NCBI GenBank assembly: GCA_016219275.1
Contig: JACRBM010000033.1
Span: 1-50,842 of the forward strand
Source: Chloroflexota bacterium
GTDB lineage: Bacteria; Chloroflexota; Anaerolineae; UBA4142
DNA length: 50,842 nucleotides
Reading direction: 5' to 3'
The translations under genes were made by a program, and so were the position numbers. The notes under the pieces are model-generated. The model was given only the letters and a program-made list of their open reading frames with translations. It had not been told where the DNA came from and did not search any database. Shown here piece by piece: positions 1-50,842 of this stretch; position 1 is the stretch's first letter; each line of letters starts with the position of its first letter.

Positions 1-4
1 CTCG

Positions 5-121
5 CTTTGTCATCCTGAGCGAAGCGAAGGATCGCTCAAGCAACTGGCGAGATTCTTCGTCGCTTGTTTGAATTCACTTGGTTGCGTGTTTTCAAGAGCC
101 GCTCCTCAGAATGACAAAAAG
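5..121. repeat. Dispersed repeat with imperfect inverted ends
   Basis: The left end (5-19, ctttgtcatcctgag) pairs imperfectly with the right end (105-121, ctcagaatgacaaaaag). The interior has the 'gagcgaagcgaagga' core familiar from dispersed intergenic repeats in many bacteria. It lies just downstream of the amine oxidase stop. It may be cut by the window edge. No coding capacity is apparent. Confidence 0.5.
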
Positions 122-153
122 TGAGTTTTGCGGTATTGCGTTTATTCGCTCCC

Positions 154-1590
154 TCATTCGTTGCCAAAACTCGCGCGATGAATTTCTCTAGCGGCGCGCA
201 ACCCCGATTCAATCGCGCCTTGGATCCACGCGTGCGCGAGCGACGCGTGCTCGCCCGCAAAATGGATGCGTCCTTCCGGCGCGATGATCGCGTTGTAGAG
301 CAAGGTCTGTTGACCTGGGTCGAATAACGCGAATGCGCCTGCCGCGAATTCCGCGTTGTGCCACACGTGCGATACGCCCACTTCGAATTCGGTCGTGATC
401 TGCGGATGAATCTGCGCGACATCTTCGAGCGCCTGCTCGATGCGGTCGCGCGGCGAGAGCGACGCCCAACGTTCCGCGTCTTCGCCCCAGGTATAACTCG
501 CGAGCATGACGCCACGCCCGGTCTCGCGATGGTGATCGGGATAGTACATCACGCGCACCGGCAAATCGCTGATCGTACCGCCGCCGAAGATGCCGTCATC
601 TTCTTCCCAGAATCGTCGTCGGCATTGAAATAGGATTTTCGCGGACGCGTCGTAATGCGCTTGGCGAATCGCGCGTTGCTTGGCGCGCGAGAACGGCTTG
701 AGCACTTCGATGTGGCGCAAAACTGGGAACGGCGCGGTGATGATCGCGTAATCACCGGTCGCCGCCATGCGCCCTGCCGCCGTCTCGTAGTGAATCGTCA
801 CCGAGGTCGGCGCTTGATCCAGCGCGATCATCTTCGCGCCGAAACGAATGCGGCTACGCAGCGCCGGCATGAATGCGCGCGGCAAATGGTCCATCCCGCC
901 ATCCAATTCGATCATGTTCGTGTAATAATTGCCGACCTCTTCGCGCAATAGTTCGAGGAACGATGTGTTCATAATCGCTTCTTGATCCGCGAGCAAACCG
1001 TACATCTCGATCGCGCCTTCCGACCATTTGCGCGATTCCAAAAATTCGCGGATCGAAAATTCGTCGTACTCGGCGACGATTTCGTCCCACGCGTGCGCGC
1101 CGCCGCTTTCCAACTTTTTCACGATGGGTTGAATCGCTTCCTCCCACAACTGCGCGTACGATTTACCGCGTTCGTGCGCGGCGACCGCGAAACCCAGCCC
1201 GTCCGGGTTCGCCTTCGCTTCGGACACGCGCGTCCGTCGTCCATTGATGAAATAGTACGCGTTCGCGTTGCCCATCGTGAACGGCGAATACTCGAGTTGG
1301 AATTTTTCGATGTATGCCATCGTCAAGTCGTGCACCCTGGGAATACGCATCGCGCCGGCTTCGGCGTACAGCCCATCGCTGAACGGTTCGCGCAACGTGT
1401 AGATGCGCCCGCCGACGCGCGGTTGCGCTTCGAGGACGAGCGGCTCGTGCCCGGCGCGTTGCAATTCGTACGCCGCGGTCAAGCCCGCCATGCCTGCGCC
1501 GACGATGACGACCTTTTGCGGTCGCGTCGCCATCGGCATTAGTCCATTCTGTATGATGGCGAGATAATCTCGCGTATCGGTTGGTTGCAT
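154..1590 (-). CDS. Flavin monoamine oxidase / L-amino-acid-oxidase-like FAD protein
   Basis: Predicted FAD-dependent oxidase of the amine oxidase superfamily, 478 aa, oxidising an amine or amino acid; the substrate cannot be told. The Rossmann motif VVIVGAGMAGLTAAYEL lies near residues 27-43, followed by the GGRIYT flavin-binding signature and an E-A-G-A-M-R segment typical of L-amino acid oxidases. The C-terminus has the conserved FAGEHASLAHAWIQGAIESG, which closes the FAD site in this family. There is no signal peptide, so it should be cytosolic. The ATG at 1590 has an AAGGAG ribosome site 5 nt upstream that overlaps the priA stop, so the two genes are probably co-transcribed. Confidence 0.85.
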   Translation of the reverse strand: MQPTDTRDYLAIIQNGLMPMATRPQKVVIVGAGMAGLTAAYELQRAGHEPLVLEAQPRVGGRIYTLREPFSDGLYAEAGAMRIPRVHDLTMAYIEKFQLEYSPFTMGNANAYYFINGRRTRVSEAKANPDGLGFAVAAHERGKSYAQLWEEAIQPIVKKLESGGAHAWDEIVAEYDEFSIREFLESRKWSEGAIEMYGLLADQEAIMNTSFLELLREEVGNYYTNMIELDGGMDHLPRAFMPALRSRIRFGAKMIALDQAPTSVTIHYETAAGRMAATGDYAIITAPFPVLRHIEVLKPFSRAKQRAIRQAHYDASAKILFQCRRRFWEEDDGIFGGGTISDLPVRVMYYPDHHRETGRGVMLASYTWGEDAERWASLSPRDRIEQALEDVAQIHPQITTEFEVGVSHVWHNAEFAAGAFALFDPGQQTLLYNAIIAPEGRIHFAGEHASLAHAWIQGAIESGLRAAREIHRASFGNE

Positions 1591-1599
1591 ATCACTCCT

Positions 1600-4134
1600 T
1601 TACAACACACTCACCGGGTCCACATCCACGCGCCAGCCGAACGGCAGCGCAATGTCTGCCACGAGCGCGTGCGGTTCTCGACCGCGCACCAGGATTTGAT
1701 AACGGAATTGTCCGCGCTCTTTCGCGAAAAACGCCGGCGCGGGTCCGATGAGATCGAGCGCGGGCAAGCCGCGTTGCGCGATACGCGTCGCGAGCGCGCG
1801 GTGCACGCGCGCCGATTCGGCTTGCGCTTGTTTCGCGTTCGGATGCGTCAAGACCAAGCGAATCAAACGATTGAACGGCGGATAACCTTGCTCGCGGCGG
1901 AACGCAATCTCGCGTTCGTAAAACGCGCGATAGTCGTGATGCGATGCAGCTTGAATCGCGTAATGGTCCGGGTTGTACGTCTGCACGATCACTTTGCCGC
2001 CCAGAATGCTGCGCCCCGCGCGTCCGGCAACCTGGGTCAACAATTGAAACGTGCGCTCGGTCGAACGAAAATCCGGCAAATTGAGCGCGGTGTCCGCGCT
2101 GATCACGCCGACGAGCGTCACGAACGGCAAGTCCAATCCTTTCGCGATCATTTGCGTGCCGACCAAAATGTCCGCGCGACGCTGAACAAAATTTTCGAGA
2201 ATCTCTTCGTGCGATTCCTTGCCGCGCGTCACGTCGAAATCCCACCGTAGTGTTTTCGCCTGCGGGAACAAATTCTGGATTTCTTGTTCGACTTTTTCCG
2301 TGCCCACACCGAAATAGCGAATGCGCGCGCTTTTACAAACCGGACACTGGGTCGGCACGCGGTCGCGCCGATTGCAGTGATGGCAAATGAGTGAATCGCC
2401 GACGCCGTGGTACGTCATCGGATTATTGCAACGTTTGCACTTGAACACGTTCCCGCAATCGCGGCAAAGCACGAACGTCGCCGAGCCGCGCCGATTGAGA
2501 AAGAGAATCACTTGCTCTTTCGCCGCGAGCACGCGCGTCATTTCGCGTTGCAGCGCGCGTGAGAACATCGAACGATTGCCCGCTTTTAGTTCAGCGCGCA
2601 AGTCCACGATGTCAATCGGCGGCAAATCGAGATAACGCGCGTCGGCGTGTTCGTCATCCAATTTATGGAGCGCGAGCTTTCTTTTCGGTAATTGGTAATT
2701 GGTGATTTCGTTCGCGATAACTTGGGCGTGTCCCATCACGCGTTGCGGCATCTCGAGCAATTTGATTTCGCCGCGGGTCGCGCGATAGTACGTTTCGAGA
2801 TCGGGCGTCGCGCTACCGAGAATCACGCACGCACCGACGCGCCGCGCGAGTTCGATTGCGGTTTCGCGCGCGTGATAATGCGGAACCGTTTCTTGTTTGA
2901 ACGCGGGATCGTGTTCTTCATCGAGTACGATCAAGCCGAGGCGCGGCAATGGCGCAAAGAGCGCCGAGCGCGCGCCAATCACAATGTCCACCAAGCCGTC
3001 GCGGCAACGTCGCCACGTGTCGTAGCGTTCGCCCTCGGAAAGTTTCGAGTGCACGACCGCGATTCGATTGGGAAAACGCGCGCCAAACCGGCGAATCGTC
3101 TGCGGCGTCAGCGAAATTTCCGGCACGAGGGCAAGACCTTGCTTGCCCTGCGCGAGAATTTCATCAAGCGCGCGTAAGTAAATTTCCGTCTTGCCTGAGC
3201 CGGTAACGCCATGAAGCAAAAAGGTAGTAGGCGTCTGCTCATTCCGAATTCCGAATTCAATCGCCTCCCACGCGGCTTGTTGTTCCGTCGTGAGCATCGG
3301 CGGCTCGACAACATCGAACACGCGTCCGGCGAGCGAATCGCGCATGACCTCTTCTTCTTCGAGCGCGACGACGCCCAACGTTTCCAAGCGGCGCAGATGC
3401 GCGAGCGTGCAATCTGTATTCGCGTACACGGCGCTGACCCAGATCGCGCCATCTTCGTTTTTGAGAAAATCAACAATCGCGCGATAACGTCCCGACAATT
3501 CTTTGGGACCCTGCAATGCCAGCGCATCGGCGTTGACCAAACGTACTGATTTGACGCGGCGCGGTTTTGCGCGCGGCGGTGGGATGACGGTGCGCTTGCT
3601 GATGATTTCGTGACGCACGAGACTATCAACCGTGCCGCGTAAATCGCGCGGGACATTGCCCAGTTCGATTTCCGGTTTATTTTCAAATAACGCCATGAAC
3701 GCGGCTTGCTTTTCGGTAAGGTCTTCACCTAGTGATTTGCCGGTGAGCGCGAGGAGAATTTTCGGCGTTTGCTCGACGCCGAGCGGAAGCATCAGTTGAA
3801 TCGCATCGTTGAGCGAGCAGAGATATTCGCGCGCGATCCATCGCGCGAGGTCGAGATGGATTTCGGAGAGGAAAGGGCGCGGGTCAACGATCTCGTCAAC
3901 GTCCTTGGTTTCAGCCACGGGCGACGAATCGCTGAACGCGATGACGACACCTTGCAGGCGACGCACATTAAACGGTACCCAGACCAGTTGTCCCAGTGCG
4001 AGCTTGTCCGCGAGGCGCTCGGGAATCGCGTACGTAAATGTGCGCTCGCGGAGTGATTCGGCGAGCGGCACATTTTCTTCGCGTGATTGGGTGACGCCCA
4101 GCGGCGTGTTGACGACGATTTGCGCGTATTTCAT
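1600..4134 (-). CDS. priA: Primosomal protein N' (replication restart helicase PriA)
   Basis: PriA reloads the replisome at stalled forks; 844 aa, normal to slightly long. Visible parts: N-terminal DNA-binding region (KYAQIVVNTPLG start), Walker A GVTGSGKTEIY, DEEHD box (Walker B), and the eight-cysteine zinc region made of four CxxC pairs (CRDC, CKRC, CHHC, CPVC), followed by the C-terminal helicase lobe with AGRAGR. ATG at 4134 was chosen. A TTG three codons earlier is possible, and neither has a clear Shine-Dalgarno. About two thirds along, the peptide EITNYQLPK is encoded by a 21-nt heptamer repeat (2687-2707) unlike the surrounding codons. A terminator-like hairpin sits immediately upstream. 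Confidence 0.95.
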   Translation of the reverse strand: MKYAQIVVNTPLGVTQSREENVPLAESLRERTFTYAIPERLADKLALGQLVWVPFNVRRLQGVVIAFSDSSPVAETKDVDEIVDPRPFLSEIHLDLARWIAREYLCSLNDAIQLMLPLGVEQTPKILLALTGKSLGEDLTEKQAAFMALFENKPEIELGNVPRDLRGTVDSLVRHEIISKRTVIPPPRAKPRRVKSVRLVNADALALQGPKELSGRYRAIVDFLKNEDGAIWVSAVYANTDCTLAHLRRLETLGVVALEEEEVMRDSLAGRVFDVVEPPMLTTEQQAAWEAIEFGIRNEQTPTTFLLHGVTGSGKTEIYLRALDEILAQGKQGLALVPEISLTPQTIRRFGARFPNRIAVVHSKLSEGERYDTWRRCRDGLVDIVIGARSALFAPLPRLGLIVLDEEHDPAFKQETVPHYHARETAIELARRVGACVILGSATPDLETYYRATRGEIKLLEMPQRVMGHAQVIANEITNYQLPKRKLALHKLDDEHADARYLDLPPIDIVDLRAELKAGNRSMFSRALQREMTRVLAAKEQVILFLNRRGSATFVLCRDCGNVFKCKRCNNPMTYHGVGDSLICHHCNRRDRVPTQCPVCKSARIRYFGVGTEKVEQEIQNLFPQAKTLRWDFDVTRGKESHEEILENFVQRRADILVGTQMIAKGLDLPFVTLVGVISADTALNLPDFRSTERTFQLLTQVAGRAGRSILGGKVIVQTYNPDHYAIQAASHHDYRAFYEREIAFRREQGYPPFNRLIRLVLTHPNAKQAQAESARVHRALATRIAQRGLPALDLIGPAPAFFAKERGQFRYQILVRGREPHALVADIALPFGWRVDVDPVSVL
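2687..2707. repeat. STRR-like heptamer repeat inside priA
   Basis: Three tandem heptamers, ggtaatt ggtaatt ggtgatt. Being 21 nt long, they keep the priA frame and add seven codons. The same heptamer family occurs in intergenic DNA at 22476-22511 and 49953-49968. Confidence 0.75.
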
Positions 4135-4140
4135 AAAAAT

Positions 4141-4168
4141 CAAAAAGTCGGGAGGGTGAGTCCCGACT
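4141..4168 (-). terminator. Terminator-like hairpin just upstream of priA
   Basis: On the minus strand, an 8-bp stem (AGTCGGGA / TCCCGACT, arms 4161-4168 and 4146-4153) with a 7-nt loop is followed by UUUUUGAUUUUU. It lies 54 nt past the MEMO1-like stop and ends about 12 nt before the priA ATG. It may end the upstream transcript or attenuate priA. Confidence 0.6.
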
Positions 4169-4222
4169 GGATGATACTCGAATCGTTCTTTTTACGCAAT
4201 GCCCATTTCCATATTTGCCTTT

Positions 4223-5098
4223 TTATTTTTTACTTTTGTACGCTGCCGCCGCCAAGTACCCGACGACATAGTCGGCGTGCTCGCGTTCGCCGGTCACGTC
4301 GCCAGAGTTGGTGCGGTGCAACACACGCACGCGGTCTGCGCCGAGCGCTTTCGCCGCGAGCAACGTCGTGATGATCGGCGCGTCGCCGCAAGCGCGGCAC
4401 TCGCCGGTCTGCCACGCATAGTCCGCCAACCCAGGAATATCGAACGCGGCGATCAATTCTTCGGTGCGCGCGTCGAATTTTTTGACCGCGTGATAATCGG
4501 GCAAGTGCGACAGATCCGAACTCGCGACGAAGAGAACGCGCCGCTCGCGCGCCAGCTCGGCGAGCGCATTGGCAAGTAGCGTGCACGTCTCCAGCGCGCG
4601 CGCGCCGACGATGTAGAACGGCATGGACAACATCAACGGCACAAGTTTGAAATTGAGGAGCATCCGTTGCAAAAAGGGAATCTGAATTTCGAGCGAGTGT
4701 TCGCGGTCGCGTTCGACCGGCGTCAAGGCAATTTGGCGAGATAATTTCGTAATGAAATCTTGATCGAGTTCGATTTCGCCCAAGGGGGTCCAGTAAAATT
4801 TTTTCGTGGTTACGGCAACCGCGCCAAAATCGTCGTAATGGCTCGGACCGAGCAACACGACGGCGTCATACTGGTGTTGTTCAAGTTGACGATACGCGTG
4901 CGCGGCAGTCTGCCCAGAGTACGGATAACCGGCATGAGGAGAAATGAGCGCAATCAGTTCGTCGTCAGTTGAAATCCTTTCGGCGCGCGCAAGATAATCG
5001 TCAACCGTTGCCTGCAACTCGTCCGGCTTGCCGGGATACCATTTCCCGGCGATGGGCGACTTGCGAATGGTGCGTGGATCAATCGTACCCGTTGTCAT
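4223..5098 (-). CDS. AmmeMemoRadiSam system protein B (MEMO1 family)
   Basis: 291-aa protein of the MEMO1/AmmeMemoRadiSam B family, related in fold to extradiol dioxygenases. The conserved ISPHAGYPYSG motif (about residues 50-60), the GPSHY motif and the later SSDLSHL segment are all present; these carry the metal-site histidines of the family. The biochemical role is not established. The usual partners, an AMMECR1-domain protein and a dedicated radical-SAM protein, are not nearby. ATG at 5098 was chosen; a GTG at 5104 in the same frame is equally possible, and neither has a strong ribosome site. It lies 41 nt after infA, so is probably in the same operon. Confidence 0.85.
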   Translation of the reverse strand: MTTGTIDPRTIRKSPIAGKWYPGKPDELQATVDDYLARAERISTDDELIALISPHAGYPYSGQTAAHAYRQLEQHQYDAVVLLGPSHYDDFGAVAVTTKKFYWTPLGEIELDQDFITKLSRQIALTPVERDREHSLEIQIPFLQRMLLNFKLVPLMLSMPFYIVGARALETCTLLANALAELARERRVLFVASSDLSHLPDYHAVKKFDARTEELIAAFDIPGLADYAWQTGECRACGDAPIITTLLAAKALGADRVRVLHRTNSGDVTGEREHADYVVGYLAAAAYKSKK

Positions 5099-5139
5099 CG
5101 CCACACTTCACCCGCGAGGTCACATCCAAAACGTTACGA

Positions 5140-5394
5140 CTATTTCTTGAAACGATACGTGATGCGTCCGCGCGTCAAATCGTACGGCGAGAGTTCCACC
5201 GTCACGCGGTCGCCCAGCAGAATACGAATATAGTACATTCGCATTTTGCCGGAAATGTGCGCCAACACCGAGTGCCCGCTTTCCAATTGCACGCGAAACA
5301 TCGCGTTGGGCAGCGCCTCGGTGATGACGCCTTCCGCCTCGATTACGTCTTTCTTGGCTTTCTTTTCTTCTCTGTTCTGGACTGGTCGTGCCAT
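5140..5394 (-). CDS. infA: Translation initiation factor IF-1
   Basis: 84-aa IF-1, which binds the ribosomal A site during initiation. The S1-like OB fold is clear: [52 protein letters not shown]. It has a basic N-terminal extension of about a dozen residues ([15 protein letters not shown]) relative to the usual 72-residue protein. The start at 5394 is fixed by AGGAGG a few bases upstream; the longer open frame runs into a hairpin repeat and is not coding. Its place after ftsK rather than in a ribosomal-protein operon is unusual. Confidence 0.93.
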
Positions 5395-5425
5395 ACATCC
5401 TCCTGACCTCACCCCTAACCCCCTG

Positions 5426-5476
5426 CCCCCTTCCCCCTCTCCTGAACGAAGTTTGTTCAGGAGAGGGGGAAGGGGG
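5426..5476. repeat. Perfect 22-bp inverted repeat between ftsK and infA
   Basis: The arm at 5426-5447 (C-rich, ending cctgaac) is perfectly complementary to 5455-5476 (gttcaggaga through aaggggg), with a 7-nt loop. There is no U-tract on either side, so a classical terminator is unlikely. It may be a REP-type element or an mRNA-stability hairpin between two co-directional genes. Confidence 0.75.
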
Positions 5477-5510
5477 TGTCCGAAGGACGGGGGATGGGGA
5501 TGAGGCAATT

Positions 5511-7778
5511 CTATTTTTTCTTCTTCGGCGGTTCCTCCGCCTCGAACTCTTTGATGTCTCCGTCGTGAATCAACACCGCGCGCGGTTTGCCGCCGCCTTC
5601 ATCCGGTCCCACGATGCCGCGATCTTCGAGTTGATCCATCAACCGCGCGGCACGCGGATAGCCGATACCCAGCTTGCGTTGCAAAAACGAAATCGAAGTC
5701 CGGTCGAACTGTTGCGCGATGTCAATCGCCTGCTCGATGAGCGCCTCATCGCCGCCGTCCTTGCCATCGCCCATCGCCTTCCAGGGCGCATCCTGCGGCA
5801 CGTCACGCATATCGGTGATCGCTTTCTCGCGCCAGAAATGCACGACGCGCGCGATTTCATCGTCCGACACGAAACAACCCTGCAAGCGCGATAGTTTCGA
5901 CGAATCGCTCGCCATGTAAAGCATATCGCCCTTGCCCAGCAATTTCTCCGCGCCGGTCGTATCGAGCACGACGCGCGAATCCACACTACTCGTGACCGCG
6001 AACGAAATACGCGATGGAAAATTCGCTTTGATCAACCCGGTCACGACATCCACCGACGGACGTTGCGTCGCGATGACCAAGTGAATGCCGGTCGCGCGCG
6101 CCATCTGTGCGAGACGCGTCAATAATTTTTCGGTTTCGTCCGGCGCGGCGAGCATCAAGTCCGCCAACTCGTCAATCAACGCGATGAGGTATGGCATCCG
6201 GTTCTCGCCGTTCTCTTTTTCCATTTTGTCGTTGAACGCTTCGATATTACGGACGCGTTCTTTCGCGAACAACGTGAACCGCGCATCCATCTCGCGCACG
6301 ACCCAGCGCAACGCCGGCACCACCTCTTGCATGTTCGTAATGACCGGACCGAGCAAGTGCGGAATGCCGTTGTACGCGGTCAACTCGACGCGTTTCGGAT
6401 CCACCATCACAAAGCGCAAATCGTCCGGTGAATTGTTCATCAACAAGCACGCGATAATCGTGTTGACGCACACCGACTTGCCGGAACCGGTCGCACCCGC
6501 GATGAGTAAGTGTGGCATGGATTGCAAATCGGCGACAGTCGAACCACCGGACACATCGCGTCCGAGCGCGATGCGCAGCGACGATTTCTTTTTCTTGAAC
6601 GCCTCGCTCTCGACGATGCCGCGCAGCGACACGAGCGACACGGAATGGTTCGGCACTTCGATGCCGACAATCGCGCGACCCGGCACCGGCGTTTCAATGC
6701 GAATCGGCGCGGCGGCAAGCGCGAGTTCCAAATCGTGTTGCAAACTCGCGATGCGATTGACCGACACTTTACGTTGGCGCACGACGCCATCCGTGCCGCG
6801 TCGTTCGACGAACCCAGGTTCCAAACCGAATTGCGTGATCGTGGGACCCGCGTTGATTTCGACGACCTTGGCGGGAATGCCAAAGTTGTCGAGCGTCTCT
6901 TCGATGAGCCGCGCTTTGCGATTCGCGTCCGTCTCGCCGTACTTGCTCTCGTTCGACGCGTCGAGCAGATCAATCGGCGGGAGCAGATTGCCGCGGCGGC
7001 GCGCCCGACTGCGCGGCGAGAGAACCAGTTGCGGCGCGACGGGCTTGAGCGGCAAACGCGGCTGAATCGGTTTGCCGAACACGGGACGCGGCGCGTCGGC
7101 GGGCGTAGGCGGATGAATGCGCGGCGCGGGTTCGACCCTGGATTTTTCCGGTTTTATTTTCTCTTCGACCGGTGCCACACTGGGTCGCACGACCGGTCTC
7201 GCGCGCGGGGTGATGTTCGCGCGCGCGGCGAGCGCATCGCTCCACGCGTGCAAACGCGTCGCGCTCATCCCAATCACCGCCGGCAGAGTCAACAGCGCGA
7301 TCGCGATCAACACCATCGCGCCGCCGGTCGCGCCGAGCGCGTTCGCGATAGGACTACTGAGCGCGTATCCGACAAAGCCACCACCCAGACCTTTTTCCGC
7401 GAGAACGCCCGCGTTCACCGCGGGCGTAAGCAAATGCGTCAACGCGATCATCGCCGCGCAAAACAGTTCGAACGCGAATACGCGACCCCAGGCAACGCCG
7501 ACGATCAAGTTCGTGCCGCGCCGCAACAACAAGACGCTCGCGCCGAACGCGATCACCGGCAATGCGTACGCGCCCCAGCCGAACATCTTCCACAACAAGT
7601 CCGCCCACAGGTCGCCGACGAAACCGAACGCCAACCGGAATAAACTTGCGCCGGTGAATACGCCGACCGCGAGAAACACAATGCCCGCGAGTTCGCGTTG
7701 CAGGCGTGGTGTGAATCGTTCGCGCGCGCGCGTCCAAAATGTTTTCTTTTCGTCCGACTTGGTTCGTTTCGGTGGCAT
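5511..7778 (-). CDS. ftsK: DNA translocase FtsK/SpoIIIE
   Basis: 755-aa septal DNA pump that moves chromosome ends during division. The N-terminal ~200 residues hold about four membrane helices (for example [19 protein letters not shown]). A proline- and arginine-rich linker follows, then the RecA-like motor with Walker [16 protein letters not shown] and the LIDELADLM Walker B. The C-terminal winged-helix gamma domain ([20 protein letters not shown]), which reads KOPS-like sites in known members, is followed by a lysine-rich tail. The ATG at 7778 has no obvious ribosome site. Confidence 0.95.
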
Positions 7779-7796
7779 GTTTTGTATGACTAACCA

Positions 7797-7897
7797 GGTA
7801 GACAGGTAAACACGTAAACAAGTAACCCGATCAATAGTCTTGTTTACTTGTTTACTTGTCTACTTGCATACTTGTCTACCTACACACTTGTCTACCC
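7797..7897. repeat. STRR-like octamer repeat, fold-back
   Basis: Repeated units of the type ttgtctac / ttgtttac and their complements (gtagacag, gtaaacaa) fill most of the ftsK-S1 gene gap. The left part (7798-7823) can fold imperfectly on the right part (7839-7863). This repeat occupies essentially the whole intergenic stretch. Confidence 0.65.
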
Positions 7898-7900
7898 AAT

Positions 7901-8902
7901 TCATTCCACGCCGGAATCGGCGAGACTTTTCCAGTACCCCGCGTCCGGCGGCGGTGGCATCATTTCGTCCGCGAACTTGCTCTGGGTTGCGCCATCATTT
8001 TTCCGCAAACTCAACTTGATCCGTTTTTGGAACGCGTCAATTTCGAGCACGCGCACGTTGACTTCTTGCCCCTCTTGCACCACATCGCGCGGATGCAAGA
8101 AGCGTCCCTCCGCAAGTTCGGACGCGTGCACCAGTCCTTCGACGCCATTGCCCAAACGAACGAACGCGCCGAACGGCACCACGCTCGTGACTTTGCCGTT
8201 GACCCAGTCGCCCGGCTTGACGTTCGCGGCGAGGTCTTGCCACGGATTCGGTTTGAGTCGTTTCAGTGAACAGGCGATTCGTTTTAGTTCACGATTCACG
8301 TCGAGCACATACACTTCGATCTCTTGTCCGGGCGCGAGCAAATCGCGCGGATGCTTGACGTACTCCCACGACAATTCGGAAACGTGGACGAGTCCTTCGA
8401 CACCGCCGAGATCAATGAACGCGCCGAAATCGGTGACGTTGCGGACGACCCCCTTGCGCGTTTGCTCCGGCTGAATCGCGGCGAGCAATTGCTCGGCGCG
8501 CGAGATCGGCGGATTGACGATGCGCTCGGATAGGATCAACCGATTGCGCGTGCGCTCGAACTCGATGACCTTGAGCCGCATCGAATTGTTGACATAGCGC
8601 GCCAACTCTTGCGCGCGGGCTTCCTCGGACACGTTGCGCGGAAATGCCGCGAGTTGCGAGGCGGGCACAAAGCCGTGCAAGCCGCCCAAGTCTACGAGCA
8701 ATCCACCGCGATTGTAGCCGACGACGCGCAGTTCAAGCGTATCGCCCTGCGTGTAACTTTTTTCGGCGAGCGCCCAACCCGATTCACTCGGTGGCAACGC
8801 GGGCGGCGACTCGGCTGGCACACTGGCGGGCTTGGCATCGCCCATCAACGCGCGCCAATATCCTTCATCGGGGTTGGATTCTAACGGATTGCTTGCAGAC
8901 AT
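7901..8902 (-). CDS. Protein with three S1 RNA-binding domains
   Basis: 333-aa S1-repeat protein, resembling a short ribosomal protein S1 as found in non-proteobacteria. Three S1 domains can be seen at about residues 45-125, 140-215 and 225-300. The second and third are canonical (VTDFGAFIDLGGVEGLVHVSEL; VVPFGAFVRLGNGVEGLVHASEL). The first is diverged. It likely binds mRNA during translation. The ATG at 8902 follows GGGAGG by nine bases and gives the natural N-terminus MSASNPLESN; the longer frame upstream is not supported. It heads the minus-strand run that includes ftsK. Confidence 0.85.
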   Translation of the reverse strand: MSASNPLESNPDEGYWRALMGDAKPASVPAESPPALPPSESGWALAEKSYTQGDTLELRVVGYNRGGLLVDLGGLHGFVPASQLAAFPRNVSEEARAQELARYVNNSMRLKVIEFERTRNRLILSERIVNPPISRAEQLLAAIQPEQTRKGVVRNVTDFGAFIDLGGVEGLVHVSELSWEYVKHPRDLLAPGQEIEVYVLDVNRELKRIACSLKRLKPNPWQDLAANVKPGDWVNGKVTSVVPFGAFVRLGNGVEGLVHASELAEGRFLHPRDVVQEGQEVNVRVLEIDAFQKRIKLSLRKNDGATQSKFADEMMPPPPDAGYWKSLADSGVE

Positions 8903-9305
8903 GGCGACATTCCTCCCTACCACAATACAACAAAAAAATCGTTTGTTCCCGCCCGAGTGCGTTGCCATCGGCAAAGCCGGAACAAGCGATTTTTGAAATC
9001 ACTCTACCGATACGACCCGTCGCGCGATATGAACCATCACGATGGGCATTATAAACAATTTATGATGAATCTGCAAGACGCCGAGCGATTGTCCCGGCAA
9101 TTATCCGACCCGTCGTGTTTTCGCCCAAGCCGCACAAAAGTGTAATGCCTTGATGTGCGACGTTATAGATCAGCGGACTCGTTCGATTGTGCTTCGCCAA
9201 CTCGTCCGCGCGATAGAGGAAGAGGTGAACGCGATTTAGCGCGTCGGGTAGTTCGACCGGCAATTCTTTTGGTAAACGGTCAAGAAAATTCGTTCATCAA
9301 TAACC
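8903..9305. other. Intergenic region with a possible gene remnant
   Basis: About 400 bp between divergent genes. On the minus strand at 9060-9290 there is an open stretch whose codons look coding (…LPDALNRVHLFLYRADELAKH…), but it lacks an ATG and is blocked by stops upstream; a TTG at 9263 is the only start in the open part. I do not recognise it. It may be the tail of a decayed gene. Confidence 0.3.
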
Positions 9306-9333
9306 TTGACTTGAAAAGGACCGATGTTATAAT
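9306..9333 (+). promoter_or_regulatory. Sigma-70-type promoter
   Basis: TTGACT, 16-nt spacer, then a perfect TATAAT (9328-9333). It would start a transcript with a leader of about 80 nt for the gene at 9424. Confidence 0.7.
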
Positions 9334-9423
9334 CGGGTTCAACAACTGCCAATCACCTTTGGGCAGAATCGCATGCGGAGTTAAAAGCTCCTGCAAAGAT
9401 TCACAACCTTCGCGAGGAAATTG

Positions 9424-10545
9424 ATGACCTATCCCGACTATGTTCCCAAGATGCTTCAGCAAGCGCGTGAGGAAGGACAGTGGTATTGCGGTCAAGCCGA
9501 TGCCGCCGCGCGGTGTTTCGATGTGCTGGCGCTCTTCCCCGATTGTCGCGAAGCGAGCGACCTGGTTTACGAATTGTTTTGCGACGAGTGGACGATCTAC
9601 GACAATCGCGTGGCAGTCCAGCGCAACATTGACGAATGGGATGATCGTCCACATCAACAACGCCGCCGACTTGCGCTCTCATTTCGGTTTATGAGCCGCT
9701 GGGAGGGTTGGCATCGCGAGTACACTAAAGGATACAAGATCGAACGCACTGGTCCGCGCGACGTGGCAAAATTGCTGCATCAAGGACACATGCTGTTGCT
9801 CGAAGCATATTGCCTCGGCGATGAAGAGTGCACCGATTATGCATGGACGCCATTCGTGCAAGCAGTCAAAAAGACAAACGATCCATACCACGCGTTATTT
9901 TGGATCGGCAAACAGTACGCCGACGTGGGTTTCTTTGCCGACGCGTGCGAAGTGTTGCTGGAACTGTGTTCGCGTTTCGATCAAGCGGACGCGCGCCGAT
10001 TGCTCGCCGAGGTGCGCTGGTGGCGCGATAACGCGCATCGCATTCCGTGGATTCCACCCGCCGGCGACGGCGCGCGCTACAAACGGATGATGCTATCTAT
10101 TGATCCGACCGCGCCGACCCAGGAAGAAATTATTCGACTCACGCGCGAACGCATCGCCAAGAATGGGAAAATTTCCAAATGGCAACCGGTGATTGATGCG
10201 AACCTTGCCGCGCTGTTCGGCGAAGCAATGCCGGCAGAAACAGAACAACCGCTAACGAAAACACCGGTGGATTGGAGTTTTTTGGATCTGGACGACGGCA
10301 AGCCGGGCGAGTTATCCGACTGGGTGAAAAAGGAATTGAAACGATTTCCGAAACATGCGGACGAAATCGCCAAGATGCATCTTTGGACGCGACCGATCAA
10401 GCCGCCGTCCACACCGCCGCGCCACGATCCGAACGCGCCACCGTTCGATCCTGCCGACAGGATGCCGGATGAATCCGCGTTGGCTGACCTTGACGACGAA
10501 AAAGATGATTTCGACGAGTTTGGTTTTGAAGAGGATGACGAATAA
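9424..10545 (+). CDS. Conserved hypothetical acidic protein, helical-repeat-like
   Basis: 373-aa cytosolic protein that I do not recognise. It is rich in Trp, Tyr and Arg in a helical N-terminal two thirds with TPR-like spacing (AAARCFDVLALFPDCREASDLVYELF; DACEVLLELCSRFDQADARRLL). It ends in a strongly acidic tail (DDEKDDFDEFGFEEDDE). There is no signal peptide or membrane helix. ATG at 9424 follows AGGAAA. It is a single-gene unit: its own consensus-like promoter upstream and a strong terminator immediately after. A role in protein-protein interaction is plausible only from its composition. Confidence 0.75.
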   Translation: MTYPDYVPKMLQQAREEGQWYCGQADAAARCFDVLALFPDCREASDLVYELFCDEWTIYDNRVAVQRNIDEWDDRPHQQRRRLALSFRFMSRWEGWHREYTKGYKIERTGPRDVAKLLHQGHMLLLEAYCLGDEECTDYAWTPFVQAVKKTNDPYHALFWIGKQYADVGFFADACEVLLELCSRFDQADARRLLAEVRWWRDNAHRIPWIPPAGDGARYKRMMLSIDPTAPTQEEIIRLTRERIAKNGKISKWQPVIDANLAALFGEAMPAETEQPLTKTPVDWSFLDLDDGKPGELSDWVKKELKRFPKHADEIAKMHLWTRPIKPPSTPPRHDPNAPPFDPADRMPDESALADLDDEKDDFDEFGFEEDDE

Positions 10546-10591
10546 AAAACCTTGCGAAGGTTTACGCTACGCGCCTTCGCAAGGTTTTTTT
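10544..10591. terminator. Strong bidirectional terminator
   Basis: Perfect 17-bp stem: aaaaaaccttgcgaagg (10544-10560) and ccttcgcaaggtttttt (10574-10590), 13-nt loop, with U-tracts on both strands. It separates two convergent genes. Confidence 0.92.
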
Positions 10592-10593
10592 AT

Positions 10594-13164
10594 TCATTCG
10601 TACCGCAACGCCTTTATGATTTCCATACCTGACGCTTGGCGCGCCGGCAATAGCGCGGCGAGCACGCCAAAGATCAGCCCCGCCGCGATTGCCGCGAGAA
10701 CTCCGGCGCTGGGGAACGAGTACTCCATCTTGAAAATGCCGCTCGCGCCGATACCCTGAACGAACACGTAACTGAGATACAGCCCAGCCAGGATGCCGAA
10801 CGCCGTGCCGATCCCCGCGAGCAAAAGCGCCTCGGCAACAATCGTTCGCCACACCTGCCCGCGCGTCGCGCCAATCGCGCGCAACATGCCGATTTCGCGC
10901 GTGCGCTCGATCACGCCAATCGCCAGCGTGTTGAGGATCGCAATCAATGATGGGAACGCCAACACGCCAAGTAGAACGTAAAATCCCACAAAGATCGCGT
11001 CGTACTGTTGGGCGAATTCTGCTGTGTACTCGCGCCCCGCGACCAAACGGAATTGCGGATAGTCGGCGACGATTTGATTGAGCCATTGCTCTGCCAGGGC
11101 TGGGGCTGCGCCAGGCGCAAGATTGACTTGGTACAAAATGTCCTCGCTCTTGTTGAAATCCAATTTCATATTCGCTTGCGAGATGTATGCAGTGTTGATC
11201 TTGTAGCTCAATACATCGCTGCCAATCGCAACGATGCGATAATCTTGTTGTCCCGACGGCGTCGCCAGAGGGATGACGTCGCCAACGTTAAGATTCGCGC
11301 TCGCGGCGAGGATGCCATTGACGATGACATTGCGCTCGTCCGCGCCGAGGGCGTTGTACGCGTCTTGCGCGTTGCCTTTTTGGAAATCCATTCCCGAAAT
11401 TTTCGGGTACTCGACCGGGTCGATTCCTAGGACAGAAATCGCGGTCTCGCCCGCGCCGGTTTTTAGCGAGACGGATTGAAGCGACGATTGAGCGTACCGC
11501 AACGAATTGACCGCGCCGACGCCGGGAATCGAACGAATCTTGCCCTTGAGTCCTTCGCTCGCGCCGACATCGCCTTTCCAAATAGCAATGGATGGCGGGA
11601 TGAGCAAATAGTCACTGCCCATCGTTTTGCTAAACAGGTCCATCACGGTGCCGGTGAGACTGAACATCATTCCACCCGCGCCGACGACAATCGCAAGACC
11701 GATCATTGTCGCGCTCGCGGTGATCGCCGCGCGACCTGGTTGGCGCGTGAGATTGCCTTGCGCGAGTTCGCCGGTGCCTTCACGCGCAAAAACCAACGCG
11801 AGCAAAACGCCAAACAAATTCGTAATCGGTCTGACCAAGGCGGGCGCGATGAGCACCAAGCCGACGAAAAACAGAAAACCACCCAGCGCGACGAGCGCGA
11901 AATTGCCCATCAGCAATCCCGCTAGCGCGACGACGATCATCACCGCGCCGACAATCGTGCCAACGCGGCTGATGCGTTGCATCACGTCGCTGAGTGATGG
12001 ACGCAATGCTTCAATTGGCGTGACGCGGCTTGCGCTGAGCGCGGGCAACAATCCGGCGAACAGCGTGACGCCAACACCCAGGACAATCGAAACGACGACC
12101 AGCGACGGATCAATGACGGTAGTCAATTCCATGTTCATGAATTGTTTCATAATCGGGGCTGTCCCAGCGGTGATGACAATGCCGAGCAGGTAACCCAACC
12201 CAATGCCAATCGCCGTGCCGATCACGCCTTGCACCAATCCTTCGGTAAGCACAAGCCCGATGATCGCCGCGCGATCCGCGCCAATCGCGCGCAACATGCC
12301 AATGTCGTGACGCCGCTCGGCGACAATCGTTCGGAAGGTGTTAAAGATGATGAACCCGCCCATTGCCAGTGTGAGAAAGCCGAAGAGATTGAATATGATT
12401 TGCCCCATCTGCATCGCGCCGAGGAATTCCGAACCGCTCGATAGCCCGCCCAGCGTAAACGTGTTCCCCAGTTGCGCTTTGATTGTATTGACGACGGCTT
12501 CGCTTTCCGCCTTGTCCTTGGTCGTGAGATTCGCTTCGATGACATTGATGCGTCCAGGCGTATCGAGCAGTTTTTGTGCTTGGGTAAGCGTGACAAGCAC
12601 CTGCTCATTGCCGACGAGTGCGCGTCCTGGCATTAGACCGACAATCGTCAACTTGACGACGCCCTGGGTGGTCGGTACTTTGATCGTGTCGTTCAATTTC
12701 CCGCCCAACGAATCGGCGAGCCGTTCCGAAATCACGGCGACGTTGCCATCGCCTTGTTTCAGAAAACGACCCTGGGTGATTCGATAGTCGTGAAGGTCTG
12801 GCGCAATCGTCGGATCGATGCCGACCAGTGACACCGCAGTGACCGTCGAGTTCTTGCCGTAAAAGTTCGGCGGAAGATTGATGACGCGCTCAATCGAACC
12901 GGCGATGACGACAATCCCATTAATAGTTTTTATTTTGTTCAGCGTGGTCGCGGAGAAGGATTCGCCAGTCTTGTGCGTAATCATTACATCAGCTTGACGG
13001 GACGCGGAGAGCAAACTTTTTTGAAACGCGTCCATAAATGACGGCAAGTAAATGCCCGTTCCGAAAATCACCATCACACCGATGACGATGGCGAGCGTGG
13101 TGAGAAAGGTCCGAAGTTTGCGTCCCCAGAGATATCGAGCCGCCAAAGTTATTTGCAGATTCAT
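10594..13164 (-). CDS. ABC transporter permease, MacB/FtsX family
   Basis: 856-aa permease with two FtsX-type units. It starts with a helix (TFLTTLAIVIGVMVIFGTGIY), then a periplasmic domain, a block of three helices near residues 255-385, further helices around 405-510, a second extracellular domain, and three C-terminal helices. The repeated signature TREIGMLRAIGATRGQV / RRHDIGMLRAIGADRAAI marks the two halves. With the ATPase and PadR gene it forms a likely operon. Such systems export lipids or peptides, or resist antimicrobials; the substrate is unknown. The gap to the ATPase gene is filled by short repeats. Confidence 0.88.
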   Translation of the reverse strand: MNLQITLAARYLWGRKLRTFLTTLAIVIGVMVIFGTGIYLPSFMDAFQKSLLSASRQADVMITHKTGESFSATTLNKIKTINGIVVIAGSIERVINLPPNFYGKNSTVTAVSLVGIDPTIAPDLHDYRITQGRFLKQGDGNVAVISERLADSLGGKLNDTIKVPTTQGVVKLTIVGLMPGRALVGNEQVLVTLTQAQKLLDTPGRINVIEANLTTKDKAESEAVVNTIKAQLGNTFTLGGLSSGSEFLGAMQMGQIIFNLFGFLTLAMGGFIIFNTFRTIVAERRHDIGMLRAIGADRAAIIGLVLTEGLVQGVIGTAIGIGLGYLLGIVITAGTAPIMKQFMNMELTTVIDPSLVVVSIVLGVGVTLFAGLLPALSASRVTPIEALRPSLSDVMQRISRVGTIVGAVMIVVALAGLLMGNFALVALGGFLFFVGLVLIAPALVRPITNLFGVLLALVFAREGTGELAQGNLTRQPGRAAITASATMIGLAIVVGAGGMMFSLTGTVMDLFSKTMGSDYLLIPPSIAIWKGDVGASEGLKGKIRSIPGVGAVNSLRYAQSSLQSVSLKTGAGETAISVLGIDPVEYPKISGMDFQKGNAQDAYNALGADERNVIVNGILAASANLNVGDVIPLATPSGQQDYRIVAIGSDVLSYKINTAYISQANMKLDFNKSEDILYQVNLAPGAAPALAEQWLNQIVADYPQFRLVAGREYTAEFAQQYDAIFVGFYVLLGVLAFPSLIAILNTLAIGVIERTREIGMLRAIGATRGQVWRTIVAEALLLAGIGTAFGILAGLYLSYVFVQGIGASGIFKMEYSFPSAGVLAAIAAGLIFGVLAALLPARQASGMEIIKALRYE

Positions 13165-13181
13165 CTAACCCTCACATTTTA

Positions 13182-13275
13182 AGCTGATAGCAAAGGGCTG
13201 ATAGCTGATGGCTGATAGGATACTGCCTTCGCCATCGGCTATTCGCCATTCGCCATTGGCGATTCGCCATCACGC
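13182..13275. repeat. STRR-like heptamer clusters
   Basis: Two adjacent low-complexity clusters: gctgata/gctgatg units at 13182-13218 and tcgccat/tcgcta units at 13226-13275. The right edge overlaps the stop codon of the ABC ATPase gene (TGA, 13270-13272). Confidence 0.65.
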
Positions 13276-14010
13276 CATCGCTTTGACCTGAGCCGCGACT
13301 CGTTCCACGTTGTCCGTGCGCGCAGCTTCCAATAGCGTCTCGTTCACCACCGTACCGTCTTTGAGAAAAATGATGCGGTCCGCGTACGCGGCGATGCGTG
13401 GATCGTGTGTGACCATCAACACAGCGCGTCCCCACTCTTTGGCGACCTGCTTCAACAGTACGGCGATTTCATCCGACGATTTTGTATCGAGGTTGCCGGT
13501 CGGTTCGTCCGCAAGAACAAGCGCGGGTTCGGTGATGAGCGCGCGCGCGATGGCGACGCGTTGTTGCTGTCCTGCGGACAATTGATCGGGATTGTTGCGT
13601 AGCCGACTACCGAGTCCAACCTTGGTTAGCCAATCAATTGCTTTTTGTTTCGACTGGGCGGAATTCACGCCATCGAGCGTGAGCGGCAGCGCGGCATTCT
13701 CGACCGCCGACAAAATCGGAATAAGGTTGAAGAATTGGAACACGTAACCAATTTTACGTCGGCGCAGTTGCGAGAGCGCGTTGTCGGACAACTTGCTGAG
13801 TGGCTGTCCATCAATCGTGACAATGCCATTCGTCGGACGATCCAATCCGCCGAGCAAATGCAACAAGGTGGATTTGCCGCACCCGCTCGGTCCCATCACC
13901 GCGACGAATTCGCCGGCATTGACCTGGATGCTTACGCGATTGAGCGCGGTCACCGTTGTATCGCCCGTGCCGTACACTTTGGTTAGATTCTCCGCTTGAA
14001 TAATGGACAT
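13270..14010 (-). CDS. ABC transporter ATP-binding protein (MacB/LolD type)
   Basis: 246-aa ATPase partner of the downstream permease. Walker A GPSGCGKSTLL, Q-loop around QFFNLIP, signature LSAGQQQRVAIARAL, Walker B LVLADEPTGNLDT and H-loop VTHD are all intact. The ATG at 14010 (MSIIQAENLTKVYG) begins the domain correctly; the longer open frame upstream only translates an AT-rich fold-back repeat. The C-terminal residues and stop codon overlap the tgatggcgaatcgcc repeat cluster, so the tail after AQVKAMA may have been altered by repeat insertion. Confidence 0.92.
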   Translation of the reverse strand: MSIIQAENLTKVYGTGDTTVTALNRVSIQVNAGEFVAVMGPSGCGKSTLLHLLGGLDRPTNGIVTIDGQPLSKLSDNALSQLRRRKIGYVFQFFNLIPILSAVENAALPLTLDGVNSAQSKQKAIDWLTKVGLGSRLRNNPDQLSAGQQQRVAIARALITEPALVLADEPTGNLDTKSSDEIAVLLKQVAKEWGRAVLMVTHDPRIAAYADRIIFLKDGTVVNETLLEAARTDNVERVAAQVKAMA

Positions 14011-14033
14011 TCTGACTCCTATTTGCAATTTGC

Positions 14034-14087
14034 GATTTTTGATTTTCGATTTCTGATTTCTGATTTTCAAATCGAAAATCAAAAATC
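14034..14087. repeat. AT-rich STRR-like fold-back element
   Basis: A perfect 19-bp inverted repeat (14034-14052 with 14069-14087) built from gattttt/gattttc/gatttct units, with a 16-nt spacer. It sits between the PadR gene and the ABC ATPase gene and could form an mRNA hairpin. Confidence 0.75.
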
Positions 14088-14094
14088 TGAAATC

Positions 14095-14676
14095 TTAAAT
14101 TTTCTTGGGTCTGCCCCTGGGTTTGGTTTCCGGCTCCGGGAGCGGCTGCCGTTGAATTTCATCGAGCCGGGCTTCGGTCATATCGAGCCAGCGCAAATCG
14201 GCTTCCAAGTGCATGACCACTTTGTCGAGCAACAAGATTTTCGCCAGTTCCATTCGCGGATTTGCGCGATGACGTTGCTCGGTGACCGCGTGCAATTCGC
14301 GGAAAAGATACGCGCGTTGAGTCTGAATCAGTTTGTCCGGCTCGGCGACCTCGGAGACAAGACCGATCATCAATTTGATAAAGAACTCGTCGCGCTGATG
14401 TTCGGGGGCGCTACCGCAGGCAAACCACTCGCGCAGTGTTTTGCGTCCGGCGGGCGTGAGCGCATAAATGCGTTTTTCAGGTCCCGCATCTTGCCCAACC
14501 GAATCTTCAACCACCAAGCCGCTCTGCTCCAAGCGCATCAACGTTGTATAAATCTGCGCCGGCTTGACCTCCCAATTCTCCTCGCCGCCGACAACGGCTT
14601 GAAACGCCGCGCGCAATTCGTACCCGTGGCGCGGGCGTTGAGCGAGCAATCCCAAAACGGCGTGGCGGACCGACAT
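14095..14676 (-). CDS. PadR-family transcriptional regulator with C-terminal AT-hook-like tail
   Basis: 193-aa PadR regulator. The winged helix (VRHAVLGLLAQRPRHGYELR … YTTLMRLEQSGLV … YALTPAGRKTLREWF) is followed by the VirR4-type helical dimerisation domain. The extreme C-terminus, KPRGRPKKI, has the RGRP core with flanking basic residues of an AT-hook, unusual for PadR. It is first in the likely operon with an ABC ATPase and permease, so it probably represses its own efflux operon and responds to a small molecule. AT-rich DNA lies on both sides of the gene. Confidence 0.88.
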   Translation of the reverse strand: MSVRHAVLGLLAQRPRHGYELRAAFQAVVGGEENWEVKPAQIYTTLMRLEQSGLVVEDSVGQDAGPEKRIYALTPAGRKTLREWFACGSAPEHQRDEFFIKLMIGLVSEVAEPDKLIQTQRAYLFRELHAVTEQRHRANPRMELAKILLLDKVVMHLEADLRWLDMTEARLDEIQRQPLPEPETKPRGRPKKI

Positions 14677-14783
14677 TCAAATGCCTCGATTTGCAGTATC
14701 GCGGAAAACTATAAAACAAGTTACTAGATTTGTCAACCGCCATAGTCCACCGCATTTTGGGCTTGTTTTCGTTTGATAAATCA

Positions 14784-14812
14784 TTGACACACGAACGGAC
14801 GTTCTGTATAAT
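14784..14812 (+). promoter_or_regulatory. Consensus promoter containing a LexA-like box
   Basis: TTGACA (14784-14789), 17-nt spacer and TATAAT (14807-14812): a perfect sigma-70 promoter. In the spacer, CGAACGGACGTTCT (14792-14805) matches 13 of 14 positions of the Gram-positive LexA/DinR consensus CGAACRNRYGTTYC. The expected start of transcription (about 14819) is next to the ATG at 14821, so the message is probably leaderless. Confidence 0.8.
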
Positions 14813-14820
14813 AGCAAACG

Positions 14821-15951
14821 ATGGACACGCAAGCGAAACTCGATCTGCTCGGTTCCGGCGCGCAAGCCGACCTCGCGTGCGGCAAATGTGGCGAGGGTCA
14901 GACGCGCGTGCGCGATGACATCGGGCGGTGGATTTATCCGGCGGTGCGTCCCGACGGCAAGACCGTCAAGATGCTGAAAATCTTGCAGTCGAACGCGTGC
15001 GAGAAAGATTGCTTTTACTGCGCGACGCGACGCGGGCGCGATGTCCAACGCGCGACGTTCAAGCCGGATGAACTTGCGGAAACCTTCGATCAGATTCATC
15101 GCGCACGGCTCGCCGAAGCGATTTTTATTTCGAGCGGAGTGGTCGGCGGCGGCACGCGCACGATGGAGCGTATGTTGGCGACCGCGGAACTGTTGCGCGG
15201 CAAGTACGAATTTCGCGGCTACTTGCATTTAAAGTTGATGCCTGGCGCGGAAGCCGCCACGATCGAACGCGCGCTCCAACTCGCCGACCGCGTATCGGTC
15301 AACCTCGAAGCGCCTTCGTCCGAGCATCTCAATAAATTGTCCTCGACCAAACGCTACACCGAAGAATTGCTCGCGCCGCTCCAGATCGCGCGCAAGTTGA
15401 TCGCGAACAATCCCGCGCTCGCGGGCAAAACGATGACGACGCAATTCGTCGTCGGCGCGGCGGACGAACACGACCGCGACATTCTCACGCGTACGACGAT
15501 GCTTTATCGCGATTTGCAAATGGCGCGCGTGTACTTTTCTGCGTTCCAGCCGATTGAAAACACGCCGCTCGAAAATCGCGCGCCGACTCCGCTCGTGCGC
15601 GAGAATCGGTTGTATCAAACCGATTTCCTCTTTCGTCAGTACGGATTTACCTTTGACGATTTGGTGTTCGACGCGAGCGGCAATCTGCCGGTCGAATCCG
15701 ATCCCAAGACGATGTGGGCGATCAAGCACCCCGAGTTTTTCCCCATCGAGTTGAACCGCGCGAGTCGCGAGCAACTGTTGCGGATTCCGGGTATCGGACC
15801 GCGCTCGGTTTCGCGCATCCTCGCGACGCGGCGCGCTCTTCCTTTTCACGCGATTGAGCAACTCGCGCGCGTTGGCGCAGACGCCAGTCGCGCCGCGCCA
15901 TTCGTTTTGCTGAACGGTCGCGCACCCGCGCGGCAACTCGCGTTGTGGTGA
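14821..15951 (+). CDS. Putative DNA modification/repair radical SAM protein
   Basis: 376-aa radical SAM protein that resembles the family described as putative DNA modification/repair radical SAM protein (TIGR03916). The [4Fe-4S]/SAM motif is C60-x3-C64-x2-C67 (NACEKDCFYC), preceded by another Cys pair (C20, C23). The C-terminal ~80 residues contain a helix-hairpin-helix, LLRIPGIGPRSVSRIL, as in non-specific DNA-binding proteins. In other genomes this family is next to a uracil-DNA-glycosylase-like partner; no such gene is here. The ATG lies directly after a consensus promoter with a LexA-like box, fitting a DNA-damage role. The actual reaction is unknown. Confidence 0.87.
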   Translation: MDTQAKLDLLGSGAQADLACGKCGEGQTRVRDDIGRWIYPAVRPDGKTVKMLKILQSNACEKDCFYCATRRGRDVQRATFKPDELAETFDQIHRARLAEAIFISSGVVGGGTRTMERMLATAELLRGKYEFRGYLHLKLMPGAEAATIERALQLADRVSVNLEAPSSEHLNKLSSTKRYTEELLAPLQIARKLIANNPALAGKTMTTQFVVGAADEHDRDILTRTTMLYRDLQMARVYFSAFQPIENTPLENRAPTPLVRENRLYQTDFLFRQYGFTFDDLVFDASGNLPVESDPKTMWAIKHPEFFPIELNRASREQLLRIPGIGPRSVSRILATRRALPFHAIEQLARVGADASRAAPFVLLNGRAPARQLALW

Positions 15952-15966
15952 GAAATTGCCAACGTC

Positions 15967-16001
15967 AAAATCCAGGTTTCTCGAAGAAACCTGGATTTTT
16001 T
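15967..16001 (+). terminator. Rho-independent terminator
   Basis: A 15-bp stem, aaaatccaggtttct (15967-15981) with agaaacctggatttt (15985-15999), 3-nt loop and a T-run. It closes the radical SAM gene. The stem core recurs at 34563-34601. Confidence 0.85.
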
Positions 16002-16131
16002 CTTGGCTCAACCATTCTTTGTTAAAGGCATCGCACCGAGTTTCACATTTTTTGATCTGTGTGCTCTGTGGTAAAATACGGACGACTGGGATTGACCACA
16101 TTTCGCACGATTGCGCGAGCGGAGGATACAC

Positions 16132-17211
16132 GTGCGCGTTCACGAACGATTCCCAAGATGGCAAATAATCGTGACGACTATCGCACTGATTTTGATTTCG
16201 TCTTCTTCTGTATCGGCACACCCCTCAGCCACACCGGTAATTTGCCTGACCCGGTTTCGACTCTCCAACCAAGATGTGACGGACGCGTTTGGTTTAATCC
16301 CTGGACCCGATGGCAACACCTGGTTTTTCGAAAGCATCAAATATGCAACCGAGTACCGGATTGCCAAAGCAACCCGCGACGGAATCGTCACCGAATTTCC
16401 GATTACCGGCAAACCCATCCGAATGGTCTCCGCACCGGATGGAACTATCTGGTTCACCCGCTCGGGCGATCCCACGATTGCTAGAATAACGCCAGCGGGT
16501 TTGCTCACCGAATTTGCGCTGCCCAACGGAAACGAAAAACCATTCGGCATCACGCTCGGTCCTGATGGCAATCTTTGGATCACGGAATCCACCGGCAATC
16601 AAATTCTGCGGATCGGAATCGATGGAGTTGTTTCGGGACAATTCCCCATTCCAACTTCGTCGAGCAATTCAACAAACATCGTGGCGGGACATGCTGGAAA
16701 TTTATGGTTCCTGGAAAACGGAGACGTTACCGCGCGCAAGATCGGTCGCGTCACTCCAAGTGGAACGATTACCGAATTCCCACTTGCAACGACCGCGTAT
16801 TTGCGAGACATCGTGGCTGGATCTGACGGAAATATTTGGTTCACCGAAGACGTGGCTTGTGTCCCGTACTGCGCGACGAGTTACTATACCAAAGTTTACC
16901 CCGATGGAAGTTATGCTAGATTTGGACCAGTAAGCCCGATTCGCGCCATCGCCACCGGTGCTGACGGTAATCTTTGGGCAATCTCGCAGTATCGTTTTTG
17001 GTACACACTTGCCCAAATCAAAACCGATGGCACACTCACCGAATTCTGCCCGTTAGTCTGCCAATTACTTTACAATTTAGGACATAGCATCACAACCGGA
17101 GCAGATGGCAAAATCTGGTTGACGGATGAGCACAACGGATTCGCGTTGGCAACTTTCGCGCCGCAACACGCGGGAACGTGTCTCCTCAATCTACCGCAAG
17201 TCTGCAAATAG
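16132..17211 (+). CDS. Secreted Vgb-lyase-like beta-propeller protein
   Basis: 359-aa exported protein with repeated blades of the virginiamycin B lyase (Vgb) type: units such as GPDGNTWF, APDGTIWFTRSG, GPDGNLWITES, GSDGNIWFTED, GADGNLWAIS and GADGKIWLTDE recur every ~40 residues, indicating a six- to seven-bladed propeller. The N-terminus is a signal peptide (IIVTTIALILISSSSVSA, cleavage near HPS). GTG at 16132 was chosen because GGAGGA ends 5 nt before it. True Vgb inactivates streptogramins, but most genomic relatives have no shown lyase activity, so function is open. It has several Cys pairs in the mature part. It stands alone after a terminator. Confidence 0.82.
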   Translation: MRVHERFPRWQIIVTTIALILISSSSVSAHPSATPVICLTRFRLSNQDVTDAFGLIPGPDGNTWFFESIKYATEYRIAKATRDGIVTEFPITGKPIRMVSAPDGTIWFTRSGDPTIARITPAGLLTEFALPNGNEKPFGITLGPDGNLWITESTGNQILRIGIDGVVSGQFPIPTSSSNSTNIVAGHAGNLWFLENGDVTARKIGRVTPSGTITEFPLATTAYLRDIVAGSDGNIWFTEDVACVPYCATSYYTKVYPDGSYARFGPVSPIRAIATGADGNLWAISQYRFWYTLAQIKTDGTLTEFCPLVCQLLYNLGHSITTGADGKIWLTDEHNGFALATFAPQHAGTCLLNLPQVCK

Positions 17212-17478
17212 ACTGACTCCTCTTTGACCGCGCTTGGACTCGATTTGGACTTGTGCCCCGTATACTTTTCAATCGGTAGCCAGCGATGACGCCATTTTCC
17301 ACGCGCTCGGTTGGCGCAGGATGAGGAACAAGCAATGCGGCTTGAAATTAGCACCTGTGTTCGCCTTCGCCCCACTTTGCCTTTCCCCGCCTGTACCATC
17401 TATCGTTCAACGTCTATCCTGACTCGTTCGGCATGTCCCGCGATTTGATTTCAGTGAGACTCTTTTCAAGGAGCAGAA
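17212..17478. other. Intergenic, nothing recognised
   Basis: 267 bp between the propeller gene and nuoE. No open frame of note, repeat or hairpin was seen. An AAGGAG ribosome site precedes the next start. Confidence 0.4.
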
Positions 17479-18024
17479 ATGCGTTCACGTGATTTGCGTT
17501 CCGTACCGCTCGCGCCCGCGCTCACCCCGGCGGAAGACGATCCGGTCATCATCCCCGAACAACGCGCCAAAATGGATGCGATCATCGCCGAGCATTCCAA
17601 GAAACCCGGCTCGATGATGGTCATCCTCAACGAGATTCAAGCGGAGATCGGTCACATCTCGCGACCGATGCAAAATTACCTCGCGGAAAAATTACGCGTA
17701 CCGCTCAAAGACGTATACGGCGTCGTCACCTTTTACTCGTTCTTCACGATGAAACCGCGCGGCAAACATCGCATCGCGTTCTGTCTGGGCACGGCTTGTT
17801 ACGTCGGCGGCGCGGAAATGCTGATCGAGAAAGCGGAACAAATCCTGGGTGTGAAACTCGGCGAAACGACGCCCGATAAAAAGTTCACGCTCGAACCGTG
17901 CCGCTGTCTCGGCGCGTGTTCGCAAGCGCCGGCGGTGATGGTGGACAGCAATCTGCACGGTCGCAACGCGCCGGACAAGATCATTACCGTGCTCCGCAAG
18001 TACGAGAAAATCGAGAATCGGTAG
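17479..18024 (+). CDS. nuoE: NuoE-like [2Fe-2S] subunit of NAD-linked oxidoreductase
   Basis: 181-aa thioredoxin-like ferredoxin of the 24-kDa NADH dehydrogenase family. Helical N-domain (MVILNEIQAEIGHISRPMQNYLAEKL), VVTFYSFF signature, then cluster ligands C102-x4-C107 and C143-x3-C147. It passes electrons between the flavin subunit and downstream clusters. No other complex I genes are nearby; nuoF-like follows and a formate dehydrogenase catalytic subunit lies 7.8 kb on, so a soluble formate dehydrogenase partner is likely. ATG follows AAGGAG. Its last codon and stop (TAG) form the left end of a palindromic repeat. Confidence 0.88.
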   Translation: MRSRDLRSVPLAPALTPAEDDPVIIPEQRAKMDAIIAEHSKKPGSMMVILNEIQAEIGHISRPMQNYLAEKLRVPLKDVYGVVTFYSFFTMKPRGKHRIAFCLGTACYVGGAEMLIEKAEQILGVKLGETTPDKKFTLEPCRCLGACSQAPAVMVDSNLHGRNAPDKIITVLRKYEKIENR

Positions 18025-18084
18025 GGGCAACCCTTGTGGTTGCCCAGGCGACCACGAGCGGGCGACCACAAGGGTCACCCCTAC
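18021..18084. repeat. Palindromic REP-like element overlapping the nuoE stop
   Basis: Left arm 18021-18045 (gtaggggcaacccttgtggt…) and right arm 18060-18084 (…accacaagggtcacccctac) are complementary over 25 bp apart from three positions, with a 14-nt loop. It occupies most of the nuoE-nuoF gap and supplies the nuoE stop codon. Confidence 0.8.
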
Positions 18085-18108
18085 ACAAGGAACGACAAGG
18101 AATATCCT

Positions 18109-19680
18109 ATGCCTGTCACCACTTTGGACGATTTGAAAACGATCAAGGAACAAGCCCTGCCCAAGCGCGCGGAACGATTGGCGCACGCCTCAGCCGCACA
18201 AGATTCTGAAATTCGTCCGCCAACGCCGAAAGAAAAACGCGTGATTCTTGCGCGGTGTGGCGTCATTGATCCGGAAGACGTCTACGATTACATCGCCGAG
18301 GATGGATACACCGCGCTGTTGAAAGCATTAACAACGATGACGCCGCGTCAAGTGATTGACGAAGTGTTGAAATCCGGTTTGCGCGGACGCGGCGGCGCGG
18401 GTTTTCCTGCCGCGAAAAAGTGGGAGTTCGCGGCGGCGCAACAATCGGACGTCAAGTACATGATCTGCAACGCGGACGAAGGCGACCCCGGTGCGTTTAT
18501 GAACCGCAGTGTGTTGGAGAACGATCCGCACGCGGTCCTCGAAGGCATGATCATCGCGGGCTATGCGTTCGGCGCGCACCAGGGTTATATCTACTGCCGC
18601 GCCGAATATCCGATCGCGGTCAAACGCATTCAACTCGCGATCAAACAGGCGCGCGAACTGGGTTTGCTCGGCAAAAATATCCTGGGTTCCACTTTTAGCT
18701 TTGACATCGAAGTGCGGATCGGCGCGGGCGCGTTCGTCTGCGGCGAAGAGACCGCGCTGATGGCGTCCATCGAAGGCAAGCGCGGCGAGCCGCGTCCACG
18801 TCCGCCCTTCCCCGCCGTTGCCGGACTCTGGGGCAAGCCGACCATCATCAACAACGTCGAAACGCTCGCGAATGTTGGCAACATTATTCGCAACGGCGCG
18901 GAATGGTTTACGCAATTCGGCAACGAAAAGAACAAGGGCACGAAAACGTTTACGCTCGCTGGCGATGTCGTCCGCACCGGGTTGATCGAAGTGCCGCTCG
19001 GCATTACGCTCGGCGAAGTGGTGTACGAAGTGGCGGGCGGCATCAAGGATGGCAAGAAATTCAAGGCGATTCAAACCGGCGGACCGATGGGCGGGTGCAT
19101 TCCGGAACATCTGCTCGAAACGCCGATGGATTACGAAAACCTGGGCGCGATCGGTTCGATCATGGGGTCGGGCGGACTCGTCGTGATGGACGAAGGCACG
19201 TGCATGGTGGACATTGCGCGATTCTTTATGGATTTTACCCAGGATGAATCGTGCGGCAAGTGCGTGCCGTGCCGCATCGGCACGCGGCGCATCCTCGAAA
19301 TCCTCACGCGCATCTGCGAAGGTGAAGGCGAAGAGGGCGACATCGAACGACTCGAAAGTTTGTCCAAGTACATCGTCGCCGGAAGTCTGTGCGGGCTAGG
19401 TCAGGGCGCGCCGAACCCGGTGCTTACGACGATCAAACATTTCCGCCACGAGTACGAAGCGCACATCAAGGACAAGAAATGTCCGGCGAAGGTGTGCCGC
19501 AAACTCATCACGTACCGCATCACCGACGACTGTCCCGGTTGTATGGTCTGCGCGCGCAACTGCCCGTCGAAAGCGATCAGCGGTGAAAAACAAAAAGTGC
19601 ATTGGATCAATCCCGAGTTGTGCGAAAGTTGCGGCATTTGTATGAGCGTGTGCAAGTTCAACACGATTGTCGTGGACTAG
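18109..19680 (+). CDS. nuoF: NuoF-like NADH/FMN subunit with C-terminal 2[4Fe-4S] ferredoxin
   Basis: 523-aa flavoprotein that exchanges electrons with NAD(P)H. Order: N-terminal linker, 51-kDa fold with the glycine-rich [17 protein letters not shown] and the [21 protein letters not shown] segments, SLBB domain, the [4Fe-4S] motif [14 protein letters not shown] plus a later Cys in SLCGLG, and a C-terminal two-cluster ferredoxin ([24 protein letters not shown]). Respiratory NuoF lacks this tail, which is typical of NAD-linked hydrogenase or formate dehydrogenase diaphorases; the N-terminal thioredoxin-like domain of those is absent, NuoE supplying it. ATG at 18109 was chosen; the longer frame only translates a repeat. 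Confidence 0.9.
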
Positions 19681-19693
19681 TCTGGAGGATACG

Positions 19694-19984
19694 GTGACTC
19701 CTCTGCAATTTGCGACTTTTGTTCTGGATTTCGTTCTGGTGCTCGCGACGATTATCGTGTACGTGGCGCGTCCGCAGATCGGCGGACAACTGGCGCGCGG
19801 ATTGCGGATTCTGCTGATCGGTCTCGTGATTATCGGTTTGTCCAGTCTTGTCGAGACCGTCGTGTTCTCTCTGTACGTTTTGGATCTTCAGCTCGTCGAA
19901 CTCGTTTTTCGCGTGTTGATCTCGTTCGGGTTTATCTGGATCATTTGGGGATTCATCCTGATGCGCCAAGCATTCAAAGACTGA
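19694..19984 (+). CDS. Small membrane protein, unknown
   Basis: 96-aa protein of three predicted membrane helices (LQFATFVLDFVLVLATIIVYVA; ILLIGLVIIGLSSLVETVVFSLY; VFRVLISFGFIWIIWGFILM). I do not recognise it. GTG at 19694 has GGAGGA six bases upstream and lies 13 nt after nuoF; sdhC starts 25 nt after its end, so it is inside the operon. It could tether the NuoEF/Fdh module to the membrane or assist SDH, but nothing shows this. Confidence 0.75.
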   Translation: MTPLQFATFVLDFVLVLATIIVYVARPQIGGQLARGLRILLIGLVIIGLSSLVETVVFSLYVLDLQLVELVFRVLISFGFIWIIWGFILMRQAFKD

Positions 19985-20009
19985 ACGTCGTAATGTAGGA
20001 GGAAAACAC

Positions 20010-20384
20010 ATGCGATTGACCAAACATCAAATCTATCCCGGGCGCGGGTTGGGAGTGTGGGCATTTTGGTTGCATCGCCTCACCGGGTTGGCGATTGCAT
20101 TTTATTTGTTGATGCACATTATCGTTATTTCGACCGTCGTCGGCGGCGCGGCAAATTTTGACGCCGCGATGAAATTTCTCAAAGCGCCAATGTTCATCTT
20201 GGGCGAAATGGTTTTAATCGCCGCGATTCTGATTCATGGCTTGAACGGCATCCGCATTGTGCTGTTCGATCTCGGTTATGGCGTCAAGCATCAAAAAGAA
20301 ATCTTTATCGGAATGATGGCAATCGCGATCATTCCATTCGTCCTCGCGTTTGGCATCGCGTGGCCCCACATTGTTGGAGGGTAA
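20010..20384 (+). CDS. sdhC: Succinate dehydrogenase cytochrome b556 subunit
   Basis: 124-aa membrane anchor of complex II with three helices. The start shows the SdhC signature GVWAFWLHRLTGLAIAFYLLMHIIVIS, whose second histidine is a candidate haem b ligand, and the LIHGLNGIRIVLFDLG segment of the third region. It helps bind quinone and haem. An AGGAGG ribosome site precedes the ATG. The SdhD ATG begins 4 nt after its stop. Confidence 0.88.
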   Translation: MRLTKHQIYPGRGLGVWAFWLHRLTGLAIAFYLLMHIIVISTVVGGAANFDAAMKFLKAPMFILGEMVLIAAILIHGLNGIRIVLFDLGYGVKHQKEIFIGMMAIAIIPFVLAFGIAWPHIVGG

Positions 20385-20388
20385 ATCC

Positions 20389-20748
20389 ATGACGACACAA
20401 TCTGCAACCCCGCAAGGCGTGTGGGCGTGGATTTGGCAACGCATCACCGCCGTCCTGCTCGTCGTTCTTCTCGGCACGCACCTCGCCGTGCTGCATTACG
20501 TAGACGAAAATCTCAGCATTAATTTTTTCGGCGTCGCCGCGCGTTTCAAAAGCGTGTTGTACCTGATCATTGACAGCGGCTTGCTCGTGTTCGGTTTGTA
20601 TCACGGACTCAACGGCGTACGCAATGTGCTATTCGATTTTGTCGTGGACGAAAACAAACGGCGCGCGCTCACCGCATTGATGTGGATCGTCCTGCTCGGC
20701 TTTGCGGGCTGGGGCGCGTACGCATTGATGTTCTTTGTGACGAAATAA
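20389..20748 (+). CDS. sdhD: Succinate dehydrogenase membrane anchor subunit
   Basis: 119-aa anchor with three helices. It resembles SdhC in layout: WAWIWQRITAVLLVVLLGTHLAVLHYV, then GLLVFGLYHGLNGVRNVLFDF and a last helix. Histidines in LLGTH and YHGLNG are candidate haem or quinone residues. ATG at 20389 was chosen for its GGAGGG site overlapping the sdhC end. Eleven bases separate it from sdhA. Confidence 0.87.
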   Translation: MTTQSATPQGVWAWIWQRITAVLLVVLLGTHLAVLHYVDENLSINFFGVAARFKSVLYLIIDSGLLVFGLYHGLNGVRNVLFDFVVDENKRRALTALMWIVLLGFAGWGAYALMFFVTK

Positions 20749-20758
20749 GGAGATCGCC

Positions 20759-22462
20759 ATGTTCAAACATCAAGTCATTGTCATCGGCGGCGGTCTCGCC
20801 GGTTTACGCGCGGCGGTTGAAACCGCGATGATGGGCGTGGACACCGCCGTGCTTTCACTGCTCTATCCGGTGCGATCGCACTCGGGCGCGGCGCAGGGCG
20901 GCGTCAACGCCGCGCTCGCCAACATGCCGGAATGCAAGGATGATTCACCGGCGAAACACGCGTACGACACGATCAAGGGTTCGGACTTTTTAGCCGACCA
21001 AGATTGCGCGGAAATTATGACGACCGACGCGCCCAAACGCATTTACGAACTCGAACATTGGGGCGTACCATTCAGTCGCACCGAGGATGGTCGCATCGCG
21101 CAACGCCCGTTCGGCGGCGCGGGTTATCCGCGCACGTGTTACGCGGCGGACAAGACCGGTCTCTACATTTTGCACACGCTCAACGAGCAAGCGGTCAAGC
21201 ACAAGGTCAAGGTCTACAACGAATGGGCGGCGCTCTCGCTCGCGAACGATGGGATGATGAATCACGGCTTGGTCGCGCTGAATTTACAGACCGGCGAAAT
21301 CGCGCCATTCGCGGCGGATGCGGTTGTGTTTGCGACTGGCGGCGCGGGACGCATTTACAAACGCACGTCGAACGCGATGCAGTCCACCGGCTATTGTCTC
21401 GGTGTCGCGTACAAAGCCGGCATTCCGCTGAAAGATATGGAGTTCATCCAATTTCACCCGACGACCATCGTCGGCACGAACATTTTGATGACCGAAGGCG
21501 CGCGCGGCGAAGGCGGCTATCTCGTCAACAATCAAGGCGAGCGCTTTATGCAAAAGTACGCGCCCAAGGCGATGGAACTCGCGCCGCGCGACATCGTGTC
21601 GCGTTCGATTCAAATCGAAATCAACGAGGGGCGCGGATTCCCGGATGGCGGCGGATGCGTGCATCTCGACTTGCGCCACCTGGGTCGCGAGAAAATTTTG
21701 GAACGCTTGCCCGGCATTCGCGACCTCGCGATCAGTTTCCTGGGAATTGACTGCATCGAAAATCCGGTGCCCGTGCAACCCGGCCAGCATTTTATCATGG
21801 GCGGCATTGACACCGACAAAGACGGCGCAACGATCTTGCCCGGCGCGTTCGCAGCCGGTGAGTGCGCGTCGGTCAGTGTGCACGGGGCGAATCGTCTCGG
21901 CGGCAACAGTCTGCTCGAATGCGTCGTGATGGGTCAGCGCGCCGGCGCGGCGGCAGGCAAGTTCGTGCAGGGCAAAGCGAGCGCGATCAAAGAAGCCGTG
22001 CTCAACGACGCCGCGCAGAAAACGTCGGCGGAAGTGGACGCGTTGTTAAAGTCAGACGGCAAGGAACGACTCGTGACTCTGCGCGACGCGATGGCGCAAA
22101 CGATGACGGACAAGATCGGTATTTTCCGCGAAGAGAAAGCCATGCGTGAAGCGCTCGCAACGATTCAGGAATTGCGCGTACGCTTTCGTCACATCGGCGT
22201 GGATGCCAAGAATCGCAAGTTCAATCTCGATTTGTTGCGCACGATTGAACTGGGCGGCATGCTCGACGCGGCAGAATCCATCGCGGCGGGCGCGGTCGCA
22301 CGACAAGAATCGCGTGGCGCGCACTCGCGGCTCGATTTCAAAACGCGCGATGATGTGAACTGGATGAAGCACACGCTCGCGCATTACACGCCCGACGGCG
22401 CGCGTCTCGATTACGAACCGGTTGTGCTGACCAAGTGGCAGCCGGAGGAACGCAAATACTAG
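20759..22462 (+). CDS. sdhA: Succinate dehydrogenase/fumarate reductase flavoprotein
   Basis: 567-aa catalytic subunit that interconverts succinate and fumarate. Dinucleotide motif VIVIGGGLAGLRAAVE at the N-terminus, the covalent-FAD region VRSHSGAAQGGVNAAL (His is the flavin-linked residue in the family), MTEGARGEGGYLVNNQGERF with the substrate-site Arg, and SVHGANRLGGNSLLECVVMG near the second FAD site. Length is normal. Whether it works as SDH or FRD in vivo cannot be judged. A fold-back repeat lies between it and sdhB. Confidence 0.95.
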   Translation: MFKHQVIVIGGGLAGLRAAVETAMMGVDTAVLSLLYPVRSHSGAAQGGVNAALANMPECKDDSPAKHAYDTIKGSDFLADQDCAEIMTTDAPKRIYELEHWGVPFSRTEDGRIAQRPFGGAGYPRTCYAADKTGLYILHTLNEQAVKHKVKVYNEWAALSLANDGMMNHGLVALNLQTGEIAPFAADAVVFATGGAGRIYKRTSNAMQSTGYCLGVAYKAGIPLKDMEFIQFHPTTIVGTNILMTEGARGEGGYLVNNQGERFMQKYAPKAMELAPRDIVSRSIQIEINEGRGFPDGGGCVHLDLRHLGREKILERLPGIRDLAISFLGIDCIENPVPVQPGQHFIMGGIDTDKDGATILPGAFAAGECASVSVHGANRLGGNSLLECVVMGQRAGAAAGKFVQGKASAIKEAVLNDAAQKTSAEVDALLKSDGKERLVTLRDAMAQTMTDKIGIFREEKAMREALATIQELRVRFRHIGVDAKNRKFNLDLLRTIELGGMLDAAESIAAGAVARQESRGAHSRLDFKTRDDVNWMKHTLAHYTPDGARLDYEPVVLTKWQPEERKY

Positions 22463-22465
22463 AGA

Positions 22466-22521
22466 AAAGTAAATAGTAAATGGTAATTGGTAATCACCAA
22501 TTACCATTTACCAATAACCGG
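22466..22521. repeat. STRR-like heptamer hairpin between sdhA and sdhB
   Basis: gtaaatggtaattggt (22476-22491) and accaattaccatttac (22496-22511) form a perfect 16-bp stem with a 4-nt loop (aatc). It is made of ggtaatt-type heptamers. The hairpin ends just upstream of the sdhB ribosome site (GGAG, 22519-22522). Confidence 0.85.
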
Positions 22522-22529
22522 AGCCAAAG

Positions 22530-23252
22530 ATGACCAACTCGATCAAACTCACCATCTACCGGCGCGACCCCGACCTGGACACCGCGCCCAAATATCAGAC
22601 GTACGAGATTCAGCCGGAACCCGGGCAAACGGTGTTGATGGCGTTGTACCACCTGCTCGACAATGTGGACAAGTCGCTCGCGTTTCGCGCATCGTGCCGC
22701 AGCGCGGTGTGCGGCAGTTGCGGGATGCACATCAACGGCAAAAACCGGCTCGCGTGCGAAACGCAGCTCTCGACGCTCGGCAACGAAGTACTCATCGAAC
22801 CCCTGCCACACTTGCCGGTGCTGAAAGATTTGGTCGTGGACATGACGACGTTCTGGGACAAGTACGAACGCGTGCGCCCGTACCTCATCTCAATGAAGAA
22901 TCCGCCCCCTTCGGGAAAGGAACGCGTCCAATCCATCGCCGACCGCAAAAAGATTGACGAGTACATTGATTGCATTTTGTGCGCGTGCTGTCACTCGTCG
23001 TGCTCGCTCGATTGGTGGGACAAGGAATACCTGGGTCCCGCCGCGCTCGGCAAGATGTATCGTTTCGTCGCGGACTCGCGCGACGAAGGCGAACTCGAAC
23101 GCTTGAAAATCGTCGCGAGCGAAGAAGGTGTGTTCCGGTGCCACACGCTCTTCAACTGCACCGAGGAATGCCCGAAGAAAATTTCGCCGACGTTCGCGAT
23201 TCAGGAGATGAAGAAGAAAATCATGTGGGCGAAGTTGACAGGAAAGTTGTGA
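22530..23252 (+). CDS. sdhB: Succinate dehydrogenase iron-sulfur subunit
   Basis: 240-aa electron-transfer subunit. The [2Fe-2S] ligands are C56-x4-C61-x2-C64 and C76 (CRSAVCGSCG…NRLAC). The C-terminal half has CILCACCHSSC and CHTLFNCTEECPK, which hold the [4Fe-4S] and [3Fe-4S] clusters. It connects the flavin of SdhA to quinone at SdhCD. ATG at 22530 follows a GGAG site. It is the last gene of the sdhCDAB set. Confidence 0.95.
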   Translation: MTNSIKLTIYRRDPDLDTAPKYQTYEIQPEPGQTVLMALYHLLDNVDKSLAFRASCRSAVCGSCGMHINGKNRLACETQLSTLGNEVLIEPLPHLPVLKDLVVDMTTFWDKYERVRPYLISMKNPPPSGKERVQSIADRKKIDEYIDCILCACCHSSCSLDWWDKEYLGPAALGKMYRFVADSRDEGELERLKIVASEEGVFRCHTLFNCTEECPKKISPTFAIQEMKKKIMWAKLTGKL

Positions 23253-23262
23253 TAGTTGGATG

Positions 23263-23369
23263 GTGCGATAGTGCGATAGTGCGATAGTGCGATAGTGCAA
23301 TGGTGCGATAGTTGCGTCGCCGCGCGAGGTGAAATGTGATGCGTATTGCGTATTGCGTGATGCGTTGCG
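23263..23369. repeat. Tandem octamer and heptamer repeats after sdhB
   Basis: 23263-23310 is six tandem octamers, gtgcgata (five perfect, the fifth unit degenerate as gtgcaatg). 23341-23361 is gcgtatt gcgtatt gcgtgat; nearly the same string recurs at 49024-49046. Confidence 0.85.
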
Positions 23370-23393
23370 CGGCGGCGCGATTAGGAAAATCAA

Positions 23394-24320
23394 ATGTCCA
23401 AAATCAGAGAATATGTCGGTAACTTCACGAGACTTGTTGAAGAATTGAACCCCGATGGATATGTGGTCAAGGCAGAACATCTCAAACAATTAGACGTTGC
23501 CATCAAAACTTGTGAGATCTTTGAAAACAAGAAAATTGGTGAAGTAGCAGAGCCCGTTACCTATCATACGTTTTTGAGTCAAGGTAAGTTGTTTCAATTT
23601 CATGATCTTGATCAGTTACTCGCATACCCAAATACACCACCTGATAAAATTGAAGGGTTGAAAATCGCCCGATTGAGCAAAGACAACCGCAAAGTAGAAA
23701 TAGAACTAGATACTTCCGGTAATATAATTATTGATGTGTGTGGACCATCAAATAAGGTTGGAGGTATCGTCCATGCCTTTAGTCAACACCTCCGATCTTT
23801 GGATCAAGAATACCCTTGGTTTGCCAAATCCATCATTTTAGATCGTCGACCTCGTGGGCTTATCACTCTAATTACCTTACTGGCTTCCTTCGTGCTAATG
23901 TGGACAATAGGGTATTATTTGTACGCTTCGAGGGTTGGTGTAAATATCAACCCAGACCTTTTACCAGGTATGACATATGCTCAGCGCATAGAAAAAGCAA
24001 TTCAGTCGCAAGATCTTGGTGAAAAGATGAATGCTCTCCTTCTTAGCACGTTGCGTGACTTCACCAATGTCTCGGATATCTTACACACTGTGCAAACTAT
24101 TATCATTGTATGTATCGTTCTCATTTTGGTTATGGCGATTTTTGATCGGCTTCTTAAACATCTGAAACAATATTTTCCTTTGGCTTTTTTTGCAATTGGT
24201 CACCAGCAAGAAGTGATTGCCCGGCTCGAAAAAACGCGCGAGATTTGGATTGTGGGTATACTTGTCGCGTTTGTTGTAAATATTCTAGCGGGAATTGTAG
24301 TTGCTGTCATGATTAGATAG
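23394..24320 (+). CDS. Unknown membrane protein, AT-richer than neighbours
   Basis: 308-aa protein that I do not recognise. Residues 1-150 are soluble-like with mixed helices and strands; then come three likely membrane helices (LITLITLLASFVLMWTIGYY near 155-175, TIIIVCIVLILVMAIF near 240, IWIVGILVAFVVNILAGIVVAV near the end). Codon use is visibly AT-richer than in the flanking genes, suggesting recent acquisition. It sits just after sdhB and its repeats and just before a broken piece of fdhA, that is, in a rearranged segment that splits the nuoEF/sdh block from fdhA. Confidence 0.7.
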   Translation: MSKIREYVGNFTRLVEELNPDGYVVKAEHLKQLDVAIKTCEIFENKKIGEVAEPVTYHTFLSQGKLFQFHDLDQLLAYPNTPPDKIEGLKIARLSKDNRKVEIELDTSGNIIIDVCGPSNKVGGIVHAFSQHLRSLDQEYPWFAKSIILDRRPRGLITLITLLASFVLMWTIGYYLYASRVGVNINPDLLPGMTYAQRIEKAIQSQDLGEKMNALLLSTLRDFTNVSDILHTVQTIIIVCIVLILVMAIFDRLLKHLKQYFPLAFFAIGHQQEVIARLEKTREIWIVGILVAFVVNILAGIVVAVMIR

Positions 24321-24341
24321 CGTCCAATTTGGATTGATAAT

Positions 24342-24453
24342 GTACCGAATGATACTGAGGAAATCGAATACCTGTAAGGCTAACGATTAACAGTCAAGCC
24401 GTTCAAGCCAAAGAAGAAATGACCGTCCTTGACACAGTGTAGGCGAATGGCAT
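24342..24453 (+). pseudogene. Decayed copy of the fdhA 5' end
   Basis: About 110 bp align with 25794-25907, covering the fdhA upstream DNA, start site and first ~28 codons. Blocks such as ctaacgattaac and gtcaagccgttcaagccaaa are identical in both. In this copy the ATG is ATA and in-frame stops occur (taa, tag), so it is not translated. It marks a past duplication or insertion. Confidence 0.85.
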
Positions 24454-24552
24454 GACACAGCCGGAAGAACAATAGACGCACTAATGACTCGAAAAGTGGA
24501 ATCAGAAATAGTTATTCATTCAAGGCGCAACTACTGGGAGTTTCAATAGTTG

Positions 24553-25242
24553 ATGCTATTGTTGTGGCTTATCCCGTTCGTGCTCTTTCTCATCGGCATT
24601 CTCGGTCCCTGGCGTGACCCACCGGAAATGAAGACTAACGGACGCTTATCGCGCCCGATGCGGATGACGCTCAGTTTTTCGCTCGTCATCGCCGCGTTGG
24701 CAAGCTGGCTTGGCGCAACGCACACGCCGTACGCGCAGTGGGTCGCGTTCGGAATGCTCGCCTCGTTTCTCGGCGATGTGATCCTAGCACGACTGATCGC
24801 GTTGCCCAGTCCGTTGATCGGCGGGATGATCGCGTTCGGCATCGCGCACGCGCTGTATATCACAGCATTCGTGAGTACGCTAGCGCAATCGTTCGATAGC
24901 GCGGTAGTTGGAATGGTCGTTGGCTTGCTGTTTTACTGTTCATTCACAATTTTCGCGTGGCGGTTCTGGATTCGCAATCCACAAAAAGGTGCGGTAATCA
25001 ATCTCGGCGCGTTAGTGTACGCAATGATTGTTGGCACGATGGCGGCGTTCGCATTCGCACTCGCCCTCGCACGGGGCGGCGGATTTTGGTTGATGGCAAT
25101 CGGCGGACTGTTGTTCGTCGCATCCGATTTGCTGATTGGTGTGACAGATATTCGCGGTATTCAAATCAAGAATGCGAACGATTGGATTTGGCTCACGTAC
25201 GTGGGCGCGCAGATGGGGATTGTTTATGGGGGTGGTTTGTAA
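24553..25242 (+). CDS. YhhN-family membrane protein (lysoplasmalogenase-like)
   Basis: 229-aa integral membrane protein with about seven or eight helices. Family landmarks: SFLGDVILA, FGIAHALYITAF and the late LLFVASDLLIG, whose acidic and histidine residues are conserved in YhhN/TMEM86 proteins. Known relatives hydrolyse the vinyl ether of lysoplasmalogen; that activity is not assured here. ATG at 24553 was chosen; TTG one codon earlier is possible. It is followed by a repeat and the GxxExxY gene. It lies in the segment between the broken and intact fdhA 5' ends. Confidence 0.78.
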   Translation: MLLLWLIPFVLFLIGILGPWRDPPEMKTNGRLSRPMRMTLSFSLVIAALASWLGATHTPYAQWVAFGMLASFLGDVILARLIALPSPLIGGMIAFGIAHALYITAFVSTLAQSFDSAVVGMVVGLLFYCSFTIFAWRFWIRNPQKGAVINLGALVYAMIVGTMAAFAFALALARGGGFWLMAIGGLLFVASDLLIGVTDIRGIQIKNANDWIWLTYVGAQMGIVYGGGL

Positions 25243-25280
25243 TTGGACGCGGACAAACGCAGACAAACGCAGATAAATTC
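25243..25280. repeat. cgcagac/cgcagat repeat, left flank of the GxxExxY gene
   Basis: ttggacgcggacaaacgcag… : three units of the type acgcrgayaa in tandem. The inverted counterpart lies at 25740-25783, on the other side of the GxxExxY gene. Confidence 0.75.
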
Positions 25281-25297
25281 GTTTCTGGAGTAACGAA

Positions 25298-25711
25298 ATG
25301 ACTGAAACCGCGACGTTCAAGCACAAGGCAATCACCGAAAAGATTCTGTCGGTTTTTTTCAAAAAAGTATATCACACACTCGGTTATGGAGTTTTGGAAA
25401 AAGTGTACGAATATGCCATGGCACTAGAATTGCGATGTGCAGGATTACGCGTAGAACAACAAGCCAAGATTGATGGGAGTTACGCCGGAGAAATCGTCGG
25501 AGAATATTTTGCTGATTTGCTCGTTGATAATGCAGTAATTGTTGAACTCAAAGCGACAAAGGCAATTTCCGAAGACCATGAAGCGCAACTCTTGAATTAT
25601 TTGCGAGCAACGCCCTACGAAGTGGGACTGCTACTCAATTTTGGACCTAAAGCAGAATTTCGCCACAAGGCGTACGACAACGAACGCAAGACTGCAGCAT
25701 GGCTCAAATAA
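25298..25711 (+). CDS. GxxExxY-family protein
   Basis: 137-aa protein of the GxxExxY family, which is widespread, of unknown function, and has a PD-(D/E)XK nuclease-like look. The naming motif is at GVLEKVYEYAMALEL. Conserved VGEYFADLLVDNAVIVELKA carries the D…ExK-type residues, and AQLLNYLRATPYEVGLLLNFG closes the domain. ATG follows GGAG by seven bases. The gene is bracketed by inverted cgcagat-type repeats, an arrangement that suggests it moves as a small unit. Confidence 0.85.
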   Translation: MTETATFKHKAITEKILSVFFKKVYHTLGYGVLEKVYEYAMALELRCAGLRVEQQAKIDGSYAGEIVGEYFADLLVDNAVIVELKATKAISEDHEAQLLNYLRATPYEVGLLLNFGPKAEFRHKAYDNERKTAAWLK

Positions 25712-25739
25712 TCATACATGAATCGCTTTCACCAAAATG

Positions 25740-25783
25740 ATTTTTTCATCTGCGTTCGTCTGCGGCAATCTGCGTCCCATTTG
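25740..25783. repeat. cgcagat-type repeat, right flank of the GxxExxY gene
   Basis: tcatctgcgttcgtctgcgg… is the inverted relative of 25243-25280. A third member is at 28641-28682. Confidence 0.75.
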
Positions 25784-25821
25784 AAATACTATCGTACTGA
25801 CTGATACTTGGAGGAAGTCGA

Positions 25822-28500
25822 ATGCCCGTAAACCTAACGATTAACGGTCAAGCCGTTCAAGCCAAAGAAGGAATGAGCGTTCTCGACGCGGCGCGCGCGA
25901 ATGGCATCAACATTCCCACACTGTGCCATCACGCTGACCTTTCGCCGGTCGGCGCGTGCCGCATGTGCGTCGTACAAGTCGAAAAGATGCGCGGACTCAT
26001 CGCGTCCTGCACCTTGCCAGTCAGCGAAGGCATGGTCGTGCATACCGACACACCGCAAGTGATCGCCGAGCGCAAATTCATTCTCGAAATGTTGCTGACC
26101 GATCATCCGAACGATTGTATGATCTGCGAATCGGACGGCGCGTGCGAATTGCAAAACGCGGTGTACGAATATCAAGTGCCGTGGACCTCGCACAAAGGCA
26201 AACGCCATAGCTACGTTCCCGGCGCAGACCCGAATCCGTTCGTCTTTACCGATTTCAACAAATGTATTTTGTGTACGCGCTGCGTGCGTGCGTGCGCCGA
26301 AATTCAAGGGCGCAACGTGTGGGGCGTTTCGAATCGCGGCTTTAACGACAAGATCGTCGCGGGTGCGGATGTAACGATGCTTGAAGCTGGGTGCGAATCG
26401 TGCGGCGCGTGCGCGGCGTACTGCCCGACCGGCGCGCTCACCGACAAGACCTCGCGCGGTAAGGGTCGCGATTATCAAATGAAAAAGGTGACGACGACTT
26501 GCACGTACTGCGGCGTCGGCTGCCAATTCGATTTGAACGTTCGCAACGGCAAGGTCGTCAAGGTCACGTCAAATCGTCATGCCCCCGTCAACGGTATGGC
26601 ACTCTGCGTCAAAGGTCGCTACGGGTACGAGTTCATCCATCACAAAGATCGCTTGACGAAACCGCTCATCAAAAAAGACGGCGCATTTGTCGAGGCGACC
26701 TGGGACGAGGCGTTAACGCTCGTCGCGGAAAAATTATCTCGGCACAAGGGCGACGAATTCGCGTTTCTTGCATCCGCCAAGGCGACGAACGAAGAAAATT
26801 ATCTATTCCAGAAATTTACGCGCGCCGTGATGGGGACGAACAGCGTTGATCACTGCGCCCGTCTCTGACATGCCAGCACGGTAACCGGTCTGGCTACCTC
26901 ATTTGGTTCTGGCGCGATGACGAACAATATCGCGGATTTGGATAATTGCAAGACGATGCTTGTAATTGGGTCGAACACGACCGAGCAACATCCGGTTATC
27001 GGCACGCGCATTCGCCGCGCCGTGCGCAACGGCGCGAAACTCATCGTCGCGGATCCGCGCGCGATTGATCTCGCGAACATCGCGACGCTGTACATCCGTC
27101 AGCGACCTGGGACAGACATCGCGCTGCTCAACGGGTTGGCGCACATTATTTTGCAAGAAGGTCTCGCAGATACAGAATTCATCGCGAATCGCACGGAAGG
27201 ATTCGACGAATGGCGCAAGGTCATCGCCACGTACACGCCCGCGCGCGTGAGCGAAATCACCGGCATCGCGGTGGACGATCTGTTCACGGCGGCGAGCTTG
27301 TACGCCGGCAACAAACCCAGTGCGATCTTTTACGCGATGGGTATCACGCAACACACGACCGGGCACAACAACGTGCTCTCGATTGCCAACCTCGCGATGC
27401 TCACCGGCAATCTCGGCAAACCTGGGTCGGGCGTCAATCCGTTGCGCGGACAGAACAACGTGCAAGGGTCGTGCGATGTCGGCGCGTTGCCGAATTTCTA
27501 TACGGGTTATCAGCGCGTCGCGGACGATGCCGCGCGCGACAAGTTCGAAAAAGCATGGGGAGTGAAATTACCATCCAAGCCGGGTTTAACGGTCGGCGAG
27601 ATGCTCAATGCGGCACATCGTAGCGATGTGAAAGCAATGTGGATCGTCGGAGAAAACGTGGCGATGAGCGACCCGGATTCCCAACACGTCGTTGACTCAC
27701 TCAAGCATCTCGATTTCCTCGTCGTGCAAGAACTGTTCATGACCGAGACCGCACAACTTGCGGATGTCGTCCTGCCCGCCGCATCGTTCGCGGAAAAGGA
27801 CGGCACGTTCAGCAACACCGAGCGGCGCATCCAGCGCGTCCGCAAAGCGATTGAACCGGTCGGCGAATGTCGCACCGATTGGGAGATCGTGTGCGATGCG
27901 GCGAAACGCATGGGCGCGCAAACCGGTTTCGATTTCACATCTGCCGAAGACATTATGAACGAGATCGCGTCACTCACGCCGCAGTACGCGGGCGTGACGT
28001 ACGCGCGGCTTGACGCAAAGGGCTTGCAATGGCCCATCCCGAACAAGGATCATCCCGGCACGCCGATTCTGCACACGGAAAAGTTCACGCGCGGCAAGGG
28101 CTTGTTCTCGCCGGTCGAGCATCAAGAACCGGCGGAAAATCCGGACGCAGCGTTCCCGTTCACATTGACGACCGGGCGCATCCTGCAACACTATCACACC
28201 GGCGCGATGACGCGGCGCGTCCCAGGTCTGGAACAACTCGCGCCGGAAGAACGCGTCGAGTTAAACCCAGACGATGCGGCGCAAATGGGCGTCAGCGATG
28301 GCGATTGGTTGCACATTTCCTCGCGACGCGGGCAGGTTGAAGCGCGCGCCTGGGTCACCGACCGCATCGGGCGAGGCGTCGTGTTCATGACGTTCCACTA
28401 CGCCGAAGCGCTGACGAATGCGTTGACAAACACCGCGGTGGACCCGATTGCGAAGATACCGGAACTGAAAGTGTGCGCGGTGAAGGTGGAGAAGAAATAA
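25822..28500 (+). CDS. fdhA: Selenocysteine-containing formate dehydrogenase, NAD-linked type, alpha subunit
   Basis: 892-aa molybdopterin (or tungsten) formate dehydrogenase if the UGA at 26866-26868 is read as Sec (residue 349). The context CARL-U-HASTVTGLATSFGSGAMTN matches Sec formate dehydrogenases, the frame is unbroken on both sides, and a SECIS-like hairpin follows. N-terminal Fe-S part as in NuoG-type subunits: [2Fe-2S] C35, C46, C49, C63; H95/C99/C102/C108; 2[4Fe-4S] C148-C158 and C191-C201; then C227, C230, C234, C262 before the bis-MGD domain. It should oxidise formate or reduce CO2, with NuoE/NuoF as NAD partner. GGAGG precedes the ATG. An automatic caller would split it into two genes. 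Confidence 0.93.
26866..26898 (+). promoter_or_regulatory. UGA selenocysteine codon with bacterial SECIS-like hairpin
   Basis: UGA is followed by 11 nt and then GGUAACC-GGUCU-GGCUACC (26880-26898), a 7-bp stem with one A-C mismatch and a GGUCU loop. From memory, E. coli fdhF has 11 nt and then GGUUGCAGGUCUGCACC, so both spacing and loop agree. An alternative pairing, GCCAG (26872-26876) with CUGGC (26890-26894), is also possible. Confidence 0.82.
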
Positions 28501-28583
28501 CGTAGAGAGCAGAGGAGCAGGGGAGAGGGATTCTTCCCTGCTTCAACTTACCCCTTGAAGTGATTTTATAGGTAGTTATCGGC

Positions 28584-28614
28584 AAGACCTTCGCCCTTTC
28601 CCCTCCAAGGTCTT
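28584..28614 (+). terminator. Possible terminator of fdhA
   Basis: aagacctt (28584-28591) pairs with aaggtctt (28607-28614), 15-nt loop, followed by a short T-rich stretch. It is moderate in strength. Confidence 0.5.
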
Positions 28615-28640
28615 TTCATTTCCCCTGCCTGTTCGTCAAG

Positions 28641-28682
28641 AATTTTTATCCGCGTTCGTCCGCGTTCATCCGCGTCCCAATA
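28641..28682. repeat. cgcggat-type repeat (third copy)
   Basis: tatccgcgttcgtccgcgtt… repeats the unit seen on both sides of the GxxExxY gene, here without an associated gene. The rest of the 28501-28786 gap holds two terminator-like hairpins. Confidence 0.7.
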
Positions 28683-28720
28683 AAAACTGCCCAGAAGGAA
28701 TCGTTGGAGACTGCGTTCCG

Positions 28721-28755
28721 TCAAAACAAAAAGGACGGCAACGATCACCGTCCTT
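28721..28755 (-). terminator. Terminator of the kinase gene
   Basis: On the minus strand, AAGGACGG and CCGTCCTT (28748-28755 and 28731-28738) form an 8-bp stem, 9-nt loop, followed by UUUUUGUUUUG. It lies 31 nt after the kinase stop. Confidence 0.75.
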
Positions 28756-28786
28756 ACGAAATCCACAAATGAATTCGGTGTTCCAC

Positions 28787-30052
28787 CTACAAGACTTTGA
28801 GAAGCAAGAGCACCAGAAACGCAAGCGCCAGCGCGATGATCAACGTGATGCCAAACGCAATCGCCAAAGCGAACGCGACACCCGTCAATCGTCGCCGCAA
28901 ACGCTTCAAGATGATTTGGCTGCTCAACGTAGCGATGTACGCCGAGACCGTGCCGATGATGATGCGCGCCGCATCGCCGCCTTGATCACTCGACGTCTCA
29001 AAGGCGCTGAGCGCGTCGCGCAGTGCCGTTCGAATCGTCGGAACCAAAAGCATCACTTCAACTACGAGGACGATGATTGCCAACACGAGCAAATATCCGC
29101 TAGCCGACCAACGTTGGCGCGCGGGTACGACCGGGGGATGACTCTGCGTGAGTTGGTCTTCCAAAACCGGCGCGAGGGGGCGATTCGCTTCCGCAACGGG
29201 GAACGGTTTGAGCATTTTGCCATTCCCTTGCCCCGCGCTTTCTAACGCCTGACGCATTTCCGCCGCGTTGAAAAACCGGTCGCTCTTTTCTTTCGCCAAA
29301 GCCCTGAGCACCACTTGCTCGACCCCTGGCGTAATCCCTGGGTTCAGCGAACTGGGTGCGGGCGGCAGTGAAAAAATTTGATGATAGACGACGATATCGT
29401 ACGTATCGCCGGTGAACGGCAATTTGCCAGTCAACAACTCGAACAAGACAATACCCAGCGAATAGATGTCCGTCCGCTGATCGAGGGACTCCCCCTTGAC
29501 TTGTTCGGGTGAAACGTAGTATGGTGTGCCTAGCACTAACCCTTTCGACAAGTTCATTTCACTCTCGGTTGTCGTTACGGCTAGCCCAAAATCCATCAGG
29601 TAAACATTGCCGTCGTTTCCCAGCATAATGTTGGACGGCTTGACATCGCGGTGAAGCACGCTCTTTTGATGCGCGTACGCGAGCGCATCCGTGATCGGAC
29701 GCATGATCTGCAAGATCGCCGGCATCGCGATCGGTTTCTTGATGCGATTCAACGCTTCGCGCAGCGAGATGCCTTCGATGTAGCGCATGACGAGACACAG
29801 CACACCATCGAACAATTCAATGTCGTAGACGGGGATGATATTGGGGTGATCGAGCTTGGCAATGATCTTGGCTTCGCGCTTGAAGCGCGTCACAAAATCC
29901 GGATTCGCTTGAAGGTCCGCATTGAGAACTTTGAGCGCGACATGACGATCCAGCGCGGGCTGATATGCTTTGTATACCGTCGCCATACCGCCCCGTCCGA
30001 GCTGACTGACAACTCGGTACGGACCGATTCCGTGCTCCAGTTCTAGTGGCAT
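28787..30052 (-). CDS. Membrane Ser/Thr protein kinase (Hanks type)
   Basis: 421-aa kinase. Glycine loop LGRGGMATVYKA (18-29), lysine K41, catalytic HRDVKPSN (134-141), DFG 154-156, activation loop ending GTPYYVSPEQ, and DIYSLG. The kinase domain ends near 270. A linker leads to two membrane helices (about 320-337 and 393-417); there are no PASTA or other sensor repeats. Unlike most kinases of this type, its second helix ends at the C-terminus, so little protein lies outside. ATG at 30052 has GGAGA upstream. It is divergent from a gene with two FHA domains, the expected reader of its phospho-threonines. Confidence 0.9.
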   Translation of the reverse strand: MPLELEHGIGPYRVVSQLGRGGMATVYKAYQPALDRHVALKVLNADLQANPDFVTRFKREAKIIAKLDHPNIIPVYDIELFDGVLCLVMRYIEGISLREALNRIKKPIAMPAILQIMRPITDALAYAHQKSVLHRDVKPSNIMLGNDGNVYLMDFGLAVTTTESEMNLSKGLVLGTPYYVSPEQVKGESLDQRTDIYSLGIVLFELLTGKLPFTGDTYDIVVYHQIFSLPPAPSSLNPGITPGVEQVVLRALAKEKSDRFFNAAEMRQALESAGQGNGKMLKPFPVAEANRPLAPVLEDQLTQSHPPVVPARQRWSASGYLLVLAIIVLVVEVMLLVPTIRTALRDALSAFETSSDQGGDAARIIIGTVSAYIATLSSQIILKRLRRRLTGVAFALAIAFGITLIIALALAFLVLLLLKVL

Positions 30053-30184
30053 ACGAATTTCCGATTCTCCAAACAAACGTGAGAACAAGCAGACCAACGA
30101 AAAATCACGTTGATGCGAGATGGTTGGCGATCACGTGGCGCGAACGTCTTTGTGATACCCAGATGCTAGAATACCATCAATTCG

Positions 30185-30213
30185 ATTATATCACCCTTGA
30201 TGTGAAAAGTAAA
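30185..30213 (-). promoter_or_regulatory. Promoter for the kinase gene
   Basis: Minus strand: TTTACT (30208-30213), 17-nt spacer, perfect TATAAT (30185-30190). Confidence 0.6.
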
Positions 30214-30246
30214 CCAAATTTTTATGGATGGGCGCGGTAGGTTGTT

Positions 30247-31929
30247 ATGCCAGAATATCAACTGGTCGTGACCGTACCACCGGGTCAAACGCGGGTCTAT
30301 CCCGTCGCCAAAGAACACTTGACGATTGGTCGCGCATCGGCGAATGACATTCTCGTCAGCGATCACGGCGTTTCGCGCGCCCACGCGCGATTGCATCGCG
30401 TTGACGACGGATTCGAAATCGAAGACTTGGACAGCATGAACGGCACCTGGTTGATGGGCAAGCCGGTCAAACGCGCGCCGTGGCGCGTCGGGCAGACGGT
30501 CATCATTTCGAATTCAACGTTGCGCCTGCGCGTTGCCACCGCACAACCCCCCGACGAACCCAGGTTCCAAACCGTCGGCGAACTAAGCGCCGCGCTCGCC
30601 TCCAGCGCGCTCGAAGTCGAATTGCCGGATCTAACCCTGGCGCGCTTGGTCATCCACACGCCCACGTACACCAAAGAGCTCACGTTGACCGGCGAAGCCA
30701 CCACGATTGGTCGCGAGTCCGACGCGCACGTCATCCTGGAAGATGAGCGCGTGGCGAATCAACATGCGCTCATCGTGCGCGAAGGAGACCGCTTCATCAT
30801 CAAGGACTTGGCGACCCATACGGGAACCTGGCTTGCAGGACAACGCATCGAGCAACACGAATTACGCCCGGGCGATTCTCTGCGCATCGGCAATGCGACG
30901 CTCGTTTACAAAGCGGCGCTGGGCGAAGATACGCTCGAGATGCTTCAACGGCGCCGGGTGCGCAACCCCATCGTCTTTGTGCCCGGCTTTATGGGATCGG
31001 AATTGTGGCACGGTAGCGAACGCATTTGGCCCAACGTCACCCGCCTGTTCACCAACCCAGAGTTGTATCGGTGGCCCTCGAAAGAACCCATCGAAGCGCG
31101 CCAAGTCGTTTCCGAAATCGTCATCCTGCCCAAGTTTATCAAATTGGAACGGTACGCCGCGCTCGGCGATTTTCTCTGCGAAGACCTGGGTTACGAACGC
31201 GGCAAAGACCTTTTAGAATTCCCCTGGGATTGGCGCATGGACCTGCGCGTATCGGCGCAACATTTGAGCGAACGGATCACCGAGTGGCGCGAGCGCGTGA
31301 AAGAAGCGCGCGAACCGATCACGCTCATTTCGCACAGCATGGGTTGTCTCATCGCGCGGTATTTCGTCGAGAGACTCAATGGGCGATCCGTCGTCAGTCG
31401 CATGATTATGATGGGCGGCACACACAACGGCATGCCGAAAACACTGCAACCTTTTTCCGCGTTCGGCAAACAACCCTTTTACCTCGGCATCGCCGAACCC
31501 TTCGAGCGCGCGATTGCGAGTCTGCCTTCGATCTATACGATGCTACCCACTTATCCCGTGGTTTTTGATTCACAAGGCAAAACGATAGATTTGTACCGCG
31601 ATGAGACGTGGTGCCAGGAACAGTACCGCGCGAATTTACGTGACGCGCTCGCCTTTCGCAATGAATTGGGAACCACCAGCAGTGTGTCGAGTATTTGCAT
31701 TTTTGGTTACGGCATTCAAACACCGACGCGCGCGATTTTGGAAGAACGCGACGCCAGCGGAAATTGGGAACGCATTCGCTTTGTCGCCGAGAGCAAAGGC
31801 GACAACACCGTGCCCGAGGAGAGCGCGCGCTTGGCGCATACCGAGATTCACCCGGTGCATCAACATCACGGCAACCTGTACGCGGACAACGACGTCAAAG
31901 CGCGCCTGACGCTCGAATTGACGCGATAG
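30247..31929 (+). CDS. FHA-FHA-LCAT-like hydrolase/acyltransferase fusion
   Basis: 560-aa three-domain protein. FHA1 (about 22-96) has G28-R29, S43, H46 and N65-G66-T67, the phospho-threonine-binding set. FHA2 (about 149-222) has G155-R156 and G193-T194, but the usual Ser is Ala170. Residues 235-560 resemble lecithin:cholesterol acyltransferase/phospholipase: NPIVFVPGFMGSELW, nucleophile S364 in ISHSMG, likely Asp519 in SKGDNTVP and a His in the HQHHGNLYAD segment. No signal peptide, so it should act inside the cell, perhaps on membrane lipid. It is divergent from a Ser/Thr kinase, which suggests phosphorylation-controlled recruitment. The substrate is unknown. Confidence 0.85.
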   Translation: MPEYQLVVTVPPGQTRVYPVAKEHLTIGRASANDILVSDHGVSRAHARLHRVDDGFEIEDLDSMNGTWLMGKPVKRAPWRVGQTVIISNSTLRLRVATAQPPDEPRFQTVGELSAALASSALEVELPDLTLARLVIHTPTYTKELTLTGEATTIGRESDAHVILEDERVANQHALIVREGDRFIIKDLATHTGTWLAGQRIEQHELRPGDSLRIGNATLVYKAALGEDTLEMLQRRRVRNPIVFVPGFMGSELWHGSERIWPNVTRLFTNPELYRWPSKEPIEARQVVSEIVILPKFIKLERYAALGDFLCEDLGYERGKDLLEFPWDWRMDLRVSAQHLSERITEWRERVKEAREPITLISHSMGCLIARYFVERLNGRSVVSRMIMMGGTHNGMPKTLQPFSAFGKQPFYLGIAEPFERAIASLPSIYTMLPTYPVVFDSQGKTIDLYRDETWCQEQYRANLRDALAFRNELGTTSSVSSICIFGYGIQTPTRAILEERDASGNWERIRFVAESKGDNTVPEESARLAHTEIHPVHQHHGNLYADNDVKARLTLELTR

Positions 31930-31956
31930 CAATTTGTATTTGTTTCGCAAATCAAA

Positions 31957-31986
31957 AATGCGCCCGGCAAGCTTGCCGGGCGCATT
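31957..31986 (-). terminator. Terminator of hppA (first copy)
   Basis: The perfect 30-nt palindrome aatgcgcccggcaag/cttgccgggcgcatt is followed on the minus strand by a T-run. It lies between convergent genes. Beyond it, 31986-32016 has degenerate actatcgcac-type repeat units. Confidence 0.85.
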
Positions 31987-32023
31987 CACTATCGCACTAG
32001 TACACCAACGCACTATTCCACGA

Positions 32024-34192
32024 TTAGATGAACAGCGGCGCGAGCACCAACGTGATCGTCGCGAGCAACTTGATCAACACGTGCAGCGAGGGACCCGCCG
32101 TGTCCTTGAACGGATCGCCCACCGTGTCGCCGACGACCGCGGCTTTGTGCGCGGCGCTACCCTTCTTTTGGACGTTGCCCTTTTCGTCTTTGAATTCGCC
32201 GGACTCGATGAACTTTTTCGCATTGTCCCACGCGCCGCCGCCATTGTTCATCACCGTCGCCAGGATGATCCCCGCGATGGTGCCAACCATCAAGAACGCC
32301 GCTTCCGCTTCGGCTCTCAATACGATGCCGACGAGAATCGGTACGCAAACGGCGAGCAAACCCGGCGCGATCATCGCGCGCTGCGCGCCCCGCGCCGTAA
32401 TGTCAACCGCACGCGCGTAATCCGGTTTGTTCTTGCGTTCCATAATCCCAGGAATCTCGCGGAATTGGCGGCGCACTTCATCCACGATTTTTTCGGCGAC
32501 CTCACTCACCGCGCGCATCGCGAGCGCCGAGAAAAGAAAGATCAACCCCGCGCCAAGCATCGCGCCGACAAACACTTCGACTTTGCCGAGGTCAACGACA
32601 TGCGATGCTTTAATCACCGCTTCGCTTGCGCCTTGCGCCCGGCGCACTTCGGCGATCTTGTCGAGGTAGGCGCTGAACAACAAGAACGCCGCGAGCGCCG
32701 CCGAACCGATCGCGTATCCTTTCGTCAACGCTTTCGTCGTGTTGCCTGCCGCGTCGAGCGCGTCCGTGCCCTTGCGAATTGCTTCCGGCGCGCCGGACAT
32801 TTCGACGATGCCGCCCGCATTGTCCACGATTGGACCGAACGTGTCCATCGCAAGGATGAACGCGGCGGGCATCAACATCCCCATCGTCGCGACAGCGGTA
32901 CCGAACACACCCGCGACGTACGGTTCGACTTTGAGCATGGCGGCGGCTTGCGTGCCGAGCCAGTACGACGCGATCAACGCGACGCCGACGGTCACCACGG
33001 GTGCGGCGGTGTTTTCCATGCCGACCGCGAGACCGGTGATGATGTTCGGACCCGAACCGCGCAACGAGGATCTGGCGATACTCTGCACGGGTCGCCAACG
33101 CGACTCGGTATAGTACATCGTGATGAGGAAGAACGCGACACTCGTCAGCAAACCCACTATACCCGTCAAGAAGAAAATGTCCACCCGGAGCGTTTGCGAC
33201 ACGACATAGTACATCGCCACACCAGCCAGCACGACCGTCAACGCAAAGCCACGGAGCATCGGATTCATCGGTTCTTCGTCCGCTCTAAGTTGAATGCCGG
33301 GGAGCGAGGTCGTCGCCCACACGCCGACAATCGAAGCGATCAGACCGAACGCGCGGACAACGAGCGGGAAGAAAATCCAATCCACATTTTTTGTCACCGT
33401 AAAAATCGCCACACCCAGGATCATCGCGCCGATATTTTCCGCGACCGTGGACTCGAACAAGTCCGCGCCGCGACCGGCGCAATCGCCCACATTATCTCCG
33501 ACAAGATCCGCGATGACGCCCGCATTGCGCGGATCATCTTCGGGAATACCGGCTTCGACTTTGCCAACCAGATCGGAACCGACATCGGCGGCTTTGGTGT
33601 AGATGCCGCCGCCGAGTTGCGCGAACAATGCGACGAAACTTGCGCCAAAACCCATGCCGACGATGAGGAACGGCGCATTGCGCGCGGCTTCGGGTCCAGA
33701 GAACCCACCATACGCGAGGAACATCAGGTACACGCCGATGAGCGACAAACCGACGACGAGGAAACCGCTCACCGCGCCGCCGCGCAACGCGACCGTGAGC
33801 GCCGGCGACACACCCTTGCGCGCCGCGCCCGCCACGCGCACATTCGATTGCACCGCGACGTACATCCCGATGATGCCGCTCAACGCGCTCGCCGCCGCGC
33901 CCACCAGAAACGCGACCGCCGTTCGAATGCCTAACTCCGTACCCTTGACGTTCGTCTCGGTATATTGCTCAAACGACACCAACACGCCGATGATGACCGC
34001 CGCAACGAGCGCCAGTACGCCTATCGTCAAGTATTGCCGACGAATGAACGCCACCGCGCCTTCGTAAATCGTCGCGGCGACTTCTTGCATTTCCTTCGTC
34101 CCCTTATCGCGACGCAACACATCCCACGCCAGATACATAACAAACGCCAACGCGAGTACGCCCGACACTGGAACGACCCAAACAAGCTCCAT
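32024..34192 (-). CDS. hppA: Membrane H+-translocating pyrophosphatase, copy 1
   Basis: 722-aa pump that couples pyrophosphate hydrolysis to ion transport, about 16 helices. Active-site strings are present: GGGIYTKAADVGSDLVGKVE (Ser where Ala is usual), PEDDPRNAGVIADLVGDNVGDCAG, and the C-terminal VVGDTVGDPFKDTAGPS. GNTTKALTKG carries Lys and Thr at the two positions (460/463 in family numbering) that mark K+-independent, H+-pumping enzymes. The segment GRGADLFESTVAENIGAM puts it in a different subfamily from copy 2. AGGAGG precedes the ATG. Its leader has a promoter and a terminator-like hairpin. Confidence 0.93.
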   Translation of the reverse strand: MELVWVVPVSGVLALAFVMYLAWDVLRRDKGTKEMQEVAATIYEGAVAFIRRQYLTIGVLALVAAVIIGVLVSFEQYTETNVKGTELGIRTAVAFLVGAAASALSGIIGMYVAVQSNVRVAGAARKGVSPALTVALRGGAVSGFLVVGLSLIGVYLMFLAYGGFSGPEAARNAPFLIVGMGFGASFVALFAQLGGGIYTKAADVGSDLVGKVEAGIPEDDPRNAGVIADLVGDNVGDCAGRGADLFESTVAENIGAMILGVAIFTVTKNVDWIFFPLVVRAFGLIASIVGVWATTSLPGIQLRADEEPMNPMLRGFALTVVLAGVAMYYVVSQTLRVDIFFLTGIVGLLTSVAFFLITMYYTESRWRPVQSIARSSLRGSGPNIITGLAVGMENTAAPVVTVGVALIASYWLGTQAAAMLKVEPYVAGVFGTAVATMGMLMPAAFILAMDTFGPIVDNAGGIVEMSGAPEAIRKGTDALDAAGNTTKALTKGYAIGSAALAAFLLFSAYLDKIAEVRRAQGASEAVIKASHVVDLGKVEVFVGAMLGAGLIFLFSALAMRAVSEVAEKIVDEVRRQFREIPGIMERKNKPDYARAVDITARGAQRAMIAPGLLAVCVPILVGIVLRAEAEAAFLMVGTIAGIILATVMNNGGGAWDNAKKFIESGEFKDEKGNVQKKGSAAHKAAVVGDTVGDPFKDTAGPSLHVLIKLLATITLVLAPLFI

Positions 34193-34234
34193 TCTTATTC
34201 TCCTCCTCGAAATATTTTTGGCGCACTAAAATGC

Positions 34235-34263
34235 AAAACCGGTCGAACAACGCTGTTCGGCCG
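34235..34263 (-). promoter_or_regulatory. Leader hairpin of hppA copy 1, possible attenuator
   Basis: Minus strand: CGGCCGAACA (34254-34263) pairs with UGUUCGACCG (34240-34249), one A-C mismatch, 4-nt loop, followed by GUUUUGCAUUUUA. It ends 48 nt before the hppA ATG. Confidence 0.55.
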
Positions 34264-34338
34264 TTAACAAATTTGCTTCACCACCATAGAGCGACGTCAC
34301 CCTGCATGGAGATTGGTTCCCCTCAACCCAATGATTAA

Positions 34339-34367
34339 ATTCTACCACATCTCATTGTGAAATGCAA
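34339..34367 (-). promoter_or_regulatory. Possible promoter of hppA copy 1
   Basis: Minus strand: TTGCAT (34362-34367), 17-nt spacer, TAGAAT (34339-34344). It predicts a leader of about 140 nt, like copy 2. Confidence 0.5.
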
Positions 34368-34562
34368 AACGAAATGAGGTTTTTCTTGTGTCTGATTGGG
34401 TCATTCTTCTACCCGTTTGGGTCATTCTCAAAACAAAAGGATCGTGACTCATCCTTGCGAAGGTCGGAAGGCATATTCTCTAGGAATCGAATGCGTTGTC
34501 GTTGCGTGACTCATCCGAAAAGTGACTGGTAACCTTTGCAAGGATGGGCTGAGAAGACACAA
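34368..34562. other. Intergenic between the two hppA genes
   Basis: Noncoding. It contains a direct repeat, ttgggtcattct (34395-34425 region, two copies), and no convincing open frame. Confidence 0.4.
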
Positions 34563-34601
34563 AGAATCCAGGTTTCTCCCTTCCGGGGAAACCTGGATTC
34601 T
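34563..34601 (-). terminator. Hairpin after hppA copy 2
   Basis: agaatccaggtttc (34563-34576) and gaaacctggattct (34588-34601) form a 14-bp stem with an 11-nt loop. The minus-strand U-run is weak (UUU). The stem shares aatccaggtttct with the terminator at 15967-16001. Confidence 0.65.
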
Positions 34602-34633
34602 GGTAGGTACTACTTTCGGGATTGGATTTGGTT

Positions 34634-36967
34634 TTACTCGCCGAGAGAACGGCGCTGGATTGGCTCGTCATCCGTAACGGGCACAACAGTTCGTTGATTC
34701 ATCAAGCCATTGCGCCGCCAGAGCCACACTCCCACACCTGCCACCGCCAACAGAATGGCGGCGATCCACGTCCACGGCATCGCGATTGGAGACGACCACG
34801 TGAATGTTTGCGTTTGATGCGAGACTTGGACAACCAGCGGTACGATCAGAACCGCGACCAAATTGATGACCTTGATCAACGGATTGAGCGCCGGACCCGA
34901 GGTGTCCTTGAGCGGATCACCGACCGTATCGCCGACGACGCTTGCCTTGTGCCGCTCCGAACCTTTGCCGGTGTTGTTGACGAGATCACGCGGCTCATCC
35001 TCGATTACTTTTTTCGCGTTGTCCCACGCGCCGCCGGCATTCGCCATAAACACTGCCATCAATTGTCCTGACAAGATGACGCCGCCGAGAAATCCGCCGA
35101 GCGCCTCCTCGTACAACATAAACCCTACCACGACCGGCGCAATCACCGCGAGCACACCTACACCCAGCAGTTCGCGTTGCGCCGCGTTCGTGCAAATCGA
35201 AACGGCTTTGCCATAGTCCGGCTGAACCTTGCCCTCCATCAAGCCAGGAATCCGGAATTGTCGTCGCACTTCATCCACGATCAAGTTCGCCGAACGCCCC
35301 ACCGCGCGAATCGTCATGCCGCTAAAGAGAAACGGAATCGCGCCGCCAAGCAACATGCCGATGAACACGTTCGGCGCGGCGACGTTGATCGCGAAATGAT
35401 CCGGCGTAACGAGTTTCATCGAACGAAGCGTTTCGAGCACTGTATCGCCGAACGCGCCGAACAACGAGACCGCCGCGATGACCGCCGACGCAATCGCGAT
35501 GCCCTTGGTCACTGCCTTGGTCGTGTTGCCCACCGCGTCGAGATCCGCCATGATCTTGCGCGCGTGCGGTTCGAGGTGCGCCATTTCGCCAATGCCATTC
35601 GCATTGTCCGCAATCGGACCGAACGCGTCCATGCTGATGTTGTTGCCCGTCAGCGTCAGTTGCCCGATGCCGCACAACGCGACGCCGTACAAAACCATCG
35701 TCACGCTTTCGCCGCGAAAGATCATCACACTCGCCAACAACGCCATCGCCACCGCGCCGATTGCCCACACCGACGACTCCATTCCGACGAACAAGCCGGA
35801 GAGAATCGTCGTCGCCGGACCGCCAGAGGTCGCGCGAACGATTTCTTTGACCGGCGGCTTGTCCGTGCTCGTAAAGTGTTCGGTGAGAATATTGGTCAGT
35901 ACCGCGAGCGCAATGCCAACCGTCGTCGCCGCGGCGACGCGCCAATCGTTCATGTAAATCATCGCGAGCATCCAGAAGCCAACCGTGCTGATCAGCGCCG
36001 CCAAACGAAAACCGCGATCAATCGCCTTGAACGCGTTTTCTTGTTCGTTGTTCACGCGCACCGAGTACGTACTGATGATCGAAGAGACAACCCCAATCGC
36101 GCGAACGAGGAGAGGGAACAAAATCCAGCGGAAATCGAACATGGGAGCGGCAGTTGCAATCGAAATGCCGAGAATCATCGCGGCGACAATCGTCACTTCG
36201 TAACTTTCGAAAACGTCTGCCGCCATTCCCGCGCAATCGCCCACGTTATCGCCGACGAGATCGGCAATGACGGCGGCGTTGCGCGGATCATCTTCGGGCA
36301 AATCTTTCTCGACCTTGCCGACCAGGTCAGCGCCCACATCCGCAGCTTTGGTATAGATGCCGCCGCCGACGCGCATGAAGAGCGCGATGAGCGTACCACC
36401 AAAACCAAAACCCAACAACACTTCGGGTGCGGCTTGACCGTACATCATAAAGATGATCGTGCCGCCCAATAGACCGAGACCATCGGTCAACATCCCGGTG
36501 ATTGTGCCGGTGCGATAGCCAACGCGGAGGGCTTCACCAAAACTGCGGCGCGCCGCGGCAGCCACGCGGACGTTACCCAGCACCGCCATACGCATCCCGA
36601 TTTGCCCGACCGCGAGCGAGAACAACGAACCCATCAAAAACGCGCCCGCGCGTCCGAGTGCAATAGACCAACCGTCAAACCCGGCATCCGTCACGTACTT
36701 GGGCAGCTCCTTCACCAGAGCCGCGCTGGCGAACAATGCCAGCGTTAAGATAGCGATAAATACAACAATCGTCCGCAGTTGGCGATTCAAATACGTCACT
36801 GCGCCAAGGCGGATCCGCGCGGAAATGTCCCGCATCGCGTCTGTGCCTTGGTCCGCGCGCAGGATTTGCCGCGTGAGGAACACGGCGTACAACAATCCGG
36901 CGATGGCGACCCCTAACACCGACCACACGCCCATGGCTTCAAACGTGGTGATACTTGACCAGTTCAC
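34634..36967 (-). CDS. hppA: Membrane H+-translocating pyrophosphatase, copy 2
   Basis: 777-aa membrane pyrophosphatase, longer than copy 1 at both ends. It has GGGIYTKAADVGADLVGKVE, PEDDPRNAAVIADLVGDNVGDCAGMAADVFESYEVT and VVGDTVGDPLKDTSGPALNP. GNTTKAVTKG again gives the Lys/Thr pair of K+-independent H+ pumps. Overall identity to copy 1 is modest by eye, so these are old paralogues or separately acquired types. GTG at 36967 was chosen because AGGAGG lies six bases upstream; the longer frame starts inside a terminator. The C-terminal extension holds an additional membrane helix (WTWIAAILLAVAGVGVWLW). Confidence 0.92.
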   Translation of the reverse strand: MNWSSITTFEAMGVWSVLGVAIAGLLYAVFLTRQILRADQGTDAMRDISARIRLGAVTYLNRQLRTIVVFIAILTLALFASAALVKELPKYVTDAGFDGWSIALGRAGAFLMGSLFSLAVGQIGMRMAVLGNVRVAAAARRSFGEALRVGYRTGTITGMLTDGLGLLGGTIIFMMYGQAAPEVLLGFGFGGTLIALFMRVGGGIYTKAADVGADLVGKVEKDLPEDDPRNAAVIADLVGDNVGDCAGMAADVFESYEVTIVAAMILGISIATAAPMFDFRWILFPLLVRAIGVVSSIISTYSVRVNNEQENAFKAIDRGFRLAALISTVGFWMLAMIYMNDWRVAAATTVGIALAVLTNILTEHFTSTDKPPVKEIVRATSGGPATTILSGLFVGMESSVWAIGAVAMALLASVMIFRGESVTMVLYGVALCGIGQLTLTGNNISMDAFGPIADNANGIGEMAHLEPHARKIMADLDAVGNTTKAVTKGIAIASAVIAAVSLFGAFGDTVLETLRSMKLVTPDHFAINVAAPNVFIGMLLGGAIPFLFSGMTIRAVGRSANLIVDEVRRQFRIPGLMEGKVQPDYGKAVSICTNAAQRELLGVGVLAVIAPVVVGFMLYEEALGGFLGGVILSGQLMAVFMANAGGAWDNAKKVIEDEPRDLVNNTGKGSERHKASVVGDTVGDPLKDTSGPALNPLIKVINLVAVLIVPLVVQVSHQTQTFTWSSPIAMPWTWIAAILLAVAGVGVWLWRRNGLMNQRTVVPVTDDEPIQRRSLGE

Positions 36968-36998
36968 CTTCTGCCTCCTGAAGAAATTTATTTGGCGC

Positions 36999-37034
36999 AA
37001 AAAAGCGGTCGGCTCGCCTGTGGAGCCGACCGCT
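36999..37034 (-). terminator. Terminator in the leader of hppA copy 2 (attenuator candidate)
   Basis: Minus strand: AGCGGTCGGCTC (37023-37034) and GAGCCGACCGCT (37004-37015), a perfect 12-bp stem, 7-nt loop, then UUUUUU. It lies between a consensus promoter and the hppA ribosome site, 37 nt before the start codon. Confidence 0.85.
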
Positions 37035-37113
37035 ATGTCGCTTCAATGCGTGATAGGACAATGAGAGACAATTGGTGGTTCAAGATGTACGATATTATCG
37101 CACTCTATCCGTG

Positions 37114-37142
37114 ATTATAGCACCGCGACGTTCGTTTGTCAA
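37114..37142 (-). promoter_or_regulatory. Consensus promoter of hppA copy 2
   Basis: Minus strand: TTGACA (37137-37142), 17-nt spacer, TATAAT (37114-37119), a perfect match. The predicted leader is about 140 nt and contains the terminator at 36999-37034. Confidence 0.85.
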
Positions 37143-37169
37143 ATTGTCGTTACGCGTTCTCGTTTTGGG

Positions 37170-38828
37170 CTATTGGTTTACACCAATATCTGGGAAATAG
37201 TTGACCGATGGCGTTGTTGTGGACAAACGAATAAAGCCCCACCACGTGCCCCATCGCCCCGAACCGTCGCCAGTGCCAACCGGCGTCGCGGCGTACTCTT
37301 GCACCGTCCAAAAATTCACATCGCCAAGTGGATCCACTACCGTATGACTAAAATCGCCCCAACGATTTTCGCCGACGCCAAACGTCTTGAAATAATACCC
37401 GTCACCGGCTTTGAGCACGACTGGATCGCGCGTCGTGTTTGCCGGATCGCTCGCGTATCGAAACGCATACACGGCAGATGCAAACGCGCCGGACGAAAAT
37501 CGCGATGCGCCGATGAGCACGTCCCCACTCTTGTTGACGGCGAGCGACGGGTACGCGTAATGATAACCGCCATTCGTCTGCGACGCGGTTGGGTCTTGTA
37601 CGCGACCTTGTTGATACACGACTAGATTGGTGGGATCAGCATCCAACTGCCACCACTGCGCGACATATCGTCGGTCGGATCCATTCACTAATTCGATATT
37701 TTGGACACACCACAAACTCGTCGCGCCATCCACCGTGCGGACTATCGCGTTCTGCATGCGCGCGTCAATAATATCAATGAGTCGCGTACCGCCCGCTTGT
37801 GGAAGTACCTCACCTCCAGGAGGATTCCATGCGCCTAAAACTGAACTGACAAAAGTCGTCGTGTTGAGATTCAACACCGGCGCGTTCGTCGGTCCGTTGA
37901 CCCAGTGTTTGCGAATCAAACCGCTCGCGCTGCTGTAATGTTGAATCAAGTTTTCGGTGGCAAATGTCGGATCCAATGTCACCGCCGGGGTCATGCCTAA
38001 CGGGATACTCGCTAATGACCAGACCCAGCCGTTGAACAAACCGGCATACACACTGGCTTTGTCGAACACGTAAACCTGACCGCGCTGACTTCCCGCACCG
38101 ATAGGAAACATATTGACCGTGATCACGAGCCAATCTTTGTTGTAGCCGAGTTGCGGAAAGTCCGCCCACAACACGCCCGATCCATCCGCGGTGAAACACG
38201 CTCTGTACCAACTGCCCAGCGGGTCGCTCGTTGCCGACGCGGCAAGGCAAACTTGCGATGCGGTCGTCCCAGCATTGCGTACCGCCGCGGCGATCCAGCG
38301 ATAACTCAACGCGTCGAACTGGATACGCGGATCGAACATATTGGTGATGCCCCAGAACGTATCGAGCCACAGCGTACTGAGAATGTTGCCGTCTTTGTCG
38401 TGAATCCGCACGCGATCATTCAACATCGTCACGACTTGATCAACGCCGACCGCGCCCATCGTATCCGGTGGGATCGTTAGGTTGCTGTCATCCAATCCCA
38501 GGAAATTCTTGTCCATTGCCGGCGAAACATCGCGCGGTTGCATGGCGGGCAACTGAACGCCCAACCGCGGCGCGGCGCTCGCGCTCGTCAACTCCGGTAC
38601 GCGCATGCGCGGCGCAACGAATGGCGCACGCGGCACGCGCGGACTCGCGGCTTCTCGTCGCGCGACCTCGTCGAAATTGAACGCACGCACATCCGTCACT
38701 GAAATCCGCGTGCCCGCCAAAACCACCGGTCCCTGTGCTGAGGCCGGCAGATGCGTCGCTTGCAACACCGCCAAGAAACCCAGTACCGCAACCCAACGCG
38801 CAATTTGCCAAACCCAATTACCTTTCAC
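37170..38828 (-). CDS. Secreted protein of unknown function
   Basis: 552-aa exported protein. The signal peptide has a basic start, the core WVAVLGFLAVLQATHL and a PASAQ cleavage region. The mature part has a Pro/Arg/Ala-rich lead, then a beta-rich body with many Trp, Gly and Asn residues (GAVGVDQVVTMLNDRVRIHDKDGNIL; YHYAYPSLAVNKSGDVLIGASRFS; GENRWGDFSHTVVDPLG), consistent with a beta-propeller-like surface protein, although I cannot name the family. GTG at 38828 has GGAG upstream. The longer frame only translates a repeat (38853-38886) and was rejected. Confidence 0.75.
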   Translation of the reverse strand: MKGNWVWQIARWVAVLGFLAVLQATHLPASAQGPVVLAGTRISVTDVRAFNFDEVARREAASPRVPRAPFVAPRMRVPELTSASAAPRLGVQLPAMQPRDVSPAMDKNFLGLDDSNLTIPPDTMGAVGVDQVVTMLNDRVRIHDKDGNILSTLWLDTFWGITNMFDPRIQFDALSYRWIAAAVRNAGTTASQVCLAASATSDPLGSWYRACFTADGSGVLWADFPQLGYNKDWLVITVNMFPIGAGSQRGQVYVFDKASVYAGLFNGWVWSLASIPLGMTPAVTLDPTFATENLIQHYSSASGLIRKHWVNGPTNAPVLNLNTTTFVSSVLGAWNPPGGEVLPQAGGTRLIDIIDARMQNAIVRTVDGATSLWCVQNIELVNGSDRRYVAQWWQLDADPTNLVVYQQGRVQDPTASQTNGGYHYAYPSLAVNKSGDVLIGASRFSSGAFASAVYAFRYASDPANTTRDPVVLKAGDGYYFKTFGVGENRWGDFSHTVVDPLGDVNFWTVQEYAATPVGTGDGSGRWGTWWGFIRLSTTTPSVNYFPDIGVNQ

Positions 38829-38852
38829 CTTCGTACTCCATTCAGACAATTT

Positions 38853-38886
38853 CGATTTGCCATTCGCTATCCGCCATTCGCCGTCA
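38853..38886. repeat. tcgccat-type STRR at the acyl-CoA dehydrogenase stop
   Basis: Units gccattcgctatccgccattcgcc repeat the family seen at 13226-13275. The stop codon of the acyl-CoA dehydrogenase (TGA, 38884-38886) lies at its edge. Confidence 0.7.
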
Positions 38887-40098
38887 CCTGTACGGTATCG
38901 CGACCTCGCCGATAAACTCGCGCGCAATGATAATCTTCATCACGTTCGCGCCGCCCTCCGCGCCGACGACGTACGACATCAAGCCGCGCAGCAACATTTC
39001 GAGCGGCGTCTCAATCGTATAGCCCATCGCGCCGTGATGCATCATCGCGTGCTTGACGATCTCCACACCGAGCGCCGGCGCGGTCAGTTTGCAAATCGCA
39101 ACGTTCGTGTTGATCTCTTTGCGCGACACGGCGCGCGCGTCCTTGCCGAACTCGTCCACGAGCCACGCCGTCTTGTGTAACTGATTCTTGAGCATCTCGA
39201 GTCGCGCATAGTCCTCCGCGATCTCAAACGATATGCCCTCAAACTTGGCGAGCGGTTGACCGAACAACTCGCGTTGCTGGGTGTACTCGGATGTGATTTC
39301 GAGCGCGCGTTCCGCGCCGCCAGTACACGCCGCGCATACGAGCACGCGCGCCGCGTTGAATCCTTCCATGCTCACGTAAAAACCGCGATTCTCTTCGCCC
39401 AGCACGTACTTGGCTGGCACGCGCGCGTTCTCATACGCGATGACGCCGGTCGAAAGTCCCATCCGTCCCATCATCGTCAATTTCGAGGTCGTGATGCCTG
39501 GCGTGTCAAGCGGAATATACGCGAACGTCATCCCCTTATTGCCCAGGTCTGGCGCGGTGCGAAACAGCGTGACGTGTCCCCCACCCCGTTGTGCCGCTTC
39601 GACGACGCCGCTCACAAAATACTTTTCGCCGTTGAGCACGTACGCGTCGCCGTCGCGTATGCCACGCGTGCGAATGTTCCCGAGGTCCGACCCGCCGCGC
39701 GATTCCGTCGTCGCGATGCCGAGAAACCACTCGCCGTTTGCAACGCGCGGCAACACCTCGCGCTTGAGTTCCGCGCTCCCGTGCCGCGCGATGAGATAAC
39801 CCCAGCCGAGCGCGAGCAACAAGTACACCGGCAGCGACATCGAAAGTTCCGCGCGCGCGATCTCGTGCACCGCCAGCATCCCGTACATGATTTCTTCGCC
39901 GCGCACCGCCGAGCCGCCGTACTCCTCCGGAATCGTCACGCCGAACAGACCCAGGTCTGCCATCGCGCGAATAATTTCCGACGGAATACCTTGCGCCTTT
40001 TGGTCAATCTCGCGCGAGCGCGGCGCGATCTGTTTCTCGGCAAACTCACGCACGGTGCGTTTGAACAAATCTTGTTGCGCGTTCAATCGAAAATCCAC
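38884..40098 (-). CDS. Acyl-CoA dehydrogenase
   Basis: 404-aa FAD enzyme introducing a double bond into an acyl-CoA. The N-terminal helical domain (FKRTVREFAEKQIAPRSREID … FGVTIPEEYGG), the middle beta domain with TTESRGGSDLGNIRTRG and NGEKYFVSG, and the C-terminal domain with QRELFGQPLAKFEGISFEIAEDYARLEM are all complete. The end, RGLMSYVVGAEGGANVMKIIIAREFIG, matches the flavin-site region of the family. Chain-length preference cannot be told. GTG at 40098 follows AGGAGA. A perfect promoter lies upstream. Its CoA-ligase or ETF partners are not in the window. Confidence 0.92.
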   Translation of the reverse strand: MDFRLNAQQDLFKRTVREFAEKQIAPRSREIDQKAQGIPSEIIRAMADLGLFGVTIPEEYGGSAVRGEEIMYGMLAVHEIARAELSMSLPVYLLLALGWGYLIARHGSAELKREVLPRVANGEWFLGIATTESRGGSDLGNIRTRGIRDGDAYVLNGEKYFVSGVVEAAQRGGGHVTLFRTAPDLGNKGMTFAYIPLDTPGITTSKLTMMGRMGLSTGVIAYENARVPAKYVLGEENRGFYVSMEGFNAARVLVCAACTGGAERALEITSEYTQQRELFGQPLAKFEGISFEIAEDYARLEMLKNQLHKTAWLVDEFGKDARAVSRKEINTNVAICKLTAPALGVEIVKHAMMHHGAMGYTIETPLEMLLRGLMSYVVGAEGGANVMKIIIAREFIGEVAIPYR

Positions 40099-40215
40099 AG
40101 TGATTCTCCTGCGAAATTCAGACTGCCGACGACATGGTATAACCACACAGAACACACAGGAAAGTCGTTCATTTTTCTCGTTGAGATCTCGGTGTCGTGG
40201 TCAGTTTCTAACCTG

Positions 40216-40243
40216 ATTATACTACCGCTATCACGCGTGTCAA
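40216..40243 (-). promoter_or_regulatory. Consensus promoter of the acyl-CoA dehydrogenase
   Basis: Minus strand: TTGACA (40238-40243), 16-nt spacer, TATAAT (40216-40221). Confidence 0.8.
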
Positions 40244-40249
40244 AAGCCA

Positions 40250-40278
40250 TTGCGCTTTTGCGCGGGATACGGTAGAAT
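40250..40278 (+). promoter_or_regulatory. Possible promoter of the BTAD regulator
   Basis: TTGCGC, 17-nt spacer, TAGAAT (40273-40278); back to back with the promoter on the other strand. Confidence 0.45.
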
Positions 40279-40299
40279 CACGGCGGAGGGAAAACTGGG

Positions 40300-43080
40300 G
40301 TGGCTCGCCTGGACTTGCATCTTTTTGGCGCGCCGCGTCTCGAACGCGACCACACACCGGTCCATTTCGAAACGCGCAAGGCGCTCGCCTTGCTCGCTTA
40401 TCTCGCACTGACGCGCACGCCGCACCGCCGCGATACACTCGCGACCTGGTTTTGGCAAGAGAGCGATCAGACGCACGCCCGCGGCGCGTTGCGGCGCACC
40501 CTCGCCGCGCTGAACGCGGTGGACGCCGACTGGCTCGACACAGACCGCGAAGTGATCGCGCTCAACCCGCGCGCATCGCTGTACGTAGACGTGTGCGCGT
40601 TTCGCGATCTGCTCGCGTCGTGCGCGCCGGCGAACGACGGTACGCGCCTCGATTCGCTCACGCGCGCGGTCGAAATTTATCGCGACGATTTCCTCGCCGG
40701 GTTTTCGCTGCGCGATTCGCCGGCATTCGACGAGTGGCAATTCTTCCAGACCGAGCAACTTCGCCGCGAATTGGCGAACGCGCTCAAACAACTCGCACAG
40801 TTGCAACGCGCGCGCGGCGAGTACGCGACGGCGCTCGCGCACGCGCAACGGTGGCTCGCGCTCGATCCACTCCACGAACCGGCGCATCGCGAATTGATGC
40901 GCGTGTTCGCTAAAGCCGGCGAACGCGAATCCGCGTTGCGACAGTATAACGAATGTGTGCGCGTCCTCGACGCCGAACTCGGCGTGCCGCCGCTCGAAGA
41001 AACGACGCGGCTGTACGAAGCGATCAAGTCAAGTCATGCGGCACAAATAAAAGAATCTGCTCCCTTGCTCCCTAGCCCCCCTACCCCCTTACCTATCGTG
41101 GGTCGGACAAACGAACTCGACACACTCCACGCGATTCACGCCTCCATCCAAACCGCCGGACATCTCGTGCTCATCGAAGGCGAACCCGGCATCGGTAAGA
41201 CGCGGCTCGTCGAAACATTTCTTGCCGATGCGAACGCGCCGGTCGTGATCGCGCGTTGTTACGAGGGCGAAACCGGGTTGACGTTCGCGCCGATCCTGTC
41301 TGCCTTGCGCGCGGCGTTGAGCAATCGCGACGCGATGCAACGCGTGACGCGCTTGCCCGCGCACTGGGTCAGCGAAGCCGCGCGGCTCTTGCCGGAAATC
41401 GGTACGCCGCCAACCACGCCAATCGAATCGCCTGGCGCGCAAAGCCGTTTCTTTGAAGGCATCGCACGCCTGCTCGATACGCTGCTGCACTCGACGCGCC
41501 CCGGCGTATTGCTGATGGATGACGCACACTGGGCAGACAACGCGTCGCTCGACCTGTTCGCGTTTTTGGCGCGACGTTTGCGCGAACATCGGTGGCTGAT
41601 CTTGCTCACCGTGCGCGAGTTACCGACCCAGCATCCGCTCAAACATCTCGTCGCCGAACTCGCGCGCGCGGGACGCACAACTGAATTGCCGCTCACACGA
41701 CTCGACGCGTCGGCGGTGTGTGAACTGACTCGCGCGTTCGGCTTGCCGGAAAATGTCAGTGCGGATTTGTTCACCGAATCCGAAGGACTGCCGTTCTTTG
41801 TCGTCGAGTACCTTCACGCGTTCGCCGCGTCGCCGGACAAATTCGATTGGCGTCTGCCGGACAGCGTTCGCCGGCTCGTACGTTCGCGGCTCGACGCGGC
41901 GAGTGAGACCGCGCAACAATTGCTTGGCGCGGCGGCGGTCATCGGGCGCTCGTTCGATTTCGACACGTTGCGCGACGCGAGCGGGCGCAGTGAAGACGAA
42001 ACGCTTGCCGCGCTCGAAGAATTGCTCGCGCGCGGCTTGGTCAAGGAAATGGAAACGCCGGGCGCACAGTACGATTTCAGCCACGATAAATTGCGCGCGT
42101 TCGCGTACGATCAACTGACGCACGCGCGGCGACGCTTGTTGCATCGCCGCGTCGCGGACGCGCAAATCGCGCGGCATCGTCAGGACGCAGGCGCGTGGGC
42201 GGCGCACATCGCGAATCATTTGCAACTCGCCGGGCAAAATGAATCGGCGGGCGCGTATTTCAGAATCGCGGGCGATCACGCGCGCACCCTGTTCGCCAAT
42301 CGCGAAGCGCTCGCGCACTACACGACTGCGCTCGCGCTGACCGGCGACGCGACACTCCATGAACCGATCGGCGACCTGCGAACGTTGCTCGGCGAATTCA
42401 GTGCGGCGCTCGCGAGCTACGCGGCGGCAAGCGCCGCGCCGCACGCGCGCGTCGAAAGCAAAATCGGCAACGTGTACGCGCGGCGCGGCGAGTGGGAATC
42501 TGCCGTGTGTCATTTTCAAAACGCGCTGACCGCGTTGAATGGCAACAGCACGCCCGACGAACACGCGCGCATCTACGCGGATTGGAGTTGGACGGCTTTT
42601 CGCGCTGGGGACAAGGCAGAGGCAATGGATCTGGCGGAACGCGCGCTCGCGCTCGCGCAAAAGGCAAACGATGAGTACGCGCTCGCGCTCGCGCACAATT
42701 TGCTCGGCATCCTGGCGAAGAACGCCGGCGAGTTGGATCACGCGCGCGAACATTTCGAAACGAGTCTCGCGCTTGCCGAAACGTTGAGCGATCCGAGCGC
42801 GCGCATCGCCGCGTTAAACAATCTGGCGCGCGCCCATGCCGCGAGCGGCAACCTTGCGCGCGCCATCGCGTTCGCCGAGCGCGCGCTTGCGCAATGCGTC
42901 GCGCAGGGCGACCGTCATCGCCAAGCCGCGTTGCGAAATAACCTGGCAGATTTATTGCACGCTGCCGGAAAATCTGCCGAAGCGATGTTGCAACTCAAAC
43001 AAGCGACCGTACTGTTTGCCGAAATCGGCGCAGAATCCGGCGAGACACAAACGGAGATTTGGAAATTGGTCGAGTGGTGA
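40300..43080 (+). CDS. BTAD-domain transcriptional activator with AAA ATPase and TPR
   Basis: 926-aa regulator of the SARP/MalT-like architecture. Residues 1-100: OmpR-like DNA-binding domain (LHLFGAPRLERD … FETRKALALLAYLALTRTPHRRDTLATWFW). About 100-245: BTAD domain (ALAHAQRWLALDPLHEPAHRELMRVFAKAG). Near 290: Walker A GEPGIGKTR; Walker B LLMDDAHWAD. The C-terminal third is TPR repeats (ALAHNLLGILAKNAGELDHAREHFETSLALAE). GTG at 40300 follows GGAGGG. It is next to a divergent acyl-CoA dehydrogenase, a possible target. The ligand is unknown. Confidence 0.9.
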   Translation: MARLDLHLFGAPRLERDHTPVHFETRKALALLAYLALTRTPHRRDTLATWFWQESDQTHARGALRRTLAALNAVDADWLDTDREVIALNPRASLYVDVCAFRDLLASCAPANDGTRLDSLTRAVEIYRDDFLAGFSLRDSPAFDEWQFFQTEQLRRELANALKQLAQLQRARGEYATALAHAQRWLALDPLHEPAHRELMRVFAKAGERESALRQYNECVRVLDAELGVPPLEETTRLYEAIKSSHAAQIKESAPLLPSPPTPLPIVGRTNELDTLHAIHASIQTAGHLVLIEGEPGIGKTRLVETFLADANAPVVIARCYEGETGLTFAPILSALRAALSNRDAMQRVTRLPAHWVSEAARLLPEIGTPPTTPIESPGAQSRFFEGIARLLDTLLHSTRPGVLLMDDAHWADNASLDLFAFLARRLREHRWLILLTVRELPTQHPLKHLVAELARAGRTTELPLTRLDASAVCELTRAFGLPENVSADLFTESEGLPFFVVEYLHAFAASPDKFDWRLPDSVRRLVRSRLDAASETAQQLLGAAAVIGRSFDFDTLRDASGRSEDETLAALEELLARGLVKEMETPGAQYDFSHDKLRAFAYDQLTHARRRLLHRRVADAQIARHRQDAGAWAAHIANHLQLAGQNESAGAYFRIAGDHARTLFANREALAHYTTALALTGDATLHEPIGDLRTLLGEFSAALASYAAASAAPHARVESKIGNVYARRGEWESAVCHFQNALTALNGNSTPDEHARIYADWSWTAFRAGDKAEAMDLAERALALAQKANDEYALALAHNLLGILAKNAGELDHAREHFETSLALAETLSDPSARIAALNNLARAHAASGNLARAIAFAERALAQCVAQGDRHRQAALRNNLADLLHAAGKSAEAMLQLKQATVLFAEIGAESGETQTEIWKLVEW

Positions 43081-43085
43081 TCATT

Positions 43086-43108
43086 CCCTCTCCCTCCCAG
43101 GGAGAGGG
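43086..43108. terminator. Stem-loop between convergent genes
   Basis: ccctctccct (43086-43095) and agggagaggg (43099-43108) form a 10-bp stem with a CCC loop. It lacks T-runs, so it may be a pause or RNA-stability hairpin. It is C-rich like the one at 5426-5476. Confidence 0.45.
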
Positions 43109-43110
43109 AG

Positions 43111-44532
43111 TCATGACATTCTTCGTAACGCCGCGCGCGCGGCGTGATAACCGCACATTCCATGCACACCGCCGCCCGGCGGTGTGGACGACGAGCAAAT
43201 GAAAACATCTTTTGCCGGCGTCGTGTACGGATTCCAACGCCACGTCGGGCGCGTGTAGAGTTGCCACAAATCTTGCGCGCCGCCGGAAATATCGCCGCCG
43301 ATGTAATTCGCGTTGTGTTGCTCCATCAGCGCCGGCGTGTACACGTGTTGCGCGAGAATACAATCGCGAAAACCCGGCGCAAAGCGTTCGATCTGCGCGA
43401 TCATGCGCGCCGTCATGTCGAAGGTCGAACCGTTCGGCACGTGACAGTACGACCAAACGGTATGTTTGCCGCGCGGCGCGCGCGTCGCATCGAATAGCGA
43501 TGCCTGGACGACGAGCATGTACGGTTTTTCCGGCGGTATCCCCTCCGCCGTCTCGCGTTCCGATTGCGCGATCTCGGCGAGCGTGCCGCCGACGTGAACG
43601 GTCCCCGCGCGGCAACACCCCGCTGCCTTCCACGGAATCGGCGCGTCGAGCGCGAAATCTATTTTGAACACACCCGGTCCGTAGCGAAATTTTTCGAGCG
43701 CGCGGCGATAGCCGGACGTGAAACGATGCCCGGCGATTTCGAGCAATTGGCGCGGCGTCACATCGAAGAGGTACGCGCGCGCGCTAGGTAGTTCCTCGAT
43801 TTTTTCGATGCGCTGATTCGTGATGATCTTGCCACCGAGCGAACACAAATACGCGCCAAGCGCATCCGCCAACTTTTGCGAGCCGCCTTTCACGAGGGGC
43901 CAGCCACTCGCATGCGCCGCAATGCCGAGCGCGAGTCCGTACGCGGCAGTCGAGATATTTTCGAGCGGCGACATGGTGTGTGCGGCAATCCCGGCGAACA
44001 AGCCGCGCGCGCGTTCTTCCTCGAAGAAAAGTTCGGCGAGCGCACGCGCCGGTAAAAGCGCGGGGAGCGCAAAGCGTGCGAATGTGAATGGATAGCGCGG
44101 GGGAAGCGGAAGTGGTCCGAGCAAATCGTGATTGAGTTTTTCCGCGTCGTTGACGAGCGGCTCGATGAGATTGCGATACGCGTTCGCATCGCGACCCAGG
44201 GTCGCGCAGGTCGCGTCCATCGAACGCGAGAGCACCGCCGCCGTACCATCGTCGAGCGGATGCGCGAGCGCGGCGGCCGGGTAAATCAGCTCGACCCCCA
44301 GGTTTTGGAGCGGCACACTTTTGAAAAACGGCGACACGGCGGTGAGCGCCTGCACCGTCGAGCAAATATCGTGCGTGAAACCGGGCAGCGTCAATTCAGC
44401 GGAGCGAATGCCGCCGCCAATCGTCGCGTTCGCCTCGAACACGCAGACCGACTTGCCCGCGCGCGCGAGCGTGATCGCCGCCGCCAGTCCGTTCGGTCCC
44501 GCACCAACGACAACCGCGTCATACGCGGACAA
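43111..44532 (-). CDS. FAD-dependent oxidoreductase, phytoene-dehydrogenase-like
   Basis: 473-aa flavoprotein of the phytoene desaturase/amine oxidase superfamily. The dinucleotide motif VVVGAGPNGLAAAITLARAGKSVCVFEA opens the protein, followed by GGGIRSAELTLPGFTHDICS, as in the NAD(P)/FAD-dependent branch of CrtI relatives. The C-terminus has GGGVHGMCGYHAA closing the FAD site. Its TTG start at 44532 follows the stop codon of the protoglobin-Rieske gene directly (TAG-TTG) with GGAGCG upstream, so translation is coupled. This pairs it with a Rieske protein that could act as its electron partner. The substrate (isoprenoid, fatty acid or other) is unknown. Confidence 0.85.
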   Translation of the reverse strand: MSAYDAVVVGAGPNGLAAAITLARAGKSVCVFEANATIGGGIRSAELTLPGFTHDICSTVQALTAVSPFFKSVPLQNLGVELIYPAAALAHPLDDGTAAVLSRSMDATCATLGRDANAYRNLIEPLVNDAEKLNHDLLGPLPLPPRYPFTFARFALPALLPARALAELFFEEERARGLFAGIAAHTMSPLENISTAAYGLALGIAAHASGWPLVKGGSQKLADALGAYLCSLGGKIITNQRIEKIEELPSARAYLFDVTPRQLLEIAGHRFTSGYRRALEKFRYGPGVFKIDFALDAPIPWKAAGCCRAGTVHVGGTLAEIAQSERETAEGIPPEKPYMLVVQASLFDATRAPRGKHTVWSYCHVPNGSTFDMTARMIAQIERFAPGFRDCILAQHVYTPALMEQHNANYIGGDISGGAQDLWQLYTRPTWRWNPYTTPAKDVFICSSSTPPGGGVHGMCGYHAARAALRRMS

Positions 44533-45837
44533 CTACAGTCGCTCCACGCGCGCGCGCTCGCCATCCAGCGCGACGCGATACCGGGTCAGTGGTTTCTTCG
44601 CTGGACCGCGCACGACGTTGCCGGTCCCCACATCGAATTGGGAACCATGCAACGGACACGTAATCGTACACTCGACCAGATCGCCTTCGCTCAACGGACC
44701 ACCGGCGTGCGTGCATTCGTCCTGGGTCACGAATAAAGTCCCCTCCACATTGAACACCGCGACGCTTTCCCCGTCCACTTGCACCGCCTTGGATTTCCCC
44801 GGCGGAATATCGCTAACGAGAAACTCATTCGCCGGCAAATCAGTCTTGGATTGCACCGGCGCCGTCGTCACCGGAACTTGAATATAAACCTCGCCATCGC
44901 GCAGCATAACCGGATATTGTTCGAGCCGCGCACTGGGATCAACGAGCAATTGCCCGCTCATCAAGTTGTACTCGAATCCATGCCAGGGACACGTGAGCGT
45001 ATCGCCTTCGAGACAGCCGGTCGCGACGGGTCCGCCGCGATGCAAGCACCAATTTCGCACGGCGTACCAATTGCCCTTGTGATGAAAAACCCCAATGGAG
45101 AGTCCATCTATTTGGATCAATGTCCGGTCGCCGTCCGGAATATCGGGCGCGCGCGCGACCAGGACTTGGCGCGTCGCAACCGGCGCGGCGGGCGCGTGTT
45201 CGTGTTCGTACGCGTGCTGTGCCAACGCGCTCACCGCGCTTGTGTCAACCGACACCAACGCGTCGAACGTCTCGGCTTCGCGCTCGGTGCCGTACGCACG
45301 CGCGAGCATTTCGAGGATCACCATCAACAACTTGTCCCACGCGTCCACTGCGCGATGTTCCAACCCGGCGTCACCCTCGCGCAGTTCTTTGGTCAATGCC
45401 GCGGCAATCGCGTGTTGAACGAAACCAACTTGACCGATAACATAGCGTTCGGCGATGTAAATGTGCGGATCGGCGCCATGCGAAGTGTGTGCGCGTCCAA
45501 CGTAATCCACATAGCGCGCATAATCGTCATCGTAGACGCCTTGCGCGGTCCGAATCCAAAAATTAGTGAGGTGCCGCATGCGTAGTTCAACATAGTCTTG
45601 GTCCACCACGCCATCTTTTTTGAGAAAAAATTTGCGCGTCGGTGGGTAGCGCAACAGGTGCGCGTAAAACTTGGAAACAATTTCAGGTAAATGTTTTTCG
45701 ATCACCGGCGCGGATTGCCGAATGGCTTGAACGTCGGCGTCTTTAAGACCAACAAAGTCCGCCATGTATTTGAAATAGCGTCCCGCATCTTCTGCGCCGC
45801 GCTTTGCCATCACGCTCACATGCACGTTTGCATCCAC
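44533..45837 (-). CDS. Protoglobin fused to two Rieske [2Fe-2S] domains
   Basis: 434-aa fusion. Residues about 15-190 resemble a protoglobin/globin-coupled-sensor domain, with candidate proximal haem ligand H117 in VGRAHTSHGADPHIYIAERYV. Two Rieske domains follow: C264-x-H266…C283-x2-H286 (CLHRGGP…CPWHG) and C375-x-H377…C394-x2-H397 (CTHAGGP…CPLHG), both with full ligand sets. A haem gas-binding domain joined to two redox centres suggests O2 or NO sensing or reduction. GTG at 45837 was chosen because AGGAG lies 10 nt upstream; an ATG at 45897 in frame (20 residues longer) has no ribosome site. It is translationally coupled to the FAD enzyme downstream. Confidence 0.88.
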   Translation of the reverse strand: MDANVHVSVMAKRGAEDAGRYFKYMADFVGLKDADVQAIRQSAPVIEKHLPEIVSKFYAHLLRYPPTRKFFLKKDGVVDQDYVELRMRHLTNFWIRTAQGVYDDDYARYVDYVGRAHTSHGADPHIYIAERYVIGQVGFVQHAIAAALTKELREGDAGLEHRAVDAWDKLLMVILEMLARAYGTEREAETFDALVSVDTSAVSALAQHAYEHEHAPAAPVATRQVLVARAPDIPDGDRTLIQIDGLSIGVFHHKGNWYAVRNWCLHRGGPVATGCLEGDTLTCPWHGFEYNLMSGQLLVDPSARLEQYPVMLRDGEVYIQVPVTTAPVQSKTDLPANEFLVSDIPPGKSKAVQVDGESVAVFNVEGTLFVTQDECTHAGGPLSEGDLVECTITCPLHGSQFDVGTGNVVRGPAKKPLTRYRVALDGERARVERL

Positions 45838-45908
45838 GAGACTTTTTCTCCTTTTAGCCGTCAGCGGCTCGGTGTTGCTTTTCCGCGTCGCCAACATGGT
45901 ACGCGGTC

Positions 45909-46426
45909 TTAGAAAATCCAGTAAACCAGCATCGTGATGCCAGCGACGATAAGACTCAAAATGATCGAACCGACCACACCTTCGAAAACGCGACCAGATG
46001 AAATCGGTAGTCGCGATAACCCGCCGTGCCTTCTGTGCCAGGCAATACGACCAACCTGGGATGCAACGTGACGAAGATGATCCAATCGAGAATGATCAAA
46101 TCCATCGCGTTGAACACCGTCATCATCACCATCACCGCGAGCGCGACTTCGAGAAACGATAGCTCACCACCTTTGAGTTGCCCCAACTCCATCAACGCGC
46201 CGACAAAAATCGCGATGAATGCGATCACGACCGGCAACGTGACCACGTGTTTTTGTCGCTGCGCGTTTTCCCTCATCGCGCCAAAACGCACTTGAATGTC
46301 CGGCGGATAATCCTTGAGCCAGATTTCCGGATTCACCAACGCAATCACTATGAACGACACAATCATCAGCGCGCCAAACAGTGTGCCGTACATGATACTA
46401 TGCTGAAATAATAGGAGCAGATTCAC
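45909..46426 (-). pseudogene. Four-helix membrane protein with a single-base frameshift near its end
   Basis: Reads as a ~172-aa membrane protein. GTG at 46426 overlaps the stop of the upstream gene (GTGA). Helices: MYGTLFGALMIVSFIVIALV, VVTLPVVIAFIAIFVGALMEL, FLEVALAVMVMMTVFNAMDLIIL, and a last helix SIILSLIVAGITMLVYWIF that lies in another frame. The shift falls at a run of four T (45985-45988): one more T would give …FHLVAFFEGVVGSIIL… and restore the full protein to the stop at 45909. So the break may be a recent mutation or a sequencing error, not true loss. The family is not recognised. It is between a soluble unknown and the protoglobin-Rieske gene. Confidence 0.8.
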
Positions 46427-47166
46427 GATTTGCCTCGACCACTTACCCAGCGTACCGGCGCGCCGACGTTGTAGAGCAAGGTACGGAACATCGCGTTCTG
46501 CCACGTATTCTTGACGTACTGCCACTGCATTTTCGGATCCACACAGGTCTTGGTCATGTTGACTTGACCATTTACGCCCCAACGCGTGGCGAGTTGCGTG
46601 AGTACATGCATCCATGTGGACTCTTGCTCATGCGCGCCGCCGAAGAAACGCATTCCCATTTCATAAATCGGATCGGTTGCGCGATACAATCCTTGAACCT
46701 GCGCTACCGTCACATCCTCTTCGACGGACGCGCTAAACGTGTTCCAGCCGGAAATCGGAAATCCTTCCGGCGTCATCACCGTAAATTGCTCGTCGTCGGC
46801 ATAAAGTATCATCACGCCGCTCTTCATCGGCGTCAGTTGTTTCATTGCCGGCGCTTGAAACATATTCAAATCAAAATAAACCATCTCGCCGGGCTTGACG
46901 CCATCGAGCGGCGGATAGACGCGATTTCCCGGCGGTTGAAATTTTGCAAAGTTGATTTTCCAATCGGCGATCACTTGCGCGGGTGTGACTTGGACACCGC
47001 TCAAACGGACGCGATAGGTCGCCTGCCACATCTGACCAAAACCCTGCAGAGCGCCGGAAACATGACGACCATCCACATTCACCGTCGTCACACCGGGCGG
47101 CACATTTTCCGGATGCAAGTGATGCACGGGTTTTGCCCATGCCAAATTGCGTGGGTCGTCGGACAT
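46423..47166 (-). CDS. Conserved hypothetical soluble protein
   Basis: 247-aa cytosolic protein that I cannot name. It is rich in aromatics and beta-like (GFGQMWQATYRVRLSGVQVTP; GEMVYFDLNMFQAPAMKQL; FTVMTPEGFPISGWNTFSASVEE), with a helical end (VLTQLATRWGVNGQVNMTKTCVD … WQNAMFRTLLYNVGAPV). A START/SRPBCC-like or lipid-binding fold is a guess. ATG at 47166 has GGAGG seven bases upstream. Its stop overlaps the start of the membrane gene and it lies 44 nt after the YyaL-like gene, so it belongs to the same operon as the protoglobin-Rieske protein. Confidence 0.75.
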   Translation of the reverse strand: MSDDPRNLAWAKPVHHLHPENVPPGVTTVNVDGRHVSGALQGFGQMWQATYRVRLSGVQVTPAQVIADWKINFAKFQPPGNRVYPPLDGVKPGEMVYFDLNMFQAPAMKQLTPMKSGVMILYADDEQFTVMTPEGFPISGWNTFSASVEEDVTVAQVQGLYRATDPIYEMGMRFFGGAHEQESTWMHVLTQLATRWGVNGQVNMTKTCVDPKMQWQYVKNTWQNAMFRTLLYNVGAPVRWVSGRGKS

Positions 47167-47210
47167 TTGCTCCTCCCCAAATGTAGAGTAAGTTTCCAAC
47201 TTGCCTTGCC

Positions 47211-48983
47211 CTATTGCAAAATCTGTCGCATCCCTTCGAGCACACCGCTTGCCTCGCTCGCCGGCGCGAGGCATTTTTGCCCGACGCAGACGTACGCGCG
47301 CGGCGTCACGTTCGCGGGATAACCCAGTTGCGCGATCCGCGCCACATCGCGCGCCGGATCGAGCACCTGCACGATTTTCGCAGGCGCGTATTCATCGAGC
47401 GCAGCGCGATGCAATGCGCGCGTGTGCGCATCATTCACATCGCCAACGATATGCACCGTGATCGGCTCGGTAAGCAAATGACTCACCGCGCGCGCGTATT
47501 CCGCCGCCATGAATCCGTACTTGCTGTACTCGCCGGCAAAGTACGCCAACGATTTTTCCGCCGCGTCGCGATAACGCTCCTCGCCGGTGAAACGATGCAA
47601 GCGCGTGAGTGCGTCCGCCATCGCCGCGTTTTCCGCGAGTGGATGATCGGGCACACGCAACAAGCCGAGCGTCTCATGCGCGCGCGGCTCGCTGATAAAC
47701 GCGCTCGCGTCGAGCAACTGGGCGAGTGCGAGATCGGCGAGCGATTGTGCGCGCGTCAGATGCGCGACATCGCCGGTGAATTGGTACGCGTCGAGATACG
47801 CGCGCGTCGTGTGCGCGAGATCCGCTAGTTGATTAGCGAGTTGTGGCGCGCCATCCGGCGTCGCATAGTGCAACAGCCCGACATCGGCGCGAAACATCGC
47901 ATTCCAAATTCGGTCGAGTGTTTTGAGCGCGAACGCGATCAACGATTCATCGCCGAGCGCGTGCGACGCTTCGAGGTAACCGTTCACCATCAATGCGTTC
48001 CAATCGGTGTAGAAATTACGATCCACATACGGCGCGACCAGTTTCGCGCGCTCGGCAAGCGGCAACGCATAGTACGCTTCGTCCGCATCCTGGGATCCAT
48101 AGAATCCACCGCGCGTTTGATCGCTCAGAGTCGCATTGAGATACGCGGTCATACTATTCATCGTCTTGACAAAAATCTCGCGCGGCGCAACCTGGTGCGC
48201 GTGCGCGAGAACCGCGAACAATTTCGCGTTATCTTCGAGCATCTTTTCAAAATGCGGCACGCTCCAATCACGCGTCGTCGAGTACCGGAAAAATCCGCCG
48301 GCTTCTTGATCGTACGTACCACCGCTCGCCATATGCGTCAGCGTAACCGTCACAACCGGCAATAGTCGTTCGTCGCGCGTCGCGTGATAGCGTTCGAGCG
48401 CGAGTTCAATCGCGTCGGTGTGCGGAAATTTCGGCTCCGTCCCGAACCCGCCGTGCACCGCGTCGAATTGATCGAGCACATCGCGCGCGACCGTATCCAC
48501 AATTGTTTGCGACAACGCGCCGCGCGATGAACGCGCACCGAGAGCTTGCTCGCGCTTGACGTTCATCTCGCCGATTTTCGCCAGGATGTCGAGTTTGTTG
48601 TGTTTGTACGCGTCGCTCACCTGCGCGAGGTACGCGCGCATTTGCGACGGCGGAATGTACGTTCCGCCGGTGAGTAATTCGCCTTCGGGTGTGAGAAACG
48701 CCGTTGTGGGCCAACCACCCAGGTTGTAGCGGCGGTTCACATCGGGGCGTTGATCGTTGTCCACGCGAATCGGGACAAAACGTTCGTTGATGAGCCGAAT
48801 CACTTCGCCATCCGAGTACGACGTTTCGTCCATCACGTGACACCAGTGACACCACACGGCGGAAATACCCAGCAGAATCGGTTTATCGTTTTGTTTCGCT
48901 TCCGCGAACGTTTGCGAATTCCAATCGTGCCAATTGATTTCGCTCGCGCGGTTGGGGCGCGGCGAGAAATGAAAGTGAGACAT
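47211..48983 (-). CDS. YyaL/SPATA20-like thioredoxin-domain protein
   Basis: 590-aa protein of the DUF255 family. The N-terminal thioredoxin-like domain has WCHWCHV (C45, C48) and an INERFVPIRVDNDQRPDVNRRY region. The long C-terminal part is an (alpha/alpha) barrel resembling glycan-processing folds (GGFFRYSTTRDWSVPHFEKMLEDNAKL; ENAAMADALTRLHRFTGEERYRDAA). The function of the family is unsettled. ATG at 48983 follows GAGG; the longer frame translates a heptamer repeat. It heads a minus-strand set leading to the protoglobin-Rieske gene. Confidence 0.9.
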   Translation of the reverse strand: MSHFHFSPRPNRASEINWHDWNSQTFAEAKQNDKPILLGISAVWCHWCHVMDETSYSDGEVIRLINERFVPIRVDNDQRPDVNRRYNLGGWPTTAFLTPEGELLTGGTYIPPSQMRAYLAQVSDAYKHNKLDILAKIGEMNVKREQALGARSSRGALSQTIVDTVARDVLDQFDAVHGGFGTEPKFPHTDAIELALERYHATRDERLLPVVTVTLTHMASGGTYDQEAGGFFRYSTTRDWSVPHFEKMLEDNAKLFAVLAHAHQVAPREIFVKTMNSMTAYLNATLSDQTRGGFYGSQDADEAYYALPLAERAKLVAPYVDRNFYTDWNALMVNGYLEASHALGDESLIAFALKTLDRIWNAMFRADVGLLHYATPDGAPQLANQLADLAHTTRAYLDAYQFTGDVAHLTRAQSLADLALAQLLDASAFISEPRAHETLGLLRVPDHPLAENAAMADALTRLHRFTGEERYRDAAEKSLAYFAGEYSKYGFMAAEYARAVSHLLTEPITVHIVGDVNDAHTRALHRAALDEYAPAKIVQVLDPARDVARIAQLGYPANVTPRAYVCVGQKCLAPASEASGVLEGMRQILQ

Positions 48984-49016
48984 GCGTGACCTCGGGAGGA
49001 CTGTGTGAGGCGCGTT

Positions 49017-49046
49017 GTGCGATGAGTATTGCGTATTGCGTGATGC
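49017..49046. repeat. gcgtatt heptamer repeat
   Basis: gagtatt gcgtatt gcgtgat gc (49024-49046) closely matches 23341-23363. It lies in the divergent gap upstream of the YyaL-like gene. Confidence 0.7.
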
Positions 49047-49113
49047 AAAGATTATACCTGGTTGAGAATCGAAAGACAATGGCAGTCTGGGAATTCTAAT
49101 GGATTTTTATTGA

Positions 49114-49142
49114 TTGACACTCGCGGGTTTGTATGGTAGATT
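49114..49142 (+). promoter_or_regulatory. Promoter of the nitrilase-family gene
   Basis: TTGACA (49114-49119), 17-nt spacer, TAGATT (49137-49142). The predicted leader is short, about 25 nt. Confidence 0.65.
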
Positions 49143-49172
49143 TTCGACCGCTGACCATACAGGTGTACGAAA

Positions 49173-49967
49173 ATGGCACACACACTTTCGATTGCCCTCG
49201 CCCAGATAGACCTCGCACTGGGCGATCCCGCGCGCAACTTGGAAGCTGTACACACGCGCGTTGCCGAAGCGAAAGCACGCGGCGCGGACATTGTCGTCTT
49301 GCCCGAGTTGTGGAGCAGCGCGTACGATTTGGAACGCGCGCGTGCGCTCGCGTCCGCACGCGACGCGGGAATGTTCGCCGAGACTGCGCGGCTCGCCCGC
49401 GAGACCGGCATCGCCATCGTCGGCTCATTGCTCGAAAGCGATGGCACGCGCGTGTTCAACACTGCGACGATGTTCGACGCGCGCGGCAATCTCGTCGGCG
49501 CGTATCGCAAACTGCATCTCGTCCCGATGCTCGACGAACATGTGTATCTGACTGGCGGCGACGATGCGCGCGTGTTTGAAATGCCATTCGGCAAATTCGC
49601 GCTCGGCATCTGTTACGATTTGCGTTTTCCGGAATTGTGGCGACACTATGCGGTGAGCGGCGCGCGCATCGCGTTCGTTCCGGCGGAATGGCACCTCAAA
49701 CGCGCGGCGCATTGGCGCGCGCTCGTCCCCGCACGCGCGATTGAGAACCAGATGTATTTCGTCGCGTGCAATCGCGTGGGCGCATCGAAAGGCGAACCGT
49801 TCGGCGGCGGCTCGATGATCGTGAATCCCTGGGGCGAGATTCTCGCGCAGGGCGACGACCGCGAAGCATTGCTGATCGCGCAAATTGATCTCGACATGGT
49901 GGACGATGTGCGTGCGCGCGTGCCGGTGTTTCGGGATCGGCGTGCGGATGTATATGGTAAATGGTAA
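49173..49967 (+). CDS. Carbon-nitrogen hydrolase (nitrilase superfamily amidase)
   Basis: 264-aa hydrolase with the full Glu-Lys-Cys triad: E45 (VVLPELWS), K113 (GAYRKLHLV) and C147 (LGICYDLRFPELWR). It resembles omega-amidase/YafV-type members that act on small amides; the substrate is not known. The C-terminal residues YGKW and the stop are encoded by ggtaaatggtaatt, an STRR-family sequence, so the natural end may have been replaced by repeat insertion. It precedes coaX by 57 nt and may share its transcript. Confidence 0.9.
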   Translation: MAHTLSIALAQIDLALGDPARNLEAVHTRVAEAKARGADIVVLPELWSSAYDLERARALASARDAGMFAETARLARETGIAIVGSLLESDGTRVFNTATMFDARGNLVGAYRKLHLVPMLDEHVYLTGGDDARVFEMPFGKFALGICYDLRFPELWRHYAVSGARIAFVPAEWHLKRAAHWRALVPARAIENQMYFVACNRVGASKGEPFGGGSMIVNPWGEILAQGDDREALLIAQIDLDMVDDVRARVPVFRDRRADVYGKW

Positions 49968-50024
49968 TTAGAGATTGGAGATTGTGTTGATGCACAATCG
50001 AAAATCGGCAATCGAAAACCGAAA
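49953..50024. repeat. STRR-like repeats spanning the nitrilase stop
   Basis: ggtaaatggtaatt (49954-49967 area), then gagattggagattg, then aatcgaaaatcggcaatcgaaaa units leading to the coaX ATG. The inner gattgtg/cacaatc pair can form a small hairpin. Confidence 0.65.
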
Positions 50025-50801
50025 ATGGAAACAATCCTTCTCTTTGACATCGGCAACACCCACACGACGCTTGGCGAGTATCGCGGCGATGAACTCGTCG
50101 CGACGTGGCGGATTGCGACGCGCGTCGAAGGCACACCCGACGAGTACGCGGTGACGCTGCACGCGTTGTTGCGCCAACGCGGCGGCAATGGCACCGTCTT
50201 CGACGGCTGCGCGATTGCTTCGTCCGTGCCCGCGCTCGTTTCGACCTTCGTGGAATTGTGCGAACAACATTTGCATTTGAAACCAGTTGTCGTCAGCGCG
50301 ATGATAAAGACCGGGATCACGATTCGCACCGATTCGCCGCGCGAGGTCGGCGCGGATCGCATCGCGAACGCGGTCGCGGCAAAATCGTTGTACGGCGCGC
50401 CGGCGATTGTGATTGACTTTTCGCCGCTCGCGACGATCTTCGACGCGCTGGATGACGCCGGCGATTACATCGGCACGGCGATTGCGCCCGGCGTGGCGAC
50501 CGCGGCGGAAGCGTTGTTCGCGCACGCGGCGCAGTTGCCGCGCGTCGAACTCGTCGCGCCCGCGTCGCACAGTCCGATTGGCAAAAACAGCGCGAGCGCG
50601 GTGCAAGCCGGATTGGTGTACGGTTACGTCGCGATGGTCGAGGGGATGATCGCGCGCATCAAAAAGGAATTGCCGCGCGCGCGCGTTATTGGCACCGGCG
50701 AAATGGTGAACCTCATCGCGCGCGAAACGAACGCGATGGATGTGGTGGACGAATCCTTGACGCTCAAGGGATTGAAGAAGATTTACGAGATGAATACATG
50801 A
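50025..50801 (+). CDS. coaX: Type III pantothenate kinase
   Basis: 258-aa CoaX, which phosphorylates pantothenate in CoA synthesis. The N-terminal FDIGNTHTTLG (D8) phosphate motif and GADR (109-112) are intact. The second phosphate motif, usually DFGTATTFD, reads DFSPLATIFD at 131-140 with one extra residue and the Gly changed, which is odd for an active enzyme. GTAIAPGV and VIGTGEM follow. The ATG at 50025 has no clear ribosome site and lies within a short-repeat tract. Its stop overlaps the next ATG (ATGA). Confidence 0.88.
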   Translation: METILLFDIGNTHTTLGEYRGDELVATWRIATRVEGTPDEYAVTLHALLRQRGGNGTVFDGCAIASSVPALVSTFVELCEQHLHLKPVVVSAMIKTGITIRTDSPREVGADRIANAVAAKSLYGAPAIVIDFSPLATIFDALDDAGDYIGTAIAPGVATAAEALFAHAAQLPRVELVAPASHSPIGKNSASAVQAGLVYGYVAMVEGMIARIKKELPRARVIGTGEMVNLIARETNAMDVVDESLTLKGLKKIYEMNT

Positions 50802-50842
50802 CAATTTCCCTCGCCTCCGCCTTTCACCCGCGCGGCGAAATC
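50798..50842 (+). CDS. Start of a further gene, cut by the window edge
   Basis: The ATG at 50798 overlaps the coaX stop and the frame stays open to the window end (MTISLASAFHPRGEI). Too short to identify. The overlap suggests translational coupling to coaX. Confidence 0.6.
   Translation, partial: MTISLASAFHPRGEI

Follow-up and report, generated by a model that had tools for sequence, protein, structure and literature searches.

A protoglobin-type globin joined to two Rieske domains in Anaerolineae: a candidate haem redox chimera with built-in iron-sulfur centres

The window, that is, the whole stretch of 50,842 nucleotides of Chloroflexota DNA analysed here, carries a gene whose product joins a globin domain of the protoglobin type to two Rieske domains. 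The gene is a single uninterrupted frame on the minus strand, which ends at 44533 and has two possible starts, ATG at 45897 (454 amino acids) and GTG at 45837 (434 amino acids). The GTG is the better start, because a strong Shine-Dalgarno, AAGGAG, lies 10 nt upstream of it and the relatives have the same N-termini. Residue numbers in the fusion count from ATG 45897 (454 amino acids), and subtraction of 20 converts them to the numbering of the 434-residue product. The features of the locus are as follows.

43111..44532, minus strand: phytoene-dehydrogenase-like FAD oxidoreductase with a TTG start (open reading frame (ORF), Pfam/NCBIfam, junction, distribution)
44533..45837, minus strand: Protoglobin-Rieske-Rieske gene (ORF, Pfam, Shine-Dalgarno and N-termini of relatives)
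44539..44832, minus strand: Rieske domain 2, residues 356-453, ligands C395, H397, C414 and H417 (Pfam Rieske 361-440, 2e4p, VIA-align, tree)
44866..45174, minus strand: Rieske domain 1, residues 242-344, ligands C284, H286, C303 and H306 (Pfam Rieske_2 247-340, VIA-align, tree)
45280..45774, minus strand: sensor-type globin (Protoglobin) domain, residues 42-206 (Pfam, own-genome search, VIA-align)
45487..45489, minus strand: codon of His137, counterpart of the proximal His120 of Methanosarcina acetivorans protoglobin (MaPgb), invariant in 22/22 (phmmer alignment, conservation)
45664..45666, minus strand: codon of Tyr78, counterpart of MaPgb Tyr61 (B10), invariant in 22/22 (phmmer alignment, conservation)
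45848..45853, minus strand: Shine-Dalgarno AAGGAG, 10 nt before the GTG (sequence)
45956..46615, minus strand: short membrane-protein ORF upstream, probably starting within the range given, without a Pfam family (ORF, Pfam)
46423..47274, minus strand: uncharacterised ORF upstream, no Pfam family (ORF, Pfam)

Pfam, the domain search that the preliminary description had proposed as a check, detects Protoglobin and two Rieske stretches in the window protein, and relatives with 50-69% overall identity to it show the same domain order. The fusion is therefore neither a chance event nor an assembly artefact, and the claim that all three domains sit in one chain is confirmed by the uninterrupted frame, the Pfam matches and the relatives together. 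The reported coupling to the FAD gene is likewise present, since the stop of the fusion and the start of the FAD gene form exactly TAG-TTG at 44535-44530 with zero gap. A Shine-Dalgarno GGAG for the FAD gene lies 9 nt upstream of its TTG, inside the fusion gene. The two upstream ORFs (45956-47274, minus strand) possibly belong to the same transcript as the fusion and the FAD gene, and neither of them is conserved beside the relatives. A BTAD/AAA/TPR transcriptional activator is encoded on the plus strand of the window at 40300-43080 and converges on the FAD gene; in L101 an activator related to it (family F18; 4010-6847, minus strand) converges on the fusion gene.

The globin domain matches Protoglobin (PF11563) over residues 42-206 with E 3.6e-26 and 92.5 bits against a cut-off of 25. 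An AlphaFold2 model of the fusion protein, built with 22 aligned sequences (mean pLDDT 85.5, pTM 0.68), contains nine helices (residues 38-234) followed by two beta domains. In VIA-align comparisons, the globin part of the model superimposes on the AfGcHK globin 5ohe with Z 20.3 and an rmsd of 1.5 over 152 residues, on the globin-coupled sensor of Geobacter sulfurreducens (GsGCS, 2w31) with Z 18.4, on HemAT with Z 18.2 and on MaPgb (2veb) with Z 18.0 over 174 aligned residues. The globins of globin-coupled sensors as a group (AfGcHK, HemAT, DosC and BpeGReg) score Z 15.6-20.3, and the solved globins nearest by sequence are 2w31 and MaPgb. A 3/3 globin fold with a proximal histidine is found (Z 18-20 over 150-174 residues), which excludes the absence of such a fold, named in the preliminary description as the result that would undo its reading. 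Besides His137 and Tyr78, Trp114, Arg106 and Arg116 are invariant across the fusion alignment. Opposite MaPgb Phe93 (E11) the fusions carry Leu, Gln or Asn, in a helix where the alignment is uncertain. Judged by sequence and model, the domain is an S-family globin of the Protoglobin family (PF11563), and binding of haem b and of gas is predicted.

The two Rieske stretches have a total E of 8.1e-39 in Pfam, and NCBIfam places them near NirD and dioxygenase ferredoxins. Both contain complete ligand sets, C284-x-H286 with C303-x2-H306 and C395-x-H397 with C414-x2-H417. Residues 240-344 of the model fit NirD of Mycobacterium tuberculosis (4aiv, Z 15.8) and T4moC (4p1b, Z 15.1), and residues 354-454 fit BphA3 (2e4q, Z 17.7). 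In addition, Rieske 2 matches 2e4p in the sequence search (E 1.3e-16) and is 36-40% identical to BphA3 dioxygenase ferredoxins. Each domain thus combines a C-x-H ... C-x2-H set with the Rieske fold, and a cluster is predicted in each. By fold model and sequence, Rieske 1 is of the NirD/toluene-4-monooxygenase-ferredoxin kind and Rieske 2 of the aromatic-dioxygenase ferredoxin (BphA3) type. The chain stops after Rieske 2, and Pfam finds no catalytic domain of a Rieske non-haem iron oxygenase in it. BphA3, CarAc (for Rieske 2) and NirD/T4moC (for Rieske 1) agree with the fusion domains in fold and ligands; they are free small subunits, whereas in the fusion two Rieske domains in a row are joined to a haem globin.

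Identity to the window protein across the alignment is highest in the globin (57-81%), followed by Rieske 1 (46-69%) and Rieske 2 (45-67%), and falls to 29-57% in the loosely conserved linker. In the window protein and the relatives scanned, a set without L102, no ligand of either Rieske domain is missing, and L102 is the one exception among the complete relatives. Its gene (1480-2859, minus strand) has an in-frame deletion that removes the C-x-H segment of Rieske 1 and keeps C-x2-H, either real or an assembly error. In a maximum-likelihood tree, Rieske 1 stands apart from Rieske 2 with support 100/100, and these two separate groups lead us to reject tandem duplication as the source of both domains. 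Rieske 2 groups with free ferredoxins of Anaerolineae and not with Rieske 1, and in L094 the third Rieske domain and Rieske 2 are sisters (96/92). From these placements it follows that the second domain was recruited separately and duplicated once. As read from the tree, the fusion family has gained electron carriers more than once.

The composition of the family is modular. A globin-Rieske form occurs in L062, L063 and L064, and the globin-Rieske-Rieske form in the window and fifteen relatives. L094 (2757-4394, minus strand, 545 amino acids) has three Rieske stretches after the globin, and L099 (127-1833, minus strand, 568 amino acids) is a single CDGSH-Fer4_19-CDGSH-globin-Rieske chain. From its sequence, the L099 chain is predicted to hold two CDGSH clusters, one Fer4_19 cluster, one haem and one Rieske cluster. 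A second family of chimeric protoglobins in Anaerolineae has, after the globin, a ThiS/MoaD-like beta-grasp domain that ends ...FPPGR; it is found in L067 (3132-4043, minus), L068 (3459-4379, minus; ThiS match E 3.3e-4, just under the Pfam cut-off), L069 (3665-4750, plus), L070 (3255-4139, minus), L071 (3520-4452, minus), L072 (3205-4128, minus) and L073 (3255-4193, plus).

The fusion is uncommon and patchily distributed. Of 396 genomes sampled from the class Anaerolineae, 21 have a match at E <= 1e-25, a count that becomes about 19 after leaving out G060 (a free ferredoxin) and G016 (a decayed copy). These roughly 19 genomes are scattered over about ten families, and 6 or 7 of 20 genomes in the order carry the fusion. 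Three further fusions come from targeted relatives. The decayed copy, L065 of G016 (5841-6385, plus strand), has its N-terminal and Rieske pieces in different frames and has lost most of the globin. A sample of 400 genomes across the whole phylum contains no fusion besides that of the window. A scan of a genome collection, which depends on exact short peptides so that distant fusions in other phyla could escape it, returned four full-length matches, all in Chloroflexota/Anaerolineae, and every other match starts at residue 203 or later. Among plasmid records none covers 80% of the fusion query, and the matches listed are to the Rieske part only. As far as searched, the fusion is confined to the class Anaerolineae.

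The genomic surroundings point to a possible redox partner for part of the family. A CDGSH-Fer4_19-CDGSH gene lies directly upstream of the fusion on the same strand in L095, L096 and L110, with gaps of about 73-90 nt; these three are close relatives of each other, and L099, where the same module is fused, belongs to another family. The protein is encoded in 11 of 22 fusion-bearing genomes and in 1 of 18 comparison genomes (p = 0.004, or 0.019 after four close relatives are collapsed), values that are indicative only, as the comparison set was a manual choice among relatives and the test takes no account of phylogeny. The window's genome lacks it and has only a 68-residue CDGSH frame. In view of its position next to the fusion in three genomes, its presence in the L099 chain and its enrichment, the CDGSH/Fer4_19 protein is a better candidate for a redox partner than the FAD enzyme for part of the family. 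None of the relatives examined has the FAD gene adjoining the fusion, an arrangement that among them is unique to the window. An orthologue of the FAD enzyme occurs in 13 of 22 fusion-bearing genomes and in 11 of 18 genomes without the fusion (Fisher p = 1), and genomes with both usually have them on different contigs, as in G010 (FAD protein 78% identical). On adjacency and co-occurrence we reject the FAD oxidoreductase as a partner, and it probably lies outside the fusion system. A BphA4-type ferredoxin reductase was also considered as donor and rejected, because the window's genome and nearly all of the relatives lack it. Apart from the CDGSH/Fer4_19 gene of three genomes, no operon is conserved, and other neighbours vary from genome to genome. 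Multi-pass membrane proteins ending ...RYRLYDIDIIIRRTLVYS... DRRFYRxKYDA... lie near four relatives (L005 3-2329 and 7366-11193; L097 12509-13795; L101 7539-10228; L102 302-1483), and those scanned have no Pfam family.

Taken from sequence, model and analogy, the fusion may be a chimeric haem redox enzyme that draws its electrons from iron-sulfur centres of its own and is functionally analogous to flavohaemoglobin, a proposal that we believe and doubt in equal measure. We read it in this way because of the folds, the invariant His137 and Tyr78, the Rieske ligands, the lack of an output domain, the repeated gain of carriers and the CDGSH link. The globin domain would bind haem through His137 and hold O2 or NO beside Tyr78. 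The tethered Rieske [2Fe-2S] domains would then pass single electrons to the haem, re-reducing it for turnover, and such transfer between the iron-sulfur centres and the haem is plausible. Rieske 1 would serve as the constant inner relay, and Rieske 2, together with Rieske 3 in L094, as an additional ferredoxin on the outside, where a soluble donor would dock. This donor may, for some lineages, be the CDGSH-Fer4_19-CDGSH protein, encoded adjacently or fused at the N-terminus. Candidate reactions at the haem are NO dioxygenation or reduction of NO, nitrite or peroxide, which the data do not tell apart. The fusion would thereby do the job of flavohaemoglobin with iron-sulfur centres replacing the FAD/NAD(P)H reductase. 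For this redox-enzyme model we infer the loading of haem and clusters, the direction of the electrons, the substrate and the donor. Against it stand the nearest solved globins, which are sensor domains, the signalling genes beside several relatives, the absence of the CDGSH partner from half of the fusion-bearing genomes including the window's, and the failure to find a BphA4-type reductase as donor in the window's genome or most others.

The strongest competitor is a gas or redox sensor, in which the globin would detect O2 or NO, the Rieske domains would report or set the redox state, and a partner regulator, possibly an RsbW/SpoIIE/STAS partner-switching protein or a nucleotide cyclase, would be controlled by contact. 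The best fold matches are indeed globins of globin-coupled sensors (AfGcHK, GsGCS and HemAT). Known sensors of this kind (AfGcHK, HemAT, DosC and BpeGReg) share the N-terminal globin fold, the proximal His and the B10 Tyr with the fusion, but they carry a kinase, GGDEF or methyl-accepting output where the fusion has two iron-sulfur domains; in none of the scanned chains does Pfam detect a transmitter or output domain, and only Rieske domains follow the globin in the window protein and those relatives. In L104 the fusion gene shares 4 nt with a gene for an RsbW-like ATPase. Downstream of the fusion come SpoIIE and STAS genes in L005 and L097, and cyclase-domain regulators are its direct same-strand neighbours in L061 and in L097, yet most relatives have no signalling neighbour or have differing ones. 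Chloroflexota genomes are in any case rich in signalling genes of the RsbW/SpoIIE/STAS/cyclase kind. Moreover, the repeated gain of electron-transfer ferredoxin domains suits catalysis better. We consider the sensor unlikely and favour the haem redox enzyme over it.

An oxygenase helper, with the Rieske domains acting as the ferredoxin of an aromatic or similar oxygenase and the globin supplying or gating O2, a role also proposed for Vitreoscilla haemoglobin, would agree with the closeness of Rieske 2 to dioxygenase ferredoxins (BphA3) and with the resemblance of Rieske 1 to T4moC and NirD; this explanation seems improbable, as no oxygenase gene is present among the neighbours examined and the window's genome, like almost all relatives, is without the BphA4-type reductase that one would expect beside ferredoxins of this type. 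The circuit first suggested, in which electrons would run from the downstream FAD enzyme through the Rieske domains to the haem, draws on the zero-gap junction and the internal Shine-Dalgarno, and we dismiss it as very improbable, since the adjacency is confined to the window among the relatives seen and the orthologue is equally frequent with and without the fusion.

The proposed redox enzyme has precedents in kind. Flavohaemoglobin (Hmp) and a truncated haemoglobin linked to nitrate reductase also combine a globin and an electron-delivery module in one chain, and globins paired with built-in or operonic reductases are NO dioxygenases (PMC3820574). In Hmp and the truncated haemoglobin the delivery module is an FNR-type FAD/NAD(P)H domain and the globin belongs to the F or T family, whereas the fusion combines an S-family globin with Rieske domains (and CDGSH/Fer4_19 in some members); Pfam finds no FNR-type domain in the window chain, which is thus not a flavohaemoglobin. 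Protoglobins (M. acetivorans, Aeropyrum pernix) share PF11563, the fold (Z about 18) and the equivalents of His120 and Tyr61 with the fusion. They are single-domain proteins, whereas the fusion has two Rieske domains, which sets it outside protoglobins in the strict sense; identity to them is only about 17%. In vitro, ferrous protoglobin reduces nitrite and ferric protoglobin isomerises peroxynitrite (PMC4020757). Known CDGSH-Fer4_19 proteins include chains laid out as CDGSH-Fer4_19-CDGSH, like the partner found in part of the fusion family, and CDGSH has been associated with Rieske_2 domains, in a survey where the word 'globin' has 0 occurrences (PMC5859297). In the open-licence literature we found no description of a globin or protoglobin with Rieske, or of a protoglobin with CDGSH, in one protein. 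The impression that this architecture is unlike described systems therefore holds within that literature, and the possibility that it is a common, already described family does not (about 19 of 396 genomes). Chimeric globins are a known kind, and within the literature searched the combination of protoglobin and Rieske is new.

We tentatively suggest, with somewhat more doubt than belief, that the family represents a new class of haem enzymes in Anaerolineae, in which a globin of sensor lineage would be driven for NO/O2 chemistry by a modular internal iron-sulfur wire and not by a flavin reductase. The wire would comprise one to three Rieske domains, sometimes with CDGSH and 4Fe-4S centres. A protoglobin-type globin with its candidate donors covalently attached makes iron-sulfur turnover and gas directly testable in one protein, and the natural series (one, two or three Rieske domains, and the CDGSH/Fer4_19 fusion) is a ready-made experiment on the contribution of each module. 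The sensor outcome, if true, would also be new, as a globin sensor with Rieske redox input. If the redox-enzyme reading is true, these proteins may show a new route by which a haemoglobin-like enzyme receives its electrons.
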